The position numbers and the translations under genes are program-made. 64,000 bases of DNA, from assembly GCA_035505375.1 (NCBI GenBank), contig DATJQV010000066.1, forward strand, positions 1 to 64,000, given 5' to 3'. The notes beneath the pieces are model-generated. The model searched no databases. It was not told where the DNA came from and worked only from the letters and a program-made list of their open reading frames with translations. This stretch comes from a bacterium (GTDB taxonomy: Bacteria; Hydrothermota; Tepidihabitantia; Tepidihabitantales; Tepidihabitantaceae). How positions within the stretch are numbered: the first letter of the stretch is position 1; every line of letters begins with the position of its first letter. Positions 1 to 64,000 of the stretch are shown here, piece by piece.

Positions 1-331
1 AATCGGTCACTATGTCGGGCCATTCCGCAAGTGGACTGCCGCGGTGAATGAGCACATCAGCAGGCAGCCATGTCCTACCGCCGTCGGTCGATTTCTGGAA
101 CATGATACAGGAGGTGTTCGCCAGAGTGTTCGCCGAGCCGGTCAGCAGCAGCGAGTCTTTCTGGAACGCAACGTAGACCGTCTGACCAGATGGTGTACGT
201 GGTCCAAGCGTTATCGCCGGAGATTGCATCCAATTCGTCGGCACATCACTATGGTCGATACGTACGCTCGGCCCGAACGAGGCAAAGGCGATGGTAACAG
301 GCAAAGCGAGTAGGCATAGCGCATGCTTCAT
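1..331 (-). CDS. Secreted BNR/sialidase-like protein, 3' end outside window
   Basis: The minus strand from an ATG at 331 is open to the window edge (110 codons). It begins with a signal peptide (MKHALCLLALPVTIAFA) followed by SFGPSVRIDH and an Asp-box SxDxGxTW (STDGGRTW). The next gene on the same strand (414-1880) starts with the same layout: signal peptide, SFGPNVRVDH, then STDAGRTW LPED against STDGGRTW LPAD. The two are therefore tandem paralogues. Asp-box proteins are beta-propellers that include sialidases, but catalytic residues cannot be judged from this fragment. By analogy with its neighbour it probably ends in a T9SS sorting domain beyond the window. The exact function is unknown. 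Confidence 0.8.
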   Translation of the reverse strand, partial: MKHALCLLALPVTIAFASFGPSVRIDHSDVPTNWMQSPAITLGPRTPSGQTVYVAFQKDSLLLTGSANTLANTSCIMFQKSTDGGRTWLPADVLIHRGSPLAEWPDIVTD

Positions 332-350
332 TGCAGGTGCTCCAATCCCG

Positions 351-374
351 GAGGGGCGGCAATCCCGCCGCCCT
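351..374 (-). terminator. Intercistronic GC-rich hairpin
   Basis: A stem GGCGGC/GCCGCC (355-360 with 67-72 of the 300s) sits between the stop of the gene at 414-1880 and the start of the next gene at 331. It is a degenerate copy of the hairpins at 1895-1920 and 3637-3663. It could end transcription of the upstream gene or act in the leader of the downstream one. No U-tract is obvious. Confidence 0.45.
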
Positions 375-413
375 GAAAGCTGCCTTCTGCTATACGCCGT
401 CTACTTTCCTCTT

Positions 414-1880
414 CTACCGAGTAATGACGACCTTGGTGACGGCCGACGGCTGACGGCTCGCGGCTGACGGCTCGGCTCGGACGAAGTAGACACCAGGTGC
501 CAGCGCCCGCACATCATTCGCGCCGGGCCTGAGGTCTATGACCTTCCGCCCGCTGACATCGAGCAGGCTTGTGACTTGTGGCTTGAGGCCTGAGGCCTCG
601 GGCTGGAACAGCACGCCGCGGATGACGGTAGCGATTGGCCGTGCGGAGCTGGGCCTGCGGGATTCTTCGGCGATGGCAAGCGGGTTGTTGGTCGCGAACC
701 AGATCCGGAACTGCCCGCCGGAGTTGGGCCCTTGCGCCCAGACCACGTCGGCGTAACCGGCGGAGTCGGCGCCGATGTCCGGGAAGCCGGTACTCAGGGT
801 GTCTTCATTGACGAGTTCGGGATCGGACCAAGAGGCGCCGTGGTTCGACGAGGATGCGTAGTATACGTAGGTTTTGTTGGGTCCCATGGTATACATCGTC
901 AACGCCGTGTGCACGCGGCCGTCGCCTGAGAGGGCGAGCTTGGCGTCGTCGCACGACGGTCGAATCGCTACAGGGCTGCCCCACGTGTCCGGCCCAGAGC
1001 AGAACGTACGGAACTCGGTGAGATCCTGGTGGCCGTAAAGACTCTCACCAGCGCCGGTGTAGTCGCAGATGATGTGGTCCCGTTCGGCGACGACATGAGG
1101 TGAGGAAGCGTAGTAATCAAACGTGTCGAGCTGGACCCCGGGTTGGAAAGTCAGGCCGCGGTCGAACGAGCGATACAGGTAGGCACACATCCCGATGTGC
1201 GGTGTCGAATCGTACCAGTGCGGAACCTCCGCAACCACAAGGTACTGATTCGTACCCGGCTGGATAAAGACATCTGGTTGGTAGCAGCCCCGGTTCGTCG
1301 TGTCGTCGTCCACTTGTACAACCTGGCCCCACGTCGCTCCCCGGTCGGTCGACGCGGATGACCAGATGTGTCGGCCGTTCCAGACGCAGAGGAGGTTGCC
1401 GGCTGGGTCCGCAGCGATCCGGGCCGAGCCGATCACTCTGTCTAAGCTGTCATCGACTCTGGCCGGTGCGGTCCACGTTGTCCCGCCGTCGCTTGAGCGC
1501 TGGCACGAGATATGGTAGTGGCGACCCCCAGTAGTGTCAATGTACTCGTCGATGTATTCGACATAGACGTTGCCGTCCGCGTCGGTCGTGATGTCAGGGT
1601 CGGCTGCGTAGCGGTCTCCGCGTCGAATCAGCATGTCCTCGGGCAGCCAGGTTCTGCCGGCATCGGTGGACTTCTGGAACCAGACGTCGCAGCGGCCGGT
1701 AGTATCGCCCTCGAACGCAATGTAGACTGGCTGGTGTGACGGCGCGCCTTGGCCGACGGCAATTGCGCAGTAGCCGCACTCGTATTGGGACTGGTACTGG
1801 TGATCAACGCGGACGTTCGGCCCAAACGAGGCAGAGGCGAGGGCAGCAGACCAGAGGAGCAGCAGAATCGGTTTCATCAT
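414..1880 (-). CDS. Secreted BNR-repeat protein with T9SS sorting domain
   Basis: A 488-aa protein with signal peptide (MMKPILLLLWSAALASA) and several Asp-box repeats (STDAGRTW near 70, SSDGGTTW near 130, STDRGATW near 180, SFDRGLTF, SNHGASW). It ends in a type A sorting domain (LLDVSGRKVIDL, NDVRALAPGVYFVRAE, VTKVVITR). The Asp-box repeats predict a six-bladed propeller like sialidases; whether it cleaves sialic acid is not shown. Export would be by Sec, then a Por/T9SS system using the C-terminal domain. Two runs of seven-base repeats lie in the coding sequence: one in the loop before the last strand of the sorting domain (438-479) and one in the linker before that domain (568-602). It is a paralogue of the downstream partial gene. 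Confidence 0.85.
   Translation of the reverse strand: MMKPILLLLWSAALASASFGPNVRVDHQYQSQYECGYCAIAVGQGAPSHQPVYIAFEGDTTGRCDVWFQKSTDAGRTWLPEDMLIRRGDRYAADPDITTDADGNVYVEYIDEYIDTTGGRHYHISCQRSSDGGTTWTAPARVDDSLDRVIGSARIAADPAGNLLCVWNGRHIWSSASTDRGATWGQVVQVDDDTTNRGCYQPDVFIQPGTNQYLVVAEVPHWYDSTPHIGMCAYLYRSFDRGLTFQPGVQLDTFDYYASSPHVVAERDHIICDYTGAGESLYGHQDLTEFRTFCSGPDTWGSPVAIRPSCDDAKLALSGDGRVHTALTMYTMGPNKTYVYYASSSNHGASWSDPELVNEDTLSTGFPDIGADSAGYADVVWAQGPNSGGQFRIWFATNNPLAIAEESRRPSSARPIATVIRGVLFQPEASGLKPQVTSLLDVSGRKVIDLRPGANDVRALAPGVYFVRAEPSAASRQPSAVTKVVITR
438..479. repeat. Heptanucleotide repeat inside sorting-domain loop
   Basis: Six unbroken seven-base units of the GACGGCT type on the plus strand. They encode the segment between GVYFVRAE and TKVVITR of the preceding gene. 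The same position carries heptamers in the sorting domains near 1988, 19925 and 23058. Confidence 0.85.
568..602. repeat. Heptanucleotide repeat in linker
   Basis: Five seven-base units (CTTGTGA, CTTGTGG, CTTGAGG, CCTGAGG, CCTCGGG) in frame in the gene at 414-1880, at the linker just before the sorting domain. Confidence 0.8.
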
Positions 1881-1894
1881 TAGCGTCCAATCTC

Positions 1895-1920
1895 GGAGGG
1901 GCGGGACAGCCCGCCCCTCC
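1895..1920 (-). terminator. Intercistronic hairpin, 11-bp perfect stem
   Basis: GGAGGGGCGGG pairs with CCCGCCCCTCC around a four-base loop. It lies after an orphan sorting-domain remnant and about 15 bases before the start at 1880. It is nearly identical to the hairpin at 3637-3663, so a shared function (terminator or leader element) is likely. Confidence 0.55.
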
Positions 1921-1963
1921 CTGAATGCTGTCTCCTGCTATGCGCCATCTTCTTTCTTCTCGC

Positions 1964-2131
1964 CTACCGGGTAATGACGATCTTGGTGACGGCCGACGGC
2001 TGGCGGCTCACGGCTGATGGCTCTTCCCGCACAAAGTAGACACCGGATGCCAGCGCCCGCACATCATTCGAGCCCGGATGGAGGTCGAGGACCTTCCGGC
2101 CGCTGATGTCGAGCAGAGCGGCGCGGGACAT
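1964..2131 (-). pseudogene. Orphan T9SS sorting-domain fragment
   Basis: A 55-codon frame begins MSRAALLDISGRKVLDL and ends VTKIVITR. This is a sorting domain with no passenger, signal peptide or ribosome-binding site. The sequence matches the C-terminus of the gene at 414-1880 closely (LLDxSGRKVxDL, NDVRALA, GVYFVR, AVSRQPSAVTKxVITR). It is most likely the 3' remnant of a deleted paralogue and marks a vanished gene in this tandem family. Five heptamers (1988-2022) sit in the same loop as in the intact gene. Confidence 0.75.
1988..2022. repeat. Heptanucleotide repeat in orphan sorting domain
   Basis: Five seven-base units (GACGGCC, GACGGCT, GGCGGCT, CACGGCT, GATGGCT) in the loop between the last two strands of the remnant sorting domain. 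Confidence 0.8.
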
Positions 2132-2179
2132 GACCCCACCTGGGAGGGTGAATCACCGCCGCCGTAGTTGTACTGCGGC

Positions 2180-3628
2180 TCACCTTGTCATCACGACCTT
2201 GGTCACATCAGCGCGGCCCGGCGCGTCAAGACGAATGAAGTAGACGCCATGGGCAATTGCGGCTCCATTACGGTTGGTGCAGTTCCAGACCGCGGAGTGC
2301 TGACCTGTCGTCTGGTCTTCGCCGACAAGGCGTCTGACTTCTCGGCCCGTTAGGTCGTAGACAGAGAGGTCCACATGGCTTGGCGAGGCAAGGAAATACA
2401 GGACATCAAACCAACCCGGCATGGTCCTCACCTGCAATCCCGAAGACACACGCGGCTCGGTCTGCTTCGCTTCCGCGATCCCGTACCCGGTATCACGCAG
2501 AACGTAGATGTCATTCGTGTCAACCCCGACGACGAATATGCGCTGGCGTATCGGGTCGAGTTGGATATCTCGGATCGCCGCATGGTTCACCAGCATCTGT
2601 TTCACTATGAACGAATCGGTGTTGCAGTCGAGCACCTTTATGCAACTATTCCAATACGGGAGAGAGGCGGTGGTGACTTGATAAACACGATTGCTCCACG
2701 GCACCCACCGTACGATCCACGTGCCCCCGTCCGGACTGTAGTCGACCTTCTTTCGAACCGAGTCCGTGGCGCAGTCGACGACCCACATCGTATCCGAGTC
2801 GGCGCTACCATTTTCATCGGCGAAATAGACCTTGTCGTCCCGCTCGTCAACGGCTGCCTGGCCATAGAGCCCGCCCCAGATTCGCACCGGCAAGGTGCCG
2901 ACCAGCGTGTCGCGTTCCGTATCAATGATACCTACATTCGAAGGTCCGGGCTCTCCCTGGAAAGGCGCGACGTACGCCTTGTGGAAGGAGTTATTGAAGA
3001 GAAGGGCATCGGGTTGTACTCCGCTCACTCGGCTCACATCAATCACCTTCAAGACCGAGTCGGCGACGTAGTCATAGACGTAGAGCTGCTTATCGCCCCC
3101 TTGCTCCACGTAGAGTTTCCGGCCGGCCGAGTCCCAGCACGCGTTCGTGCTCACCCCCCCAAGCGTAGCCCGGCGCACGACAGAGTCGGTAGCGCCGTCA
3201 AACGCGTAAAGAGTCTCCACCGCCGCCTTGTACAGACGGTCGACGTCACTCAAGTAGACCATCGAGGGCATACGACTGCAGAAGTGCAGCCAGCGTATGA
3301 CCGTGTCGGCTGCGGCGTCAATGGCCAATATGCTGTCTGACATGTTGCGGCCAAGGGCGTAGAGCTTCAGCCTGCGCCAGTTCCAGGCGTGACCCATCTC
3401 ACCATACACCTCATCAGAAATGGAGTCCACCACCCGATAAGTTGAGCAATCAATGACGTAGTACCGGTCGGGCTCGCTGGCGGCGTAGAGCTTGTTCAGC
3501 TCCGGCAGATAGGCCGCATTGCTCAGCATGCGGTCTGAGCCACGGGGAAGCCTTATGATAGTCTCCACCTGCACTTGCGCGAAGAGCGCGATAGGAACGA
3601 ACAGCAGCAGGACGTTTCTCACCAGCAT
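2180..3628 (-). CDS. Secreted YVTN/NHL-like beta-propeller with T9SS sorting domain
   Basis: A 482-aa protein with signal peptide (MLVRNVLLLFVPIALFAQ). It has repeating units of about 45-50 aa of the type NKLYAA...YYVIDCSTYRVVDSI, typical of YVTN/surface-layer propellers. The C-terminal domain (SVYDLTGREVRRLVG, GVYFIRLD, VTKVVMTR) fits T9SS type A cargo, and includes a FlgD-like stretch with W-N-C-T-N. No catalytic motif is visible; a binding or structural role outside the outer membrane is the best guess. The start follows GAGATAGGA and an 11-bp hairpin. It lies in a run of four co-directed secreted-protein genes. Confidence 0.8.
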   Translation of the reverse strand: MLVRNVLLLFVPIALFAQVQVETIIRLPRGSDRMLSNAAYLPELNKLYAASEPDRYYVIDCSTYRVVDSISDEVYGEMGHAWNWRRLKLYALGRNMSDSILAIDAAADTVIRWLHFCSRMPSMVYLSDVDRLYKAAVETLYAFDGATDSVVRRATLGGVSTNACWDSAGRKLYVEQGGDKQLYVYDYVADSVLKVIDVSRVSGVQPDALLFNNSFHKAYVAPFQGEPGPSNVGIIDTERDTLVGTLPVRIWGGLYGQAAVDERDDKVYFADENGSADSDTMWVVDCATDSVRKKVDYSPDGGTWIVRWVPWSNRVYQVTTASLPYWNSCIKVLDCNTDSFIVKQMLVNHAAIRDIQLDPIRQRIFVVGVDTNDIYVLRDTGYGIAEAKQTEPRVSSGLQVRTMPGWFDVLYFLASPSHVDLSVYDLTGREVRRLVGEDQTTGQHSAVWNCTNRNGAAIAHGVYFIRLDAPGRADVTKVVMTR

Positions 3629-3636
3629 TCCTATCT

Positions 3637-3663
3637 CGGAGGGGCGGGAACTCCGCCCCTCCG
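3637..3663 (-). terminator. Intercistronic hairpin, 11-bp perfect stem
   Basis: CGGAGGGGCGG pairs with CCGCCCCTCCG around a five-base loop, between the stop at 3674 and the start at 3628. It is the sister of the hairpin at 1895-1920. Confidence 0.55.
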
Positions 3664-3673
3664 AATATTGGGT

Positions 3674-5257
3674 CTATCTAATCACTGCCTTAAGCCTGGC
3701 TTTCTCCGCGCCCATGTCAAGCAAAACGAAATAGGCACCGGCGCTCAGCTTCTGTGCCACACGATCTGTATTCCAACTCAGCCGGTGCAACCCGGGCTTC
3801 TGTTCGCCGGCGTCGAGCACCCCAACTCGCCTGCCAAGCGCATCGTGCAGCGTCGCACGCACGTGGGTAGCCTTGCTCAGTTGGTATTCGACTTCTACGC
3901 CGCAGTAGCGCGAGACGGCATGAGCCTGTGTTCTTGCTGGACCGGTGACATTGGCCATCTGCTCAGCAGCCTGAAGGACTTCGTCCGACGGCGGGTCAAC
4001 TCTGAAGAATTCGCATGAGCCAGTGACCATATACTGCACATGCTGCTCGCAGAACACCATCGAAGCCTCCGCGGTGACATTCTCAAGATACTGCGGGTCG
4101 TAGTACGGGCGGCTGTCGCGCGTATTCCACACGTACCAGGAATTCGAGAAGGGGCTGTAGAACCACGGAAAGTCCTCCCCACTCTGCTGCCCGCCGAACG
4201 ACGCCCACGCATAGCGCCCATCGGTCACGCCGGTTGCATCCTGAGTAGTGAGCGAAGTTCCTTCATACTGCGGATAGGCAGCAGGACTGGACGTAAGCTG
4301 GTTCCACTCGCCCGACGTGAGGTTGTACTCCCAGAAGTGCGTTGAGCCACCCCCGACAAGCAGGAGAATCGAGGCGTGGCCTGAGTTGCCGAAGCTGCCC
4401 TTGTACGCCATCGACGCACCGACGCCTCCGCTATTGTCTGTTAGACCCGTGAGTTGTATCCATCCGTAGTCGACTATGAACTTGTGCGGGCCGTTCCAAC
4501 ACCAGCCGGGACCATTCGGGTCGGGAGTGCCGGTGCGCCAGTAGTAGCTGGCGTTGTCGAGCGCAGTCGTAACCTGATACTGCGGATCGGATCCAGTCAC
4601 GTCTATTATGGTGCTGCAGAAGGACGAATCGGTCGCTACCTGCAACCGATATTGCGTAGTTGCAGCACTGTCCCACTGGAACAGTGGGGTCGAGTTGCCG
4701 GTAATGGTACCTTCGCCCGGGCAGATGCCGTCCACAACGACGTTATCAGACGATATCAGAGAGTAGCGCCAGAATTGCCCGCCGTTACTCTTGCTGAGGT
4801 AATACACCCAGCCAGGGGTGTTCCCGTACGGAACGTAGGTGATGCAGGAGCCGTCGCCAGGAGTAATGGGCAGATTGACCGAAGTAGGGTACCAAAAGTA
4901 TCGCAGGTCGTCCATGTACAACTTACCGGTCTGGTTACTTGGCGCATACCCACTGAAGAAGAACACTCCGTTGCCCTGCCGCTGAAACGTGGCCGATGTC
5001 CACTCCAGATAGGGGAAGGGAGCGCCATAATCGATATTCCACTGCGGGGTGGTTTGGTCCACTCTGGCCCACCCGTAGTGCGTCTGGCTGCCGTATGGGA
5101 AAACACCGTATACCCAGTAGTGCCAATCGTTGTCGGCCAGTCTTCCGCCTGTGATTCGGGTGCCCTCGCCGTTCGTCACGGGGACGTTGTCCAACTGCAC
5201 CCAGGCCATGGTCGCAGTGGCTGCGATCAGTACGCAGCAGAGAATCGCTCTGAGCAT
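3674..5257 (-). CDS. Secreted kelch-like protein with T9SS sorting domain
   Basis: I place the start at the ATG at 5257, which follows AAAGGAGG by 6 bases and begins a clean signal peptide (MLRAILCCVLIAATATMA). An in-frame ATG 87 bases upstream lacks both. The product is 527 aa. The middle holds an immunoglobulin/fibronectin-like segment (TPLFQWDSAATTQYRLQVA...YYWR, near 195-260). A kelch-like stretch follows (ILLLVGGGSTHFWEYNLTSG...YAWASFGG). The C-terminus is a sorting domain (VRATLHDALGRRVGVLD, LSAGAYFVLLD). A surface-exposed binding role is possible; no enzyme motif is seen. The leader has a GCAC/GTGC hairpin just before the ribosome-binding site. Confidence 0.75.
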   Translation of the reverse strand: MLRAILCCVLIAATATMAWVQLDNVPVTNGEGTRITGGRLADNDWHYWVYGVFPYGSQTHYGWARVDQTTPQWNIDYGAPFPYLEWTSATFQRQGNGVFFFSGYAPSNQTGKLYMDDLRYFWYPTSVNLPITPGDGSCITYVPYGNTPGWVYYLSKSNGGQFWRYSLISSDNVVVDGICPGEGTITGNSTPLFQWDSAATTQYRLQVATDSSFCSTIIDVTGSDPQYQVTTALDNASYYWRTGTPDPNGPGWCWNGPHKFIVDYGWIQLTGLTDNSGGVGASMAYKGSFGNSGHASILLLVGGGSTHFWEYNLTSGEWNQLTSSPAAYPQYEGTSLTTQDATGVTDGRYAWASFGGQQSGEDFPWFYSPFSNSWYVWNTRDSRPYYDPQYLENVTAEASMVFCEQHVQYMVTGSCEFFRVDPPSDEVLQAAEQMANVTGPARTQAHAVSRYCGVEVEYQLSKATHVRATLHDALGRRVGVLDAGEQKPGLHRLSWNTDRVAQKLSAGAYFVLLDMGAEKARLKAVIR

Positions 5258-6069
5258 ATAGACCTCCTTTTGTTGCTCAGATTGCGCGCACTTGTGTGCA
5301 CGCTTCCCCCAGGCTATAATTCTCTTGGGCAGCACAGAGTTCATTCTCTGAACCTGACTATTCCTGGCTGGGAGTTTCAGGTGCTGCCCTTTTCGTTTGT
5401 GTTCTGCGCGAAACCATGAGAATTACGAGAGTGGCGGCGCAGAAATGGCCGTGCGGACGCAATGGCGTAATTGTATTGTGTTCTTGACGCAACTGGAATG
5501 CGCGGACAGGGGTTCGGGTTCGGGCCAGCGGAGGCCTCCGATTTCTGGTCGGATGCTGCATAGCTGATGGTTTGGCCCGTTCATGGTTCCACTAACTCCG
5601 CTAGACACCAAGATTCTAGTCCGTTCCCGCCGAAGTCAACAGAAATCTTCCTCCTTTCTGCCCCCCCCCCTAAGGCACGTAAATACGTTACTTACGATAC
5701 AAGGGTATCGCTGACTACCACAATCGCATAGAAGGGGGTAGCGCGAACCCAAGTCTCGTGTCCAATTGGCGACCTGCTTGCCGCAGTGTGCGAGCACCGG
5801 GACACGACTCTTACGCGCATGCCGACTCGGTTTCTGTTGCCCGGTGACGGCTTCAGACTATCATAGTTGTGATGCTCAGACGGCAAGAGTCAGCGGCCCT
5901 GAATCCAGTACTTAACCACAGAGCGCACAGAGATACAGAGAGCGGGACCGGACTCCGGCCACGTCCTTTCTGCTTTCTACGTGACTTCTGTGGTGGACCT
6001 TTTCTTGGGGCAGCGGTTGACATCTTGCGAATCGTGGCGTAGGGTAGTCGCACGTAACAAGGAGGAGAC
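5258..6069. other. Divergent intergenic region
   Basis: About 800 bases between the divergent secreted-protein gene and the corrinoid operon. It holds the leader of the former, a run of ten C at 5661-5670, a fragment around 5916-5940 built of repeated CACAGAG-like units, and a good promoter for the downstream operon (6017-6045). I see no convincing gene; the open frames are GC-driven. Confidence 0.6.
6017..6045 (+). promoter_or_regulatory. Sigma-70-type promoter of corrinoid operon
   Basis: TTGACA at 6017-6022, a 17-base spacer and TAGGGT at 6040-6045. The expected start is near 6052, giving a short leader that contains AAGGAGG before the GTG at 6070. Confidence 0.65.
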
Positions 6070-7764
6070 GTGGCTCTGAAGACCGATGCGGAAATCAGGC
6101 AGGGGTTTGACAGCGACCAGTTCGTGGTCAAGAGGACCGTAACGTGGGAAGGCATGCGAGGGTATGCGGCCGAGCACAAGACCGCAAAGAACACGGCGAC
6201 CGGCAAACCCAAGAAGGCGTTCTACGTCGAGGGCAACGGTTACCAGATGGGCCATCTGATGGGACAGCTTGCCGAGCCGGACGTGCGCCGCATGACGAGT
6301 GAGTTCGTGGACAAGATCGTGCTTGCGTTCATCGACCCGAAGCTGGAGGGGCTCGAACGCGAGAGGTTGTACCGGGCGCTGATGCACGGCATCAAGGATT
6401 GGTGTCAGATAGTCTACACTTTGCATCCGAATGACATTCCCGAGCCGCTGCGCCAGGAGATGCAGGGTATCGTTGACGGGTGCAAGTACGATGATTCGAC
6501 GTCGCCGGTGACCTTCCAGAATCTGCTATCGCTGAACGTCGGCGTCGACGTGTTGGTCTCGGCAATCTACACGGGACTTGGGATTCTGGACTGGGTAGGG
6601 GCAATCGTGCCGAAGATGGCCGGTTCGGTTCCCGGGTTGACCGCGGCGGCGCCGCCCACGGCGGAGCTTTTCCGCGTGCCGCTGAACTTCGGGTGCAATG
6701 CCTTCGCCGCGTTCGGCAACGCCGTGGCGGCTCCGCACAACCAGTTCTTCTTTGGCCGCGATTTCCAGTTCCCGACCGCGGACGTGTTTCAGGATACGGC
6801 GTGCCTGGTTGTTTACAACCCGTCCTACAGTCTTCCTAACGGGCAGCCCGCGCTGCCGCTCGTAAGCCAGACCGCGCCGGGTTTTGCAGGTAGCGTCACG
6901 GCGGTGAACAGCATGGGCGTGGGCATCGGCGTGGACATGGTTCCGTCGGGCAATTGCGACCCCGGGCGGCCGGGACTGAATTCGCTCCTGATGGTACGGT
7001 ACGCCGCCCACAGCGGGTACGGGGCCGCGAAGACCGTGGATGCGATTGTCGCGGCGCAGCGGGGCGCGTCATGGCTGTACCCAATCGGCGACGGCACGAA
7101 CAAGCAGGCGGTGGTCTGCGAGACCGGCGTGACCACCGGAAACCTGAATTACCTCGGCTACCCGCCGGCCGAGATCAAGCATTTGCTGCCCACGACGGGC
7201 TTCCAGCCGTCGCAGCGAGGCGTGTTCGCCCGCTGGAACGGATGGCAGTACCCGGCTCAGTACCAGCAGTACAACCCCGGCCTGTTCAACTACATGAAGA
7301 GGCAGTACGACCCGGCGAAGTTCGGGGAGCACGCGTACTTGAACCCGAACTGGAAGCCGGGCCCGACCCAGGTGGACGAGGGCTACTTCTTTGCGCCCCA
7401 GCGCGAGTCCAAGCCTGACCTGCTGGTCGTCACCAATCACTACCTCGTGCCGGAGATGCGGTTGTGCGCGATGAAAGAGTGGACGAACGTCGTGGCAAAG
7501 TCAAAGATGCCGGACGTGCTTTGGCGCTACGACGAACTCAACAGCCAGTGTCTGGCGAACTACGGCAGTATCGACTACCCCAAGGCTTTGGAACTGATAG
7601 ATTTCCTGTCGCCGTTCCGGAAGTTTCCCGACTACTACGGCGCGAACCACGTGATCGAGGGCAGCGTATCGCTTTGCGACCTGGTAGCCAAGACCATGGA
7701 GAGCCACTTCGGGTACCAGGAAGACGAATGGGTGAAGCTCGCTCTGCCGAAGTACATCAACTAG
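6070..7764 (+). CDS. C45/AAT-type Ntn-hydrolase-like protein
   Basis: A 564-aa protein starting at GTG (AAGGAGG 5 bases upstream). I see no signal peptide. Residues 200-300 carry the layout of the isopenicillin-N acyltransferase / C45 peptidase Ntn-hydrolase family. A Gly-Cys (NFGCNAFAAFG, near 209) would become the nucleophile after autocleavage. Next come FFGRDFQFP and a PGFAGSVTAVNSMGVGIGVD block, matching the family's GRNxD and PGxxGxxtxxNxxG. Such enzymes cleave amide bonds of small acylated substrates. It is the first gene of an operon with corrinoid methyltransferases (11-base gap to the next gene), so it may release a substrate for them; that is inference. It is longer than typical family members. 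Confidence 0.55.
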   Translation: MALKTDAEIRQGFDSDQFVVKRTVTWEGMRGYAAEHKTAKNTATGKPKKAFYVEGNGYQMGHLMGQLAEPDVRRMTSEFVDKIVLAFIDPKLEGLERERLYRALMHGIKDWCQIVYTLHPNDIPEPLRQEMQGIVDGCKYDDSTSPVTFQNLLSLNVGVDVLVSAIYTGLGILDWVGAIVPKMAGSVPGLTAAAPPTAELFRVPLNFGCNAFAAFGNAVAAPHNQFFFGRDFQFPTADVFQDTACLVVYNPSYSLPNGQPALPLVSQTAPGFAGSVTAVNSMGVGIGVDMVPSGNCDPGRPGLNSLLMVRYAAHSGYGAAKTVDAIVAAQRGASWLYPIGDGTNKQAVVCETGVTTGNLNYLGYPPAEIKHLLPTTGFQPSQRGVFARWNGWQYPAQYQQYNPGLFNYMKRQYDPAKFGEHAYLNPNWKPGPTQVDEGYFFAPQRESKPDLLVVTNHYLVPEMRLCAMKEWTNVVAKSKMPDVLWRYDELNSQCLANYGSIDYPKALELIDFLSPFRKFPDYYGANHVIEGSVSLCDLVAKTMESHFGYQEDEWVKLALPKYIN

Positions 7765-7775
7765 CGGCGTAGCAC

Positions 7776-8429
7776 GTGACTGATACCGACCACCTGCTCG
7801 ACCGGCTCGCCGAGGCCGTGACGACGATGAAGCCGGAACTCGTCGCCGAGCTGGCGCGCAAGGTGCTTGAGCAGGGCTTGTCGCCCCAGGACGCCATGAC
7901 TCAAGGCCTCGCTGCAGGCATGCGCCGGATGGGTGAGAAGTTCGCGGCCAAGGAGTGCTTTGTTCCAGAAGTGCTGCTCGCGTCCAAGGCGATGTACGCC
8001 GGGTTCGAAATACTGAAGGCGAAAGTCGGGCGCGGAGAGTCGGGAATGGGGGGCAGAGGAAAGGTCGCGCTCGGGGTGGTACAGGGCGACATCCACGACA
8101 TCGGCAAGAACATCGTGAAGGTAATGGTGCAGGCGGCCGGGTTCGAGGTGGTTGACCTCGGGCGGAACGTACCGCTGCCGGAGTTCGTGAAGGCTGCAGA
8201 GAACGGCGTCGCAGTGCTGGGCATATCTTCGCTGATGACTACTACAATGCCACGGATGGGCAAGGTGGTCGAAGCGTTGGACAAGGCCGGGCTGCGTCCG
8301 GGTGTGAAGGTCTTAGTGGGCGGCGCGCCGGTAACGGCGCAGTTCGCCAGAAATATCGGGGCCGATGGATTCGCGCCGGATGCCCACGCGGCGGTGATAG
8401 AGATAGAACGGCTGACGGCTAGGGGCTAG
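7776..8429 (+). CDS. Corrinoid (B12-binding) protein of a methyltransferase system
   Basis: A 217-aa protein of the MtaC/MtbC/MttC type. An N-terminal helical cap (about 1-85) is followed by a Rossmann-like B12 domain with D105-x-H107-x-x-G (GDIHDIGKN). His107 would be the lower axial ligand of cobalt. The GISSLMTTTMPRM and VLVGGAPVTAQFA blocks line the cobamide. It carries the methyl group between the two methyltransferase half-reactions. It sits between the Ntn-hydrolase-like gene and the first UroD-type methyltransferase. The stop codon lies inside a run of CTAGGGG heptamers, so its last residues (LTARG) are repeat-encoded. Confidence 0.92.
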   Translation: MTDTDHLLDRLAEAVTTMKPELVAELARKVLEQGLSPQDAMTQGLAAGMRRMGEKFAAKECFVPEVLLASKAMYAGFEILKAKVGRGESGMGGRGKVALGVVQGDIHDIGKNIVKVMVQAAGFEVVDLGRNVPLPEFVKAAENGVAVLGISSLMTTTMPRMGKVVEALDKAGLRPGVKVLVGGAPVTAQFARNIGADGFAPDAHAAVIEIERLTARG

Positions 8430-8452
8430 GGGTCAGGGGCTAGGGGATAGGG
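8412..8452. repeat. Heptanucleotide repeat at gene junction
   Basis: Units CTGACGG, CTAGGGG, CTAGGGG, TCAGGGG, CTAGGGG, ATAGGGA in unbroken seven-base phase. They span the end of the corrinoid gene and the gap before the methyltransferase ATG at 8453; the G-rich tail may double as its ribosome-binding site. Confidence 0.85.
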
Positions 8453-9454
8453 ATGGAGTCGGACAGGAGCAGGCGGTTTGCTGCGCTGATGCGCGGGGTG
8501 AAGCCTGACCGGCCCGTAGTCTTCCCTATGATCGTGGCGAACCACGCGGCCCGTCTGGAGGGCTTCTCCATTTCCGAGGCCGTGACGCAGCCTGATACGC
8601 TGGCGCGGGTGCTGTACTCCGCGTACCGGTTCTACGGGTACGACCTGATAATGGTCTTCTCCGACACGATGGTGGAGGCTGAGGCGATGGGTGCGCAGGT
8701 GCTGATTCCCGAGGACGACGACCCGTTTCTGCTCGAACCGCCGCGTGTTTCCAAGCTTGAGCCGGCTGACCCGAAGAAGGATGGCCGAATGCCCGTCGTG
8801 CTTGAGGCCACGCGCCGGCTGAAGGCGCTGCTCGAGGACGAGGCGCCAATCCTGACTTCGCTAAAAGGGCCGTTCTCGCTTGCATCTTTCCTGCGCGGAA
8901 TCGACAAGTTCCTCGAGGACCTGCTGACTGACCCCGGACGGGCACACGAGTATTTGAAGCTCGCGACCGAGAACCAACTTGCCTACACCGACGCGATTAT
9001 CGAAGCTGGCGGGATTCCGTTCATCGGCGACCCGGTCGCATCCGGCAGCCTGATCAGCCCGGAGATGTTCCACGAGTTCGCCCTGCCATATCTTGCGCGA
9101 CTGGTCCGTTCGGTCCGTGAGTCCGGCGTGAAGGCGGGTCTGCACATCTGCGGCGAGACGAAGAGCCTGCTCCGCGATATGGCCGCCACAGGTGCGGATT
9201 TCCTGAGTATCGACGAGATGGACCTGGCGTTGGCACGACCGGAGGTCGGCGACAAGACAATCCTGATGGGCAACGTCTCGACAAAGCTGATGCTCGAAGG
9301 GAATCCTGACCAGGTTACGACAGCGGCGCGGGAGTGTCTTGCGCGCGGGGGGCAGAATCTCATGCTTTCCACAAGTTGCGATGTGCCGCCCGAGACGCCG
9401 AAAGAGAATGTCAAGGCTCTGGTGGCGGCTGCCAGAGCGTGGGGGGCAGCCTGA
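8453..9454 (+). CDS. UroD-family corrinoid methyltransferase (first copy)
   Basis: A 333-aa protein of the uroporphyrinogen decarboxylase superfamily branch that includes MtaA, MtbA and CmuA. The zinc site is visible as His231-x-Cys233 (LHICGET) and Cys309 (STSCDVPPETP). These ligands bind zinc that activates a thiol or positions the substrate. It either moves a methyl group from a substrate to the corrinoid protein or from the corrinoid to a thiol such as a cofactor; the sequence does not decide which. Its TGA overlaps the ATG of the next gene (TGATG), implying translational coupling. A second copy lies at 13450-14502. Confidence 0.85.
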   Translation: MESDRSRRFAALMRGVKPDRPVVFPMIVANHAARLEGFSISEAVTQPDTLARVLYSAYRFYGYDLIMVFSDTMVEAEAMGAQVLIPEDDDPFLLEPPRVSKLEPADPKKDGRMPVVLEATRRLKALLEDEAPILTSLKGPFSLASFLRGIDKFLEDLLTDPGRAHEYLKLATENQLAYTDAIIEAGGIPFIGDPVASGSLISPEMFHEFALPYLARLVRSVRESGVKAGLHICGETKSLLRDMAATGADFLSIDEMDLALARPEVGDKTILMGNVSTKLMLEGNPDQVTTAARECLARGGQNLMLSTSCDVPPETPKENVKALVAAARAWGAA

Positions 9455-10851
9455 TGGTGACGGTATCACCACGCGGCGGACACAGCCTGCGACAGCTTCT
9501 CCACGACGCCGGGATAGGTCTGCGGTCGGATTGCGGCGGCGTCGGCACCTGCGGCAAGTGCCGGGTACGGGTGCTAGTCGCAGAAGGAGAGAAGAGCGTT
9601 CTCTCCTGTCAGTATGTCCCGACCGCCCCGATGGCGGTCGTGTCGGACGAGGTCGAACGAGTCCGACAAGTCGGACGGCGTGGCAAGGCGCGCACGAAGT
9701 CAGGGGCACTCCGTCTTGCTGCAGACATCGGAACGACCTCGATTTCGCTGGCCGCCGTTGATGAGAAGAAGCGCCGAGTCGTCGTAAGGCGGGAGGTGCT
9801 TAATCCGCAAATGATCTTCGGTGCCGATGTGATGAGCCGCATCGCCGCGGGCAAGAAGCTCCGTCGCGCCGGTCTGGAGCCGGTGCTGCTGCGGTTCATG
9901 GACGACGTTGGTATCGCGCGCAAACACCCGGTTGTGGCCGTGGGTAACACGGTGATGGCCCACTTCCTCATGGGCCGGAGCCCGGCATCGCTCGGCGAGT
10001 TTCCCTACAAGTCGCGGCTACCGCTGCGCAAGAGCCTGACTTACGAGCGCGGAGGCATCTGGTTTCAGATGCTGCCTTTGCTCGGATCTTTCGTCGGCAG
10101 CGACTGCACCGCGGCGATTCTTGCGTCCGGTATGTATCGAACAAGTAGGCTGTCGCTGCTGGTGGACGCGGGTACCAACGGCGAAGTGGCACTTGGTAAC
10201 CGTGAGCGGATGCTTGTGACGTCGACCGCCGCAGGCCCTGCGTTCGAGGGCGCGACTCTTGAGTTCGGCAGCCTGGCGCAGACCGGCGCCGTCAAGTCCG
10301 TGCGCCACGAGCGGGACCGGTTTGTGTCGGAGGTTGTTGGCGGTGGCGAGGCGCGTAGCATCTGCGGTTCGGGTGTGCTCGACGCCGTTGCCGAGGCGGT
10401 GCGTGTCGGCAGAGTCGATGCCTCCGGCAGAACATGCGGCGGAGCGCGCCTTGAACTCAGCGACGGGCCGAAACCGGTTTTCCTCTCGCAGGCAGACATC
10501 CGTGAGGTGCAACTGGCGAAGGGCGCAATTGCCGCGGCCATACGCGTGCTGCTGGCCGAGTGGAACGCGCCGGCGTCTAAAGTCGAGCGTGTGTGCGTGA
10601 CGGGCAAATTTGGGGCCGCGATGAACCCCGCTGCGGCGGTGAGAATCGGATTGCTGCCGCGGATACCGCTCGAGCGCATCCGCCGGCACAGCAACCTGGC
10701 TCTGCTCGGCGCGGTCAAGGCGGCTCTGGACACCAGGCTGTTCTTGGAAGCGGAGCGGCTCGCTGCAAAGTGCCGCGAGGTGGTGTTGAGCAGCCACCCG
10801 CAGTTCGAGCAAACCTTCATCGACTCGATGGGACTCGAACCATGGAACTGA
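9454..10851 (+). CDS. RACo-like ASKHA/[2Fe-2S] reductive activator of corrinoid proteins
   Basis: A 465-aa protein; start chosen at the ATG overlapping the preceding TGA. The N-terminus is a plant-type [2Fe-2S] ferredoxin domain with Cys27, Cys33, Cys36 and Cys52 (DCGGVGTCGKC ... LSC). The rest is an ASKHA ATPase fold (LAADIGTTSISLA near 90, VDAGTNGEVAL, CVTGKFGAAMNP). RACo proteins use ATP to return inactive Co(II) corrinoid to Co(I). At 465 aa it is shorter than classical RACo (about 600 aa), mainly for lack of a long linker. It directly follows a methyltransferase, the expected context. The stop overlaps the next gene by 10 bases. Confidence 0.85.
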   Translation: MVTVSPRGGHSLRQLLHDAGIGLRSDCGGVGTCGKCRVRVLVAEGEKSVLSCQYVPTAPMAVVSDEVERVRQVGRRGKARTKSGALRLAADIGTTSISLAAVDEKKRRVVVRREVLNPQMIFGADVMSRIAAGKKLRRAGLEPVLLRFMDDVGIARKHPVVAVGNTVMAHFLMGRSPASLGEFPYKSRLPLRKSLTYERGGIWFQMLPLLGSFVGSDCTAAILASGMYRTSRLSLLVDAGTNGEVALGNRERMLVTSTAAGPAFEGATLEFGSLAQTGAVKSVRHERDRFVSEVVGGGEARSICGSGVLDAVAEAVRVGRVDASGRTCGGARLELSDGPKPVFLSQADIREVQLAKGAIAAAIRVLLAEWNAPASKVERVCVTGKFGAAMNPAAAVRIGLLPRIPLERIRRHSNLALLGAVKAALDTRLFLEAERLAAKCREVVLSSHPQFEQTFIDSMGLEPWN

Positions 10852-12005
10852 TACCGCGGGTGACGTTCGAGCAGATACGGTGGGAGCGGCTGGAGGAAAT
10901 AGCCGCCGAACGTCGGAAGGGCGCTAAGGTCATCGGCTACTTCTGCATCTATGCTCCCGTCGAAATCGTCGAGGCAGCGGGCGCGATCCCGGTCCGACTG
11001 ATGCGGGGCGGGCAAGCGGCCGAGGAGGCGGGCGAGAGATACCTGCGTGCCGACGCCTGCTCGTTCTGCAGCGCGTGCATGGGCAACTTTGATCTTGACC
11101 CAGCCTACAAGCAGGTCGACGCCGTGCTGGCGGTGAACACCTGTGATATGATGCGGCGTCTGCCCGAGTCTATCGAGAACCACTTCGGCATTCCCGTGTT
11201 CCAGCTCTACATGCCGCGGACGTCCGAGCCTTTGCCGCACCGCGTGGCCGAGTTCCGACGGCAATTGGATATACTCGCTGCGGATCTGGCCGGGCTGACC
11301 GGGCGGTCCGTTTCAGACGAGCGGCTGGAGTCAGAAATAGCCGCGTTCAACCATCTGCGGGCAATGCTGCGCCAGGCGAACGACACCCGGCGGGCTAACT
11401 CGCCTCTGCTTTCCGGCAGCACGACGCTTGACCTGACAGCCACAGCATGGTTGCTGGGGCCGGTGAAGGCCATCTCGCTCATCGACGAAGTGCTGCGCAT
11501 GGTCGCGGCACGGCCTCGTCCGGAGACGCAGCGGCCACGGCTGATGCTCGGCGGCAGCATGCTGACCGAAGACGACCGCTGGCTGCTCGACCTTGTCGAA
11601 GAGAAAGCCGACATTGTGACCGACATCCTCTGCACTGGTACGCGGTGGTTCGCTGAGGACGTGCCTGGTGGAGGGGAAAGTGGAAATGGCGAAGTAGGGG
11701 GGCAAGAGCGCGTCCGGTCGGATGGCAACCCACTGGACCGGCTGGCGCGGTTCTATTTCAGTCGGCCGTGCATGCACCGCCGTCCGAACACCGACCTGCA
11801 CACGTATGCGGAGGAACTAGTCCGCGAGTTCCGGGTGCAGGGACTTGTGTACAAGACGCTGCTCTATTGCGACCCGTGGAACTTCGAGGCCCGACGCCTG
11901 CAGGAAGCGCTGGGAATTCCCATACTGCATCTTGACACCGACTATTCAACCGAAAACCGGGAACAGATGCGCACTCGAGTCGAGGCGTTCTTGGAAACAC
12001 TGTGA
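10842..12005 (+). CDS. 2-hydroxyacyl-CoA dehydratase / double-cubane protein, subunit 1
   Basis: A 387-aa member of the HgdB/BcrC/FldC superfamily. Candidate cluster ligands are the cysteines in DACSFCSACMG (near 65-75), VNTCDMM, ILCTGTRW and SRPCMH. The C-terminus (LLYCDPWNFEARRL...IPILHLDTDYS...TRVEAFLE) is the family signature. Relatives hold [4Fe-4S] or double-cubane clusters and perform ATP-driven low-potential reductions: dehydration of hydroxyacyl-CoA, benzoyl-CoA reduction, or small-molecule reduction in double-cubane proteins. The start is the ATG at 10842, inside the previous gene. Its placement beside corrinoid genes, not CoA-ligase genes, suggests an electron-transfer partner or a linked reduction step. 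Confidence 0.8.
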   Translation: MELIPRVTFEQIRWERLEEIAAERRKGAKVIGYFCIYAPVEIVEAAGAIPVRLMRGGQAAEEAGERYLRADACSFCSACMGNFDLDPAYKQVDAVLAVNTCDMMRRLPESIENHFGIPVFQLYMPRTSEPLPHRVAEFRRQLDILAADLAGLTGRSVSDERLESEIAAFNHLRAMLRQANDTRRANSPLLSGSTTLDLTATAWLLGPVKAISLIDEVLRMVAARPRPETQRPRLMLGGSMLTEDDRWLLDLVEEKADIVTDILCTGTRWFAEDVPGGGESGNGEVGGQERVRSDGNPLDRLARFYFSRPCMHRRPNTDLHTYAEELVREFRVQGLVYKTLLYCDPWNFEARRLQEALGIPILHLDTDYSTENREQMRTRVEAFLETL

Positions 12006-13453
12006 AAGCGGAAAGGGATCGAGAGATCAAGGGATCAAGGGATCAAGTGCCAGGTTGGGCGGACCCGAAGTCGGCGCGCGTGACCTTCGATCAGTGGCTT
12101 GACCTGTTTGACCGTGTGCCGGATGAGTTGATTGAGCGGTACCACTACTACGGCAATGGTGAGGCGTGGTCGAAGTACTTGTTCCCACCCCAGACGTTCT
12201 CGATCTACGGTGCGCGTCACCTGCGGCGACTCAAGTTCGATAATTCCCTGGCGGCCCTGCGGATGTGGGGATTTGTGCAAAATGAGACCGAGCGGCTGTT
12301 CCGAGCAAGGCAGACAGGACGTCGCGTCATCGCAACGATGGGCGACCTTGGCGCGGTCCCGGTCATCGTGAACTCGTTCCCGGGTTGCGTCGCCTTCTAC
12401 CCCGACTGCATATGGTGGACGCCGTTCGTGATGGAGAGCCGGGTGCTGTTCGATGCCGCCGCCGAGCTGGGCATCGGTGATGCCACGTGCTTCTCGCGCG
12501 CGGCTCTGGGCGCATTTTCCAAGCACTCCTACTTCCCTGACCCGGACCTGGTTATTGCCTCGACCGGCGCGTCATGCGACGACTACTCCGGGGTCGAGCA
12601 ACTGGTGGAGTCTTTCGCACCCGACATGCTCTGGGTCGAGGAGCCGCTTCGCGGAGAATGTCGAATGTCGAATGACGAATGTCGAATGGGCGGAGCCAGC
12701 GAGAGGCAAGCGCTCATCGAATTCCTGAAGCGGGAGTACGAGCGGGTCGTCGAGCGGATGGAGAAGCTTACCGGTCACGCTATCACCGAGGTCGAGCTAC
12801 GCGAGGGCGTGCGTCGGGCGAATCGAGTGCGAAATCTGGTGGCGCGGCTGCGCGATCTGGCGTTCCGCCACGCGGCGTTGGCTGCTCTTGAGATGATGGT
12901 TGTTGAGTTCGGAAACCTGCACTACTACTCGGACATGGGCGAATGGACCGCGGTGCTGGAGCACCTCCTAGGCACGGCCGGAGGCCGCGCGAGGGAGGGA
13001 GAGCGGGTGCTTCCCGAAGACGCGTTGCGAGTCGTCTGGGTGACACCACCGGCTGACCCGTTGCTTCTCACGTATGTGGAGGACGCGGGCGCGAGGGTGA
13101 TGGGCACGGAGTACGTCATCAACCAGGCGCTGGAGATCATGGACGAGTCGAAGCCACCGTTGGAGGCGATTGCCGAATCATTCATGGCCGCCTCGCTGAT
13201 CGGCACTTCAGGGCAACGGGCCAAGTCGGTGATAAGGCAGGCGCGGGAGCGACAAGCCGAAGGTGTTATTATCTCGGGAATACTCGGCGGCTCGCACTGT
13301 GCAATGGAGACGCGGCTGATATCCGACATCGTGAAGCAGGAACTCGACCTGCCGGCATTGGAGTTCGATGTCGCGCCGGCTTCGAACGAAATCGGACGGC
13401 AGTTGCAGACCAGGATTGATGCTTTCCTTGAGGTGCTGAGGAGCCGCCGGTGA
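12002..13453 (+). CDS. 2-hydroxyacyl-CoA dehydratase-type subunit 2
   Basis: A 483-aa protein starting at a GTG that overlaps the previous TGA (GTGA). It belongs to the same superfamily: FPGCVAFYPDC near 125-135, ATCFSRAALG, GGSHCAMETR near 440, and the ending PALEFDVAP...QTRIDAFLEVL. It would pair with the preceding protein as the second cluster-bearing subunit. Two repeat runs are in frame: octamers near the N-terminus (12013-12044, before the conserved start) and heptamers at 12654-12688, encoding RMSNDECRMGG between two folded parts. The true start might lie downstream of the first repeat, but GTGA coupling supports 12002. Confidence 0.78.
   Translation: MKAERDREIKGSRDQVPGWADPKSARVTFDQWLDLFDRVPDELIERYHYYGNGEAWSKYLFPPQTFSIYGARHLRRLKFDNSLAALRMWGFVQNETERLFRARQTGRRVIATMGDLGAVPVIVNSFPGCVAFYPDCIWWTPFVMESRVLFDAAAELGIGDATCFSRAALGAFSKHSYFPDPDLVIASTGASCDDYSGVEQLVESFAPDMLWVEEPLRGECRMSNDECRMGGASERQALIEFLKREYERVVERMEKLTGHAITEVELREGVRRANRVRNLVARLRDLAFRHAALAALEMMVVEFGNLHYYSDMGEWTAVLEHLLGTAGGRAREGERVLPEDALRVVWVTPPADPLLLTYVEDAGARVMGTEYVINQALEIMDESKPPLEAIAESFMAASLIGTSGQRAKSVIRQARERQAEGVIISGILGGSHCAMETRLISDIVKQELDLPALEFDVAPASNEIGRQLQTRIDAFLEVLRSRR
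12013..12044. repeat. Octanucleotide repeat in dehydratase subunit N-terminus
   Basis: Four eight-base units (AAGGGATC, GAGAGATC, AAGGGATC, AAGGGATC) in frame, encoding a charged, probably disordered N-terminal tail. Confidence 0.8.
12654..12688. repeat. Heptanucleotide repeat inside dehydratase subunit
   Basis: Five units (GAGAATG, TCGAATG, TCGAATG, ACGAATG, TCGAATG) in frame within the gene at 12002-13453, forming an extra loop. Confidence 0.85.
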
Positions 13454-14502
13454 AAGACCTGCTGACCCCGCGTGAGCGCTTTGGCCTCCTGGTTATCGAC
13501 GAGCCGCAGGACCGCGTGCCGGTATTCCCACTGGTCACGGCCCACGCGGCTCGCCTTGCCGGCATCCCGGTGCGCGAGTACTACACCGCTGGCGCGGCGA
13601 TGGCGCGATGTCAGCTCGTCGCTCAGGAGACCTATGGCATCGACTTCATCTCCTTTTTCTCCGAGGTCGGGTTGGTAGCCGAGGCCTTGGGGTCGCAGTT
13701 CGACTATCCCGAGGACGACCTGCCGTTGCTGACGCGGCCGAAGTGGACCGATCTGACGAGATTGGACGACCGTGTTGTCGGCCCGTTGACCGATGGCCGG
13801 CTGCGCGTCTACATTGACGCCGTCACCTATGCTTACGAAGCAAGAGGGGACACGGTGCCGATTCTTGCCTATGTTCCGGCACCGTTCACGACCGCGCAGC
13901 AGCTCGTAGACCAGGAGGCGTTTCTCCTCGGTCTGCTGACCGAACCCGAGCGGGTGAAGGAACTGCTTGCCTACGCGACGCGCTCGATAGTTCGTTTCTG
14001 TCGCGCTATCATCGGCGCGGGCGGGCTGCCGATTCTTGTCGACCCGTTGGCGTCGGGTAGCGTCATCTCGGCTGAGCACTACCGCGAGTTTGCTCTTCCT
14101 TCCGAAGCAGAGGTGATTCGCTACCTTCACCGATATGACCTCGATGTCGTGCTTCACATCTGCGGTGACACCCGAACGACCATCGCCATGATGCCTGAGA
14201 CCGGAGCTGACCTGCTGAGCATCGATCGTGTCGACGTGGCGGGCGCGATAGCCGGCGCGGGGCAAGCGTGCCGTATCATCGGCAACTACGACACGTCCGC
14301 GATCCTGCTGTCAGACCCGAAGACCATTGAACGCGAAGTGGCCGAGATGACAACGGCAGGGAAGAATTGTCCGAAGGGCTTCGTCGCCGCCACCGGCTGT
14401 GAGGTGCCGGTTGATACACCTCCCGAGAACGTGCGCGCCTTCGTGCGTTCGGCAAGGCAGGTTGGCTTCAACCCCGATTACGGTCGGAGGAGGAGAGCGT
14501 GA
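13450..14502 (+). CDS. UroD-family corrinoid methyltransferase (second copy)
   Basis: A 350-aa protein starting at GTG overlapping the previous TGA. It is a paralogue of the gene at 8453-9454: same opening (FPLVTAHAARLAGIPVREY against FPMIVANHAARLEGFSISE) and same zinc ligands, His236-x-Cys238 (LHICGDT) and Cys317 (ATGCEVPVDTPPENV). Two UroD-type enzymes in one operon suggest they serve the two half-reactions (substrate to corrinoid, corrinoid to acceptor) or two substrates. Which is which cannot be read from sequence. Confidence 0.83.
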   Translation: MKDLLTPRERFGLLVIDEPQDRVPVFPLVTAHAARLAGIPVREYYTAGAAMARCQLVAQETYGIDFISFFSEVGLVAEALGSQFDYPEDDLPLLTRPKWTDLTRLDDRVVGPLTDGRLRVYIDAVTYAYEARGDTVPILAYVPAPFTTAQQLVDQEAFLLGLLTEPERVKELLAYATRSIVRFCRAIIGAGGLPILVDPLASGSVISAEHYREFALPSEAEVIRYLHRYDLDVVLHICGDTRTTIAMMPETGADLLSIDRVDVAGAIAGAGQACRIIGNYDTSAILLSDPKTIEREVAEMTTAGKNCPKGFVAATGCEVPVDTPPENVRAFVRSARQVGFNPDYGRRRRA

Positions 14503-15275
14503 TTACTGCCGGGATTGACGTTGGTTCGGTGAATACAAAGCTAGTGGTGTTCGACCGCGCGAGCCAACAGGTATTCTGCGAGAGAGTCGTCCCGACCGGG
14601 CCGCGACCCCGGGAAACCGCGCACCAGGTCATGGCCGAATGCCGTAGTGAACACAAGGACCTCAGTGGTCACGTGCGCGGTGTGGTGGCGACCGGCTATG
14701 CCCGTCATGTTGTGGACAAGGTTGAAGGGACCATCACCGAGATCAAGGCCGCTTCCCTCGGTATCCGCTACTGGCACCCGACGTGCCGGACAGTAATCGA
14801 CATCGGGGGACAGGACTCCAAGGTGCTCAGCCTCGACGAATCGGGCAAGGTGCGTGACTTCGCAATGAACGACCGCTGCGCAGCCGGGACCGGCCACTTC
14901 CTGTCAGTGCTGGCGAAGACGCTGTCGGTGCCGCTCGAAGACTTCGGCCAGTTGAGCCTTGAGTCCCAAAGGCCGGTGCCGGTTTCGAGCCTTTGCGTAG
15001 TGATGGCTGAGTCAGAGATACTCTCACTGCTCGCGGCCGACACGCCGGTCGCTGATATCATCGCCGGTCTGCACGAGGCGCTTGCCAGACGCGTCGCCAA
15101 CATGGCGGCGCGGCTGCGGGTCGAGCCCGATGTCGTCTTTACCGGTGGTGTGGCGCAGAACCCCGGGATGAGGGCAGCGTTGGAGAAGGCGCTGGGAACT
15201 CCAGTCACGGTTGCCCGGAAGCCATTGCTGGCCGCGGCGCTCGGCGCGGCTCTGTCCGCTGGGGCCAGCGACTAG
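14499..15275 (+). CDS. ATPase activator of 2-hydroxyacyl-CoA dehydratase family (HgdC/BcrA-D type)
   Basis: A 258-aa ASKHA ATPase: phosphate-1 loop GIDVGSVNTK at 5-14, connect and phosphate-2 region DIGGQDSK near 101-108, adenosine motif FTGGVAQNPG near 215. Cys127 (NDRCAAGTG) and Cys166 (VSSLCVVMAESE) are the ligands that bridge one [4Fe-4S] cluster across the homodimer. It hydrolyses ATP to drive low-potential electrons into the two dehydratase-type subunits encoded upstream. GTG start overlaps the preceding TGA. It closes the operon; its last 71 bases overlap the 3' end of ispG on the other strand. Confidence 0.92.
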   Translation: MITAGIDVGSVNTKLVVFDRASQQVFCERVVPTGPRPRETAHQVMAECRSEHKDLSGHVRGVVATGYARHVVDKVEGTITEIKAASLGIRYWHPTCRTVIDIGGQDSKVLSLDESGKVRDFAMNDRCAAGTGHFLSVLAKTLSVPLEDFGQLSLESQRPVPVSSLCVVMAESEILSLLAADTPVADIIAGLHEALARRVANMAARLRVEPDVVFTGGVAQNPGMRAALEKALGTPVTVARKPLLAAALGAALSAGASD

Positions 15276-16344
15276 ACTTCTCGACCTCGCGAAGCAGTGC
15301 CTCGACGAGTTCGTCTTCGGCGCAGGTCCTGACTACCCGGCCGTGAGCGAAGACAATGCCGCGGCCTTTGCCGCCGGCAATCCCGAAGTCGGCCTCACGC
15401 GCCTCACCGGGCCCATTCACGACGCAACCCATTACCGCTACCTTGATCGGCTCCGCGTGCGCGCTCAGCGCCTGCTTCGTTTTGCGAGTCAGGCCAATGA
15501 CGTCGATGCCGGTACGACCACAGGTGGGGCAGGAATAGACCAGCGGCCCGCGGCGGCGCAGCCCCAGCGCGCCCAGTAGTTCGTACCCGGCTGTGACTTC
15601 CTGCACCGGATCACCGGTCAGCGAGATGCGGATTGTGTCGCCGATACCCTCCAGAAGCAGGACCGACAGCGCGGCGGTGGAGCGAATTGCGCCCTCGAAG
15701 GGTGGTCCGGCTTCGGTCAGCCCAACGTGAAGCGGGTACGGCCAGTGCCGTGACAGCTGGCGATACACGGCGATAGTCTCAGGTACATCAGTGGACTTGG
15801 CCGACAGCACAATCCTCTTGAACCCAAGCTTCTCGAACGGCTCCAGGCAGACCGTCATGCTTTCGGCCATTGCCGCGACCGTGGGGTGCCGGTGTTTTCG
15901 CAAGACTGATTTCTCGACGGAACCGGCATTGACCCCGACTCGGATTGCCGCTCCCGAGTCCTTTGCCGCGTTGACGATCTCGCGCACCTTCCACTCCGCG
16001 CCGATGTTACCGGGGTTGATTCGCACTTTGTCGAACCCGGCCTTGATCGCGGCCAGGGCCAGGCGATAGTCGAAGTGGACGTCGGCAACCAGCGGCAAAG
16101 CGACACGCTTGCGGATTTCGGGCAGTGCTGCGGCAGCGTTCATGTCGGGCACGGCCATGCGCACCATTTCGCAGCCCGCACGTTCCAGCCGACGGATCTG
16201 GCGTACGGTTCCCCTCACGTCGTCGGTGCGCGTCTTGGTCATGGATTGGATAGAGACCGGCGACCGGCCACCGATTGCCAGTGAGCCGACGCCGAAGGCC
16301 AGCGTCTTGTGTCGTGGCTTCTGGCTAGTAGCTGACGCGCTCAA
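15205..16344 (-). CDS. ispG: IspG, 4-hydroxy-3-methylbut-2-enyl diphosphate synthase
   Basis: A 379-aa [4Fe-4S] enzyme of the MEP isoprenoid pathway. It converts MEcPP to HMBPP using reduced ferredoxin or flavodoxin. Seen: N-terminal TIM-barrel blocks (PVSIQSMTKT, RMAVPDMNAA, PLVADVHFDY, VRINPGNIG) and the cluster-binding C-terminus (SCPTCGRT, MGCVVNGPGEA). Length matches the two-domain bacterial type. It overlaps the end of murA by 20 bases and is probably co-transcribed with it. The last 71 bases are antisense to the dehydratase-activator gene; the tail after VEKSS is rich in Pro/Arg and not conserved. Confidence 0.95.
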   Translation of the reverse strand: MSASATSQKPRHKTLAFGVGSLAIGGRSPVSIQSMTKTRTDDVRGTVRQIRRLERAGCEMVRMAVPDMNAAAALPEIRKRVALPLVADVHFDYRLALAAIKAGFDKVRINPGNIGAEWKVREIVNAAKDSGAAIRVGVNAGSVEKSVLRKHRHPTVAAMAESMTVCLEPFEKLGFKRIVLSAKSTDVPETIAVYRQLSRHWPYPLHVGLTEAGPPFEGAIRSTAALSVLLLEGIGDTIRISLTGDPVQEVTAGYELLGALGLRRRGPLVYSCPTCGRTGIDVIGLTRKTKQALSAHAEPIKVAVMGCVVNGPGEAREADFGIAGGKGRGIVFAHGRVVRTCAEDELVEALLREVEKSSRWPQRTEPRRAPRPAMASGQP

Positions 16345-17584
16345 TCTTCGCCCCGACGGCTCCTAGCTTCGATTCAAGCGACTCGTATCCCCGGTCGAGG
16401 TGGTAAATACGTTGGACTTCGGTCTCGCCTTTCGCGGCGAGCCCAGCCAGGACCAGTGCGGCCGACGCGCGGAGGTCGGACGCCATGACCTGTGCCCCAG
16501 ACAGGTTCTCGACGCCCTGAACGACCGCGGTCCGGCCATTAATGTCGATCCTGGCGCCCATGCGGTTAAGCTCCAGCGCGTGCAGGAACCGGGCTTCGAA
16601 GACATTCTCGGTCACTACACTCGTGCCCTGGCCGCATGCCAGGAGCGCCGTGAACTGAGCCTGCAGATCGGTCGCGAATCCGGGGTATGGCGCGGTTGTG
16701 ATCGTGACCGATGCGGGACGTCGCTCCGCGCTGACAATGAGCTTGCGTTTTCCCGTCTCCACGGTTGCGCCAGTCTTGCGCAGGCAGTCGATGGCCGATG
16801 TCAGGTGGGCTGGTTCGCAATCGGTGATCTCCAGGTCGCCGTGCGTTATGGCGGCTGCGACCGCAAGCGTGCCGGCCTCAACCCGGTCCGGAATCGGCCG
16901 GTACTCGGTGCCGCGCAGGCGCTTCACACCCCTGATTCTGATGACCGGCGTACCGCCGCCTTCGATCCTGGCGCCCATGCCGGTCAGGAAATCAGCGAGG
17001 TCCGTGACTTCCGGCTCGCAGGCGGCGCCCTGGATGACCGTGTCGCCTTCGGCAAGCACTGCAGCCATCATCGTGTTGGCGGTCGCGCCCACGCTGGGCC
17101 CGGATGCGCCTTCGAGCAGCATGCTGCCGCCGCGCAGACGGCCGGTGGCGTGGATGTAACCGTGTTCGATGTTCACTTCCGCCCCGAGCGCGGCGATGCC
17201 CTTCAAATGCAGGTCAACCGGGCGCGGACCAATAGCGCAGCCGCCCGGCAACGAGACCCGCGCGTCGCCGAAGCGTCCCAGCAAGGGTCCGAGCACGTAG
17301 TAGCTGGCGCGCATCTTGCGCACGATATCGTAGCTGGCGATGCGTTCGACTTTGCCTGCCGCTGTGATTCGGACGGTGTGCTTTCGCTGTTCGACCTGGA
17401 TGCCGAGCGAGCGGAGGAGCTTGGTCATGGTTTTGACGTCCTCCAGGAGCGGCACGTCACGGATCGTGCACGTTTCCTCGGTCAGCAGGCACGCGGCAAG
17501 AATGGGAAGGACCGCGTTCTTGGCGGCAGCGACGGCGACCGAACCTTCGAGGCGGGTCGGACCACGGATGATAAACTTGTCCAT
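16325..17584 (-). CDS. murA: MurA, UDP-N-acetylglucosamine 1-carboxyvinyltransferase
   Basis: A 419-aa enzyme of the first committed peptidoglycan step (enolpyruvyl transfer from PEP to UDP-GlcNAc). Lys22 (AAKNAVLP) and the loop Cys116 (PGGCAIGPRP), the target of fosfomycin in sensitive enzymes, are present, with the usual inside-out alpha/beta repeats. I choose the ATG at 17584 (MDKFIIRG): homologues begin there, and an upstream ATG at 17593 directly abuts the probable -10 box. The leader would be only a few bases. Confidence 0.95.
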   Translation of the reverse strand: MDKFIIRGPTRLEGSVAVAAAKNAVLPILAACLLTEETCTIRDVPLLEDVKTMTKLLRSLGIQVEQRKHTVRITAAGKVERIASYDIVRKMRASYYVLGPLLGRFGDARVSLPGGCAIGPRPVDLHLKGIAALGAEVNIEHGYIHATGRLRGGSMLLEGASGPSVGATANTMMAAVLAEGDTVIQGAACEPEVTDLADFLTGMGARIEGGGTPVIRIRGVKRLRGTEYRPIPDRVEAGTLAVAAAITHGDLEITDCEPAHLTSAIDCLRKTGATVETGKRKLIVSAERRPASVTITTAPYPGFATDLQAQFTALLACGQGTSVVTENVFEARFLHALELNRMGARIDINGRTAVVQGVENLSGAQVMASDLRASAALVLAGLAAKGETEVQRIYHLDRGYESLESKLGAVGAKIERVSY

Positions 17585-17593
17585 CGAACACAT

Positions 17594-17621
17594 ATTCTTG
17601 GGTCCCGAGATGGAAAGTCAA
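17594..17621 (-). promoter_or_regulatory. Promoter of murA-ispG, near-leaderless
   Basis: On the minus strand, TTGACT (17616-17621), a 16-base spacer and AAGAAT (17594-17599), then 9 bases to the murA ATG. The predicted mRNA would have a leader of about 2-3 bases. Confidence 0.5.
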
Positions 17622-17702
17622 GGACAGGAGTCGTGAAGTCCGATCCGTCCGCGGGCATCGCACCGTCGGCAAGTCGGGCCGTTCGGGCCGGACCATACCT
17701 CC

Positions 17703-17730
17703 TTGACTTCCGCTTTGGGCAGCCTATAGT
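17703..17730 (+). promoter_or_regulatory. Promoter of secreted-protein gene
   Basis: TTGACT (17703-17708), a 16-base spacer and TATAGT (17725-17730). The expected leader is about 107 bases and contains the hairpin at 17811-17830. Confidence 0.6.
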
Positions 17731-17810
17731 AGTCCTCGCTTGCTCCGACCGGCGCAGAGCGAGGTGCTGCGTGGTCGCAATGGTTCAGCTTTCAGGATAA
17801 ACAGAACAAC

Positions 17811-17830
17811 GGCTCTGTCCGAGCAGAGCC
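17811..17830 (+). promoter_or_regulatory. Leader hairpin directly before ribosome-binding site
   Basis: GGCTCTG pairs with CAGAGCC around a six-base loop; AAAGGAGG follows after a few bases. The paralogous gene at 53056-54909 has the same hairpin (54924-54943), with a G-U pair in the stem, and the same upstream GCTTTCAGGA and AGAA blocks. Conservation of the leader suggests a role in mRNA stability or translation. Confidence 0.6.
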
Positions 17831-17843
17831 GAAAGGAGGATCG

Positions 17844-19661
17844 ATGTTCGTTGCTATTCTGTCAATTGTGCTGCTGTCGGTCACGCCGGGCGGCCCGGTG
17901 CCACCCAGCGGGCCGGTGCCGCTCGGCGGCGGCGGGCCGGACACATTCGGTTACAAGTACCTGGACTCGGACACGACCGGGCCGGGCGCCCCTACGTACA
18001 ATTGGTTCAGCATCAAGGGCGTGGGCACCAAGATAACCAGCCTCGGTGACGACAACACTGCCGGGCCGTTTGCGATCGGGTTCAACTTCCCTTATTACTG
18101 GTACCGTGTCAGCTCAGTCATCGTCGGTTCCAACGGCTACATCACGTTCGGCGACGCTTCTTCGAATGCATCGCCTTTCCACGCGGTCCCGAGCACGTCC
18201 AAGCCGAACAACCAGCTTGCCCCGTTATTGACTGACCTTGACTGCGGCTCCACCTATTCGCCTCACGGATCGGTCTGGTACTGGACGAACCACAGCGACA
18301 GCTTCATCGTTGAGTACGACAGCATCGGGTTCTGGAGCACGGGCGGCAACAACACGTTCCAGATTCTTCTGACCAAGGCGGACTCGTCCATCAAGTTCCA
18401 GTACCAGCAACAGAGCGGCGCGCCGTACAACGGCTGGAGTGCCACCGACAACCAGACCGGTATCGAGAATGTCTCGGGCGCTATCGGCCTGAACTACCTG
18501 TCCGGCACGACTCCGGCGAGTAACGCAATCCACGACAGCCTCGCGGTCCGTTTCTTTCCGCCCGAGTCAACCACGCTGAAGGTCCACGACGTGGGTGTCC
18601 GCAATGCGATGAACGACCGCAACGGCGGTGTGTTCACGGTCAACGGCCGGCCGCTCTCCTTCTGGGCAGTGGTCAAGAACTACGGCAACCAGGCCGAGGC
18701 CGGGTACCAGACCTACTTCAAGGTGCTGCGGCAGAGCGGTACGACTCTCTTCTCTGACTCAACGTGGGCCTCGCCGTCGAATGCCGGCCAGACCGAATCA
18801 CTGCCGCTCGCGGGCCAGTGGCGGCCAGCCACGAACGGCACCTATGTCATCAAGATCTACACCAAGATGAGCGGTGACATGCTGGCCGCGAACGACACGG
18901 CGACGATCGAACTCCACGTGGTCTCCATGCCGGCACTGCTCACTTACGACAGCGGCACGCCCCCCAGCTCGATGTACTGGAATGCCCCGGGCGGCTTCGG
19001 CAACCGGTTCGTGCCGCCGGTCTACCCGTGCTCGATACAGGGCGCGCGGGTCTACATGCAGGAGAACGCGGTGACTTCGACGCCGTCTATCTCCATCTGC
19101 GCCCCGGACTCCCTGGGCGCGCCGGGTGCGGTGTTGTACGAATCGACGGTCACGGTTTCCTCCGCGGCCTGGTACACTGTGACTCCGTCCAGCGCGGTGG
19201 TCATTGACAGCGGTGCGTTCTTTGTCTGCGCCATGTCGGACACGACCGGCGAACCGTCGTTCGGCATGGATTCCGTCCCGCCGCTCTCCAACCAGGGTTG
19301 GGAAAACAGCGGGGTATGGGCACCGAGCCGCGACGGCGACGTGCGTGACGTCGCCGCGAACGCGACGATTTCCGGACCGGTCGGGATTCTGGAGCCGGTG
19401 AAGGCGACGCCGATCCGGGCGCCGGCGCGGATTGATGTCAACCCGAATCCGTTCGGCGGCATGACCACAATTCGACTGCTCAACCCGACCGGGCTGGAGA
19501 AGGCGGTGGAGCTCTACGATGCAACCGGCAGCGTGGTGCGGACACTCAGCCTGAGCCGCGACCAGGCGATACTCGATGGCCGGCATCTGGCGGGCGGCAT
19601 CTACTTCGCTCGCGTGGCCGGGGCCGAGGCGCCGGTGGCCAAGGTCATCGTCACGCACTAG
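17844..19661 (+). CDS. Large secreted protein with T9SS sorting domain (paralogue of 53056-54909)
   Basis: A 605-aa protein: signal peptide (MFVAILSIVLLSVTPG), a Gly/Pro-rich stretch, then a beta domain with GFNFPYYWYRVSSVIVGSNGY typical of Gram-negative surface proteins of this type (about 50-230). A CARDB-like adhesion segment follows (FWAVVKNYGNQAEAGYQTYFKV, near 270-350). Next is a jelly-roll-like part, and finally a sorting domain (VNPNPFGGMTTIRLLNP, VELYDATGSVVRTL, GIYFARVAG, AKVIVTH). It is about 70% identical by eye to the protein at 53056-54909. A surface adhesin or matrix role is likely; no catalytic motif is seen. Strong AAAGGAGG 5 bases before the ATG. Confidence 0.82.
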   Translation: MFVAILSIVLLSVTPGGPVPPSGPVPLGGGGPDTFGYKYLDSDTTGPGAPTYNWFSIKGVGTKITSLGDDNTAGPFAIGFNFPYYWYRVSSVIVGSNGYITFGDASSNASPFHAVPSTSKPNNQLAPLLTDLDCGSTYSPHGSVWYWTNHSDSFIVEYDSIGFWSTGGNNTFQILLTKADSSIKFQYQQQSGAPYNGWSATDNQTGIENVSGAIGLNYLSGTTPASNAIHDSLAVRFFPPESTTLKVHDVGVRNAMNDRNGGVFTVNGRPLSFWAVVKNYGNQAEAGYQTYFKVLRQSGTTLFSDSTWASPSNAGQTESLPLAGQWRPATNGTYVIKIYTKMSGDMLAANDTATIELHVVSMPALLTYDSGTPPSSMYWNAPGGFGNRFVPPVYPCSIQGARVYMQENAVTSTPSISICAPDSLGAPGAVLYESTVTVSSAAWYTVTPSSAVVIDSGAFFVCAMSDTTGEPSFGMDSVPPLSNQGWENSGVWAPSRDGDVRDVAANATISGPVGILEPVKATPIRAPARIDVNPNPFGGMTTIRLLNPTGLEKAVELYDATGSVVRTLSLSRDQAILDGRHLAGGIYFARVAGAEAPVAKVIVTH

Positions 19662-19680
19662 GCGAGTAACTCTCCACACA

Positions 19681-19706
19681 GCGGCGGGGAGGCAACTCCC
19701 CGCCGC
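19681..19706 (+). terminator. Terminator hairpin
   Basis: GCGGCGGGGA pairs with TCCCCGCCGC around GGCAAC, 19 bases after the stop, followed by TTCGTT. The paralogue at 53056-54909 has almost the same 3' sequence, so the terminator was duplicated with the gene. Confidence 0.75.
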
Positions 19707-19744
19707 TTCGTTCACGCGGGCTCCGCGCCGCTGTGCCAGATGCC

Positions 19745-19773
19745 TTGACAAACGGACTGAGCGGGTGTATAAC
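19745..19773 (+). promoter_or_regulatory. Strong promoter before mini-gene
   Basis: TTGACA (19745-19750), a 17-base spacer and TATAAC (19768-19773), 44 bases before the ATG at 19818. Confidence 0.65.
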
Positions 19774-19817
19774 AAACCAAGGTATGGTCGAGAAATGGCC
19801 CAGCCGGGCCCGGATGC

Positions 19818-19997
19818 ATGGTGAAAATCGCTCTCCTGCTTGCGCTGCTTCGACGGGGGCAGAGCTTGAAGCCGGGTGCGAACGACGTCAGCCGCCTCAG
19901 CCCCGGCGTTTACTTTGTGCGTCCGGCGTCGGGCGTGATGCGTGATGCGTCAAGCGTCACCAAAACGGTCGTGACGAAGTGGGGACTCACCACTTAG
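19818..19997 (+). CDS. 59-aa signal peptide fused directly to a T9SS sorting domain
   Basis: The frame reads MVKIALLLALL (signal-peptide-like), then LKPGANDVSRLSPGVYFVRP and VTKTVVTK, the end of a sorting domain. The passenger domain is absent: the hydrophobic start runs straight into the sorting domain. A good promoter lies upstream, so it may be expressed. The simplest reading is an internal deletion of a normal secreted-protein gene; the alternative is a deliberately minimal sorting peptide. Five heptamers (19925-19959) occupy the loop between the last strands. No strong ribosome-binding site. Confidence 0.45.
   Translation: MVKIALLLALLRRGQSLKPGANDVSRLSPGVYFVRPASGVMRDASSVTKTVVTKWGLTT
19925..19959. 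repeat. Heptanucleotide repeat in mini-gene
   Basis: Units GGCGTCG, GGCGTGA, TGCGTGA, TGCGTCA, AGCGTCA in the same sorting-domain loop position as at 438-479. Confidence 0.8.
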
Positions 19998-20324
19998 ACA
20001 CAGAGAGGAAGGGATGAAACCGGAAAGGCTGAACCGGGAAGCCGGAACCGGCATTCATCCTTCATCCCTCCGCCTTCATCCCTTCTGTCGTATGCTTGGC
20101 GTTCTTGGCGTCTTGGCGGTTCAATATCGGATTCGGGACTACCGTGATTGCTTGACATTATGGAAGACGTCGCCACACTGTTGGTACGCATTGGCCGTGG
20201 CCGGCCGGCATGGACTGAGAGCGCGTGCCGCCTCAGGGGGCGGGGTACGCTCAGCAACAGCGGCACTGCCCGGCGCCGGGTTGAAGGAAGCCGACGGCGG
20301 CTCAATGCCGCAAAAGGAGGAGGC
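19998..20324. other. Intergenic region with degenerate short repeats
   Basis: Follows the mini-gene. It holds ACACAGAGAGG, repeated CCGGAA/GAACCGG units (20027-20052), TTCATCCC units (20055-20085) and TTGGCG units (20097-20120). All resemble degenerate short-period repeats found elsewhere in the window. A TTGACA at 20152-20157 lacks a clear -10 partner. I see no further gene before the ATG at 20325. Confidence 0.5.
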
Positions 20325-23108
20325 ATGTTCGGAAGGAAAGTAGCTTGTGCAGCATCTATTTGCGCCCTGTGGAGCCTGCTCGTAGCCGGTGAGGCGCGGA
20401 CGCTCCCGGGCAGCAACCATCGGACCCGTAGTCAGTATTCCAATTACAACCACATCGCCCGAGTTCTGCGCGGGGAGCACCAAGCGGTCTGGCCGCCGCG
20501 CAGACCAATTGCGGAAAACAGGGACAGCCCCTCGGAGCGCTTGCGTCGGACGTGCCCGGGGCACCGTAGGAACGAGCAGCGCGGTACAGTCCCTGTTTTC
20601 CATGGCGGGAGATTCGACGACGCGTTCATGGTCGACACCGGCGTAGTGCTTGGGCCGGCATCCGGCTCGCAGTACTGCTACGGCGCGGCGTCGAACGGGA
20701 ACGGATGGCGCGTGATGTGGTCGGACGACAACAACTACTCTGTTCGTACCAGCGGCATTGGTACGGGTGGATCCTTGCTCGACCCTCAAGGAAGTCTGGT
20801 TGGACAAGAGCAGTATTCGTATACAGGACTGACCCGGTCGATCACCGGCACGGGTTCCGGCTTCATCGCGGTCTGGACTTCCGGGTACGACGATAGCATC
20901 TGGGCGGCGCGGCTGGACTCGGCCGGGACGCCCCTGGATTCGTTTCTCGTCTGGGCCAGCGATAGCGGGCAGAACACACCGGCGGTCGCGTTCGACGGCG
21001 ATTCCACCTGTCTTGTGGTGTGGACTGAAAACCCCTATGGGAACAGCGACATCTATGCGTCACGAGTGACGACCGGCGGCCGGGTCTTGGACACGGTGCC
21101 GTTTCCGGTGGCAAAGGAGTCCCTGCAATACGAGATGACGCCCACCGTTGCGTTCGGACACGGATTATTCCTGGTGGCATGGACTGCGTACGATACGATT
21201 TCGGCGACGGCCAAGGCGACAAGAGTATCGAGAACCGGCAGCGTACTCGGTCGCGCCATATTCCTGCGCCACGATCCGGCAAGCATACAGGCATTCCCGT
21301 CACTGGCATTCGGTGACACGTGCTTTCTTGCGTCATGGGCCGAAGGCACGGCGCAACCTGATATTTACGCGGCTCGCGTTTCCGTGTCCGGAAACCTTGT
21401 CGACACTACCGGCATACAACTGTGCAGCGGCCCGACCTATGACGAGTATCCATCGGTCGGGTTCGACGGCACCAGGTATCTTGTCATGTGGTGCGCGCTT
21501 GATACCACGTCGTACCGTGGTTCTCTGCGTGGCCGCAGGATGACGGTGGACGGCGTTCCGCTCGATTCAGGTCTGATTCGGCCCGACGCGGGAGGATTCT
21601 CCTGCGAGTACCCCGGCGTGGCCGCGGACCACGCGAACTTCCTCGTCGCCTTCAGCGAGTATGACACTCTCTCCTATGACTACGGCGTGAGCTGCACACG
21701 TATCAGCCCGGGCGGGGCAGTGCTCGATTCCGGCATCTTTTTCCCGTTGGGTCCGGATGCCCAATCCGGTCCAAGCAGCGCCTCCAACGGGACCGACTAC
21801 TTCGCCGCGTGGCTTGAGTCTGCGGACCAGGGCTCGGCAGTCAGCGCAGCACGGATTAGCGCCGGCGGCATCGTGCTCGACCCGGTCGGATTCCCGGTCA
21901 ACGATGCGCCGGGGAACAAGCAGAGTCTGGCGACCGGGTTCGGAGATTCACTCTATTTAGTGGCCTGGGCGGACTATCGGAGCGTAGATGGCAGTACGGA
22001 CATTTGGTGTGCGCGGGTAGACAGTAATGGGACGGTTCTTGACTCGGCGGGCATCGTGGTCTGCGCCGCGACGGGTTATCAGGACCAGCCCGACATCAGC
22101 TTCGACGGCCAGAACTTCCTGGTGGTCTGGCAGGACTATCGCTCCGGGATGACCGACAACATCTACGCGGCCCGAGTCAGCCCGGCCGGAGTCGTGCTCG
22201 ACCCGGGCGGCTTTGTGGTGGCTGCTGCCGACACGTTTGACGATGTGCAACCGGCAGTCTGCTTCTCGGGAAGCGACTTTCTCGTTACTTGGCCAGGTAC
22301 GAACACCAATGCATATGGGAGCAGAGTCTATGGAGCTCTTGTCAGCCCTGCCGGCCAGGTTACCAAGCCGAGGTTCGTAGTCGGCGGCGCGGACAACTAC
22401 CAGACCTCGCCATCGGTTGCGCGCGGGCCGTCCAGCTCGCTTGTGGCATGGGAGGACGACCGCTCCGGCTATAGCAGCGTATACGCAGCCCGAGTCCGGG
22501 CTGACGGGACCGTTCCGGACCCCAACGGCATATTCATGGATTCGACCGGCTATACCTCACCCTCCCCACGCGTCACTTCCAGCGGGTCCGCATTCAAAGT
22601 GCTGTGGCGTCGCCAGAACTACGCCGGAGATACCACCTACTTCGTCGCGGCCCAGGTTGACACGGCCGGAAACGTCGTCCGGAAAGGAGATTGGTTCGGG
22701 CTGCCCGGTTACGACGACGGGTTCGACGCGGTCTATGGCAGCGGCCCGGATTTGTTGCTGCTGTTCAGTTGCTACACCGACACGGCGATGGGTCATTACT
22801 ACGGCGTCGACCGCCTGTGGGGAACGCTCGGAGTGCCACTCGGAATCCAACATGCCGACAGCCGGCAGTTGAGGAAAACGACCAGCGGGGCCACAGTGAT
22901 CCACGGCGTGCTGGTGCTGGGCGCAGTAGACAGTAGACAGCAGACAGTAGACAGGACGGAACTGCTGGACGCAGCCGGACGGAAGGTCGCCGAGTTGCAC
23001 ACAGGCACGAACGACGTGAGCCGCCTCAGCCCCGGCGTGTACTTCGTCCGGGCTGAAAGCCGTAAGCTGTCAGCCGCAAGCTGTCGCAAGGTGGTCATCG
23101 CGAGATAG
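20325..23108 (+). CDS. Giant secreted repeat protein (VVWxDxR-type) with T9SS sorting domain
   Basis: A 927-aa protein from the ATG at 20325 (AAAGGAGGAGG 4 bases upstream), with signal peptide MFGRKVACAASICALWSLLVAG. About 13 repeats of 50-55 aa follow, each of the form FLVVWxDYRS...IYAARVSPAGVVLD, which should build beta-propeller blades. A sorting domain closes it (ELLDAAGRKVAELHTG, GVYFVRAE, RKVVIAR). An 89-bp inverted-repeat element (20513-20601) is inserted in frame between signal peptide and first repeat. Heptamers lie at 22925-22952 and 23058-23085. The next gene (23118-25700) is a tandem paralogue 9 bases downstream. Function unknown; probably surface-attached. Confidence 0.82.
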   Translation: MFGRKVACAASICALWSLLVAGEARTLPGSNHRTRSQYSNYNHIARVLRGEHQAVWPPRRPIAENRDSPSERLRRTCPGHRRNEQRGTVPVFHGGRFDDAFMVDTGVVLGPASGSQYCYGAASNGNGWRVMWSDDNNYSVRTSGIGTGGSLLDPQGSLVGQEQYSYTGLTRSITGTGSGFIAVWTSGYDDSIWAARLDSAGTPLDSFLVWASDSGQNTPAVAFDGDSTCLVVWTENPYGNSDIYASRVTTGGRVLDTVPFPVAKESLQYEMTPTVAFGHGLFLVAWTAYDTISATAKATRVSRTGSVLGRAIFLRHDPASIQAFPSLAFGDTCFLASWAEGTAQPDIYAARVSVSGNLVDTTGIQLCSGPTYDEYPSVGFDGTRYLVMWCALDTTSYRGSLRGRRMTVDGVPLDSGLIRPDAGGFSCEYPGVAADHANFLVAFSEYDTLSYDYGVSCTRISPGGAVLDSGIFFPLGPDAQSGPSSASNGTDYFAAWLESADQGSAVSAARISAGGIVLDPVGFPVNDAPGNKQSLATGFGDSLYLVAWADYRSVDGSTDIWCARVDSNGTVLDSAGIVVCAATGYQDQPDISFDGQNFLVVWQDYRSGMTDNIYAARVSPAGVVLDPGGFVVAAADTFDDVQPAVCFSGSDFLVTWPGTNTNAYGSRVYGALVSPAGQVTKPRFVVGGADNYQTSPSVARGPSSSLVAWEDDRSGYSSVYAARVRADGTVPDPNGIFMDSTGYTSPSPRVTSSGSAFKVLWRRQNYAGDTTYFVAAQVDTAGNVVRKGDWFGLPGYDDGFDAVYGSGPDLLLLFSCYTDTAMGHYYGVDRLWGTLGVPLGIQHADSRQLRKTTSGATVIHGVLVLGAVDSRQQTVDRTELLDAAGRKVAELHTGTNDVSRLSPGVYFVRAESRKLSAASCRKVVIAR
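20513..20601. mobile_element. 89-bp REP-like element inserted in frame in a secreted-protein gene
   Basis: A perfect 13-bp inverted repeat (GGAAAACAGGGAC at 20513-20525, its complement at 20589-20601) brackets 63 bases with an internal GTGCC/GGCAC hairpin. The element is translated in frame as a Lys-free, Arg-rich insert (ENRDSPSERL...) that has no counterpart in the paralogous gene at 23118. The layout resembles REP/MITE-type elements mobilised by Y1 transposases; one such transposase lies at 47436-48101 but its own terminal repeats differ. Confidence 0.6.
22925..22952. repeat. Heptanucleotide repeat in secreted-protein gene
   Basis: Units AGTAGAC, AGTAGAC, AGCAGAC, AGTAGAC in frame (coding DSRQQTVD) in the linker before the sorting domain. 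The same units form the left arm of the S23 cassette at 35145-35190. Confidence 0.85.
23058..23085. repeat. Heptanucleotide repeat in sorting-domain loop
   Basis: Units AGCCGTA, AGCTGTC, AGCCGCA, AGCTGTC between GVYFVRAE and RKVVIAR of the preceding gene. Confidence 0.8.
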
Positions 23109-23117
23109 GAGGATGGA

Positions 23118-25700
23118 ATGAAGTTCCGTGCTGCCCTATCTGCCGTCTGCATCCTGATTTCATACGGACTAGCCCTGACGCCTCATTTCAACCCCCGGGA
23201 TGGAGTCCGGCAGGCGCACTCCAGTCACTCCGAGCCTCGGCCCAGCAGCGCGTTTCTGGTCGACACGAGCATTACGTATGTTAACCCAGCCGAGGACCGC
23301 AGCGCCCCGGCGGTCGCGTTTGACGGCACCAACTACCTTGCAGTCTGGGAGGACTTTCGCAACTCAGAATGGAACATCATCGGAGCGCGAGTCACGCAGG
23401 CCGGCGTGTTGCTTGACACGGGCGGTTTCCTGATCTCCGAGAATTCGGACCAGCACGACCCGGCGGTCGCGTTCGATGGCACAGTCTTCCTCGTTGTCTG
23501 GTCGGAAATTCGCGATACCGTAAGAGACATTCGCGGGGCGCGGGTGACGCCGGCCGGCACGGTGCTTGACCCGGCGGGCATCGAGATCTCCACCGCTCCC
23601 GGCGGCCAATTCTATCCCGCGGTTACGTATGACGGCACGAATTTCGTGGTAGTATGGAGCTACACACAGGGAGGCATCCATGGCATCCATGGTGCGAGAG
23701 TGTCGTCGGCGGGCGCAGTGCTGGACACTGCCGCTATTGTGATTTCGACCCATACGGACGACAGCCCATCGGCCGTTGCTTCTGACGGAACGGGTTCTCT
23801 GGTTGTTTGGCAGTTTAGTGGTTCCGTCATTTGCGGTGTGAGGTTGGCGCCAGGCGGGACGGTGCTTGATTCTGCGGCCATCACGATATCGGATGGGTCC
23901 CAAGGGCGAGCGTATCCCGCAGCAACGTATGACGGCACGGACTACGTTGTTGTATGGCAAGACAGCAGAAGTTCGCTGTGGGACATCTACGGCGCACGGG
24001 TGAGTAAGCAGGGCGTTGTTCTCGATACATCAGGCATAGCGGTCACTGCCGTTGGTAACCAGACGTACCCGTCGGTTACGTTCGATGGCGAGAACAATCT
24101 GGTGACATGGAGTGACAAGCGGAATGGGGCGGATATCTATGGTGCCCGTCTGAGTCCCCAAGGGACCGTTCTCGATACGTCGGCGATTCAGATCTGTGGG
24201 GCGCCCAACCGGCATGATGATCCGGTAATCGCGGCCGGTCCTGAGAACTGCCTCGTAGTCTGGTGGGACCAACGGCATGAGTACACTACTATCTCTGGTG
24301 CACGCGTCGACCACAACTGCACTGTGCTCGACCCCGAAGGCATTCCGCTATCCCTGGCCGCGAATTTCGAGGAGCATCCGGCTGCTGCGTTTGATGGCGA
24401 GAATTTCCTCGTCGTGTGGCAGAGCTACAATGGCAACGACTGGGACATCTTGGGCATCCGCGTGGCCCCGACGGGCAAGATTCTCGACCCGGTGCCCATC
24501 CCCATCTGTACACTTGCCACCGACCAATCTGCTCCGAAGGTCGCCTTCGATGGCGCCAACTACCTGGTCGTCTGGGAAGACTGTCGCAGCAACAGCTATG
24601 GGAGCATCTACGGAACACGTCTGACACCAGGTGGCGTTGTTCTTGACGTGGGCGGGTTTCCTATTGGCGGTTCTGCGCCCGCCCAAGACGGCTTCGAGCC
24701 GGCAGTCGCGTTTGGCGGCGGCTACTATCTTGTGACATGGGCCGGTGACGCCGGGACGGATAATATCTACTGTACGCGTGTTGCCACGGACGGCCGCGTC
24801 CTGGAAACCCAATTGCTGGGCTATTATCCCTTTTCGGGCAGTCTCGAACCGGCGCTTGACTACAACGGCGATAACTTCCTTGTTGTCTGGGAGCGTTGGC
24901 CCTTGAGCTACCCTGTTGACATCTATGGTGGTCGCGTAACTCCGGCCGGCCAGGTGCTCGACGGTTATGGCTTTGAGATATCCGGGGCCGCAGGCGATCA
25001 GCGAACCCCAGTGGTTGTAAAAGGAAAACCTGCCTCGCTCGTCGTGTGGGAGGACGCGCGTCGCGGTGAGTCTGACATCTATGGCGCGCGGGTGACCGCC
25101 GATGGTGTGGTTCTGGATGTCTCGGGCATTCCTATCTGCACGGCCGCGCGGACCCAGATGGCCCCGGCGGCCACTCCGGACGACAGTAACTTCTTCGTGG
25201 CGTGGTCAGACGACCGCAGCCGCGACTGGGACATTTACGCTGCACGAGTCAGTTCGCAGGGCAGCGTTGTCGATTCGGTCGCGCTCGTGGCGCAGCAGTA
25301 CGGCCAGGTGAATCCGGCTTTCGGGCGGGGCACGGCAGGGCTGAGCCTCATGGTGTACCAGAGTCTTGCCCCGACGATTCTGGGCCGATCAGCGGACGCG
25401 CCCCGCATCTGGGGGTTCTTGCTGAACACGCCCTTCGGCGTGACCGGTGACGTGGCAAAGGCGACTTCATTCGCATCGCATGCGACGGTCGTCCGCGGCA
25501 TCCTCTTCCTGCCGCGGGACATGACCGAATTGCCCGGCAATTCGGATCGTGTCCCAAGGCCCGTGCTGCTCGACATCTCGGGCCGCAAGGTGCTCGATCT
25601 TCGTTCCGGCGCGAACGACGTCAGTCGCCTCAGCCCCGGCGTGTACTTCGTGCGAGAAGCTCAAGCCAAAGCTGTCCGGAAGGTGGTCCTGACGCGCTAG
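23118..25700 (+). CDS. Giant secreted repeat protein, tandem paralogue, with T9SS sorting domain
   Basis: An 860-aa protein with AGGAGG 7 bases before the ATG and signal peptide MKFRAALSAVCILISYGLA. It has about 13 repeats of roughly 50 aa (YLVVWEDxRS...IYGARVTPAGVVLD) that predict propeller blades. A sorting domain follows (LLDISGRKVLDLRSG, NDVSRLSPGVYFVRE, RKVVLTR). It lacks the inserted 89-bp element and the loop heptamers of its upstream paralogue, so those are recent additions there. The 9-base gap suggests co-transcription. Function unknown. Confidence 0.82.
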   Translation: MKFRAALSAVCILISYGLALTPHFNPRDGVRQAHSSHSEPRPSSAFLVDTSITYVNPAEDRSAPAVAFDGTNYLAVWEDFRNSEWNIIGARVTQAGVLLDTGGFLISENSDQHDPAVAFDGTVFLVVWSEIRDTVRDIRGARVTPAGTVLDPAGIEISTAPGGQFYPAVTYDGTNFVVVWSYTQGGIHGIHGARVSSAGAVLDTAAIVISTHTDDSPSAVASDGTGSLVVWQFSGSVICGVRLAPGGTVLDSAAITISDGSQGRAYPAATYDGTDYVVVWQDSRSSLWDIYGARVSKQGVVLDTSGIAVTAVGNQTYPSVTFDGENNLVTWSDKRNGADIYGARLSPQGTVLDTSAIQICGAPNRHDDPVIAAGPENCLVVWWDQRHEYTTISGARVDHNCTVLDPEGIPLSLAANFEEHPAAAFDGENFLVVWQSYNGNDWDILGIRVAPTGKILDPVPIPICTLATDQSAPKVAFDGANYLVVWEDCRSNSYGSIYGTRLTPGGVVLDVGGFPIGGSAPAQDGFEPAVAFGGGYYLVTWAGDAGTDNIYCTRVATDGRVLETQLLGYYPFSGSLEPALDYNGDNFLVVWERWPLSYPVDIYGGRVTPAGQVLDGYGFEISGAAGDQRTPVVVKGKPASLVVWEDARRGESDIYGARVTADGVVLDVSGIPICTAARTQMAPAATPDDSNFFVAWSDDRSRDWDIYAARVSSQGSVVDSVALVAQQYGQVNPAFGRGTAGLSLMVYQSLAPTILGRSADAPRIWGFLLNTPFGVTGDVAKATSFASHATVVRGILFLPRDMTELPGNSDRVPRPVLLDISGRKVLDLRSGANDVSRLSPGVYFVREAQAKAVRKVVLTR

Positions 25701-25884
25701 AGCGCGGCCTCAACAGCACCAGTCGGGACTGGCCTCGCGGCTCGTCAGAAGGCTCCACAGATTGCTCGCCCAAGAGCTTGCTGGATGGCCTCTTGCATTC
25801 CTGGTGTCTGCGTACCGCCGCAAGCTGCCGTCCTTGGAATGATGAAGGCCATGGTCAGCGCCCAATCAGCCGACACGCTGCATA

Positions 25885-26232
25885 CCGGTCTTCAAACCAC
25901 TCAGCAAACCACTCGGTAATTCACTCGGCGAGTCACTCGGCGTGTCACTTGGCAAGTAACTTACCGTCTCACTCGGCAAGTCACTTACCGACTCACTAGA
26001 CGAGTCACTGGGTAAGTCACTCGGCAACTCACTGGGCAAGTAACTGGGCATGTCACTTACCATGTCAGTCGGTAAGTAACCAGGCGAGTCACTCACCGAG
26101 TCACTCGGTGACTCACCAGGCAAGTGACTCGGTAAGTCACTCGGTAAGTGACTGGGGGAGTCACTGGGGGAGTGACTGGGGGAATCACTGGGGGAGTGAC
26201 TTACCGAGTGCTGGCGCAGGTCACGCTGCATG
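25885..26232. repeat. 12-base-period degenerate array 1, about 29 units
   Basis: From about 25897 to 26208 the sequence falls into 26 consecutive 12-base units without a single indel, consensus TCACTCGGYAAG (= AAGTCACTCGGY rotated). Weaker units extend to 25885 and 26232. Ten-base direct repeats CACGCTGCAT flank it (25874-25883 and 26222-26231), 348 bases (29 units) apart and in phase. The minus strand is open throughout and would encode a tetrapeptide repeat (SPSD/SPSH/LPSD). A TATAAT lies 4 bases before a minus-strand ATG at 26231. The units diverge a lot but keep their phase. A second array with a related consensus is at 46921-47268. Confidence 0.85.
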
Positions 26233-26281
26233 CCAATTATAGCATTGAATATCAATAGCTTAAGCTTGTTGATAGCGCCAG

Positions 26282-26310
26282 TTGATGGGTGGAATACGCT
26301 CTGGTACTAT
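26282..26310 (+). promoter_or_regulatory. Promoter of small gene
   Basis: TTGATG (26282-26287), a 17-base spacer and TACTAT (26305-26310). Transcription would start near 26317, ahead of GGAGG at about 26337. Confidence 0.55.
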
Positions 26311-26347
26311 GGCGTTGCAACGAGCAGGACACGAATGGAGGAACGAC

Positions 26348-26617
26348 ATGACTGCCCCGAAGAAGAGAGCGGTTCGCTGGAAGGCTAAGTGCAACCTGAG
26401 ACGAGTCGGGGAGAAGCTTGGCGACCTGCGCGAGGACCTGGCCGTGCGCCAGGAAGCAACCATTCCCCGGGTGTCCGCCATGGAAACCAAGGTCAAAGCG
26501 GTCCTCAACGCCTGCGTGGTCTCGACCTTACGGGCTCGCCGCTTGTGCTTCACGGACTCGACAACTGGACCTCTGGACCACTCGACCCCTTGTTGTGGAC
26601 ATCGACTCGCCTTCTGA
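26348..26617 (+). CDS. Small basic, helix-rich protein of unknown function
   Basis: An 89-aa protein whose ATG follows GGAGG by 7 bases and a plausible promoter. Residues 1-60 (MTAPKKRAVRWKAKCNLRRV then GEKLGDLREDLAVRQ) are basic and look alpha-helical or coiled. The last third is encoded by an octanucleotide repeat (26554-26585) and is probably not original, so the gene may have lost its native C-terminus. It directly follows the 12-base array. I do not recognise a family. Confidence 0.45.
   Translation: MTAPKKRAVRWKAKCNLRRVGEKLGDLREDLAVRQEATIPRVSAMETKVKAVLNACVVSTLRARRLCFTDSTTGPLDHSTPCCGHRLAF
26554..26585. repeat. Octanucleotide repeat at end of small gene
   Basis: Units GGACTCGA, CAACTGGA, CCTCTGGA, CCACTCGA. 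Confidence 0.7.
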
Positions 26618-26737
26618 CGGGGCCGTCGAGGCCAGCCGGCCTGGCAACAGCGGTCAGCAGGAGCCGACTCGGCCTTGCCGCGCGTCGGTAAGTCTCTGTC
26701 CTCGTCCGAGCATGACGCGATTGCGTAGCTCGCCCGT

Positions 26738-27889
26738 TCAGATGAGTCGCGGCCTCCGCGTCGCAAGGCGACGGCCCTTCCAACGGGCGCGGCCGGTCAA
26801 TGCCAGCACCATTGCCCGTATGCCGGTGAACGCTGATACGGTGACGATTGCCGGGCCGAGGAGAAACAGGTGCCAAGGGAGGCCGAACTCGAGCGAGGCC
26901 AGCAGCCAGATGCCGGCTTCGATGACGATTGTCGCCGCCGGCACGAGAGGCACCGGGTGGCCGGCCGCCACTGCCGCGGCAACGCCGGCTATCGGGTGCC
27001 AGGTTATCGTCAGCAGCCAGCACCACACGAACAACGCTACCAGCACGCGGTAGTTGAACAAGGCGAACAGGTTTTTGCTGAATCCGGCGACCGCGTCCCG
27101 CAGACCGCAGTACATCCGCGCGCTGGCCAATGACGTCGCGTCCAGCAGGCAGGTGCGAAATCCCTTGCGCCGAGCCAGCTTGGCGAGCGCAATGTCCTCA
27201 GTGGCGTGGTCCCTGACCGCGTGGAACCTGCCAACTGCCTCGTATGCCTCTCGCCGGAAAAGGAGGAACTTCCCGTTCGCGGCAGTGAACGCGACGCCGC
27301 GCGGAAACAGCCGACTCACGGCCATCGGCAGCAACGACAGAATCGACCACGGCACGAATGGGACCGTCAACTGCTCGCCCAGGGTCGGAACTCGGTTCGC
27401 GGTGACCGCGGTCAGCAGGTCGGCCCGCATCGCACTCATGGCGTTCACCGCCGACCTTACCGCCTGCGGCTGAAACACGGTGTCGGCGTCAGTGAAGAAC
27501 AGCAAATCGCCTTTCGCGGCGTCGGCCAGTTGCTCGCACGCCCATGCTTTGCCGTTCCAGTCGGCGGGCAGCGGCTGTCCCTGCAGTACGCGCAGCCGGT
27601 CCGAATTCAGCTCGGCGAGTATAGCCGCAGTGCGGTCCTGAGAGCCGTCGTCCAGCACAATGACTTCGAGGTCAGCGTAGTCCTGCGCCAGCAGCGAGCG
27701 CACGCAGGCTCCGATGGCCTGCTCCTCGTCGCGGGCCGGCACCAGCACCGAGACCTTCGGCCTGCCTGGCGCCGGCGGGAACCGGTCCACGCGCTTGAGC
27801 AGCAGCGCGTTGGTCACGGCAATCAGCGTCTGCACGCAGACGAAGCCGAGAATGTGAGTCGAGTGGACCAGCCAGTCGAGCAAGCTCAC
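26738..27889 (-). CDS. Membrane-anchored GT2-family glycosyltransferase
   Basis: A 383-aa protein; the GTG at 27889 overlaps the TGA of plsY (GTGA). An N-terminal membrane segment (HILGFVCVQTLIAVTNALLL) is followed by a GT-A domain: VSVLVPARDEEQ, VIVLDDGSQDRT, FFTDADTVF (DxD), HATEDIALA near 220. About three C-terminal membrane segments follow. The layout matches CrtQ-like or hopanoid/carotenoid glycosyltransferases. It is the last gene of an operon with a carotenoid-desaturase-like fusion, a secreted protein and plsY, so transfer of sugar to a membrane isoprenoid or lipid is a reasonable inference. Confidence 0.8.
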   Translation of the reverse strand: MSLLDWLVHSTHILGFVCVQTLIAVTNALLLKRVDRFPPAPGRPKVSVLVPARDEEQAIGACVRSLLAQDYADLEVIVLDDGSQDRTAAILAELNSDRLRVLQGQPLPADWNGKAWACEQLADAAKGDLLFFTDADTVFQPQAVRSAVNAMSAMRADLLTAVTANRVPTLGEQLTVPFVPWSILSLLPMAVSRLFPRGVAFTAANGKFLLFRREAYEAVGRFHAVRDHATEDIALAKLARRKGFRTCLLDATSLASARMYCGLRDAVAGFSKNLFALFNYRVLVALFVWCWLLTITWHPIAGVAAAVAAGHPVPLVPAATIVIEAGIWLLASLEFGLPWHLFLLGPAIVTVSAFTGIRAMVLALTGRARWKGRRLATRRPRLI

Positions 27890-28434
27890 CCGACAGGTCT
27901 GGAGTTCAGGTGCTTGAGGGCGACCACTGCCGCATTCACGGTCCATGCCGCGACCAACGGCGCCTGGGGGTGTCGCCAGAATAGGTATATGAGTAGAAAG
28001 GCCAAGGCGACCAGCGTGCTCCAGTCGTCACGCAGCCGGAATACCAGCTTGCAGAGAGCAAGCACGGCGCCCAGCAGGCACGGCGCTTCCCACAAAGTCA
28101 TGCCCGACCAGACACCGAACGTTACCGTAATCGCCTTGCCACCGCGCAGACGCAGGAACGGCGAGAATGCGTGCCCGAGTACCGGCGCGACCATGACCGC
28201 GGCCAGCCACCATCCGCGGAAACCGAGGAGCCAGTAGGCTGCGGCTACCGGCAGCCAGCCTTTCAGGAAATCGAGCAGCAGCGCGAGGCTGCCGACGAGC
28301 GGGCCCGCGGCCCGGAATGCGTTGACCGGGCCCGGGTTGCCGTCACCAACCCGGCGTACGTCGCCTCCGGCCAGCCGCGCTAGCCACATGGAGAACATCA
28401 GCGAACCTGTGTAGAATCCCACCACGACCATCAC
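27886..28434 (-). CDS. plsY: PlsY, acyl-phosphate:glycerol-3-phosphate acyltransferase
   Basis: A 182-aa integral membrane enzyme that makes lysophosphatidate from acyl phosphate. The three family motifs are visible: GDGNPGPVNAFRAAG near 30, LLDFLKGWLPV near 55, GHAFSPFLRLRGGKAI near 85-100. There are five hydrophobic segments. The start is uncertain: GTG at 28434 or ATG at 28431; the frame is open further upstream with hydrophobic codons. Confidence 0.9.
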   Translation of the reverse strand: MMVVVGFYTGSLMFSMWLARLAGGDVRRVGDGNPGPVNAFRAAGPLVGSLALLLDFLKGWLPVAAAYWLLGFRGWWLAAVMVAPVLGHAFSPFLRLRGGKAITVTFGVWSGMTLWEAPCLLGAVLALCKLVFRLRDDWSTLVALAFLLIYLFWRHPQAPLVAAWTVNAAVVALKHLNSRPVG

Positions 28435-28454
28435 GATGCCGCGCAGCAGCAGGA

Positions 28455-29165
28455 CTAGTTTCCTCCGGTTGCCGGACTCAGGATGAACTCATGGTCGCTG
28501 TACACGTCCTGGATTGTGATGCGCCTTCGCATCAGGTCGAAGAGGAACTTGAGCTTGAGGTCCATGTTCATGTCGAACCGTACCGGCACCCAGAACCCGT
28601 TGACCCGGTCATAGTCGAGTACCATGCTCGCGTCGGTCACGACGAATGGCAGGCGCGCGGGCAGAAACTCCATCCGCACCACGTCGAAGCTGTCCTTCAG
28701 CACCCAGGCCTGTCCGCGCACGGTCTTGTCCGAAGGTGATACCGGCTCGAACCCGACAATCCAGGCGTCCAGTCCGTGGCAGGTCCCGGACGAGATTACG
28801 TCGTAGTGGTAGTCTGCCCGAGTCTGAAGCATGAAGGGCATCCTGGAATCGGTCGACATCACGCCTTTGCTGCGCAGGTCGGCGATGGTGCGTTCCCGAT
28901 CGCGGCCCTGTAACTCGCGCCCGTTGGCGGTGACCGAGAGGAACTCATTCTCCTGCTGCCCGCCACGCCTCCATGAAACGCGCCGAGTGCAACCGATGGT
29001 CTTCGCCGTACCGGCTTTCAGGTCCTGCTCCTCATACCGGTAGACCGCGTTGTAGCTGACACCCGCTGTCAGGCGATTCGTCTGTGCCAGCCGGTCAAAC
29101 ACGCGGTCTACTACCGAGTCTTGCCCGATTGTTGCTATTGCCAGGACAAGTGCCAGCCAGCTCAT
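28455..29165 (-). CDS. Secreted protein of unknown function, LolA/outer-membrane-lipoprotein-sorting-like
   Basis: A 236-aa protein; the ATG at 29165 overlaps the TGA of the upstream gene (ATGA). Signal peptide MSWLALVLAIATIGQ. The body has alternating beta strands (YNAVYRYEEQDLKAG, AWVLKDSFDVVRMEFLP, SMVLDYDRVNGFWVPVRFDMN) like periplasmic lipid-carrier folds of the LolA type. No catalytic residues stand out. The context between an isoprenoid oxidoreductase and plsY suggests a role in carrying or modifying membrane lipid. The family is not certain. Confidence 0.55.
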   Translation of the reverse strand: MSWLALVLAIATIGQDSVVDRVFDRLAQTNRLTAGVSYNAVYRYEEQDLKAGTAKTIGCTRRVSWRRGGQQENEFLSVTANGRELQGRDRERTIADLRSKGVMSTDSRMPFMLQTRADYHYDVISSGTCHGLDAWIVGFEPVSPSDKTVRGQAWVLKDSFDVVRMEFLPARLPFVVTDASMVLDYDRVNGFWVPVRFDMNMDLKLKFLFDLMRRRITIQDVYSDHEFILSPATGGN

Positions 29166-31552
29166 GTGTACGATTCTCCAATCATCCGCGCGGCCGCGCG
29201 GCCGTCGGCAACCGCCTGCAGGGCAGAGCAGTGACCACGCACGACCGCCCCACACGCGACGACATTGTTCTTCGCCTTCAGCCCATCCCCAACCGCGTCC
29301 AGTCCGGCAACAAGCGATTTACCTTCAATGCCCGCGGCAATCACGACCGCGGTGTGTTCCTGGGCAAGCCCGCCGACATACTTGACCGGCTTGTCGCCGC
29401 TGAATATGGCTCCGGCGTGAAGCACGCCGTTGAGGTCGCGTGCCAGGACGTCCTTTGTCAGCAGCGCCGGGTCGAGGTCAAGCAGACTGCCGCCCGGCTC
29501 GGCGCGCTTGTCCCACAGCGTCACTTTCCATCCGGCGCGGGCAAGGAAGTAGGCGCAACTCAGACCGGCCGGGCCGGCGCCGATGATGGTGGCGGACTTG
29601 CCTGATTGTTCGGGTTGGTCGGTTCGCCAGCCGCGGTCGCCGGCCTCGCGGCAAACCCACGCCTCGAGTTCGGCAATCCGCACCGGGCCGTCGGCAAAGC
29701 TCATGCGCAGGCAGTGCCGTTCGCAGCTCGGGCCCGGCCGGCAGATGTGTCCGAAGACTTCGGCCAGCGGGTTGGTCTGACGCAGGGCCCGGGCCGCGCC
29801 CGCGAAGTTGCCGGCTTCGATCCGGCGCATCACGTTCCGTATGTCATTCCCGGTCGGGCAGGCGCAGGTGCAGTCCGGCGCCTCGCAGTATTGGCACTCG
29901 CGCGCAAGCCGCATCGCCCGTACCGGGTCGAGCGGCTCGCCCTGACTCGGCAGCGGGGCAAGCGGCTTGCCTTTGACGATGTGGACACGCTGACGCTCGA
30001 ATTCACGGCGGCCGTACTCGGGTTTGCCGGCCGCACGCAGGACAAGGTTGGCAGCGCCGATTCCGGAAACCGTGACCGCCGGCGTGCCCATGCCCATCAC
30101 GGTTGAATCACCGCATAGAAACAGATTGGGCCAGTCGCTCTGCCCGTGCAGGCGTTTCATCAACTGCTGGCCGATGGCCTGCTTCGGCCCGCCGACCGCG
30201 CCGCCATTCTTGAGCGTATAGCGTTCGATGGTGGCGGGCGTCCCTGCTTCAAGTACGAGGATGTTGCGGCGCAGGTCCGGGAACAACGTCTCAATCTGGT
30301 CCATGGTCCGCGCCACCGCCGCGGCCTTGCGCTCGCGGTAGTCCGCGCTCCGGTATTCCTCGCTCCAAGGGCTGGGCCAAGGCTCGGGCGAAGGCGCAAT
30401 GGTCGTGATGGCATGGGTGCCGGGCGGACAGATGGACGGGTCGTCGAGCGATGAAATGTAGAGCGTGAGATCGCCCTGGTTCACGCCCTCGATGTCGGCA
30501 ATCAGCATCTCGACCGGGAGAGTGCCGGCAGGAATCGCTTCGGCCTTGACCCCGATGTAGAGCACGAGGCTGGCATAGGTCGGGACCAGGCTCTTCGCCC
30601 AATCGGCCCGTCCCGGCTTCTGGAACTCGGGCCGCACGAGTTTCCCGTACAAGTTCCAGACTGTGACACCGGCAACAATGGCGCGGGCTCGCACAATCGT
30701 GCCGTCCTCGAACCGCACCCCGGTCGCCTTGCCGCCTTCGATGAGAATCTCGTCCACGCGGCGGCCATACAGCGTCTGTCCGCCCGCATCTTCAAGCGCC
30801 TTCTCCAGCGTGGAGGAGTAGACCTGCGGTGAGCGGGCCGGGTAATACGCGCCGCCCACGTGGTTGTCCACGAACATCGTCGCCGCGAGGATGGCCGGGG
30901 TCTCGGCCGCGGTGCAGTAGACATAGACCGAGCAAAGCTTGTCGAAGAAGGCCATCAGCTCCGGGTCCTTGACGAACCGGCGCAGGACCTTCTCAGTCGG
31001 CATCGAGAGCATTCGGAGCGACGCGAGCATGGCGGCGGGGTGGCGCAGCAGCTTCTTCAGGTTCTCCTGGGGAGGGATTTCGGTCGGGGGCACGACCATC
31101 TGCTGGCTGGCGATGACGTTGAAGTAGAGCTTGTGCAGATAGGAGTAGAGTGCTCGCACCTCGTCGGCCTGCTTCGGAAACGCGGCGCAGAGCTCGGAGA
31201 CGAACCGGTCGTAGTCCGGCCAGAAAACGATGGGCTTGCCGTTGAAGTGCATCCGGAGCAGGGCCTGGTGCTCGATGACGTCCACGTCCGCTTCGAGCTG
31301 ATTCATCACGAACCGGTGCGGGTTGACGCCGCGCTCGCCGAACCCGTACATCAGCGCGGTGCCGGTGTCGAAAGAGAAACCCTTGCGCCGGAGGGTCGTG
31401 CACATCCCGCCGGGCAGGTAGTGGTGCTCGACCAGGAGCGTAGAGAGCCCGCCCCGCGCGACCAGTGCCGCCGCGGTCAGGCTCGATAGCCCGGAACCGA
31501 CGACGATTACATCGTACCGGTCTCGAACCTCACCCTCAGGCAGCAGTTTCAT
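29162..31552 (-). CDS. Fusion of CrtI/CrtISO-type carotenoid oxidoreductase and GltD-like Fe-S/FAD domain
   Basis: A 796-aa protein. Residues 15-520 are a phytoene desaturase/isomerase-type flavoprotein: dinucleotide motif VIVVGSGLSSLTAAALVARGG, GGMCTT, and the C-terminal FAD signature LFLCGDSTVMGMGTPAVTVSG. From about 555 it becomes a glutamate-synthase small-subunit-like module. That part has cysteines CQYCEAPDCTCACPTGND and CRPGPSCERHC (4Fe-4S ligands) and a second FAD/NAD motif ATIIGAGPAGLSCAYFLARAG. The GltD part would feed electrons to the first flavin. It appears cut short before the usual GltD end. ATG at 31552 preferred over an upstream TTG. First gene of the operon with plsY and GT2. 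Confidence 0.8.
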   Translation of the reverse strand: MKLLPEGEVRDRYDVIVVGSGLSSLTAAALVARGGLSTLLVEHHYLPGGMCTTLRRKGFSFDTGTALMYGFGERGVNPHRFVMNQLEADVDVIEHQALLRMHFNGKPIVFWPDYDRFVSELCAAFPKQADEVRALYSYLHKLYFNVIASQQMVVPPTEIPPQENLKKLLRHPAAMLASLRMLSMPTEKVLRRFVKDPELMAFFDKLCSVYVYCTAAETPAILAATMFVDNHVGGAYYPARSPQVYSSTLEKALEDAGGQTLYGRRVDEILIEGGKATGVRFEDGTIVRARAIVAGVTVWNLYGKLVRPEFQKPGRADWAKSLVPTYASLVLYIGVKAEAIPAGTLPVEMLIADIEGVNQGDLTLYISSLDDPSICPPGTHAITTIAPSPEPWPSPWSEEYRSADYRERKAAAVARTMDQIETLFPDLRRNILVLEAGTPATIERYTLKNGGAVGGPKQAIGQQLMKRLHGQSDWPNLFLCGDSTVMGMGTPAVTVSGIGAANLVLRAAGKPEYGRREFERQRVHIVKGKPLAPLPSQGEPLDPVRAMRLARECQYCEAPDCTCACPTGNDIRNVMRRIEAGNFAGAARALRQTNPLAEVFGHICRPGPSCERHCLRMSFADGPVRIAELEAWVCREAGDRGWRTDQPEQSGKSATIIGAGPAGLSCAYFLARAGWKVTLWDKRAEPGGSLLDLDPALLTKDVLARDLNGVLHAGAIFSGDKPVKYVGGLAQEHTAVVIAAGIEGKSLVAGLDAVGDGLKAKNNVVACGAVVRGHCSALQAVADGRAAARMIGESYT

Positions 31553-31668
31553 CGCGGCCTCGCTGAGCAATCCGGAGAACTGCGTCGGGCGGACAACATG
31601 ACCGGCACGCCGGCAGACCCGTGGCGTCGGATTGGTGCAGTGATGTCGTCTCGGTTTGGCATTTATCC

Positions 31669-31696
31669 ATCATAGCCGGTGCGGCAGCACGGTCAA
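31669..31696 (-). promoter_or_regulatory. Promoter of crtI-fusion operon
   Basis: Minus strand: TTGACC (31691-31696), a 16-base spacer and TATGAT (31669-31674). Confidence 0.65.
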
Positions 31697-31893
31697 AGCT
31701 CGGTATGGCGTGTGCCGCCGCGCCGGCTTGACTTTCGCCCCGCCAGGCGGCATATTACTGACGTGCTCAACCCGCGACGCAGAGCGTCAGCGACCGGGAC
31801 TCATGCCGTCGTCGTGACCTTCAAAGAAACCATACGTCCGATGTCCGAGATCGACCGGGCCGTACCCAATTGGCCGACACAGCAGGCGGTGTC

Positions 31894-31921
31894 TAGACCA
31901 ACGCCGGACATCGGCTAGAAT
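31894..31921 (+). promoter_or_regulatory. Leaderless promoter of DUF488 gene
   Basis: TAGACC (31894-31899), a 16-base spacer and TAGAAT (31916-31921), then exactly 6 bases to the ATG at 31928. No ribosome-binding site. The transcript would begin at or next to the start codon. Confidence 0.5.
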
Positions 31922-31927
31922 CGGCGT

Positions 31928-32554
31928 ATGATGGAAGGCGCGACGCAGCAGACTAGCGGACCAGTGGTCTTCACTATCGGACACTCGAACGTCACGCAGG
32001 AGGCATTCGTTGCTCTTCTGAAGACGCACAACATCGAGGTGCTGGTAGACGTGCGTTCGGCACCGTACTCGAAGTACGTGCCGCACTTTAATGGCGACGC
32101 GCTGAAGCAGGCCGTGCTGAAAGCGGGCATCAAGTACTTGTACCTTGGCGCAGAACTCGGCGGCAGGCCGCGCGAGCGGGGGTTCTACGATGAGAAGGGC
32201 CACGTTCGCTATGACCTGATTGCCGAGTCGCCCGAATTCCGCGAGGGCATCGAACGGCTCCTGCGCGGGATTCGGGAACACCGCGTCGCGCTCATGTGCA
32301 ACGAAGAGGACCCGCATGAGTGTCACCGCCGGTTGCTGGTGGGGCGGGTGCTGACCGCGCGCGGCGTGACCGTGCTTCACATCCGGGGCGACGGTCGCGT
32401 TCAGGCTGAAGCCGAACTGGCCGAGGCCGAGCGAAAGCACGCGCCGCCGGAGGTGCAACAGGAGTTCGGATTCGTGACAAAGGAGAAGCCGGAGTGGAAA
32501 TCTACACGGTCGGTTTCGCAGGCAAGACCGCCGAAGCTTTCTTCGGGGCGCTGA
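31928..32554 (+). CDS. DUF488 family protein, first copy
   Basis: A 208-aa protein with the DUF488 hallmarks: TIGHSN near 16, VLVDVRSAPYSKYVPHFN near 40, YLYLGAELGGRP, and the terminal LMCNEEDPHECHRRLL. The conserved Cys...Cys-His-Arg suggests a nucleotide- or metal-binding site; biochemical function is not known to me. The C-terminal 20 residues overlap the start of the second DUF488 gene by 61 bases. First gene of a five-gene cassette. No signal peptide. Confidence 0.85.
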   Translation: MMEGATQQTSGPVVFTIGHSNVTQEAFVALLKTHNIEVLVDVRSAPYSKYVPHFNGDALKQAVLKAGIKYLYLGAELGGRPRERGFYDEKGHVRYDLIAESPEFREGIERLLRGIREHRVALMCNEEDPHECHRRLLVGRVLTARGVTVLHIRGDGRVQAEAELAEAERKHAPPEVQQEFGFVTKEKPEWKSTRSVSQARPPKLSSGR

Positions 32555-32931
32555 AGCGGGCCGGGGTCCGTCGCGTCGTAGACATACGCTTGAGGCCGAA
32601 CGGCGGTTTGTCGCTCTTCGCGCGCGGCACCGACCTGCCTTACTTCCTGCGCGAGTTGCTGGATGCGAACTACGTGCACCTGCCGCTGCTTGCGCCCACG
32701 AAGGAGCTTCTAGACGATTACCGCAAGAAGAAGATTGACTGGCCGGAGTACGAACGCCGCTTCCTGGCACTGCTGGATGAGAGGAAGGTGGCGGCGGAGT
32801 TGGACCGCGAGTTGTTCTCAGCTCCGGCGGCGCTGCTCTGCAGCGAGGCTGAACCCAAGCGATGTCACAGGCGACTGGTTGTCGAGTACCTAGCACTGCA
32901 CTGGAAGGACATGAAGGTCGTTCATCTCTAG
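32494..32931 (+). CDS. DUF488 family protein, second copy
   Basis: A 145-aa protein with YTVGFAGKT, VVDIRLRPNGG and LLCSEAEPKRCHRRLVVEYL. It is a shorter, divergent relative of the first copy. The ATG lies inside the first gene, so the two are translationally coupled. A fragment matching its C-terminal 19 codons recurs at 33666-33725. Confidence 0.85.
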   Translation: MEIYTVGFAGKTAEAFFGALKRAGVRRVVDIRLRPNGGLSLFARGTDLPYFLRELLDANYVHLPLLAPTKELLDDYRKKKIDWPEYERRFLALLDERKVAAELDRELFSAPAALLCSEAEPKRCHRRLVVEYLALHWKDMKVVHL

Positions 32932-32941
32932 ACGTGACCAC

Positions 32942-33625
32942 ATGCGCATAGTCGTCACCCATGTTACGCAAATGGGTGAGAACCACGTGTGCGTGGCCGG
33001 CATCGACGACACGCACTACCACGTCCGGCCGCAGACACTCTCCGGCAGGGCGCTCGGACCGGAAACGCTGCTGGAGAATGGAGGACCTTTTGAGCTCGGA
33101 CTTGAAGTCGCACTCGGTGCTGGCACGCCGCGCCCAGTTCCTCCACATGTCGAGGACTTCGTTTGCGATCCCTACATCGCCGAAGTCCTGCGCCCAGTGC
33201 CGCCGACCGAGTTCTGGAGTCTGATACGGGAAGTCTCTCAGCCGTCGCTACGGGAGATATTCGGCGAGGCCCTCCACCTTTGGCATGACCACTGGGTGAC
33301 AGAGTGCGGTCAGGGCACGCGTTCCCTTGGCTTCCTGCGGCCTGAAGCCGCGGAACTACGGCTAAGCCCTGAGGAGAAGCCACGCGTGCTGCTCTCGAAC
33401 GGGATAGATGTCGCGCTCAACGACCTACGCTTCCATATGCCACAGGGAGCTACGGTCGTCGAACTGCTGGATGCTACCAATCGGCGCATTCGCGCAGGCG
33501 AGGATCTCATACTCGGCGTGGGTCTGACACGGTTCTACGACGATCCCGGGTACCACTTTCTGCAAGTCACGGGCGTCTTCTTGCACGATTCGCCGCTCAA
33601 TCTGACCGGACCGGAGGATTATTAG
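32942..33625 (+). CDS. Cassette hypothetical protein A (paired paralogue)
   Basis: A 227-aa soluble protein that starts MRIVVTHVTQMGENHVCVAG and has HVRPQTLSGRALG and ENGGPF. The N-terminal beta-rich 100 residues and the C-terminal VILGVGLTRFY-like strand (LILGVGLTRFYDD...HFLQVTGVFL) recur in the gene at 33733, so the two are paralogues. From memory this resembles a dual-OB-type family found next to DUF488 genes, but I am not certain. Nucleic-acid binding is possible. It starts 10 bases after the second DUF488 gene. Confidence 0.6.
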   Translation: MRIVVTHVTQMGENHVCVAGIDDTHYHVRPQTLSGRALGPETLLENGGPFELGLEVALGAGTPRPVPPHVEDFVCDPYIAEVLRPVPPTEFWSLIREVSQPSLREIFGEALHLWHDHWVTECGQGTRSLGFLRPEAAELRLSPEEKPRVLLSNGIDVALNDLRFHMPQGATVVELLDATNRRIRAGEDLILGVGLTRFYDDPGYHFLQVTGVFLHDSPLNLTGPEDY

Positions 33626-33665
33626 TCATGATCGAAGATGCGCGGTTAGAAACGAGGATCACTGA

Positions 33666-33725
33666 CGTTTGGTGGCGGAGTATCGGCAGTCGTACGAGCG
33701 GGATGTCCGCGTGAAACACCTGTAG
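33666..33725 (+). pseudogene. 3' remnant of a third DUF488 gene
   Basis: The frame reads RLVAEYRQSYERDVRVKHL then stop, 7 bases before the next gene. The second DUF488 gene ends RLVVEYLALHWKDMKVVHL then stop, 10 bases before its neighbour. The two tails share R, L, V, E, Y, D, V, H and L with no gaps. A TGA lies in frame just upstream, so only the last 20 codons survive. This shows that a [DUF488 - hypothetical A] unit was duplicated in tandem and its second DUF488 copy later deleted. Confidence 0.6.
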
Positions 33726-33732
33726 TTACTAC

Positions 33733-34431
33733 GTGCGAATCGTCGTCAACCACGTAACCCGGATGCAGCCTGGGTTCGTCTGCATCGCTGGGATCGACCC
33801 CAAGACTGGTCGTCACGTCCGACCGGTGTTGCGCGACCGCATTGGAGTTGAGATGCTGGAACCGAACGGCGGGCCCTTCAACATGGCAACCGAGGTGGAC
33901 CTGGGTCGTGCCAAGCCGAAGCCAAGTCCGCCTGAAGTCGAGGACTGCGAGATACGGGCCTCCTCGGCAAGCAAGCTGCGCGACGTGCCGGCTGACGAGT
34001 TCTGGCAGTTGTTGCGGGGGGTCGGTCAACTTAGGTTGGTTGATGTGTTCGGTGCAGCCCTGTGCCGACACGGGAACACCTGCATACTGGAACCCGCAAC
34101 AGGCGAAGCATCACTCGGCTGTCTAATCCCCGGGGACGCGCCGCTACTTGAGGTCTGCACCGAAGCGTATCAAGGTCAGACTAAGAAGCGCATCCGTTGC
34201 CATGTCCGAGACTTGGACGGCGAGTATTCTCCCGCGGTCACAGACTTTCGGCTGTACCATGACGACCAGCAGACGCCTCGCTCGGAGCTGATTGCCAACT
34301 TGAACCGGCGAATGAACGAGGGCGCGGCTGCGATTCTAAGTGTCGGCGTCACCAGGGCGATGAGCCAGGGCAAGCATTGGCTGCAGGTCAATAACATCCA
34401 CCTGCAGGACGACCCGACGTGGCGTCTGTAG
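33733..34431 (+). CDS. Cassette hypothetical protein B (paralogue of A)
   Basis: A 232-aa protein from GTG, starting MRIVVNHVTRMQPGFVCIAG, with GRHVRPVLRDRIGVEM, PNGGPF and AAILSVGVTRAM...HWLQVNNIHL. It aligns along its length with protein A (32942-33625). It carries cysteines at CEIRAS, LCRHGNTC and LGC not all shared with A. The 3-base gap to the next gene suggests coupling. Function unknown; possible nucleic-acid-binding domain. Confidence 0.6.
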   Translation: MRIVVNHVTRMQPGFVCIAGIDPKTGRHVRPVLRDRIGVEMLEPNGGPFNMATEVDLGRAKPKPSPPEVEDCEIRASSASKLRDVPADEFWQLLRGVGQLRLVDVFGAALCRHGNTCILEPATGEASLGCLIPGDAPLLEVCTEAYQGQTKKRIRCHVRDLDGEYSPAVTDFRLYHDDQQTPRSELIANLNRRMNEGAAAILSVGVTRAMSQGKHWLQVNNIHLQDDPTWRL

Positions 34432-34434
34432 GCC

Positions 34435-35181
34435 ATGGCCGACCACTCCTCCATCGAATGGACTGAGGCGACGTGGAACCCGGTAACGGGGTGCTCGCAC
34501 ATCAGCGCGGGGTGCGCGCACTGCTATGCGGAACGGTTCGCCCTGCGGCTGCAGGCCGCGGGCATGCCGAAGTACAAGAACGGGTTCAAGGTGACGACCC
34601 ACGAGAGCGAGTTGCTCACTCCGCAGTCTTGGCGCAAGCCGCACGATGTATTCCTCTGTTCCATGGGTGACCTTTTCCATGAGAAGGTGCCATCGGGATT
34701 CATCCAGCGCGTGTTCGACGTGATGAAGTCGTGCCGACAGCACCGATTCCAGGTTCTCACCAAGCGCAGTCAACGGCTCAGGCAGTTGGCTCCGACGCTA
34801 CCTTGGCCTGAGAACATCTGGATGGGAGTGACGGTCGAGGACTCTCGGAACGTGAAGCGCATCGCCGATCTCGTCGCGACGCCTGCCAGGGTTAAGTTCC
34901 TTTCAGTGGAGCCGCTACTGGGCGAAATTCCGGACCTCCCTCTTGGTGACATCGACTGGGTAATTGTCGGCGGCGAGTCCGGACCGGGAGCGCGACCAAT
35001 CAGGAAGGAATGGGTCATTTCCATCCGGAATCAGTGCAAGAAGGCCGGGGTTGCCTTCTACTTCAAGCAGTGGGGCGGGACGAGGAAGCACGCGAACGGC
35101 CGCACACTCGACGGCAGGATATACGACGCGATGCCACGGCAGGCAGTAGACGGTAGACAGCAGACAGTAGACAGCATGTAG
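34435..35181 (+). CDS. Gp37/Gp68-type (DUF5131) three-cysteine protein
   Basis: A 248-aa protein of the phage Gp37/Gp68 (DUF5131) family. The N-terminal motif IEWTEATWNPVTGCSHISAG, then CAHCYAERF, gives Cys20-x6-Cys27-x2-Cys30, a likely iron-sulfur site related to radical-SAM proteins. Further marks are MGDLFHE, FQVLTKRSQRL, WMGVTVEDSRN, FLSVEPLLG and VGGESGPGARP. The usual partner TcmP is absent here; instead DUF488 and two hypotheticals precede it. The last 14 residues (AVDGRQQTVDSM) are encoded by a heptamer repeat that forms the left arm of the S23 cassette. Confidence 0.85.
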   Translation: MADHSSIEWTEATWNPVTGCSHISAGCAHCYAERFALRLQAAGMPKYKNGFKVTTHESELLTPQSWRKPHDVFLCSMGDLFHEKVPSGFIQRVFDVMKSCRQHRFQVLTKRSQRLRQLAPTLPWPENIWMGVTVEDSRNVKRIADLVATPARVKFLSVEPLLGEIPDLPLGDIDWVIVGGESGPGARPIRKEWVISIRNQCKKAGVAFYFKQWGGTRKHANGRTLDGRIYDAMPRQAVDGRQQTVDSM

Positions 35182-35190
35182 CAGACAGCG
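35145..35190. repeat. Left heptamer arm of S23 cassette 1
   Basis: Six unbroken units (AGTAGAC, GGTAGAC, AGCAGAC, AGTAGAC, AGCATGT, AGCAGAC). The right arm (35625-35652) carries the inverse units GTCTACT. The arm supplies the C-terminal codons and stop of the Gp37/Gp68 gene. Confidence 0.9.
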
Positions 35191-35207
35191 AACTCCAGCG
35201 GGCTACG

Positions 35208-35612
35208 TCACGCGCGACCGACGATTGAGACAATCAGACCATGCAGCATTCGACCAACCACGTCCAAAGAGGCCGTGACGGGTTCGACGTTAGTCACGTA
35301 ACCGAGGTCACGACTAAGGAGCAGGTAGTAGCGTAATTCTTCCAGCGAGCCCTGGGAGATGTTGTAGAACCTCACCTTGTCCGGACTGCTCCGCTTCTTG
35401 AAGCCTTCGGCGATGTTCGCGGGCACCGATACGGCCGCCCGCCGCATCTGTGACACGAGTCCGAACTGCTCCTCGCGAGGGAAGCGCGCGGTCATGCGAT
35501 ACACCACGAGCGTGAGTTCGTGAGCCCTCTGCCAGACCGAGAGATCCTCAAACCTCTCCAGCTTCCGTACGCCAGGCTTCTCTGCCCCCTGGCCCCCTTC
35601 ACACTCCTTCAT
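35208..35612 (-). CDS. S23-type four-helix-bundle protein, cassette 1
   Basis: A 134-aa protein of the 23S rRNA intervening-sequence (IVP/S23) four-helix-bundle family: FEDLSVWQRAHELTLVVYRM, FPREEQFGLVSQMRRAAVSV, PANIAEG, FYNISQGSLEELRYYL. Relatives are coded within IVSs of 23S rRNA and also occur free in genomes; the fold is shared with the Avd protein of diversity-generating retroelements. Here the gene lies alone between inverted heptamer arms (35145-35190 and 35625-35652). The first 16 residues are repeat-like and may be an extension. A second copy is at 38973-39338. Confidence 0.9.
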   Translation of the reverse strand: MKECEGGQGAEKPGVRKLERFEDLSVWQRAHELTLVVYRMTARFPREEQFGLVSQMRRAAVSVPANIAEGFKKRSSPDKVRFYNISQGSLEELRYYLLLSRDLGYVTNVEPVTASLDVVGRMLHGLIVSIVGRA

Positions 35613-35624
35613 GTGCCCTTCCCT

Positions 35625-35652
35625 GTCTACTGTCTACTGCCTACAGTCTACT
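35625..35652. repeat. Right heptamer arm of S23 cassette 1
   Basis: Units GTCTACT, GTCTACT, GCCTACA, GTCTACT, inverse to the left arm. It contains the stop codon of the phosphoesterase gene that follows. Confidence 0.9.
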
Positions 35653-37366
35653 TCATGAGCATCAGCCCCAAGCCGTGCGGGTCGTAGGTGATGGGCTGCC
35701 AGTCGGCATTCGCCTTGCGGCCTGGTTGCTTGCGCCGGAAGTTGAGGCCCCAGACACTGCCCGGCTTCGCAGTGACTCCGAATTGGGCCAGCGGCAGCTT
35801 GGCTTCCACCGACCAGTAGTTCTTGCCTTTCGTCGTCTTAACGTCCACGTCAGCGTTCCAGGACATGTCCACATCCATCTTGCCCGCCGGGCTGGCCGTT
35901 ATCTTCTGGTCCAGCACGACCGCGTTCGGGTTGAAGTATATCTGGTAGATGACGCCTCGTGATGTATCAGGCGCAAGGAACCAGCCGACGCAGTCGTCAA
36001 GGTGCACTCCCTTGTCGCGCTCGGTGGCATTGGCCCTGAGACTCTCCGGATGCGGGTCGAAGCAGACAGCGGCGAGGTAGAGATCCGTTGAGTCGGCCGC
36101 GAAGTAGAACCGGACCGAGTCGGTCTTCATCGATTCGCTGTCGTTGGTGAAAAGGTCCATAACCGGCTTCTGCCAGAGTTTCTCGATGACCTTGCCGTCA
36201 ATCACCGGCGGCTTCCTGACGAAGCCGCACCGGGCGGTGCGGGCCACGTCGAGCGAGGCGGTAATCGGACTCGACTTGCCTTTGGCGTACGGGAACCGGA
36301 GCGTCAGCTTGGGCGCCGGGAACGGCCGGCCCGCGCCGGCCACGGCAAATCGGTACTCGGCTTCGGCTCCGGGAGCGACGCTGACTGCCGCCGCCTTGGG
36401 TGAGACATTCCAGGTGGCAGGTACGTCCCAGCGGAGCGTGTCCTGAAGCGGAGTCTCAAGCGGCCGGTTCCTGATGATGAGCGTCACGGTATCAGAAGCC
36501 ATGAGATTGTCGCCGACGAGCACCGGCCGGCTGAACCTGAGCCCGGTCAGCTCGTTCCGGTCCACGGACTGGATGTCTTCCCAGGTCACGTCGTTCCACG
36601 CCCGCTTCTCTCCGCCGAGCAGAATCGGCTCGATGGTGATGCCCTTCTCGTCGTCCACGGTCACCATCGCCCAGTGATAGAGAATGCCGGTCGGGCCCGT
36701 CTCGGTTTCACCGCCGGAGCTGCCGATCGCCGTGTACTTGATGCCGTCATAGGTCGCGCTGAAATACTCGTGGATGTGGCCGTTGAACACCGCGTTCACG
36801 CCGTACTTCTTGAACAGGCTGTGCAGGGTATCCGGCTTACCCTCAGCAAGAGAGGCGGTCCAAAAAGGCTTGTGGTAGAAGACGAGCTTGAACTTTGCCT
36901 TGCGCGCAGCGGCCAGGTCGGAAGCCAGCCAGTTGAGCTGCTCTGCCGGCAGCGATTCGCTCGCTTCCCAGCGGCTGGCGTCGAGCACGGTGATGTGCAG
37001 GCCCTTGTAGTCGAACGAGTAGTAGGGTTTGCCTGCGTTTCGTTCATACGGACCTAGTGCGTTGTCGAAGGTGATGTCGTGGTTGCCCGGCGTGTAGTAG
37101 AATGGCATCTTCAGCGGGGCAATAATGGCCTTGTATTCCTTCCACTCCTGGTCGAGCTTCAGCGTGTCGGTCCGCTCGTAGCCTTCAATGTGGTCGCCGA
37201 CGGTGATGACGAAATCGGGGTTGGCCTTCGCGACCTCGGCCACGATCTTCTCGTGGACGCTGTCCTGGTGGTCGCCGGTCCGGTCGCCGAGTATCGCGAA
37301 CCTGACCGGCGCCGCGACCGCCACCACCGCCAGCAGGAACACAGTTGTCATAATCACTCTCTTCAT
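35648..37366 (-). CDS. Secreted calcineurin-like phosphoesterase with C-terminal CBM9/DOMON-like domain
   Basis: A 572-aa protein with signal peptide MKRVIMTTVFLLAVVAVAA and AGGAGA 5 bases before the ATG. Residues 25-270 form a metallophosphoesterase: ILGDRTGDH, TVGDHIEG, YTPGNHDITF and VFNGHIHEYF provide the two-metal site. A linker beta domain follows, then a C-terminal beta sandwich (PPVIDGKVIEKLWQKP ... SVEAKLPLAQFG ... GLNFRRKQPG), as in CBM9/DOMON-like domains of secreted hydrolases. It ends LGLMLMK without a sorting domain. It probably acts on extracellular phosphoesters or nucleotides. Its stop codon lies within a heptamer repeat. Confidence 0.85.
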   Translation of the reverse strand: MKRVIMTTVFLLAVVAVAAPVRFAILGDRTGDHQDSVHEKIVAEVAKANPDFVITVGDHIEGYERTDTLKLDQEWKEYKAIIAPLKMPFYYTPGNHDITFDNALGPYERNAGKPYYSFDYKGLHITVLDASRWEASESLPAEQLNWLASDLAAARKAKFKLVFYHKPFWTASLAEGKPDTLHSLFKKYGVNAVFNGHIHEYFSATYDGIKYTAIGSSGGETETGPTGILYHWAMVTVDDEKGITIEPILLGGEKRAWNDVTWEDIQSVDRNELTGLRFSRPVLVGDNLMASDTVTLIIRNRPLETPLQDTLRWDVPATWNVSPKAAAVSVAPGAEAEYRFAVAGAGRPFPAPKLTLRFPYAKGKSSPITASLDVARTARCGFVRKPPVIDGKVIEKLWQKPVMDLFTNDSESMKTDSVRFYFAADSTDLYLAAVCFDPHPESLRANATERDKGVHLDDCVGWFLAPDTSRGVIYQIYFNPNAVVLDQKITASPAGKMDVDMSWNADVDVKTTKGKNYWSVEAKLPLAQFGVTAKPGSVWGLNFRRKQPGRKANADWQPITYDPHGLGLMLMK

Positions 37367-37389
37367 GAATGTCTCCTCTCTTCCGTTTT

Positions 37390-37424
37390 GCTCCTAGTCC
37401 TCGATCCCTGACCCCTGGTCCCTA
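37390..37424. repeat. Heptanucleotide repeat between genes
   Basis: Units GCTCCTA, GTCCTCG, ATCCCTG, ACCCCTG, GTCCCTA between the phosphoesterase start and the DUF554 stop (which lies in the last unit). Confidence 0.8.
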
Positions 37425-38108
37425 TCTGAGAAACACCGCTGCCAGCACGCCGGCGAACACCAGCGCTGGAAGCATGTTCAGAACCTTGAGCTGTTTGATT
37501 TCGAGAATAGTAATACCCAGACCGATGAGAATCAAGCCGCCCGCAGCCGAGACCTCACCGACTACGGTGTTTGACAACACCGCGTGCAGTGAGCCGGCGA
37601 GCAGGGTCAGCCCGCCCTGGTAGATGAACAGCGGGATGACCGAGAAGAGAACGCCTATTCCGAGCGAAGAGGCGAGGGCCAGCGACGCGAACCCGTCGAG
37701 CACCGACTTGGCCACAAGCAGGTTCGGCCTGCCGCCCAGACCTTCTTCGATTGCACCGAGCACGGTCATCGAGCCCATGCAGAAGAGCAGGAACGCCGTA
37801 ACCAGTCCCTCAGCGAACCGCTCGCCGCCGAGCTGTAGTCGTGCCTTCAGCCATTCTCCGAATCGGTTGAGCAGCCGGTCGATGTCGAGCAGTTCCCCGG
37901 TAATCGCGCCCAGAACTATCGAGAAGACAAGCACAAGCAGGCTCTTTGTCTTCGCGGCCATTGTGAACCCGATGAACAGCGTGAAAAGGCCGATGCCCTG
38001 GAACGCCACGGTAGTGAACCGTCTGGGCAGACGGGCGTGGAAGAAGGTGCCGACCATGCTGCCGGCTATGACAGCGCCGACGTTAATCAGCGTCCCGAGA
38101 AGCCTCAT
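37422..38108 (-). CDS. DUF554 family membrane protein
   Basis: A 228-aa protein with about seven hydrophobic segments. The YdfK/DUF554 pattern is clear: GTLINVGAVIAGSMVGTF, FTLFIGFTMA, GAITGELLDID, FCMGSMTVLGAIEEGL, AKSVLDGFASLALASSLG, GGLILIGLGI. Transport role is suspected for the family but the substrate is unknown. Its start lies 2 bases from the stop of the metallo-hydrolase gene. Confidence 0.88.
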   Translation of the reverse strand: MRLLGTLINVGAVIAGSMVGTFFHARLPRRFTTVAFQGIGLFTLFIGFTMAAKTKSLLVLVFSIVLGAITGELLDIDRLLNRFGEWLKARLQLGGERFAEGLVTAFLLFCMGSMTVLGAIEEGLGGRPNLLVAKSVLDGFASLALASSLGIGVLFSVIPLFIYQGGLTLLAGSLHAVLSNTVVGEVSAAGGLILIGLGITILEIKQLKVLNMLPALVFAGVLAAVFLR

Positions 38109-38110
38109 CG

Positions 38111-38980
38111 CTATTGGAACCGGTTCCAGCCCGGGTGTTTGGCATCGGCCTGCCCGCCGAGCTCGATGAAGGCGGTTTCGATGTTCAGACGGTGCGCTTC
38201 CTTGTTCTGGTCGCGGTCAGCGTATGTCATGCCGGCGCAGTCTCTGAGAGCATCGGAGATGCGTCGCCCTGCTGCCACTGCTGCTTCCACTCTGCGCTGC
38301 AGTTCAGCAAGGTAGGCGCGGTCCGTGTCGAACCTCGCCCTGACTTCCGACCGGCCGCTGGCCGGCGTGCCGTGGCCCGGCACGAGCGTGGTCACATCAA
38401 GTTGCGCAAGTCGGTCGAGAGTCTGGCGATACGCCTCCAGGCTGTGCATCACAAATGGAATCTCGATGTCACTCAGCATGTCCGCGGCCCAGAGGGTGGT
38501 CTCGCTTTGGTCATAGACGACCAGTTGTTCGGGCGCGTGGCCCGGCGCGTGTAGCAGTTCGATCGTCCTGTCCCCGAGCCTGAGCTCGAGTTGGTCGGCG
38601 AAAGTCTGGTCCGGCTCGCGCAGCAGGAAGGGCATGTCACGTTGCACTCCCGACTGCCGTTCCCACTCGGTAACCTGGCGCTCGATTCGTGCACCTGACT
38701 CGGCCAGCACCGCCTGGCTCTCCTGCAGCTGGACGACCGGCACTCCCGGAAAGTACTCGGGACCGAGAACGTGGTCCCAGTGGTTGTGGGTCACGACCAG
38801 GTACGTCGGGCTTGCGCCGTGCGCGTAGATGTGGGACCGCAGCCGGTCAATCTCGTCAGGGAAAAGGCCAGGGTCGATGAGCAGAGCGTCCCTGCCGTAA
38901 ACGAGAACGCCGGCGTTGTAGGACATGGAACGGCTTGGAAAGAGAGTAAGGGAGGAGAGAGGAGGGAGGAGTTCAGTCAT
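38111..38980 (-). CDS. Metallo-beta-lactamase-fold hydrolase
   Basis: A 289-aa protein with the zinc motif VVTHNHWDHVLG (HxHxDH) near 85, LLHAPGHAPEQLVVYD near 170, and VPGHGTPASG near 225. The substrate is not evident; glyoxalase II- or quinolone-signal-type thioester hydrolysis is a possibility. The start is the ATG at 38980 that overlaps the TGA of the S23 gene (ATGACTGA). Codons 5-11 (LLPPLSS) come from the heptamer arm of S23 cassette 2, so the cassette has probably replaced the native start; an internal ATG (MSYNAG) is an alternative. Confidence 0.8.
   Translation of the reverse strand: MTELLPPLSSLTLFPSRSMSYNAGVLVYGRDALLIDPGLFPDEIDRLRSHIYAHGASPTYLVVTHNHWDHVLGPEYFPGVPVVQLQESQAVLAESGARIERQVTEWERQSGVQRDMPFLLREPDQTFADQLELRLGDRTIELLHAPGHAPEQLVVYDQSETTLWAADMLSDIEIPFVMHSLEAYRQTLDRLAQLDVTTLVPGHGTPASGRSEVRARFDTDRAYLAELQRRVEAAVAAGRRISDALRDCAGMTYADRDQNKEAHRLNIETAFIELGGQADAKHPGWNRFQ
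38945..38972. repeat. Left heptamer arm of S23 cassette 2
   Basis: Units AGTAAGG, GAGGAGA, GAGGAGG, GAGGAGT ending at the stop codon of the S23 gene. Inverse to the arm at 39345-39381. Confidence 0.85.
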
Positions 38981-39338
38981 CGCGCGATAATGCTCCAATG
39001 AGACCATTCAACATTCGACTCAACTCATCCAGCTTGCTCTGAAGCTCGCCGGCCGTCTTCGGTGAAATGTACCGCAGTCGGGCCGCGACTTCGACCTGCG
39101 TATCGAGCTCGCTGAGCGAGCCGCGTGACGTGTACAGGAAGCGGACGTATTCCTTGCGCCCTTTTCTGGCCGATCCCTCCGCTATGTTGCTGGGAATAGA
39201 CAGGGCAGCCCTCCGCATCTGTGACACCATCCCGAATTTCTCGGCGGCCGGGAATCGCGCAGTGACCTCGTGCACCTGAATGACGAAATCCATTGCCTTC
39301 ATCCATACCGTGAGTCGGCGGTGCGGCTTCTCATCCAT
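38973..39338 (-). CDS. S23-type four-helix-bundle protein, cassette 2
   Basis: A 121-aa IVP/S23 family member: LTVWMKAMDFVIQVHEVTARFP, EKFGMVSQMRRAALSIP, SNIAEGSARKG, FLYTSRGSLSELDTQ. It is clearly related to the copy at 35208-35612 (QMRRAA, NIAEG, GSLxEL). The gene fills the space between two inverse heptamer arms with almost no spare sequence. Its TGA overlaps the ATG of the metallo-hydrolase. Function unknown; possible RNA-binding bundle. Confidence 0.9.
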   Translation of the reverse strand: MDEKPHRRLTVWMKAMDFVIQVHEVTARFPAAEKFGMVSQMRRAALSIPSNIAEGSARKGRKEYVRFLYTSRGSLSELDTQVEVAARLRYISPKTAGELQSKLDELSRMLNGLIGALSRDD

Positions 39339-39341
39339 TTC

Positions 39342-39962
39342 TCATCTCCTCCCTCCTCCCTCACTCCCTGCTCCCTGAACCTCTGAGTGCCGAAAGCAAC
39401 CGACGAGGTGATCGTTCACCATCCCTGCCGCCTGCATGAATGCGTAGCAGATGGTCGAACCGACGAAGCGGAACCCGCGCGCCTTCAAGTCCTTGCTCAT
39501 TGCATCGGACTCGCGGCTCCGGCAGGGAATCCGGCCGATGGCCCGCCATCGGTTCTTCTTGGTCTTGCTGCCGGTGAACTGCCAGATGTAGCGGTCGAAG
39601 CTGCCGTACTCCTGTCTTACCGCCAGGAAGGCACGCGCGTTGGCGATCGTGGCTTCTATCTTCATGCGGTTGCGGATGATGTCGCAGTCGGCGAGCAGTT
39701 GTTGTACCTTGCGGCTGTCGAACCTCGCCACCTTGCGCGGGTCGAAGTTCGCAAATGCCCTTCGGAATCCCTCGCGTTTCTTCAGGACGATTGCCCAGCT
39801 CAGTCCGGCTTGAAAGGCATCGAGCACGAGGAACTCAAACAGCTTCCGGTCGTCGTGCAGCGGCACGCCCCATTCGCTGTCGTGGTAGCGAATCATCAGC
39901 TCGTTGTCCGCCGGCCACGGGCAGCGTCGTACGGGCTTTGCAGTTATGGTGTCAGCGGACAT
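39342..39962 (-). CDS. tag: Tag, DNA-3-methyladenine glycosylase I
   Basis: A 206-aa enzyme removing 3-methyladenine from DNA. Seen: RCPWPADNELMIRYHDSEWG (zinc ligands Cys14 and His27), FEFLVLDAFQAGLSWAIVLKKRE, SKDLKARGFRFVGSTICYAFMQA, and GMVNDHLVGCF with the C-terminal zinc ligands. The final ten residues are repeat-encoded by the neighbouring S23 cassette arm. Upstream on the minus strand, TTGACC-17-TAACGT ends 9 bases before the ATG, again suggesting a very short leader. Confidence 0.93.
   Translation of the reverse strand: MSADTITAKPVRRCPWPADNELMIRYHDSEWGVPLHDDRKLFEFLVLDAFQAGLSWAIVLKKREGFRRAFANFDPRKVARFDSRKVQQLLADCDIIRNRMKIEATIANARAFLAVRQEYGSFDRYIWQFTGSKTKKNRWRAIGRIPCRSRESDAMSKDLKARGFRFVGSTICYAFMQAAGMVNDHLVGCFRHSEVQGAGSEGGGRR
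39345..39381. repeat. Right heptamer arm of S23 cassette 2
   Basis: Units TCTCCTC, CCTCCTC, CCTCACT, CCCTGCT, CCCTGAA, inverse to the arm at 38945-38972. It forms the last codons of the tag gene (encoding GAGSEGGGRR). Confidence 0.85.
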
Positions 39963-40022
39963 GGTGCAGGCACGTTACCTCAAACTCCGCTCGTGGTCAA
40001 GCCACACCGCTTGACCCCGTTG

Positions 40023-40904
40023 ATGTCGTCCCATATGCTACTCGCCTTGCTGGGCCGCCCTGATTCGGTCCAGCCTGACACTGTCGAGAGGAAACTGCTG
40101 CTCCGATTCAGCCCCCGCGAGTTTGGCGTCGGCCTGTCGTCGGGCCGACGGCTGCGCTGCTTCCGCTTCCCCGGACGCTGGATGGCTGGGTCCGAACTGG
40201 ACCGGCTCCGCGAGGACGTCAGGGCCGTGGCACTCGCCCGGCTCGGTACCGTACCCGAATACGGCGTATTCCTGCCGGGTCGCGCCCCCTGGTGCAACCG
40301 CGTGGTGACATGCCTGTACGACCGAGATGGTAGGGCGATCGCGTTCAGCACCGTGATGGCGTACGCACTCCCGGTAGACGGTCGGGTCCACCAAGTGTTT
40401 CAGCTCGGCTTAGTGGTATCCGACGGCAGGTCGCGGCAGAGCACCATCGGTTCGGTTTACTTCTGGCCGCTTGCCTACATCCTGGCGCTGCGCGGATTCC
40501 GACAGTACTGGGTTGCCTCCGCGACAATGATACCCAACATCGTGGGCATCTTCGCCGATGCCTTCGTCGACGTGTTCCCTCACTATCGGCGTCGCCGCCG
40601 TCCTTCACCGGCGGTTCTGGCCATTGCCCGCCTCCTGGTGTCAAGGCACGGCGCCGAGTTCGCAGCCGGGCCGGAGAGTCGATTCGACGAGGAGACCTTC
40701 GCGGTCAGCGACGGGTACATTGCCGCAGCCGCGCCTCTCCACAAGACATGGGACCAGGTCGCGAAGCACGCCGACCCACGCTGCAACGAGCTCTGCCGCC
40801 GTGTGCTGGACTACCAACGCGGCGACGACCTGTTGCAGATTGGTCGCGTCAACCTCGGTCTGCTGCTGCGCCGAACCATAGGCGGGGTCGAGAAGCGACG
40901 ATGA
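40023..40904 (+). CDS. GNAT-like protein of unknown function
   Basis: A 293-aa protein from the ATG at 40023 (a second ATG lies 12 bases on). Central segments (VVTCLYDRDGRAIAFSTVMA, FQLGLVVSDGRSRQSTIGSV, LALRGFRQYWVASATMIPNIV) resemble the beta4-alpha3-beta5 core of GNAT acyltransferases, but I cannot assign a substrate. Very Arg-rich near 190. Its TGA overlaps the ATG of the next gene, a clearer GNAT protein, so the two probably work together. Confidence 0.5.
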   Translation: MSSHMLLALLGRPDSVQPDTVERKLLLRFSPREFGVGLSSGRRLRCFRFPGRWMAGSELDRLREDVRAVALARLGTVPEYGVFLPGRAPWCNRVVTCLYDRDGRAIAFSTVMAYALPVDGRVHQVFQLGLVVSDGRSRQSTIGSVYFWPLAYILALRGFRQYWVASATMIPNIVGIFADAFVDVFPHYRRRRRPSPAVLAIARLLVSRHGAEFAAGPESRFDEETFAVSDGYIAAAAPLHKTWDQVAKHADPRCNELCRRVLDYQRGDDLLQIGRVNLGLLLRRTIGGVEKRR

Positions 40905-41980
40905 ACGGACCCAAATCGGTCATCGTCCGCGCCTGGCAGCCATCGGACAACGACGCCCTGATTCGAATCGCCCGCACAGCCTCATTCCCGGCCAGGGTCC
41001 GACTCGGCATCGACCGCGCGCCCGACTTCGCAGCGTTCAGCCAGTCGGCAGGTGACGGGTTCGACATCCTGGTCGCCGAGGTGCGCGGGCAAGTGGCCGG
41101 CTTCCTTGAGACGCGCCGGCTCACATTCCTGCTGCGCGGCAGACCAGTGCCGACCAGCTACTTCGCGCTGGCCGGAGTCGAGCGAGGCGGCCGCGGCCTG
41201 GGCATATATCCTCGCCTCATCGCCGAGGCTGAGCTACGCAGCCGGGCCGCTGGCGTGCGCCTCGGCCTGGGCCTCGCGAACGTCCGCAACCCGCGGGTGA
41301 CCCGTTTCTTTGCGGCAAATCGTGACGACATTATCCTGGGTCGCAGAATTGTTGTCTCTTCGATACTGCTCGGTCCACGCCATCTGGTCCGGCGCGGTAT
41401 CGCCTGCGACCGTGCGACCCCGATGGACCTGCCGGCGATCCTGGAACTAGTCAAACGCAGCTATTCGCGGCACGTCCTGGCACCGGTTGTCGATGAAGCC
41501 GGCCTGATGGCGGCGGGGACGGAGAACCTGGCCGTGGCCCGTGACGGAGGCAGCATCGTGGCAACCCTCGGTATCTGGGACCAGCGCGCGCTGCGCCGCG
41601 TCATGGTTGCAGGGTACGGCCACATCGAAGTCTGGCTCCGCCGTCTGCTCAACTCGGCCACCGCCCTGACCAGCCTCGCTCGCCTGCCGGCACCAGGCGA
41701 GGAACTGCGCGTGCTGCACGCGACGTACGCGGCGGCTGAACCGGAACGCGGGGACGCACTCGCAGGACTGCTGCGGTGGGTCTGCAACCGCTGTGCGGGA
41801 CAGGGCTATCACGCATTGCTGCTGGGGCTGCCGGAGGATGACCCGCTGGCCGCGGCGACTCGCGGCCTCTGGCAGTTCCGCAACGTGGACTTGCCGGTTC
41901 TTGTTCCGCATCCGGATATCCGGCACGCGCTGCTGGAGGCCGGAACGCCGTCGGTCCGCTTCGAATACGCGCTTGCCTGA
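40901..41980 (+). CDS. Double-GNAT acetyltransferase-like protein
   Basis: A 359-aa protein starting at ATG inside the preceding stop (ATGA). The N-terminal half is GNAT-like (VIVRAWQPSDNDALIRIAR, GQVAGFLETRRL, LAGVERGGRGLGIYPRLIAEA with the acetyl-CoA loop RGxG). The second half repeats the layout (DRATPMDLPAILELVKRSY, GYHALLLGLPEDDPLA). Substrate unknown. Confidence 0.65.
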   Translation: MNGPKSVIVRAWQPSDNDALIRIARTASFPARVRLGIDRAPDFAAFSQSAGDGFDILVAEVRGQVAGFLETRRLTFLLRGRPVPTSYFALAGVERGGRGLGIYPRLIAEAELRSRAAGVRLGLGLANVRNPRVTRFFAANRDDIILGRRIVVSSILLGPRHLVRRGIACDRATPMDLPAILELVKRSYSRHVLAPVVDEAGLMAAGTENLAVARDGGSIVATLGIWDQRALRRVMVAGYGHIEVWLRRLLNSATALTSLARLPAPGEELRVLHATYAAAEPERGDALAGLLRWVCNRCAGQGYHALLLGLPEDDPLAAATRGLWQFRNVDLPVLVPHPDIRHALLEAGTPSVRFEYALA

Positions 41981-41996
41981 GCGGACGCCCATATCC

Positions 41997-42025
41997 TTGA
42001 CTCGACCGATTCTCCTGCCTACAAT
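41997..42025 (+). promoter_or_regulatory. Promoter of phoH-ybeY operon
   Basis: TTGACT (41997-42002), a 17-base spacer and TACAAT (42020-42025). A start near 42032 gives a leader of about 40 bases to the GTG at 42071 and rules out in-frame codons upstream of it. Confidence 0.7.
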
Positions 42026-42070
42026 AGCGTGCCAGTTGGACAATACCATCAAGACCCCGACCAGAGAATA

Positions 42071-43051
42071 GTGAAACCGGACAACAGTTGCAGCCATTCC
42101 ATCTCGGTCGAGGACATCGACCCCCTCGCCCTGCTCGGCCCGGCCGACGTCAATCTGACTACCCTCGGCAAGCACTACAAGACAGCGATTGTCGTGCGCG
42201 ACGGCCGGATCATGCTGCACGGCCCCAAGACCGAAGAAACCGAGCTGATGAGGCTGCTCGACCGGCTGCTCGCGCGCGTCCGGCAGGGCGAACCCCTGAG
42301 CCCGGAGCTCATCAACGCTGAGGTGGACCGGATCCGCCGCTGCCGCGAACCCGGCGCGGGCGATTCCGAGCCGGAAGTGCTCGCGATCAAGACTCCCCGG
42401 AAGGCGATATTCGCGAAGACGCGCAACCAGCGGAGCTACCTGCAGGCGATGCAGCGCCATGACATCATCCTCGCGGTCGGGCCGGCCGGAACGGGCAAGA
42501 CCTATCTCGCGGTCGCCGCGGCGCTTGAATCCCTCGTTTCGGGCCACTCGAGTCGCATTGTCCTCACCCGGCCCGCGGTGGAGGCCGGAGAGTCGCTCGG
42601 CTACCTGCCCGGCACTTTCAAGGAGAAAGTAGACCCCTACCTGCGTCCGCTCTACGATGCCCTGTTCGACATGATGCCGATGGAGCGGGTCCAGCGCCTG
42701 ATTGAGCAGGAAGTTATCGAGGTCGCACCGCTCGCGTTCATGCGGGGCCGGACTCTATCCGACGCCTACATTATTCTCGACGAGGCGCAGAACACCACCT
42801 CGACTCAGATGCGCATGTTCCTGACCCGGCTCGGCTGGAACTCGAAGGCCATCGTCACCGGTGACATCACCCAGATCGACCTTGCCGCTGAGCACAGGTC
42901 CGGCCTGATTGAGGCGGTCGAGCGGCTCGAAGGCGTCACCGGCATCAGCATCGTCCACCTGACCGACGCCGACGTGGTCCGGCCGCCGCTGGTCTCGCGC
43001 ATCATCCGCGCGTACGAGAACCGGAAGGCTACCGGCGCTGATGCGTCCTGA
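42071..43051 (+). CDS. PhoH-like ATPase
   Basis: A 326-aa protein: an N-terminal KH-like region (1-100) and the PhoH P-loop domain with ILAVGPAGTGKTYLAV near 135 (Walker A), RPAVEAGESLGYLPG, and YIILDEAQNTTSTQMRMFLTRLG (Walker B). The start is GTG at 42071, downstream of the predicted transcription start. It precedes ybeY with an 11-base overlap, a widespread bacterial pairing linked to rRNA processing and RNA quality control. Confidence 0.92.
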   Translation: MKPDNSCSHSISVEDIDPLALLGPADVNLTTLGKHYKTAIVVRDGRIMLHGPKTEETELMRLLDRLLARVRQGEPLSPELINAEVDRIRRCREPGAGDSEPEVLAIKTPRKAIFAKTRNQRSYLQAMQRHDIILAVGPAGTGKTYLAVAAALESLVSGHSSRIVLTRPAVEAGESLGYLPGTFKEKVDPYLRPLYDALFDMMPMERVQRLIEQEVIEVAPLAFMRGRTLSDAYIILDEAQNTTSTQMRMFLTRLGWNSKAIVTGDITQIDLAAEHRSGLIEAVERLEGVTGISIVHLTDADVVRPPLVSRIIRAYENRKATGADAS

Positions 43052-43433
43052 AATCTACGGGACGCAGGACAGCCGCCTGCGTGCCGATATCCGGCGTCTC
43101 TGCCGCCGGATTGACCGTGACCTCAAGCCGGAGCCCTCGGTCGTGAACGTTGTCTTCGTGACCGATCCACAAATACACGCGCTTAATCGCCGGTTCCTGA
43201 GACGCGACCGGCCGACGAACGTCATCTCATTCAACTCGCCTGAGTCGCATTTGCCGGGCGAACCCAGGCTTCTCGGCGAGGTCTACGTCTCGCGCGACCG
43301 GGCGCGGGCCCAGGCGCGCGAATACGGTGTCACCTACGCGTCGGAACTCCGCCGACTCGTGCTCCACGGGTTGCTGCATCTGCTCGGCCTGACCCACCGC
43401 GAGATGGAACCGTACTATAACAAATACCTTTGA
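43041..43433 (+). CDS. ybeY: YbeY, rRNA-maturation endoribonuclease
   Basis: A 130-aa metalloprotein with the zinc motif HGLLHLLGLTH and the upstream PTNVISFNSPE block. It matures 16S rRNA 3' ends and aids ribosome quality control. At 130 aa it is slightly short; the C-terminus stops soon after the motif. It overlaps phoH by 11 bases. Confidence 0.93.
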   Translation: MRPEIYGTQDSRLRADIRRLCRRIDRDLKPEPSVVNVVFVTDPQIHALNRRFLRRDRPTNVISFNSPESHLPGEPRLLGEVYVSRDRARAQAREYGVTYASELRRLVLHGLLHLLGLTHREMEPYYNKYL

Positions 43434-43443
43434 GGACAATGAC

Positions 43444-43513
43444 CAGTTTGCAGTTTGCAGGTCGCAGTGGGGTCAGGACATGACTGCCAACTGCCAACTG
43501 CAGACTGCAGACT
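43444..43513. repeat. Inverted heptamer element (empty form)
   Basis: Left arm CAGTTTG, CAGTTTG, CAGGTCG, CAGTGGG (43444-43471); right arm ACTGCCA, ACTGCCA, ACTGCAG, ACTGCAG (43483-43510). The arms are inverse to each other and can fold into a stem with a short loop. It lies between ybeY and the transporter gene. Confidence 0.8.
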
Positions 43514-43527
43514 CAATTGCCTAGTCC

Positions 43528-44763
43528 ATGCTCTGGCACCTGCTCGTCATTCTGGTCCTGCTCGTCCTGTCTGCCTTCTTCGCCGTCTCGGAGACCGCAC
43601 TCTTCTCCCTGACCCCGGGCAGGCGCGAGGAGCTGAGGAATAGCCGCCCCAAGGCGGCACGACGGATTGACGCGCTGCTATCCGACACGGGCCGCCTGCT
43701 TGGCACTCTGCTGCTTGGGAACCTCGTCGTCAACACCGCCGCCTCCAGCATCTTCACCCTGATGCTGCTGGGGCTGTCCCGCCGCCACGGCATGAATGAG
43801 GCGCTGCTGCTCGGCGTCGGCGGAATCGTCCTGACTTTGGTGCTGCTCATGTTCTGCGAAGTTACACCCAAGGTGGTGACCAGCAGAAGCCCGGAGCGGT
43901 TTGCGCCACTTGTCACCGGTCCGATCGAAGTAGCCAGATTGCTCTTGTGGCCCTTTACGGCGTTGTTGATGATGGTGAGCCGGCGACTGACTCCGCGTCG
44001 GCGCGAACCGGAGACGCTCACCGACGATGAACTCCATACGATGATCGACATCGGCAGGCAGCGCGGCGTCCTGCTCGGTTCCGAGGAGGACATCCTCGCC
44101 AACCTCGTCGGTCTCGAGAGGCGCACTGTCTCCGAAGTGATGACCCCGCGGATTGACATCGTCGCCATTCCCGAGGGTATGACCATCCGTGAGGCAATCG
44201 TCGTCTGCCGCAACGCAGGCTTCTCCCGGGTTCCGGTCTACAGCGACACCATCGACCACATCAGCGGCACGGCGTACGCCAAGGATCTGCTGAGCGCCGC
44301 CGACCCCGGCGCACCGGTCTGTTCCCGGTGCCGCCCGGCCTACTTTGTGCCTGAGGTCAAGCGGCTGCCCTCGCTGCTCGACGAACTGAGGCGCCGAGGT
44401 TCGCACATCGCGGTCGTGGTCGACGAGTTCGGCCAGACGTCGGGGCTGGTTACGCTCGAAGACCTGCTCGAAGCCGTTTTCGGAGAGATCGTCGACGAGC
44501 ACGACGTGGCCGAGGAGTTGCCTTACTCCAAGCTGGACGAGCACAGCTACCTGGTGGATGGTGAGATCGACCTTGCGACCCTCAACCGGCTCTTCCGACG
44601 TGCGTTCACCGGGCTCGGGCACGAGAGGTTGTCGGGTTTCATACAGGACAGGCTCGGCCGGCTCCCTCGCGAGGGCGACGTCATCGCCCATCGTTCCCTC
44701 GAGATAATCGTGAAGGAGACCGACGGCCCGAAGCTGGAGAAAGTTCTGATAAAGAGGAAATGA
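43528..44763 (+). CDS. DUF21/CBS/CorC_HlyC-domain membrane protein, first copy
   Basis: A 411-aa CNNM/HlyC-CorC-type protein. A DUF21 membrane domain of three to four helices (1-170; FFAVSETALFSL at 19-30) is followed by a CBS pair near 205-330 (VMTPRIDIVAI, VPVYSDTIDHISG, VVVDEFGQTSGLVTLEDLLEAVFGEIVDE). A CorC_HlyC domain near 345-411 closes it (YLVDGEIDLATLNRLF). Homologues take part in Mg2+ or cobalt efflux or homeostasis. The next gene is a second, shorter copy. Confidence 0.9.
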   Translation: MLWHLLVILVLLVLSAFFAVSETALFSLTPGRREELRNSRPKAARRIDALLSDTGRLLGTLLLGNLVVNTAASSIFTLMLLGLSRRHGMNEALLLGVGGIVLTLVLLMFCEVTPKVVTSRSPERFAPLVTGPIEVARLLLWPFTALLMMVSRRLTPRRREPETLTDDELHTMIDIGRQRGVLLGSEEDILANLVGLERRTVSEVMTPRIDIVAIPEGMTIREAIVVCRNAGFSRVPVYSDTIDHISGTAYAKDLLSAADPGAPVCSRCRPAYFVPEVKRLPSLLDELRRRGSHIAVVVDEFGQTSGLVTLEDLLEAVFGEIVDEHDVAEELPYSKLDEHSYLVDGEIDLATLNRLFRRAFTGLGHERLSGFIQDRLGRLPREGDVIAHRSLEIIVKETDGPKLEKVLIKRK

Positions 44764-44857
44764 CCAATCCCCAATTTCTAATGCCGGACGAATGTCCAAC
44801 TCAGGAGAATAGCTCTGCATTCGTTAGGAATTGGCAATTGGGAATTGGGAATTGCGC
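44764..44857. repeat. Inverted heptamer element, copy E2
   Basis: Left arm CCAATCC, CCAATTT, CTAATGC, CGGACGA; right arm TTAGGAA, TTGGCAA, TTGGGAA, TTGGGAA, inverse to it. The core (TCCAACTCAGGAGAATAGCT) is similar to that of the copy at 45823-45912. It starts right at the stop codon of the first transporter gene and ends just before the ATG at 44863. Confidence 0.85.
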
Positions 44858-44862
44858 CTGAC

Positions 44863-45804
44863 ATGGAACTTCTTTTCGGGTTCGTCCTGATTCTCGCCAC
44901 CGGCTTCTTCGCCGGGTCGGAAACTGCCGTCTACCGCGCCAACTGGATTCGGCTGACCAACTGGGCAAGCCACAACCTTCCGGGCGCGAAGTCCGCACTT
45001 CAGTTCCTGGACCGGCGCGAGTCGACCGTGGTCGTGACTTTGGTCGGCACCAGTTTCTGCGTCGTCTTCGCTACCGAGCTCTTCTCGCACTTCTTCGAGA
45101 GACAGTTCGGTCCGGCATCGGCCACCGCGGCTGTTGTCATTGTCGTCGTCCTCACCATCATCATCGGCGATTACGTACCCAAGGCAGTGGCCCAGGCGTT
45201 CCCCGACCGTTGGCTGCAGCGGGCCGTACTGCCTCTGTCGGTCAGCCGTCTGGTATTCGCGCCCGCCGTCCTGGTCCTCTCCGGGATCGCCCGCCTGCTC
45301 GCCGCACCCGTCGCCGGTACCGGCCAGCGATTTCCGCTCACGCGTCAGGACTTCCTGGCAGCCATGCAGAGGCGAGACACCGAGTCCGGTTCGCCCCGAA
45401 CGGTGACGAACATCGTGTCACGGCTCTTTCGGTTCTCGGCCATGAAGGTCGCCGAGGTCCGCATCCCGCTCGGGCAAGTGAAAGCCGTGCCCCACACCGC
45501 CGGTCTGAACGAGGTGCTGGCGGTCATCAGTCAGTTCGGCTACTCGCGCATCCCGGTCTACCAGGGCGACCTTGCCAACATCACCGGCGTCATCGTCGCC
45601 AAGGACCTGCTCTCGGCTCCGGCCTGGCGCGTCCGGAAGATACCGCGGGTCAACGAGACCGACCGCGCCATGGAGGTCCTGCGCATGATGCAGCGCCGCG
45701 GCGAGCACCTCGCGGCCGTCGAGAGCGTAGACCATCAGGTCACCGGCATCGTGTCGCTCGAGGACTTGATCGAAGAGCTCGTGGGCGAAATCCGCTCCGA
45801 ATGA
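44863..45804 (+). CDS. DUF21/CBS-domain membrane protein, second copy
   Basis: A 313-aa relative of the preceding gene: DUF21 domain (FAGSETAVYRANWIRL near 20, GDYVPKAVAQAFPD) and a CBS pair (IPVYQGDLANITGVIVAKDLL ... VTGIVSLEDLIEELVGEI). The CorC_HlyC domain is missing, so the protein stops right after the CBS pair. ATG at 44863 preferred; a TTG upstream lies in the repeat element. Confidence 0.88.
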   Translation: MELLFGFVLILATGFFAGSETAVYRANWIRLTNWASHNLPGAKSALQFLDRRESTVVVTLVGTSFCVVFATELFSHFFERQFGPASATAAVVIVVVLTIIIGDYVPKAVAQAFPDRWLQRAVLPLSVSRLVFAPAVLVLSGIARLLAAPVAGTGQRFPLTRQDFLAAMQRRDTESGSPRTVTNIVSRLFRFSAMKVAEVRIPLGQVKAVPHTAGLNEVLAVISQFGYSRIPVYQGDLANITGVIVAKDLLSAPAWRVRKIPRVNETDRAMEVLRMMQRRGEHLAAVESVDHQVTGIVSLEDLIEELVGEIRSE

Positions 45805-45822
45805 TGACGGCGGAGAGAATGA

Positions 45823-45912
45823 CCAATCCCCAGTTTCCAATGCCCAACGAGTTTTCAATTCACAAGAACAGCTCCGCCTTCGCTGGGAATTGGCAATTGG
45901 GACTTGGTAATT
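45823..45912. repeat. Inverted heptamer element, copy E3
   Basis: Left arm CCAATCC, CCAGTTT, CCAATGC, CCAACGA; right arm CTGGGAA, TTGGCAA, TTGGGAC, TTGGTAA. It shares arms, core and context with the element at 44764-44857: each lies directly after a transporter gene and before the next gene. Confidence 0.85.
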
Positions 45913-45927
45913 ACGATTCTGAGCGCC

Positions 45928-46860
45928 GTGCGTAGAATCGTCAGGTCCGAGGCCGTCTGTCTCAGCGTCAAGGACTACCACGAGTCGTCCAAGCTCTTGA
46001 TGTTCTTCACGCTTGAATACGGGAAGGTAAGCTGCCTGGCCAAAGGCGCGCGCCGGCTCAGGAGCAAGTTCGGCGCTGCGCTCGATCTCTTCGCTCAGTC
46101 CCGCATCATATACTACATGCGCGAGAACCGCACGCTCTTCACGCTCTCCGACGCCGAGCTTGTCCATTCCTTCAGCTGCTCTCAACTCCCCACTCCCGAC
46201 TCCCTGTCCCGCTTCCTCGCCGCCGAACAGATGACCGAATTCGTTCTCCGGGTCACGCAGCCCAACGACCCGAGCCCACATCTCTACCGGCTTCTTCTCA
46301 GCTACCTCTCAACCCTTGAGTCGCTCCCGCCGTATTCCTCAACTCCCGACTCTCGACTCTCGACTCCCTGTTCTGCTCTTGTCTGCTCCTTCCTGCTCAA
46401 GGCCGCGAGCTTTCTTGGGTTTCGGCCCGAACTCCGTCGCTGCCTCATCTGCCAGCGTCCCATCGAGAGCCAGCGCCCGGCCTACTTCGACCCCGGACGC
46501 GGCGGCATCGTCTGCCCGCGCTGCGCCGGTGAGAACCCGCGGGGGACAAGGCTCGATCCTGCCGGCCTCGACGCCATCGCCTTCCTGCTCTACACCCCTG
46601 CCGCCGAGATCGCGCACGTCTTCTCGTCTGGTCCGGAGCCGACAACCGGAGACAACCGCCAAGAACGCCAAGGCCGCCAGGATTCCGATCCGGAGAATCT
46701 CCAATCTCCGCCTCCCGTCTCCTCATCCGCTAATCCACAATCTACAATCTACAATCTGCAATCTCCTCTCGACCTCGTCCTCGGTTTCCTTGGCCACCAC
46801 TTCGACCCGCTCGTGCTCAACTCCTTCCGCTGGCACGCGGGCCTCGAGCGCAAAGTTTAG
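45928..46860 (+). CDS. recO: RecO, recombination mediator with repeat-encoded insertions
   Basis: A RecO protein of 310 aa if it starts at GTG 45928 (a TTG at 45904 lies in the repeat element). The N-terminal OB fold (EAVCLSVKDYHESSKLLMFFT, KGARRLRSKFG) and the C-terminal helical/zinc part (RRCLICQRPI, CPRCAG) are visible. RecO loads RecA by annealing to SSB-coated DNA. Three stretches are repeat-encoded insertions: SQLPTPDSLS (46184-46211), SSTPDSRLSTP (46340-46367) and a 40-residue stretch containing NPQSTIYNLQSP (46737-46764 and before). The last also holds a NAKAAR-type repeat in another frame. The insertions lie in loops and the frame is kept. Confidence 0.85.
   Translation: MRRIVRSEAVCLSVKDYHESSKLLMFFTLEYGKVSCLAKGARRLRSKFGAALDLFAQSRIIYYMRENRTLFTLSDAELVHSFSCSQLPTPDSLSRFLAAEQMTEFVLRVTQPNDPSPHLYRLLLSYLSTLESLPPYSSTPDSRLSTPCSALVCSFLLKAASFLGFRPELRRCLICQRPIESQRPAYFDPGRGGIVCPRCAGENPRGTRLDPAGLDAIAFLLYTPAAEIAHVFSSGPEPTTGDNRQERQGRQDSDPENLQSPPPVSSSANPQSTIYNLQSPLDLVLGFLGHHFDPLVLNSFRWHAGLERKV
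46184..46211. repeat. Heptanucleotide repeat in recO (a)
   Basis: Units AACTCCC, CACTCCC, GACTCCC, TGTCCCG in frame. Confidence 0.8.
46340..46367. repeat. Heptanucleotide repeat in recO (b)
   Basis: Units CAACTCC, CGACTCT, CGACTCT, CGACTCC in frame. Confidence 0.85.
46737..46764. repeat. Heptanucleotide repeat in recO (c)
   Basis: Units ACAATCT, ACAATCT, ACAATCT, GCAATCT in frame; a looser GAATCTCC/CAATCTCC run precedes it from 46695. Confidence 0.85.
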
Positions 46861-46920
46861 CCGGCCAGCAACCCGTTATCCGCTACGCAACCTGTCGATT
46901 TCTTGGTCCTTCTGTCCGGG

Positions 46921-47268
46921 CGCAACGTTCGGACTGACTCGGCGAGCAACTCGGGAAGCAATTCTCCGGGCAGTCCGGAGAACAACGGCCGGAGCTACCT
47001 CGGGACCAACCCGGACAGGAACCCGCGGAGTTAGTCGGGCCGCAACGCTCCGACCAACCCGGAGAGGAACGGGTGGAGCAACGGGTAGACTAACCGGGAA
47101 AGCTAACCGGAGAGCAACCGGTGCGGCAACCGGGCAAGTTGCGGAGGGAGTTCCTCGGGGAATTGCGTGGGATGCAACCCCCGGGACAAGGGAGAGGGCA
47201 ACGGATCGGACAACCTCGCAGATGACTCGGTAGGCAATCCCCCGGACGAGGGAGGGGACTTTCGGGAA
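46921..47268. repeat. 12-base-period degenerate array 2, about 29 units
   Basis: From 46921 to about 47268 the sequence is 28-29 successive 12-base units with no indel, consensus AGCAACCCGGGN (for example AGCAACTCGGGA, ACCAACCCGGAC, AGCAACCGGTGC, GGCAACCGGGCA). Rotated to GAGCAACCCGGG it matches the consensus of array 1 (AAGTCACTCGGY) at 7 positions and by transition at several others. It occupies most of the recO-transposase gap. No convincing gene overlaps it. Both arrays have the same apparent length of 348 bases. Confidence 0.85.
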
Positions 47269-47401
47269 GGCGGCCTAGCGCTCGATTATTCAAGTGGTTA
47301 GACTGGTTTCTGGTCCCGCGGGCATGTATCCAAAGACTAAACTCTCATCCCCCGCCCACATGCACTTTGGGGGATTTCGGGGACACAATACTTAATTACA
47401 C

Positions 47402-47430
47402 TTGACTTTGGAGAGGGTGACGTGTAAGCT
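47402..47430 (+). promoter_or_regulatory. Leaderless promoter of the transposase
   Basis: TTGACT (47402-47407), a 17-base spacer and TAAGCT (47425-47430), then 5 bases to the ATG at 47436. No ribosome-binding site. Confidence 0.55.
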
Positions 47431-47435
47431 CGGGC

Positions 47436-48101
47436 ATGGCGAGAATAGCGCGAGTGGTTGCGGCGCAGGTGCCGCATCATGTTGTCCAGCGTGGGAACCG
47501 GCGCCAGCCGGTCTTCTTCAGCACAGCCGACTACAAGGCGTATGTACGAATGATGGCCGCATGGTGCGGGCAGGAGAAAGTCGAGATCTGGGCGTACTGC
47601 CTGATGCCCAACCATGTGCACCTCGTAGCAGTACCCGATACCGAACAGGGTCTTGCCCGGGCGATCGGCGAGGCCCACCGTCGGTACACAGTCCGAGTAA
47701 ATCAGCGTGAGAACTGGCGCGGTTACCTCTGGCAGGGACGCTTCTCATCATACCCGCTCGATGAGCAGTACCTGCTGGCAGCGGTCCGCTACGTAGAACT
47801 GAATCCGGTGCGGGCCGGTCTGGTCGAGCGGCCATGGCAGTATCCCTGGTCCAGCGCGGCGGCTCATGCACGCGGTCGTGACGATACACTAGTGAAGGTG
47901 AAGCCGATGCTGAACCGGGTAGAGGACTGGCGCGAGTATCTCACGGGCGAGCAGGACAGCACCGACCTGGAACTCATTCGCCGTCACACGCGCAACGGTC
48001 GTCCCCTGGGGAACAGCGACTTCGTCGAATCGCTCGAAGCCAGGACTGGCCGAACGCTGGCTCCACTCAGGCGCGGACCCAAGCCGCGGCAACGGACTTG
48101 A
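47436..48101 (+). CDS. REP-associated tyrosine transposase (Y1/HUH)
   Basis: A 221-aa Y1 transposase. The HUH metal site is His60-x-His62 (LMPNHVHLVAVP), the catalytic tyrosine probably Tyr84 (AHRRYTVRVN), with the family WQGRFSSYPLDEQYLLAAVRYV block at 115-135 and the conserved ELNPVRAGLV. It nicks single-stranded DNA at hairpin ends and can mobilise REP-like sequences. The C-terminal tail is basic (RRGPKPRQRT). It is intact and lies between the 12-base array and a broken gene. Confidence 0.93.
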   Translation: MARIARVVAAQVPHHVVQRGNRRQPVFFSTADYKAYVRMMAAWCGQEKVEIWAYCLMPNHVHLVAVPDTEQGLARAIGEAHRRYTVRVNQRENWRGYLWQGRFSSYPLDEQYLLAAVRYVELNPVRAGLVERPWQYPWSSAAAHARGRDDTLVKVKPMLNRVEDWREYLTGEQDSTDLELIRRHTRNGRPLGNSDFVESLEARTGRTLAPLRRGPKPRQRT

Positions 48102-48150
48102 GATAAGTATTGTGTCCCCGAAATAGGAGGTGTGGTCTCGGATGCCGCGG

Positions 48151-50454
48151 CTACGGCTTTAGCACATACCCGGCGTTGTCGTCGGTCCCGAGTTCGACGT
48201 AGATCTGGGCCGGATTCACCTTGACCGTAAGGAGGACTGACGACGGTTGAGCGATGCCGAGATTGAACTTGAATGTGACCTGCTGGTTCACCCCAATCGA
48301 GTCGGTGCAGACCTGCTGGGTCAGGGAATCTCCGTTTGCACACAACACAGCCCACGTCGGGTACGGCTGATTTCCCGGTGACTGGCGAGGCGTTGCCCGG
48401 TTGCCACGATTCGTGACCCACGCCAACACGGTGTTCGGTGCCTGCAGAATGTACTTGACGCTATCCACCACCAAGTCGGGCCGCGACGGATTGCTCTTCT
48501 CGGCGATGAAAATCGGCCGAGTCCCAAGGTTCTCCCGCAGCCAGCCGTCAGCATCTGCGTAGCTCGAATTCGGCGAAGAGTGATCGCCATAGTCCAGAGC
48601 GACCGCAAACGTCGTGTCCGACCGTGCCGGGAGCGTGACAGAGATCGGCGGGGCCGTGACCTTGTTGCTCCAGCACACCCACGTCTTCTTGGAGGTGGCC
48701 GGGTCCTCGAACTCATACATCCGCGAGCGCGCGTCGATTGCCGTGTCGCCAGTCAACACCCGTCCGTTGAGCCGCTTGCCGGTGAGTCTCTCCGCGGTCT
48801 GCTTGAAGGCCCAAAGCGGCACATTCGGGCAGTTCCCGTGGGCCCACACAAGCCCCTCGTGTTCAAGCATGTCCGCCGCCCGGAGCTTCCACCAGTAGTT
48901 CCGGTCGAAGCAACCTCCGGGCAGTCCCTTCATGCCCTCCGCCGTCGTGAATGTCTCGCAGCAGTAGTCTGCCTCCTGTTCCGGCGTCGAGACGGTAGAG
49001 TCGATCCACGATGAATCCCACCAGCAGCTCCCCGGCATACTGTGCTCGGTGTTCCATAACTCGCCATAGTCCCCATACTGGCGCATGATGCTGCGTAACG
49101 TCTCAGCGTGTGCCTCCAGCGACCGAGGCTCAAACGGCCAGCACTTCGGAGGACTCGGTGGTAAGGTCTCCTGGTAGGGATGCGCCGAGATTGCATCCCA
49201 GAAAGGTGGCTTCCCATTGACCAGACCATAGAACTCTCGCAGCCAATCCCTCCCGGCGTAGATCGGCCCGCGGGAGTCAAATCGGCCCGAGGTATCATTC
49301 ACCCAGTTTACCGAGTTCACGGCAATCCGGTCGGCCTCATGCCCTTGGATGGCATGAACCGCGGAGTCCACCACCATGGCGTAGCGGACGTAGAGTGCAC
49401 ACATGTCGTGAAGTCCCGGCCCCACGTGCGGGGCGGAATCGCCGGTGTAGTAGAAATTCGGGTGTACCCACCAGCTTGCGCCGGGGTCGACCGAGTCCTC
49501 GCTATTGACTTCGTTTCCTACCTCCCAGTCGTGAATCGCGTAGCGACAGCTATCACAATGAGCGATGAGATGTCTCAGGTAGCGCACCAGATAGTTGTTG
49601 GTGTCGGCGGCCGAGTATTCCAACCTACGGGGTGGGGACCGATAGCACCACGTCGTCCCGTGTGTAGTATCATTGACTTGGAACCGCGAACTCGCCCAGT
49701 CGGGCACCTGCGTTAGCAGCCCCAGGATTCGGCACCCTGCGGCACTGTCCAAGAAACGCAGCGATGAGTCGAGATTCGTGTAACTCCAGCTATCGAGTCC
49801 ACCGAACTGGATCTCGTGCCAGTCGACGTCGAGCCGCACCGTCCGTACATGAGCACTACTCGTCAACTCAGCAAACTCCGCTGGGTCAAAGCCATCTTTT
49901 GGCAACCCCCACCACGAAACCTCACACGCCCCGAAGTCCAACGAGTCAATCGTATCATGCAGACCCTCCACGCGCAGCGCGATGTCGGCAGTATCGGGTA
50001 GCGACGGACTGCTGCCCGTCACAACAGCGTTGCCGAAGTGGTACGGGTTCCTCGGGTCGTATCCGAACGAGATCGCCGCGCCTGTCGTCGGCCGCGTGAC
50101 TTTGATGAGATAGGTTCGTCCGCGAACCGGCTTGTATTATGGGTCAGGAACGAGTGGTACGTTCATCCAGTACCAGCATTGCGTTGCGTGCGCGCCCTCG
50201 AAGTGTGCGATCCGGTGACTCGTTACCGAATCCTCTATCCTTATGTTGAACCTCGAAGTATCAATCGTGTCCCCGACCCAGAAGCTGACTTGAGTAATGC
50301 TGTCCAGCGTGTTGCGTACATATTGGGAGACGCCATGCGAGAGGTCGCCCGATACCGTCCCGATGTTGTCCGAGTACGGAACTACGTCATAACTCTTGGC
50401 CAGCGGCCACATCACCCCGGCCAGAACTAGCAGCAAGAACGCTGCTCTCCTCAT
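48151..50454 (-). pseudogene. Secreted glycoside-hydrolase-like gene broken by an in-frame TAA
   Basis: One frame runs from an ATG at 50454 (AAGGAGGTAACGT upstream; signal peptide MRRAAFLLLVLAGVMWPL) to 48151, interrupted only by TAA at 50137-50139. Codons on both sides form one beta-sandwich domain (CWYWMNVPLVPDP, stop, YKPVRGRTYLIKVTRP, ISFGYDPRNPYHFGNAV). A TIM-barrel follows with WEVGNEVN near 280 and LWNTEHS near 440. These match the acid/base and nucleophile pair of clan GH-A/GH39-type enzymes. The C-terminus has a CARDB-like segment. TAA is the normal stop of the next gene, so recoding is unlikely; a nonsense mutation or a sequence error is. A GTG at 50022 could restart only a signal-less product. 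Confidence 0.7.
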
Positions 50455-50457
50455 ACG

Positions 50458-52722
50458 TTACCTCCTGGTCTTTATGATTTTCGTTGTGCTTCTGCCTTCC
50501 TCCGTTTTGACCATGACCAGATACGCGCCGTCAGGCGCACTCGTCAGGTCCACAGACACGGTCCCTTTCGCGGAGCCGGTCTTCCTCCGCACTAGATTCC
50601 CTGCTACATCATACACCTCCAGCTCCATGGTCCTCACCGGCATGCTCGCGGTTACGAGAACCGGACCCCGAGTAACGCTGGGCGCGACTTGGACGCGATT
50701 CAGCGTGGACTGTCTCGCCGGCTCACTGATGCCGCTCAGTAACGTCTCCACGATGCACACCCCGCCGTCATCGCAAGCCAAGTAGAGATATGGGGCCACC
50801 CAGGTCAGCCGTTTGACGGCCAGGGACGGCGGCTTCCAGCGCGTCCCGACTTCGCGCGGATTCCTGGGGTCGGCTACGCTCACGAACTTGATAGACGTAC
50901 CGCCTATGTAGGCGATTGTATCTATGACCTCAATGTCTTCATTGAACACTGCATAATGTTGCCCGCCTGAGAAATCAAGGCCGCCTAGTCGTACGGGTGC
51001 GGCCGGGTTAGCGACGCTGAAAACAAACATGGAGTCGTAATCCATCGCGAGATAGGCGAGTGTATCTCTGACGTACACGCCGGTAAGCGGCATCGGGAAG
51101 CACCCGACCGATTCCGGATGAGTGGGGTCGCTCACATCGATGATCGGCGACGGCCAGCTTCCCACGTAGGCCAGTGTATCCTGCAGGAACAGATCCACCG
51201 AGGCATCTGGAAGTCTACATGTCCCCACTTCGACGGGCACGGGCGGGCGGGCGACGTTGATTACGTCGAACCGGCTATATTGGACCGCGTAGACAAAACT
51301 GTCCCGTAGCACCATGGCCAGAGGTTCTTCGTCAGGAGGAATGCAGGCTCCGAGAGGCTGTGGCTGGGCAGGGTTCGATAGGCCGTAGGTGCGGAAGTAC
51401 GGGAAGTAAAAGCAAGCGTACATGATGCTGTCGCGAGCCGTGACCGAGTAGCTCATAAGTCCTTCGTAGAACGTATCGACCGCTCCCACTTCGGCGAGTT
51501 TTGACAGGTCAGACATGTCGAGTATCCGTATTCCGGCCATGAAGTCGGCCACGTAGCAGTAGTGCCCGTCAACCGCCACGTCCTCCGCTGAAGCAGCGTG
51601 CATGACAATGGTATCCAGCACGGGGTTGTTCAAGTTGGCAACATTGACAATGGCAAGGCCACCGTACTCGCCGGCCACCAGCGCGCGGTCCAGCCCGGCG
51701 TTCTCCCATACACCATACGGATACCTGGTCGTGGTCCGGCACGAATCAATGAACGCCGGGTGCGAGCTGTCGGCAATGCTCAGTATCTGGAACGGCAGCG
51801 GTTCCTCCGTGCCCTTGTCACCGCCCGAAACGAAGGCCAGCGGACCGTCAAGGAAAATATCGTAGCCGCCGAGGTCGTTTAGCCTGGCCAGAAGGCGCGG
51901 CGAGCTCGGTATCGAGATGTCCAGCGTGATGAAGCGGGTTGGGTACGGGTAACCGGCTTCCTCGTAGCTTGCACAAACGAGGCTACCACGGGCCGTGGCG
52001 GTAAGCGTGTAGCCGCAGGGATAGGTGCTGACCTCGTGCGGGCCGGCCGGGTTTGATACGTCAACGAATGCGAAACCTCCGCTCTGGCACACGACCACCA
52101 TGTTGCCCGAGCCGGTCGTGACTGAGCCCGATTCAATGCATGAACCCAGCTCGCGCAAGTTGGCTGAGTTGGCAATGCTGAGACAATGGAACGTGTCGCT
52201 GCGGATGTAGAAGAGGAACGTGTCCCGTATCCAGAAGTCACCGACCGGAGCCTGCAACACTCCCCGCTTGGCCGGCTGCGTCGGGTCGGATACGTTCCAG
52301 ACCTCAAGGTCGGCGTTGCTGCTGGTATAGAGCAGAGAATCTTCAAGATAAGACTGCGCCGTGAGCGACGGGAACTGAATCTCAGATAGCACCTGCGGGC
52401 TGTCCGGCTTGGCGAAGTTGAGCAGCGCCACCTCGCTGCCCAGCGTCAGCACGACCAGCGTCTCCTTCCCCGTGACCTCCGCCGCCGGCCCACGACCCCA
52501 CTTGCCGACTAGTTTCAACCCCGAGTCGCCTGCCGTTGGTCCGGCATTCGTCATTCGGACTTCGGAATTCGTCATTCCCCTGGAGTGCATCCACTCCATC
52601 CTCATCTTCGGCGGAATCCTGCGCAGCGAGTCTCGGAACGCCAGTTCGCCTCGCATCGGCGACGTCGCAACCGCGAACACAACAAATCCCAACCCCAAGA
52701 GAAGAACAAATGTCCTTTTCAT
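50458..52722 (-). CDS. Secreted LVIVD-repeat propeller with T9SS sorting domain
   Basis: A 754-aa protein: signal peptide MKRTFVLLLGLGFVVFAVA, a heptamer-encoded linker (RGMTNSEVRMTNAG, 52545-52579), then many 40-45-aa LVIVD-type repeats (AFVDVSNPAGPHEVSTY, LAIVNVANLNNPVLDTI, RILDMSDLSKLAEVG) predicting a large propeller. A sorting domain closes it (MELEVYDVAGNLVRRKTG, DGAYLVMVK). It ends in TAA, which overlaps the ribosome-binding site of the next gene. A leaderless promoter lies directly upstream. Confidence 0.82.
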   Translation of the reverse strand: MKRTFVLLLGLGFVVFAVATSPMRGELAFRDSLRRIPPKMRMEWMHSRGMTNSEVRMTNAGPTAGDSGLKLVGKWGRGPAAEVTGKETLVVLTLGSEVALLNFAKPDSPQVLSEIQFPSLTAQSYLEDSLLYTSSNADLEVWNVSDPTQPAKRGVLQAPVGDFWIRDTFLFYIRSDTFHCLSIANSANLRELGSCIESGSVTTGSGNMVVVCQSGGFAFVDVSNPAGPHEVSTYPCGYTLTATARGSLVCASYEEAGYPYPTRFITLDISIPSSPRLLARLNDLGGYDIFLDGPLAFVSGGDKGTEEPLPFQILSIADSSHPAFIDSCRTTTRYPYGVWENAGLDRALVAGEYGGLAIVNVANLNNPVLDTIVMHAASAEDVAVDGHYCYVADFMAGIRILDMSDLSKLAEVGAVDTFYEGLMSYSVTARDSIMYACFYFPYFRTYGLSNPAQPQPLGACIPPDEEPLAMVLRDSFVYAVQYSRFDVINVARPPVPVEVGTCRLPDASVDLFLQDTLAYVGSWPSPIIDVSDPTHPESVGCFPMPLTGVYVRDTLAYLAMDYDSMFVFSVANPAAPVRLGGLDFSGGQHYAVFNEDIEVIDTIAYIGGTSIKFVSVADPRNPREVGTRWKPPSLAVKRLTWVAPYLYLACDDGGVCIVETLLSGISEPARQSTLNRVQVAPSVTRGPVLVTASMPVRTMELEVYDVAGNLVRRKTGSAKGTVSVDLTSAPDGAYLVMVKTEEGRSTTKIIKTRR
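52545..52579. repeat. Heptanucleotide repeat in secreted-protein N-terminus
   Basis: Units CATTCGT, CATTCGG, ACTTCGG, AATTCGT, CATTCCC in frame, encoding the linker after the signal peptide. Confidence 0.85.
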
Positions 52723-52728
52723 AGGACT

Positions 52729-52756
52729 ATTTTAGTCCTAACCCCTCCAAGGTCAA
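52729..52756 (-). promoter_or_regulatory. Leaderless promoter of LVIVD-repeat gene
   Basis: Minus strand: TTGACC (52751-52756), a 16-base spacer and TAAAAT (52729-52734), then 6 bases to the ATG at 52722. A perfect palindrome AGGACTA-TTT-TAGTCCT (52723-52739) covers the -10 and the presumed start site and could be an operator. Confidence 0.6.
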
Positions 52757-53011
52757 ACCGCCATCGCCTGCATCCGCGAATGCACCCGCCCAAGGGATTC
52801 CTGCCCCGCTGCCCGCCATTGGAAGGACAGCCCGCTGCCAACGGCCTTTGCTGCAAGACAGAGCGTCATTGACGCGAGAAGTCTCGGTCCTAAGCGTCGC
52901 CCCAGTCGCATCGGTCTAGAACCACATGTCTTTCTGTCAAGCCCAGAGAAGAGCTGGTGCAACCAATCCTCACGATACGAAACAGCGTCCGTGCCGGGCG
53001 CAAGAAGAGTA

Positions 53012-53035
53012 CGGCGGGGAGTCGCCTCCCCGCCG
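53012..53035 (-). terminator. Terminator hairpin
   Basis: CGGCGGGGAG pairs with CTCCCCGCCG around TCGC, about 20 bases after the stop at 53056. The 3' sequence is nearly the same as after the paralogue at 19661. Confidence 0.75.
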
Positions 53036-53055
53036 CTGTGTGTAGAGTTACTCGC

Positions 53056-54909
53056 CTAGTGCGTGACGATGACTTTGGCGACAGGCGCCTCGGTCCCGGC
53101 GATGCGGGCGAAGTAGATGCCGTCCGCCAGCCGTTTCCCGTCAAGCATGGCCCGTCCGCGGTTGATGGCCAGCGTCCGCACGATGCTGCCGGTAGCATCG
53201 TAGATTTCGAACGCCTTCTCGCGTCCGGTCGGGTTGAGCAGCCGGATGGAGGTCATACCGCCGAAGGGGTTCGGGCTGACGTCGATCCGTGCCGGAACCT
53301 TCATCGGAGCCGGATCCGTCGTCTCGAAGATGCCGACCGGACCGGATATCGTGGCGTTCATCATTACGTCACGCAGGTTCTGGTCGGGGTCCGGCGCCCA
53401 CGTGCCGGACAGGCATTCCCACTTCTGGTACGAAAGCGGCGGCACCGAGTCCGTGCCGAACGTCGGTTCGCTGTCCACGGTCGAGACCGCACCGACGTAG
53501 AACGCGCCACTGTTGATGACCACCGAGTGGGATGGAGTCACCGTGTACCACTGCTGCGTAGATACGCTGACGAGCGAGTCGTAGAGCGTGTCGCCCGGTA
53601 TGCCGCCCGGGCCGTTGTCGGCGAAAATGCCCACGAACGTATTCGCAGCCGCGGCCCGCTCAGCCAGGTAGACCCGCGCGCTCTGTACCGTGCAGGGATA
53701 CACCGGCGGCACGAAGCGGTTGGCCCAGCCGTTGTGCGCGTAGAAGAAGTACCACATGTTGCCCGCGGTGCCGTTGTCATAGGTGAGAAGCGCCGGCATC
53801 GTGACGACGTGAAGCTCAATCGTCGCGGTATCGTTCGAAGGTGCCATGTCCCCGGTCAGCTTCGTGAATATCTTGATAATGTAGGTGCCGTTCGTGCTCG
53901 GACGCCAGGCGTTGCCGAGCAGCAGAGATTCGGCAATGCCCGGGTTGGACGGCGAAGCCCAGATCGAGTCAGAGAAGAGAGCCGCGCCGCCGCTCTGCCT
54001 CGTGACCTTGAAGTAGGTCTGGTACCCGGCTTCGGCCTGGTTGCCGTAGTTCTCTACGACTGCCCAGAACGACAGCGGCCGGCCGTTGACCGTAAACATG
54101 CCGCCGCTGCGGTCATTCATCGCGTTGCGGACGCCAACGTCGTGAATGTGCAGGGTGGTGGACTCGGGCGGGAAGAAACGGACCGCCAGGCTGTCGTGGA
54201 TGGCGTTGGCCACCGGGGTCGTGCCGTGCAGATAGTTAAGGCCGATGGCGCCCGTGAAGTTCTCGATGCCGACCTGAATGGTCGTGTCAGCCCAGCCGCC
54301 GTACGGAGTGCCGCTCTGCTGCTGGTACTGGCACTTGATCGATGAGTCGGCTTTGGTCAGGATAATCTGGAAGGTGTTGTTGCCGCCGGTGCTCCAGAAT
54401 TTGATACTGTCGTATTCGACGATGAAGCTGTCGCTGTGGTTCGTCCAGTACCAGACTGAGCCGTTAGTAGAGACCGTGTCCGTGCAGTCGAGGTCGGACA
54501 GGAGCGGGGCCACCAGGTTGTTCGGCTTCGCAGTATTCGGAATCCCCTTGAACGGGTAGCGGTCGATGGTTGCGTCGCCGAACGAGATGTAGCCGTTCGA
54601 GCCGACGATGACGGAGTTGACGCGGTACCAGTAGTAAGGGAAGTTGAACCCGATTGAGAACGGCCCCTCGACGTTGTCGTCGAGCAGACCCGTTACCTTG
54701 GTTCCTACGCCCTTGATGCTCTTCCAGCTATAGGTCGGAGCACCCGGGCAGTTCGTATCCGAGTCCAGATACCGGTAGCCGTACGTATCCGGGCCACCGC
54801 CGCCAAGCGGCGCGCGCGGGAAGAAGCCGACTGGCGCCAGCGCATGGGTCGGCGCCGTGCCGGCCGGGCTGAAAGCCACCAGCACAATTGACAGAACGGT
54901 CGCGAACAT
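53056..54909 (-). CDS. Large secreted protein with T9SS sorting domain (paralogue of 17844-19661)
   Basis: A 617-aa protein with signal peptide MFATVLSIVLVAFSPAG, a Pro/Gly stretch and the domain with GFNFPYYWYRVNSVIVGSNGY. A CARDB-like region (FWAVVENYGNQAEAGYQTYFKV) and a sorting domain (VSPNPFGGMTSIRLLNP, EIYDATGSIVRTL, GIYFARIAG, AKVIVTH) follow. It matches the plus-strand gene at 17844 along its whole length, including leader hairpin and terminator. The gap between the copies is 33 kb and they face opposite ways. AAAGGAGG 5 bases before the ATG. Surface role likely. Confidence 0.82.
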   Translation of the reverse strand: MFATVLSIVLVAFSPAGTAPTHALAPVGFFPRAPLGGGGPDTYGYRYLDSDTNCPGAPTYSWKSIKGVGTKVTGLLDDNVEGPFSIGFNFPYYWYRVNSVIVGSNGYISFGDATIDRYPFKGIPNTAKPNNLVAPLLSDLDCTDTVSTNGSVWYWTNHSDSFIVEYDSIKFWSTGGNNTFQIILTKADSSIKCQYQQQSGTPYGGWADTTIQVGIENFTGAIGLNYLHGTTPVANAIHDSLAVRFFPPESTTLHIHDVGVRNAMNDRSGGMFTVNGRPLSFWAVVENYGNQAEAGYQTYFKVTRQSGGAALFSDSIWASPSNPGIAESLLLGNAWRPSTNGTYIIKIFTKLTGDMAPSNDTATIELHVVTMPALLTYDNGTAGNMWYFFYAHNGWANRFVPPVYPCTVQSARVYLAERAAAANTFVGIFADNGPGGIPGDTLYDSLVSVSTQQWYTVTPSHSVVINSGAFYVGAVSTVDSEPTFGTDSVPPLSYQKWECLSGTWAPDPDQNLRDVMMNATISGPVGIFETTDPAPMKVPARIDVSPNPFGGMTSIRLLNPTGREKAFEIYDATGSIVRTLAINRGRAMLDGKRLADGIYFARIAGTEAPVAKVIVTH

Positions 54910-54923
54910 CAGTCCTCCTTTGG

Positions 54924-54943
54924 GGCCCTGACTGGACAGAGCC
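54924..54943 (-). promoter_or_regulatory. Leader hairpin directly before ribosome-binding site
   Basis: Minus strand GGCTCTG pairs with CAGGGCC (one G-U pair), followed by AAAGGAGG. Counterpart of the hairpin at 17811-17830. Confidence 0.55.
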
Positions 54944-55043
54944 GTATTTCTCTTTGTCCTGAAAGCCGTATGACGCCGGGCCGGGACAGCGCAGCGCGGC
55001 CCGGACGACGGTGCAGGTGCCTAGCGGTAACCGCACCGCTGCC

Positions 55044-55071
55044 ATTCTATCTCGATAGCGTCGCCGGTCAA
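55044..55071 (-). promoter_or_regulatory. Promoter of secreted-protein gene
   Basis: Minus strand TTGACC (55066-55071), a 16-base spacer and TAGAAT (55044-55049). A leader of about 128 bases contains the hairpin at 54924-54943. Confidence 0.65.
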
Positions 55072-55159
55072 GAGCACTTTTTCCGCGGCCCTGGACCCGG
55101 AATAGACAGCCACGAAGACAGGAGCGAAACAGACTCCGTGCAGTCAGGGTCTCCAGGCC

Positions 55160-55194
55160 CGAAATCCGAAGCACGAATGACGATTGAGATCCGA
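55160..55194. repeat. Heptanucleotide repeat between divergent genes
   Basis: Units CGAAATC, CGAAGCA, CGAATGA, CGATTGA, GATCCGA in unbroken phase. The rest of the 54910-55296 gap holds the two divergent promoters and nothing else that I can support. Confidence 0.75.
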
Positions 55195-55263
55195 ATTCCT
55201 CATTTGTCTGCATTCGGGCCTAGCTTCGGCTCCGTGTCGTCGCCGGGCATGCGGTCGGCGGAT

Positions 55264-55291
55264 TTGACAGCCCGGCATCGGCGAATATCAT
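55264..55291 (+). promoter_or_regulatory. Leaderless promoter of holA
   Basis: TTGACA (55264-55269), a 16-base spacer and TATCAT (55286-55291), then 5 bases to the GTG at 55297. No ribosome-binding site. Confidence 0.6.
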
Positions 55292-55296
55292 GAGCA

Positions 55297-56391
55297 GTGG
55301 CAGGTTCTTCGGCCGGTTCACCACGCAAACCAGCGCAGGTTCTCGCAGACATCAAACGCGGGAAGTTCGTGCCGGTCTACATCCTGTTCGGGGCGGACTC
55401 AGCGGCGGCCGACGAGCTGCTGCGGGCGCTGAAGGAAGCGCTGGTCCAGCCCGGCATGGAAGCATTCGACTTTGAGTCGGTTCACGCCGGTGAACTGGAG
55501 GTTCCGATTCTGCTGCAGCACGTTCGTCAGCCGCCGGTGGCGTCGAAGCGCAGGCTGGTCGTGGCGCGCGCTATTGAGCAGTTGTCGAAGGGCCGGTCCC
55601 AGAGCGCCGATCGCCAGGCGCCGGGCGCAAAGCGTCAGCCGGCGGGCCAGCTCGGCGAACTGCTGGCCGGACTGGCTGCGCTGCCGAACGAGTGCGCGGT
55701 GGCGCTCACCTGCGACTACAGCGGGCCCATGCAGAAGGCGATTGCCGGAGCGGGCCTCACCAGGTTTGTGGTTGACCTCAGGCAGCCGGACTCGGCCGAG
55801 CTGTCGGCTCTGCTTCACCGCCGGTCCAAGGAACTCGGTATCTCGCTTGAGCCGGGGGCCATGCGGCTGCTGCTGGATGTGTCCGGGGAAGAGACCACGC
55901 TGCTCCTGGGTGAGATCGAGAAACTCGCGACCGCGGTTGAGCCGGGCGACACGATTGCCGAGGATGACGTGCGAAGGCTGGCGGGCCAGTCGCGCGAGTT
56001 CGAACTTAACGAGTATGTCGGACGGGTTGTGCGACGAGACAGCGCCGGCGCGCTGGCAGTGCTCGAGCGTCTGCGCAACTGGGGCGAGGAGCCGGTGAAG
56101 ATCGTCGGATGGCTGGCTGGCGCGTTCCTGGGGCGGTCCGTTGACCGGGACGGCGACAAGCTCATCCGGCTGTGCCTGCTCCAGCTATACGAGATTAACC
56201 GGGATATCATCAGCGGGCACCCGGAGCCGTTCGCGCTGTTGGAGATGTTCACCGTCTGCGCCGCGTGCCCGGAGTCCGAGCGTTACTGCTCGATCTACGC
56301 TGAGGCTCGGCCGCCCGAGTTCTGCCTGAGGCGCAAGGTGCGGCGTGACCGAACTCGCGGCCGGGTGAAGAAAGCCCTGGATGTCAGGTAG
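55297..56391 (+). CDS. holA: HolA, DNA polymerase III subunit delta
   Basis: A 364-aa clamp-loader subunit. N-terminal block FVPVYILFGADSAAADELLRAL, middle domain with LLLDVSGEETTLLLGEIEKLATAV and DVRRLAGQSREFELNEYVGRVVRRD, C-terminal helical collar ending near the stop. The start is GTG at 55297, placed at the predicted transcription start. It precedes leuS by a few bases; holA-leuS adjacency is common in bacteria, although usually in the reverse order. Confidence 0.88.
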   Translation: MAGSSAGSPRKPAQVLADIKRGKFVPVYILFGADSAAADELLRALKEALVQPGMEAFDFESVHAGELEVPILLQHVRQPPVASKRRLVVARAIEQLSKGRSQSADRQAPGAKRQPAGQLGELLAGLAALPNECAVALTCDYSGPMQKAIAGAGLTRFVVDLRQPDSAELSALLHRRSKELGISLEPGAMRLLLDVSGEETTLLLGEIEKLATAVEPGDTIAEDDVRRLAGQSREFELNEYVGRVVRRDSAGALAVLERLRNWGEEPVKIVGWLAGAFLGRSVDRDGDKLIRLCLLQLYEINRDIISGHPEPFALLEMFTVCAACPESERYCSIYAEARPPEFCLRRKVRRDRTRGRVKKALDVR

Positions 56392-56427
56392 CAAGTGAAA
56401 GACCAGGACGGTAGGAGTCATCGGACC

Positions 56428-58947
<2,520 letters not shown>

Positions 58948-58963
58948 CCGTGGCAACCGACCT

Positions 58964-58998
58964 ATTCGCCATTCGCCAATTGCCATTCGTCAATTCCT
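58964..58998. repeat. Heptanucleotide repeat between leuS and guaA
   Basis: Units ATTCGCC, ATTCGCC, AATTGCC, ATTCGTC, AATTCCT, filling the gap and reaching to within one base of the guaA ATG; no ribosome-binding site remains. Confidence 0.85.
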
Positions 58999-58999
58999 G

Positions 59000-60529
59000 A
59001 TGGACCGCGTTCTCGTCCTCGATTTCGGTTCGCAGTACAACCAGCTCATTGCGCGGCGGGTGCGTGAGCTCAAGGTCTACAGCGAAATCGTGCCCCACGA
59101 CATCAAGGCCGAGCAGGTACTCAGTCGTGGTGCAGAAGCGCTGATACTCTCCGGTGGGCCGGCGAGCGTGCGACAGGACCACTCTCCCATGCCTGACCCG
59201 GCGATCTACAACCTCGGCATTCCCATCCTGGGCATCTGCTACGGCATGCAGGCTACCGCTCAGATACTCGGAGGCAAGGTCGCCGGTGGGCACACGCGGG
59301 AGTACGGTCACGCGCAACTGGTACCAACTCGGCCCAGCCGGTTGCTGGTCGGACTGCCGGACCGAACCCAGGCGTGGATGAGCCACGGTGATTCCGTGAC
59401 CGCGTTGCCGCCGGGATTCGTCACCGTCGGGAAAACCTCGAGTGTCGCCTGCGCGGCTTTCGGCGACGAGGCAAGACGGATTTACGGCGTGCAGTTTCAC
59501 CCCGAGGTCGAGCATACCCTGCTGGGCCGACAGATACTGGCCAACTTCCTGTTCAAGATTGCCGGCTGCGAACCGAGCTGGACCATGGGCGCGTTCATCC
59601 GCGACAAGACACGTGAGATACGAAAGCTGGTCGGCAAGGAGCAAGTGCTCTGTGCGGTCTCGGGCGGGGTTGACTCATCGGTCATGGCGGCACTCCTCGC
59701 GCGGGCGGTGGGGCGTAACCTGGTTGCCGTCTTCGTCGACAACGGGCTGCTGCGTAAGAACGAGTCGGAACTGGTGCGGCATTCGCTCGGAGCGCGGCTG
59801 AACCTGGTTGTGGTGGATGCGGGCGAGCGGTTTCTCGCGAAGCTCGCGGGCGTGGCCAGCCCGGAGAAGAAGCGCCGGATTATCGGGCATGAGTTCATCC
59901 GCGTCTTCGAAGAGCAGGCGCTTGAGCACGGGCCCATGCGGTTCCTCGCCCAGGGCACACTCTACCCGGACCTGATCGAGTCGCGTTCCGCGTTCGGCGG
60001 CCCGTCCTCGACAATCAAGACTCACCACAACGTCGGCGGACTGCCGAAGAACATGAAGCTCGAACTGATCGAGCCGCTGCGCGAGCTCTTCAAAGACGAG
60101 GTCCGCGAACTGGGCAGGACATTGCGGCTACCCGCCGCGCTTGTCGGACGGCACCCGTTTCCCGGGCCCGGACTTGCAGTCAGGATTCTCGGCCCGGTCA
60201 CGGCCGAGCGCGCACGGCTCCTGCGCGAGGCCGACGATATCTTCATTTCTGAAATGCGGAAGGCAGATCTCTACGACAAAGTCTGGCAGGCCCTGGTTGT
60301 GCTGCTGCCGGTCCGGTCGGTCGGCGTGATGGGGGACGAGCGGACCTACGAAAACGCGGTGGCGCTGCGCGCGGTTACCTCGACCGATGCGATGACCGCG
60401 GACTGGGCGCGGCTGCCGGACGACTTCCTGGCGCGAGTCTCGAACCGCATCATCAACGAGATACGCGGCATCAACCGCGTTGTCTACGACATCAGCTCTA
60501 AGCCACCGGCAACAATCGAGTGGGAATAG
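59000..60529 (+). CDS. guaA: GuaA, GMP synthase (glutamine-hydrolysing)
   Basis: A 509-aa two-domain enzyme that aminates XMP to GMP. The N-terminal class I amidotransferase has the nucleophile Cys80 (GICYGMQAT) and catalytic His/Glu (QFHPEVEHT). The ATP-pyrophosphatase domain has the P-loop VSGGVDSSV near 220. The C-terminal dimerisation domain is [18 protein letters not shown] onward, ending TIEWE. Full length. Initiation next to a heptamer repeat suggests coupling with leuS. Confidence 0.97.
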
Positions 60530-60589
60530 CTCGCAGCTGCAAGAAACGCTGCGAGCTCGAAGTCCGGTCATCGAATGGCCGTGACAGAA

Positions 60590-60612
60590 GCGCCCCTGCA
60601 TTGCAGGGGCGC
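60590..60612. terminator. Bidirectional terminator hairpin
   Basis: Perfect 11-bp palindrome GCGCCCCTGCA / TGCAGGGGCGC around one T, between the convergent guaA and protease genes. Confidence 0.75.
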
Positions 60613-60633
60613 CTGGATTGTCCGCTATCCCTG

Positions 60634-62190
60634 TCAGCGAATTGCTGCGACCTTGCCCGTCATCCTGGTCGAGCCTGACTCCAGCCGGTAGAAGTGGACT
60701 CCGGCGGGGCCGGGCAGCCTGACTGACAGCTCGTTCGGTCCGGATTGGCCCTGCGCCGTCGCTGCCGTCACGGTCCGGCCCATGTTATCGAAGAATGCGA
60801 TCTTCACGGTCCCGGGTCGGGCCAGATTGAAGACTACGTTGGCCGCGCCATTCCGGTAACTCGCCCGGCTGGCTGCAACAACGCCCTCGATCGAGCTACC
60901 CTGGGGCCCGGACGAGAATGGGAGCACGACCTTCTCGTACGCCGCAACGTTGTAGTCCGGAATCGCGACCGACTGCGACGAAGACCCGTATCTGCTGCCG
61001 TACTCGACGGAAAGGAAGTTGATTGTCCCCGTTTTCTTGTCCTTCTTGGTGTCGATGCAGCTCACGAAGACCGTGTCGGTCTTGTCGAAATACGAAGTGC
61101 CGCCGCTCAGGTCGAACACCAGGTTGTGATTCGGGAACGGCTGGTCCGTAATCGTGCCCTGCATGAACCAGAACTGGCGGAAAGTGTAAACCGCCAGCGG
61201 CGCTCGCGGGCTTCCCGCCCCAAACGTGATGCCGATTCGGTCCCGGCAAGGGTGGGTAAGCTTGACTCGCCCCAGCGCGGTCGGATGGTAGTAGAGCCGG
61301 TCGTCGTCATAGTAGACCCAGCCAAGACTCAGACCGGCCTTGACCGTATGGACGGCATAATAGGACATCCAGCAGTAGCCTTTGTTGCCCCAGTCCGTTC
61401 CCCAGGAATTCACGAGCCGGAATGCGCCGGGGCCGTCGGCTGTCTGTTTGTTGTCGTCGTAACCGACGATGCAGATCGCGTGGCTGCCGCGGGACTTGCC
61501 GGTCTTGCCGTGAACCGTATAGACGGTGTCGTAGTTATTGATGTTATCGAAGTTGGCGTAGACGTTGATTCCGAGGACGCAGGTATTATGGGCCGCGACG
61601 AGGTACTTGACTTGAGTGACACCGGGGTCCTCGATCATGCTTATGCACCAGCCCTGTCCGTCCCGACAAGGGATGCCGTTCGCGAAGGCCGATTCGCTGG
61701 GCCACGTCGTATAGTCATTGTCATGATACGGACAGTCGCTCAACATGGACGCGCCCTGGTCGCCAAGCAGTATCATGGCATCCTGGATGTTCGAGCCCGC
61801 GTCGCGCCCGGCATTGATTTGATTGTAGATGAATGACGGGCTGATCTGGTGCCTGGGATCGTCGAGATGCCACGAAGTGTCCTGCAACCCGTAGTAGTGC
61901 TCGATATACTCGACGTGGGTCTTGTCATAGTACCCCTTGGCCCAGGCAACGCACGAGTTCTGCGCGCCCTGGTCGCCGACCGGCGGCATCTCCGCCGTAA
62001 GATCCATAGCGCTCGGCGGGGCCGCGGCCAGCGCGAACCGAGAAGCCGGCATCACCTTGACACCCGGCACGGTAAGCGGGTCCACGAACAGCAGGCCCCC
62101 GGCCGGATGCAGTCTCGGAGATTCGGACAGGCCGGCCCCGGCTGCAAAGAGCACGACCACTGTAACAGCCAGACATACCTTGAGCTTCAT
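60634..62190 (-). CDS. Secreted papain-like (C1) cysteine protease with T9SS-type C-terminus
   Basis: A 518-aa protein: signal peptide MKLKVCLAVTVVVLFAAGAG, short propeptide, then a C1 protease domain with Gln74 and Cys80 (VGDQGAQNSCVAWA), His near 245 (GSHAICIVGYDD) and Asn (RLVNSWGTDWGNKGYCWM). The C-terminal part is a sorting-domain-like sandwich (VKIAFFDNMGRTVTAATA, AGVHFYRLESG). All three catalytic residues are present, so it should be active outside the cell. AAAGGAGG lies 6 bases before the ATG, below a small leader hairpin. Confidence 0.9.
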   Translation of the reverse strand: MKLKVCLAVTVVVLFAAGAGLSESPRLHPAGGLLFVDPLTVPGVKVMPASRFALAAAPPSAMDLTAEMPPVGDQGAQNSCVAWAKGYYDKTHVEYIEHYYGLQDTSWHLDDPRHQISPSFIYNQINAGRDAGSNIQDAMILLGDQGASMLSDCPYHDNDYTTWPSESAFANGIPCRDGQGWCISMIEDPGVTQVKYLVAAHNTCVLGINVYANFDNINNYDTVYTVHGKTGKSRGSHAICIVGYDDNKQTADGPGAFRLVNSWGTDWGNKGYCWMSYYAVHTVKAGLSLGWVYYDDDRLYYHPTALGRVKLTHPCRDRIGITFGAGSPRAPLAVYTFRQFWFMQGTITDQPFPNHNLVFDLSGGTSYFDKTDTVFVSCIDTKKDKKTGTINFLSVEYGSRYGSSSQSVAIPDYNVAAYEKVVLPFSSGPQGSSIEGVVAASRASYRNGAANVVFNLARPGTVKIAFFDNMGRTVTAATAQGQSGPNELSVRLPGPAGVHFYRLESGSTRMTGKVAAIR

Positions 62191-62208
62191 AACTCCTCCT
62201 TTTTGAGT

Positions 62209-62222
62209 GTGCCTTCAGGCAC
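62209..62222 (-). promoter_or_regulatory. Leader hairpin before protease ribosome-binding site
   Basis: GTGCC pairs with GGCAC around a four-base loop, just upstream of AAAAAGGAGGAG. Same position as the hairpins of the two large paralogues. Confidence 0.45.
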
Positions 62223-62238
62223 TGCTCTTGGTCGGGTG

Positions 62239-62267
62239 ATTCTAGTGTTCCACGGCATGGCTGTCAA
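62239..62267 (-). promoter_or_regulatory. Promoter of secreted protease
   Basis: Minus strand TTGACA (62262-62267), a 17-base spacer and TAGAAT (62239-62244). The leader is about 42 bases. Confidence 0.75.
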
Positions 62268-62384
62268 GTGTCGGTAGTCAGCCGTTGGCGCGTCAACTGT
62301 CTGCCGGCGCGTGCTTGGGGCCCGTTCTCGGGCTGTGACGGAGTCGCAGGTGGTGGCCGGGCGTCCTGCGCTTTCGGTCTCGGC

Positions 62385-63764
62385 CTAGAGCTCTACTGTC
62401 GCGTTCAGCTCCGGCATCAGTACGTGCGCTGCGTGGATTTGGGCGGCGAGCGTCTTCATGGTCTGTTCCTCACCGTGCACAAGAATCGTCGTGCCGGCGT
62501 TGGTCCTGGACTGCCAGGCAAGGAGTTCGGCCTGGTCGGCATGCGCGGAGAACCCGCCGATGGTGTGGATGCTCGCGCGAACCGGGATCTCCTCGCCGAA
62601 GAGGCTCACGTTTCTAGCGCCATCGATGATCTGTCGTGCCAGCGTGCCCTGAGCCGCGTACCCGACGAAGACGACGCTGGACTCGGCCCGCCCAAGATTG
62701 TGAAGGAGATGGTGGCGCACACGTCCACCCGTGCACATCCCGGCACCGGCCATGATGACGGCTTCGCCGGTGATGCTGTTAATCGCCTTGGACTCAGCCC
62801 CTTCGCGGGTGAATTGGAGACTGGGCAGATGAAACGGATCGCGTCCTGACTGAAAGAAGCCGGCTAGCTTGGTATTGTAGCACTCCGGGTGGTGCTCGAA
62901 GATGTCGGTCGCGGAGATGGCCATCGGCGAGTCAAGGAACACCTGGAAAGAAGCCGGCACCCGGCCCTGCTCCTGGCCTTCACGGAGGAAGTAGAGCAGT
63001 TCCTGCGCGCGTTCCAGCGCGAAGGTCGGAATGACGACGTTGCCACCGCGAGCGAAGGTCTCGGTCACCACTTTGTAGAGTTCTGCAACCGAGTCCGCCA
63101 GCGGCTTGTGCAGGCGGTCGCCGTACGTCGTCTCCATGACGACCACGTCCGCCGCGACTGATACCGGGTCGCGCAGCAGCGGTCGGCCGGCGTTGCCGAT
63201 ATCACCGGACAAGAGCACCCGGCGGCGCGTGCCCTGTTCTTCGAGTTCGAGCAGCACGCCGGCCGAGCCGAGGATATGGCCGGCATCGAGGAAGGTCACG
63301 CGCACGCCGGGCACAAGTTCCAACGGCTGCCCGTAAGCCGCGACCCGTCCGAAGCGGTCCATACTGTTCAGTGCATCAAGCTGGCTGTAGAGCGTCGCGG
63401 TCTCTCCAGCATCCTGTCTCTGCGTATGTCCGGCGCCGTGGCGCGCGTCCTCTTCCTGCAGATGCGCGGCATCCAGCACGACCATGCGCACCAGTTCCCG
63501 GGATGCGGCGGTTGTCACGACCTCACCGCGGAATCCCCGCTTCGCGAGCAGCGGCAGCCGTCCGCAGTGGTCGAGATGGGCATGAGTTAGGAGCAGAATG
63601 TCGATGGCCGCCGGGTCAAAGCCGAAAGGTTCGCTGTTCTCTTCGGACAGCTCGCGGCTGCCCTGGTACATGCCGCAGTCAATCAGGATGCGGCGGCCGG
63701 CGCACTCAACCAGGTGGCAGGAACCGGTTACGTCGCGGTCGGCGCCGTGGAAAGACAGCTTCAT
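62385..63764 (-). CDS. Beta-CASP metallo-beta-lactamase-fold ribonuclease
   Basis: A 459-aa protein of the CPSF73/YSH1-like group: H61-A-H63-L-D65-H66 (THAHLDHCGRL), FLDAGHILGSAGVLLE near 160, LLSGDIGN near 185, METTYGD, and the beta-CASP blocks VVIPTFALERAQELL, VFLDSPMA, IMAGAGMCTGGRV, IGGFSAHADQAELLAW, ILVHGEE. It is expected to act on RNA as endo- or 5' exonuclease. Its ATG overlaps the TGA of the next gene upstream (ATGA), so it is co-translated with a LOG-family protein. Confidence 0.92.
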   Translation of the reverse strand: MKLSFHGADRDVTGSCHLVECAGRRILIDCGMYQGSRELSEENSEPFGFDPAAIDILLLTHAHLDHCGRLPLLAKRGFRGEVVTTAASRELVRMVVLDAAHLQEEDARHGAGHTQRQDAGETATLYSQLDALNSMDRFGRVAAYGQPLELVPGVRVTFLDAGHILGSAGVLLELEEQGTRRRVLLSGDIGNAGRPLLRDPVSVAADVVVMETTYGDRLHKPLADSVAELYKVVTETFARGGNVVIPTFALERAQELLYFLREGQEQGRVPASFQVFLDSPMAISATDIFEHHPECYNTKLAGFFQSGRDPFHLPSLQFTREGAESKAINSITGEAVIMAGAGMCTGGRVRHHLLHNLGRAESSVVFVGYAAQGTLARQIIDGARNVSLFGEEIPVRASIHTIGGFSAHADQAELLAWQSRTNAGTTILVHGEEQTMKTLAAQIHAAHVLMPELNATVEL

Positions 63765-64000
63765 GGCGTCCTCTTGCGCAGCGGCATTCCGCTGGCATCG
63801 TACCAGTGGAGAATGCCGTCCCAGATTTCCTGCGCCGTTTCCGCATAGAAGAACAAGTCCTTGTCTTCCGGGTCGATTACCCCTTCACTGACCAGGAATT
63901 CGATGTTCACCGCCTGGCGCCAGAAGGTCTCGCCGACCAGCACGACCGGCAGCGGCTTGATCGTGCGCGTCTGAACCAGGGTGAGAGTCTCAAACAGTTC
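63761..64000 (-). CDS. LOG family (lysine-decarboxylase-like) nucleotide-binding protein, 5' end outside window
   Basis: The frame is open from the window edge: ELFETLTLVQTRTIKPLPVV then LVGETFWRQAVNIEFLVSEG. This matches the C-terminal part of LOG/TIGR00730 proteins, where the segment following PGGxGT leads to xELFE. Relatives are cytokinin-type phosphoribohydrolases that release free base from nucleoside monophosphate. The last residues include IHWY-like tail sequence (ILHWYDASG). The N-terminal Rossmann fold and catalytic PGGxGTxxE lie outside the window. Confidence 0.75.
   Translation of the reverse strand, partial: ELFETLTLVQTRTIKPLPVVLVGETFWRQAVNIEFLVSEGVIDPEDKDLFFYAETAQEIWDGILHWYDASGMPLRKRTP

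Follow-up and report, generated by a model that had tools for sequence, protein, structure and literature searches.

Inverted heptamer arrays around S23 genes: a probable small mobile element outside ribosomal RNA genes

Two S23 cassettes in the window

The 64,000-nucleotide stretch of bacterial DNA analysed here (the window) contains two S23 cassettes. In each of them the S23 gene is the sole gene between two inverted arrays of short tandem repeats, and the genes adjoining both cassettes encode proteins, not rRNA. The parts of the cassettes are as follows.

35144-35193, plus strand: left arm of cassette 1, a degenerate CAGTAGA/GTAGACA heptamer array (TRF period 7)
35208-35612, minus strand: S23 (four-helix-bundle, IVP) gene of cassette 1, 134 aa (PF05635 E=3e-36, TIGR02436 E=7e-35)
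35623-35652, minus strand: right arm of cassette 1, the inverse heptamer array CTGTCTA (TRF period 7)
38945-38971, plus strand: left arm of cassette 2, GGAGGGA-type heptamers (TRF 38952-38971)
38973-39338, minus strand: S23 gene of cassette 2, 121 aa (PF05635 E=8e-39)
39346-39376, minus strand: right arm of cassette 2, inverse CTCCTCC heptamers

The initial annotation had described inverted heptamer arms with S23 as the only gene between them at 35145-35652, and both the coordinates and the alignment agreed with this description. The TRF core of the left array, made of CAGTAGA units, spanned 35144-35174, and the array reached about 35193. The best inverted alignment of the two arms matched at 27 of 30 bp with a score of 22.5, which none of 3000 Markov-shuffled flank pairs equalled (maximum 16.0). 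The neighbouring genes are convergent. The stop of the DUF5131 gene (TAG, 35179-35181) falls within the left arm and that of the metallophosphatase gene (35648-35650) within the right arm, confirming that the arms provide the stop codons of both neighbours. In relatives with an empty site, homology to the window started at 35652-35657, at the edge of the right arm.

A similar architecture with other heptamers had been noted at 38945-39381, where we found cassette 2. Its arms had an inverted score of 16.5, a value that the 3000 shuffled flank pairs likewise failed to reach. The N-terminal coding part of the downstream metallo-beta-lactamase gene lies in the left arm, and the start of this gene overlaps the S23 stop (ATGA). 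At the other end, the tag (3-methyladenine glycosylase) gene has its stop, at 39342, in the right arm. Unlike cassette 1, cassette 2 ends a neighbouring gene with one arm only, the right one. Elsewhere in the window, long degenerate 12-bp/24-bp tandem arrays (CACTCGGCAAGT, AGTCACTGGGGG; 22 copies) occupy 25898-26201.

Inverted arms at S23 genes of other genomes

To our knowledge, the S23 gene has otherwise been known only from insertions in rRNA genes. We scored arms by local alignment of the inverted flanks and took loci scoring at least 14 as armed; the cross-locus control gave a mean of 8.9-9.1 and a 99th percentile of 15.5. The 3.6-Mb genome yielded 25 PF05635 matches, of which 22 were full S23 genes. 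Inverted arms were present at 20 of these 22, and the flanks of the remaining two were visibly periodic. Of 241 non-S23 ORFs (90-250 aa, from 836 kb of contigs), only 5 reached the threshold; two of these five were accounted for, since one was a RAYT that has ends of its own and the other a GxxExxY gene. Three open frames of 209-257 aa (L023, L024 and L025) showed a weak PF05635 match and carried no arms; they are perhaps domesticated copies or a separate family.

The initial annotation had proposed to test S23 genes of related genomes for inverted 7-base repeats at both ends. Of the congeneric loci 23 of 25 were armed, and of the loci in the family 10 of 13. A single scan of GTDB genomes with an S23 alignment returned 80 loci, 79 with usable flanks, and 55 of these 79 loci from other lineages were armed (27 named phyla). 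The armed phyla include an archaeon (ANME-1), CPR lineages, Cyanobacteria, Proteobacteria, Bacteroidota and Planctomycetota. Armed loci were therefore the majority in the genus, in the family and elsewhere, contrary to the possibility that most S23 genes of relatives lack arms. In the pooled set, in which many of the genomes are MAGs, 108 of 139 loci were armed, and about 20-30% of S23 loci had no clear arms at this threshold. Where arms were clear, the unit was 7 bp at 87 loci, 8 bp at 19, 6 bp at 2 and 9 bp at 1; 5 loci were undecided. Purines predominated on the sense strand of the arm upstream of S23 (median 0.67).

Movement and empty sites within the genus

Comparison of congeners showed that the S23 cassette moves between loci. 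The loci L074 (genome G001) and L087 (G004) differ and have in common a 434-bp element alone, at 82% identity. Similarly, L079 and L088, both in G001, are alike (85%) over a 402-bp block covering the element, and only short scattered matches were seen outside it.

Empty sites, which the initial annotation had proposed to look for, were found within the genus and on cyanobacterial plasmids. The clearest congeneric case is the phoH-ybeY junction:

43024-43136, no strand assigned: empty phoH-ybeY site in the window, from congener comparison

This junction is empty in the window's genome (G000), in G003 and in G005. It holds S23 with GTTAGGA arms in G001 and G004, and a gene-less hairpin in G002. 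The G002 hairpin is short; it consists of GTTAGGA-type heptamers as in G001 and G004, plus a remnant resembling an S23 end. Clean empty sites such as these show that arms do not stand at the S23 loci without the gene in all outgroups. In G001 (L368/L371), another repeat (TTTGTCATTCTGAGGCG...) was apparently inserted into the S23 cassette at this junction, forming a nested insertion.

Both window cassettes also lack counterparts in some congeners. The metallophosphatase gene of G001, G004 and G005 ends without cassette 1. Cassette 2 is missing in G004 (G004:C256), where its flanks lie 78 bp apart. The cassette 2 site carries the GAGGGAG type in G000, G002 and G005, and a sister S23 with GTTAGGA arms in G001. 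This G001 gene groups with a G004 element from another locus.

Insertions resolved to the nucleotide in cyanobacteria

The claim that the cassette inserts at gene ends could be followed directly, at the nucleotide level, on cyanobacterial plasmids. Plasmid C of Trichormus variabilis ATCC 29413 carries a 428-bp insert relative to plasmids of Nostoc linckia NIES-25 and Tolypothrix PCC 7601, and the flanks of the insert are 98.4-99.7% identical to these empty-site plasmids. The S23 gene within the insert is AVA_RS28115. The empty site reads AAAGTAATTAACAAA. The filled site reads AAAGTAAT, followed by an insert that opens with AAATCAGAATTCAG, contains S23 and closes with GAGTTCTTCTTTG, and then by TAATTAACAAA. 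A candidate duplication of 4-5 bp, (G)TAAT, lies over the TAA stop.

The same insertion was seen in Scytonema NIES-4073 with a visibly shorter left array, and as a decayed copy with truncated S23 in Nostoc C052. In plasmid pNsp_c of Nostoc ATCC 53789, whose left flank is 99.6% identical to C052, the insertion lies at TAATG, a stop plus start, with an imperfect duplication. Further candidate duplications were TTCTAR and TACTAAG. Together with (G)TAAT and TAATG they make four sites at which the length varies from about 3 to 7 bp, some duplications being imperfect. This variable length speaks mildly against a DDE enzyme.

S23 cassettes were also observed within CRISPR-Cas operons. One separates cas10 from cmr3 in Picosynechococcus PCC 7003 (L410) and another cas6 from cas4 in Pseudanabaena galeata (L412); PCC 7002 pAQ6 and ABRG5-3, respectively, have no S23 there.

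Arms and the S23 protein tree

Each S23 locus has a repeat of its own. Nitrospirae, Zixibacteria and Chloroflexi, however, have S23 genes closely related to that of cassette 1, and these carry the same GTAGACA-type arms. Between lineages, repeat similarity rose with S23 identity, with a Mantel value of 0.234 against a mean of 0.082 and a maximum of 0.202 in 500 GC-block permutations. Unit length (7, 8 or 6 bp) required 8 changes on the S23 tree, compared with 19.7 +/- 1.1 (minimum 17) for shuffled labels. An octamer clade lies within the window's family, and hexamers occur in one pair. The octamer-armed clade comprises L005, L068-L071, L073, L075, L076, L081, L082, L084 and L174. Both repeat sequence and unit length thus track the S23 tree, and the arms and the gene are therefore a single inherited unit; this analysis shows their co-inheritance. 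The most conserved residues of S23 are polar (Q54, R57, S61, N65, E68, S88 and E91).

Gene-less arrays and hairpins

Arrays of period 7 occurred in the genome at 289 per Mb, compared with 1-32 per Mb for periods 5, 6, 8, 9 and 10; Markov sequence contained no such arrays. Arrays without S23 outnumber S23 genes about 10-fold or more. Two cases lie in the window:

22924-22954, plus strand: CAGTAGA array without S23 (TRF), 97% identical to the left arm of cassette 1
43444-43513, no strand assigned: CAGTTTG / ACTGCCA arrays without S23; congener G004 has arrays of another heptamer there

Arrays without S23 and with differing heptamers also occupy orthologous intergenic spots in two comparisons, L185 with G000:C66:37366-37431 and L087 with G000:C66:43456-43520, as if the arrays had been rewritten in place.

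The dispersed arrays matched the S23 arms of their own genome in 42-45% of cases in G000 and 45% in G001, compared with 10% for permuted units. Matches to the arms of congeners were fewer (23-27% for G001 arrays, 14-25% for G000 arrays). More than half of the dispersed arrays matched no S23 arm of their own genome. Most arrays in the genome were solitary, with an inverted partner at most 60 bp away in 11-17%. Within the family, array density rose with S23 number, from 20-50 per Mb where a genome had 1-10 S23 matches to 230-289 per Mb where it had 25-31; genome size, GC and RAYT content confound this comparison. Three family members that lack S23 (G010, G013 and G014) had no arrays over 320 kb, and G016, also without S23, had a single array in 45 kb. 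The position of arrays relative to genes was left unused as a test, a crude ORF caller having put 89% of them in coding sequence.

Dokdonella immobilis, a cultured species, provided a second view of these repeats. The heptamer of its own S23 arms gave 144 pattern matches at no fewer than 35 sites; among 11 other S23 genomes, 10 had none and one had 2 matches. Sixteen of the 20 sites retrieved were simple inverted pairs; an arm typically comprised some four units, and the spacer between the arms measured 30-123 nt. The hairpins (L169, L385-L404) have conserved arms, usually of about four GGATTCG units each and then AAANAGCG. We found no homology of their spacers to one another or to S23, and these unrelated inner sequences set the hairpins apart from ordinary MITEs. 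A simple origin of gene-less hairpins as deletion derivatives was considered and set aside; it fits the G002 site only, and the unrelated Dokdonella spacers speak against it.

A parallel family with GxxExxY genes

Nuclease-like genes of the GxxExxY type (TIGR04256, PD-(D/E)XK_3) also lie between inverted tandem arrays. Arms scoring at least 14 were found at 46 of 60 loci, compared with 3.7% of cross pairs. Loci of this family include G000:C4:53377-53821 (L298), G000:C81:106384-106765 (L307) and L292-L359, with examples in Nitrospirae, Zixibacteria, Acidobacteria, Chloroflexi, Gammaproteobacteria and Verrucomicrobia. Like the S23 cassettes, they combine one small gene with inverted tandem arrays, occur in several phyla and have repeat themes common to lineages. 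Unlike them, they carry an unrelated protein and units of 8-10 bp, with the themes CACAGAGAA, CGCAGATTA and CACCAAGA. Thus, two unrelated small proteins share one architecture with different unit lengths. Both genes are widespread, and we know of no function for either. No arms flanked the genes of four long PDDEXK_3 proteins (271-295 aa) that were examined. A lone short array of the 9-mer ACCGCCAAG, of the kind that flanks GxxExxY genes, lies at 46655-46679 of the window.

Companion enzymes and domains

The S23 gene matched the PF05635/bAvd family only, and no recognised nuclease, transposase or reverse transcriptase (RT) domain was found in it. Its remote DivGenRetAVD match scored 36-46 bits, below the cut-off of 80. 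We also looked for enzymes accompanying S23. An RVT_1 match was absent from the S23-bearing genomes G002, G005, G007, G009, G011 and G017, and a companion reverse transcriptase was rejected because several S23-rich genomes had no match. A Y1_Tnp match was likewise absent from S23-bearing G009 (1 S23), G011 (2) and G012 (7). The window itself has one such gene:

47435-48101: RAYT (Y1_Tnp) gene with its own inverted ends GGGGACACAATACTTA, unlike the heptamers

Heptamers were not found at the ends of this RAYT. Its own ends, together with S23-bearing family members that have no RAYT, led us to reject RAYT as the mobiliser. Neither an RT nor a Y1 transposase consistently accompanies S23, so cutting may be performed by S23 with host replication or repair, or by some nuclease.

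Proposed mechanism and alternatives

We consider it likely that an S23 gene, together with the inverted heptamer arrays on its two sides, forms one small mobile element, similar to the intervening sequences (IVS) of rRNA genes and located outside rRNA, with S23 as its probable helper. Such an element, of about 420-450 bp, would insert at gene ends, typically at stops or at stop/start junctions inside operons, and would produce a short target duplication, as suggested by the best-resolved insertion sites. Its arms would turn into intergenic linkers, leaving the neighbouring genes intact. S23, predicted to be a four-helix-bundle pentamer by homology to 2GSC (XCC0516, the solved structure of Xanthomonas campestris S23p; PMC4990558), would most likely act as the element's own helper, recognising the repeat of its lineage and bringing both arms together. 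Through host replication or repair, or a nuclease in trans, the element might then be copied into another site. Where a copy loses the gene, a heptamer hairpin or a solitary array would remain; mobilisation in trans, comparable to that of REPINs by RAYTs, is probable for some of these gene-less copies. We infer the binding of S23 to the repeats, its requirement for movement and the chemistry of that movement.

An RNA device is a possible alternative, which we regard as rather unlikely. Here the transcript stem would be cut by RNase III, S23 would act on the RNA or be released from it, and mobility would proceed through an RNA intermediate with an RT in trans. The predicted RNA folds of both window cassettes indeed pair the arms (z -2.4 and -2.9), and the upstream neighbour is co-stranded with S23 at 109 of 122 loci. 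The Coxiella IVS is excised by RNase III within a heptamer-bearing stem (PMC4990558). The remote match of S23 to bAvd/DivGenRetAVD, the Avd of diversity-generating retroelements, points in the same direction, and candidate duplications of variable length would suit target-primed reverse transcription. However, arm mismatches showed no G-U excess (89 G-U-compatible on the sense strand, 109 not), so selection on the RNA stem was rejected as positive evidence. Moreover, S23 can be inserted antisense relative to its neighbours (L423), and the RVT_1 match is missing from six S23-bearing genomes.

If the arrays came first, by slippage or another process at gene ends, S23 might home into existing inverted arrays and take on the local arms. 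The excess of S23-less arrays, the differing repeats at orthologous spots and the change of unit copy number by whole repeats (L420 compared with L407) would fit such an order of events. It is made improbable by the tracking of the S23 tree by repeat sequence and unit length across phyla and by the finding of one S23-plus-arms element at different loci, and it is weakened by precise empty sites without an array. We give still less credence to the arms being bidirectional terminators or insulators that shield operons and are selected around any small insertable gene, with S23 as a passenger. The arms do lie at gene ends and are rich in inward stop codons (0.068 per base, compared with 0.033 outward). 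This density is explained by purine-rich composition, since position-permuted units gave 0.0665 compared with 0.0698, and arm stop codons were rejected as a selected feature. Arms are also nearly absent around other small ORFs, and a terminator function requires neither a 7-bp periodicity nor a unit length that follows the protein. Least probable is mobilisation of the arrays and S23 by a host RAYT/Y1 transposase; RAYT genes are abundant in the genus, but this is largely refuted by the ends of the window RAYT, which carry no heptamers, and by S23 in the three genomes without a Y1_Tnp match.

In this reading, the S23 gene and the heptamer repeats belong to a single mobile element, for which cultured strains provide exact empty and filled sites. 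This opens the role of S23, as well as the origins of rRNA IVS and of heptamer arrays, to direct tests. S23 elements may explain the 7-bp repeats scattered through many bacterial genomes, and movement of DNA by S23 with no known transposase, if it occurs, would involve a new chemistry. More tentatively, at a level of confidence that stops short of an even chance, S23 and GxxExxY cassettes may represent a new class of transposable element with a single gene, no known transposase and inverted short-unit tandem ends. In this class the protein would set the unit length (7, 8 or 6 bp for S23, 8-10 bp for GxxExxY) and drive thousands of gene-less arrays, and rRNA IVS would be one landing site. If real, such a class would explain a large part of the short tandem repeats between bacterial genes that are so far unaccounted for.

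Comparison with known systems

We found nothing relevant to an S23/inverted-repeat mobile element in the open-access literature. Published heptamer arrays may nevertheless be compared with the gene-less arrays described above. In the portions of the published accounts considered here, GGGAATC arrays in Xanthomonas and GGGGA(T/C)T arrays in Nostoc are dispersed and unexplained (PMC4692102), as are TAACTGA heptamer arrays in Beggiatoaceae (PMC4679880). These portions describe the arrays as intergenic and the heptamers as degenerate, and draw no link to S23 (PMC4692102, PMC4679880). The Xanthomonas GGGAATC heptamer is reported there in 70-75 inverted pairs, mostly of four units (70 in X. campestris ATCC 33913; PMC4692102). 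These pairs share the design of the Dokdonella hairpins.

The REP/REPIN and RAYT system (PMC3116915, PMC2817692) is a close parallel. In both systems one gene, the helper or, for S23, the putative helper, lies between inverted repeat copies, the repeat is also dispersed without the gene as hairpins, and the repeat type tracks the protein lineage. Unlike RAYTs, S23 is unrelated to Y1 transposases and has no known catalytic domain, and the ends of its element are tandem arrays of 7-8 bp units rather than single palindromes. The S23 element also differs from a classical insertion sequence (DDE or HUH) in having no recognised transposase. It differs from a diversity-generating retroelement as well, since S23 scores below the Avd cut-off and several S23 genomes have no RT match.

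The 23S rRNA IVS of Coxiella burnetii, compared here through its published description, is also a close parallel (PMC4990558). Its S23 gene is likewise the sole ORF, in an element of 428-444 nt with paired inverted ends. Tandem GACAGAT heptamers precede the S23 ORF within a 28-bp terminal stem; the position of tandem heptamers upstream of the S23 start, the variable repeat number and the sporadic distribution are all shared with the cassettes (PMC4990558). Unlike rRNA IVS, the cassettes described here lie at gene ends in intergenic sites, with a repeat specific to each locus, and have many gene-less relatives, exact empty sites and candidate target duplications. Rfam detected no rRNA at 20 further S23 loci, mostly weak-armed, and the link to IVS therefore rests on the published Coxiella case. 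The suggestion of a free-standing IVS-like element gained support from the arms and the empty sites, and its link to IVS was strengthened by the heptamers in the Coxiella stem (PMC4990558). By this comparison with Coxiella, rRNA IVS would seem to be one of the places where the S23 element lands.

Follow-up and report, generated by a model that had tools for sequence, protein, structure and literature searches.

What kind of DNA fills three gaps of a single operon, each time with a run of imperfect heptamers facing its own inverse, is the question raised by this locus. The window, that is, the whole 64,000-nucleotide stretch analysed, is part of contig C66 of genome G000, a 3.62-Mb draft for which the genome-wide figures rest on a 464-kb sample together with pattern and family searches. 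The operon has the order PhoH-YbeY-CNNM1-CNNM2-RecO, in which the host genes YbeY (43041-43433; PF02130), the two CNNM/CorC-type transporters CNNM1 (43528-44763; PF01595, PF00571 and PF03471) and CNNM2 (44863-45804; PF01595 and PF00571) and RecO (45928-46860, start taken at the GTG at 45928; PF11967 and PF02565) all lie on the plus strand. Three of its gaps are occupied by gene-less fold-backs to which no strand was assigned, namely E3 (43445-43513; arms 43445-43475 and 43481-43513) between YbeY and CNNM1, E1 (44759-44853; arms 44759-44794 and 44818-44853) between CNNM1 and CNNM2, and E2 (45818-45912; arms 45818-45850 and 45880-45912) between CNNM2 and RecO. The arm limits were set by alignment, and the stop codon of CNNM1 falls within the left arm of E1.

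The arms are inverse runs of imperfect heptamers with one to two variable positions per unit, the unit being CAGTTTG facing CTGCCAA-CTGCAGA in E3 and CCAATNN facing NNATTGG in E1, to whose subfamily E2 also belongs. The preliminary description had proposed two homologous elements with inverse arms and a similar 25-base core, each between consecutive operon genes, and a third, different one at 43444-43513. Alignment upheld all of this: E1 and E2 share 82% identity over 94 columns, forming the closest pair in a family of 19 copies (median 60%), with 20 of 26 core positions identical, and E3 is built on another unit. RNA folding, which had been suggested as a check, gave z values of -5.9 for E3, -3.8 for E1 and -4.0 for E2, and none of 200 shuffles folded equally well; when folded as DNA, the three were equalled by one to two of 200 shuffles. 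Covariation in the E1/E2 family is modest, with a double change in five of 16 pairs and a covariation term of about zero. The motifs GAGGAAATGA and TCATTTCC were considered as a paired common inner core, and no such pairs were found on searching. Rfam searches of the window and of 40 S23 loci gave no match.

Stable folds, an intergenic position within one operon and a strong co-direction with the upstream gene would all suit host regulatory hairpins, either terminators or RNA-processing sites, kept in operons by selection. However, sister species with intact operons have empty gaps, and in other species the same gap is filled by arms of unrelated sequence. The E1 gap, filled by E1 itself in G000, measures only 12-18 bp in G001-G003 and several outgroups, and in G004 and G005 it is occupied by a fold-back of 8-mers unrelated to E1. 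In the E2 gap, G000, G001 and G004 have the CCAATNN type and G002, G003 and G005 a AGTGGTCC type, and most of the family has no element there. Together with the link between run density and S23 number described below, this makes regulatory hairpins an unlikely explanation; the fold-backs are present or absent as units at orthologous gaps, as gene-less mobile copies would be. Genome G008 has seven S23 genes, yet no fold-back in the operon studied.

The same arm architecture surrounds the genes for S23, the 23S rRNA intervening sequence protein (PF05635), of which G000 has 25. Two of the cassettes lie in the window, both on the minus strand: S23a (35140-35657) has GTAGACA/CTGTCTA arms at 35140-35174 and 35623-35657 around a gene at 35208-35612 (PF05635, E=3e-36; TIGR02436), and S23b (38941-39376) has GAGGGAG/CTCCCTC arms at 38941-38976 and 39341-39376 around a gene at 38973-39338 (TIGR02436). 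Arms were scored by local alignment of the upstream flank against the reverse complement of the downstream flank, at a threshold passed by 2% of swapped pairs. Inverse 7- or 8-mer arms directly flank about 70-80% of S23/IVP genes in the genus and in a cross-phylum sample, as against 0-2% with shuffled partners. They were found at 60 of 77 copies within the genus (swapped-partner control 2%), nine of the 77 passing in direct orientation, and at 49 of 71 in a bacteria-wide scan of 80 loci (control 0.9%), in which the run period was 7 (95 runs) or 8 (23 runs) and scarcely ever 6 or 9. Eight further genomes, several of them of named cultured bacteria and including Prolixibacter denitrificans, Geotalea toluenoxydans, a Chryseobacterium and a Nostoc, contributed inverse arms at 19 of 27 copies (control 0%). 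No rRNA was detected in the window or in the 40 S23 loci, and the 23S rRNA of G000, a partial gene covering model positions 15-2044 in 2099 bases, leaves no room for S23.

The arm unit differs at almost every S23 locus of G000 (GAGGGAG, CAGCATA, GTAGACA, GAACGCC, ATTTTAG, AGAAATC, CCAATTC and others). The arm 5' of S23 is purine-rich, having more G than C at 107 of 122 loci, and arms have a median length of 29-32 nt, or about four units. Most insertions follow a gene and share its orientation, S23 being co-directional with its upstream gene in 37 of 43 cases (37 versus 6, by a rough open-frame criterion). This polarity and co-direction suggest a strand-specific step involving RNA or single-stranded DNA. 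One S23 clade (L039, L042, L263 and L283) has six-base arms (AAGGTA/TACCTT), so that the period itself seems to be inherited with the gene. Three divergent, longer PF05635-like proteins of 190-257 aa (L053, L054 and L055) are without heptamer arms.

That the operon elements are S23 cassettes lacking the gene, as had been proposed from the first reading, receives direct support from two observations. At the PhoH/YbeY junction, G003 and G004 contain an S23 cassette, about 600 bp long, whose arms are of the GTTAGGA/TCCTAAC type, and G001 contains a 109-bp fold-back of that arm type without the gene, so both forms occur at one orthologous site; the two genes overlap in G000, G002 and G005. Moreover, models built separately for the left and the right half of the E1/E2 family match both flanks of one S23 gene of G000 (L049, C33:44430) with E values of 1e-8 to 1e-9, and gave no comparable match among the other 103 S23 copies. 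E1 and E2 thus look like the L049 element minus its gene. The L049 element encodes S23 alone between its arms, and its arm is C-rich, opposite to the usual polarity. A full S23-bearing counterpart of E3 was not found.

The arms are part of the unit that moves. Two S23 genes that are 92% identical (L032 and L275) lie at unrelated sites and share their arms, and among non-orthologous copies the share with similar arms was 0% below 60% S23 identity and rose through 21% and 30% to 57% above 80% identity (7 pairs), indicating that the arms travel with the gene but change more quickly than it does. At most gaps, arms may have been replaced either in place or through a new insertion. The S23b site is empty in G004, and in G003 it is occupied by S23 of another clade, whose arms differ as well; at the S23a site, the downstream gene is not conserved at the compared loci. 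Visual comparison of the orthologous gaps revealed no target-site duplication. Heptamer microsatellites, in which polymerase slippage makes the tandem units, chance or hairpin-mediated template switching sometimes inverts them and no mobile element is involved, would leave unexplained the enclosure of S23 genes by inverse arms that match across hundreds of bases, the arms common to unrelated sites and the all-or-nothing gaps, and were already disfavoured on these grounds. Such repeats are nevertheless over-represented in many bacteria, with a slippage origin proposed (PMC4692102), most strong runs in G000 are single and some lie inside recO; overall, we regard a purely microsatellite origin as quite unlikely.

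Heptamer runs as a whole are a broader population than the fold-backs. Strong period-7 runs numbered 68 in 464 kb of G000, against about zero in shuffled sequence and mostly 0-5 for the other periods from 4 to 13 (10 for period 8 and 14 for period 12), and the E1/E2-type motif CCAATTNCCAATTNCC occurred 68 times with at most one mismatch, compared with once for the reversed control. The majority of 78 strong runs had no partner within 300 bp. The earlier expectation that neighbouring runs pair inversely more often than directly applied below 60 bp (13 inverse versus 9 direct) and failed at 60-1500 bp (24 inverse versus 49 direct), part of the direct pairs being interrupted arrays; similarity in both orientations far exceeds that of random pairs. 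Likewise, S23 cassettes bear out the idea of a fold-back family built on a 7-base period, given the inverse excess reported above, and heptamer runs in general do so only in part. With direct pairs commoner beyond 60 bp and most runs single, not all heptamer runs are halves of fold-backs, and heptamers also arise or survive outside them; single runs may be either element remains or a separate product of slippage. Within the recO frame, heptamer runs at 46181-46207, 46339-46371 and 46696-46764 are direct rather than inverse, and the spacer between recO and the following transposase gene (46890-47300) consists of irregular CCGG...AACC-rich quasi-repeats. Elsewhere in the window, positions 25898-26201 form an array of 12/24-base units, and period-12 runs, in contrast to those of periods 9-11 or 13, are frequent also in G000, G003 and G007.

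Across 35 genomes, the density of 7/8-mer runs correlates with S23 gene number (rho 0.67, p 1e-5, with small samples for many genomes and uncorrected for phylogeny); genomes outside the genus show this less strongly (rho 0.41, p 0.027), and control periods gave a rho of -0.05. A comparable test bears on whether the elements are REP-like or MITE elements mobilised by the Y1 (IS200/REP-associated) transposases of G000. Y1 genes are present in most fold-back-bearing genomes, and their number correlates with run density (rho 0.48), but outside the genus this correlation is absent (p 0.26). In addition, Y1 genes are bounded by GGGGACAC-like ends of their own, with heptamer arms almost absent, and there is no sequence common to the heptamer arms, making mobilisation by Y1 as improbable as a microsatellite origin; Y1 was rejected as the moving enzyme. 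The window itself includes one such gene, of the IS200/REP-associated type (47436-48101), with its own inverted ends ATTTCGGGGACACAATACTTA and a near-identical copy on contig C6 of G000 (L295). A reverse transcriptase was likewise rejected for this role, as none was found in G001 and G005, both of which bear the elements, and viruses were dismissed as an S23 vehicle, the S23 pattern being present in just 17 of 2.9 million viral contigs. No cognate recombinase for the elements was found.

We consider E1, E2 and E3 to be non-autonomous copies, devoid of a gene, from a small mobile element family whose full form carries S23, and assign this reading a probability of about 0.78. The full form would be about 0.4-0.6 kb long, starting with around four units of 7 bases (in some cases 6 or 8), followed by one gene for an S23/IVP four-helix bundle and then by the inverse run. 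On the transcript, the arms could fold into a stem resembling that of the 23S rRNA IVS, and an S23 pentamer supplied by full copies might bind the arms as RNA or single-stranded DNA and help copies, gene-less ones included, to move in trans. The arm units would drift fast, while complementarity would be preserved either because the stem is under selection or because one arm serves as the template for the other. PDB entries 2gsc and 2rld contain five chains each, and in the Xanthomonas S23 protein, according to a secondary citation, four-helix bundles form a homopentamer ring (Lin et al. 2006, cited in PMC4990558); from the homopentamer one may guess that a single ring binds about as many units as an arm has.

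A wider and more tentative proposal, which we think somewhat less probable than its negation, is that S23 elements occur throughout bacteria as a class of minimal mobile elements that encode no recombinase themselves. Their S23 pentamer would act on the 5' G-rich heptamer arm, as transcript or single-stranded DNA, and movement would rewrite or homogenise both arms, hence the lineage-specific units; the heptamer excess of bacteria would then largely be debris of the class, and the rRNA IVSs would be no more than the branch of it that is inserted in rRNA. More modestly, the inverse-heptamer S23 architecture may explain part of the heptamer excess in bacterial genomes. The IVS and the heptamer excess are joined in this way, with S23 outside rRNA as the cargo of mobile, heptamer-armed fold-backs that leave gene-less copies behind. 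Since several S23 copies in P. denitrificans, G. toluenoxydans and the Chryseobacterium bear such inverse heptamer arms, mobility, arm turnover and S23 function become testable in culturable hosts.

Among known systems, MITEs and REP/REPIN sequences resemble the elements described here in being short, gene-less, inverted, intergenic, dispersed and apparently moved in trans, but our elements have no class-wide terminal sequence, cognate transposase or visible target-site duplication; their terminal repeats are conserved within the CCAATNN subfamily and not across the whole class. Unlike the case of MITEs, the matching full copy L049 has no transposase between its arms, and unlike that of REP/RAYT, the element ends are not shared with the Y1 genes. 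S23 belongs to the same superfamily as Avd, the accessory protein of diversity-generating retroelements, and matches Avd models weakly, below the cut-off; the lack of a detectable reverse transcriptase in G001 and G005 sets the elements apart from these retroelements. Heptameric repeats have been reported from Xanthomonas (GGGAATC), from Nostoc and Calothrix (STRR) and from Beggiatoaceae (TAACTGA) (PMC4692102, PMC4679880). The Xanthomonas heptamers include 70-75 close pairs in inverse orientation whose position is conserved and whose sequence is variable, and heptameric repeats were reported as generally unassociated with mobile elements (PMC4692102). All these repeats share with our elements the period of 7, the intergenic location and the number of about four units; they are reported to have one dominant unit per genome, whereas the elements here have many units per genome and are tied to S23.

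Since the 1990s the 23S rRNA IVS has been discussed as possibly mobile, and to our knowledge it has not been demonstrated how it would move. We found no paper linking S23 or the IVS with heptameric repeats in the open-access literature, and an earlier description elsewhere is possible. What we count as new is a variation on the IVS, namely S23 elements that lie outside rRNA and whose heptamer arms are specific to the locus; the rRNA IVSs and the bacterial heptameric repeats are known. The closest precedent is the 23S rRNA IVS, for instance that of Coxiella burnetii, in which tandem GACAGAT heptamers, variable in number, immediately precede the S23 ORF and the ends form a 28-bp stem; mobility of 23S rRNA IVSs was proposed and not shown (PMC4990558). 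Both kinds of element have terminal inverted repeats that form a stem, the same S23/IVP gene, forms with and without that gene and a sporadic distribution. The 23S rRNA IVS, which RNase III cuts out of the RNA, lies in an rRNA helix, whereas the S23 elements described here lie between protein genes, and given this difference in location we do not call them IVSs. They further differ from the 23S rRNA IVS in their many copies per genome, in the arm unit specific to each locus and in the comparative evidence of movement between sites.
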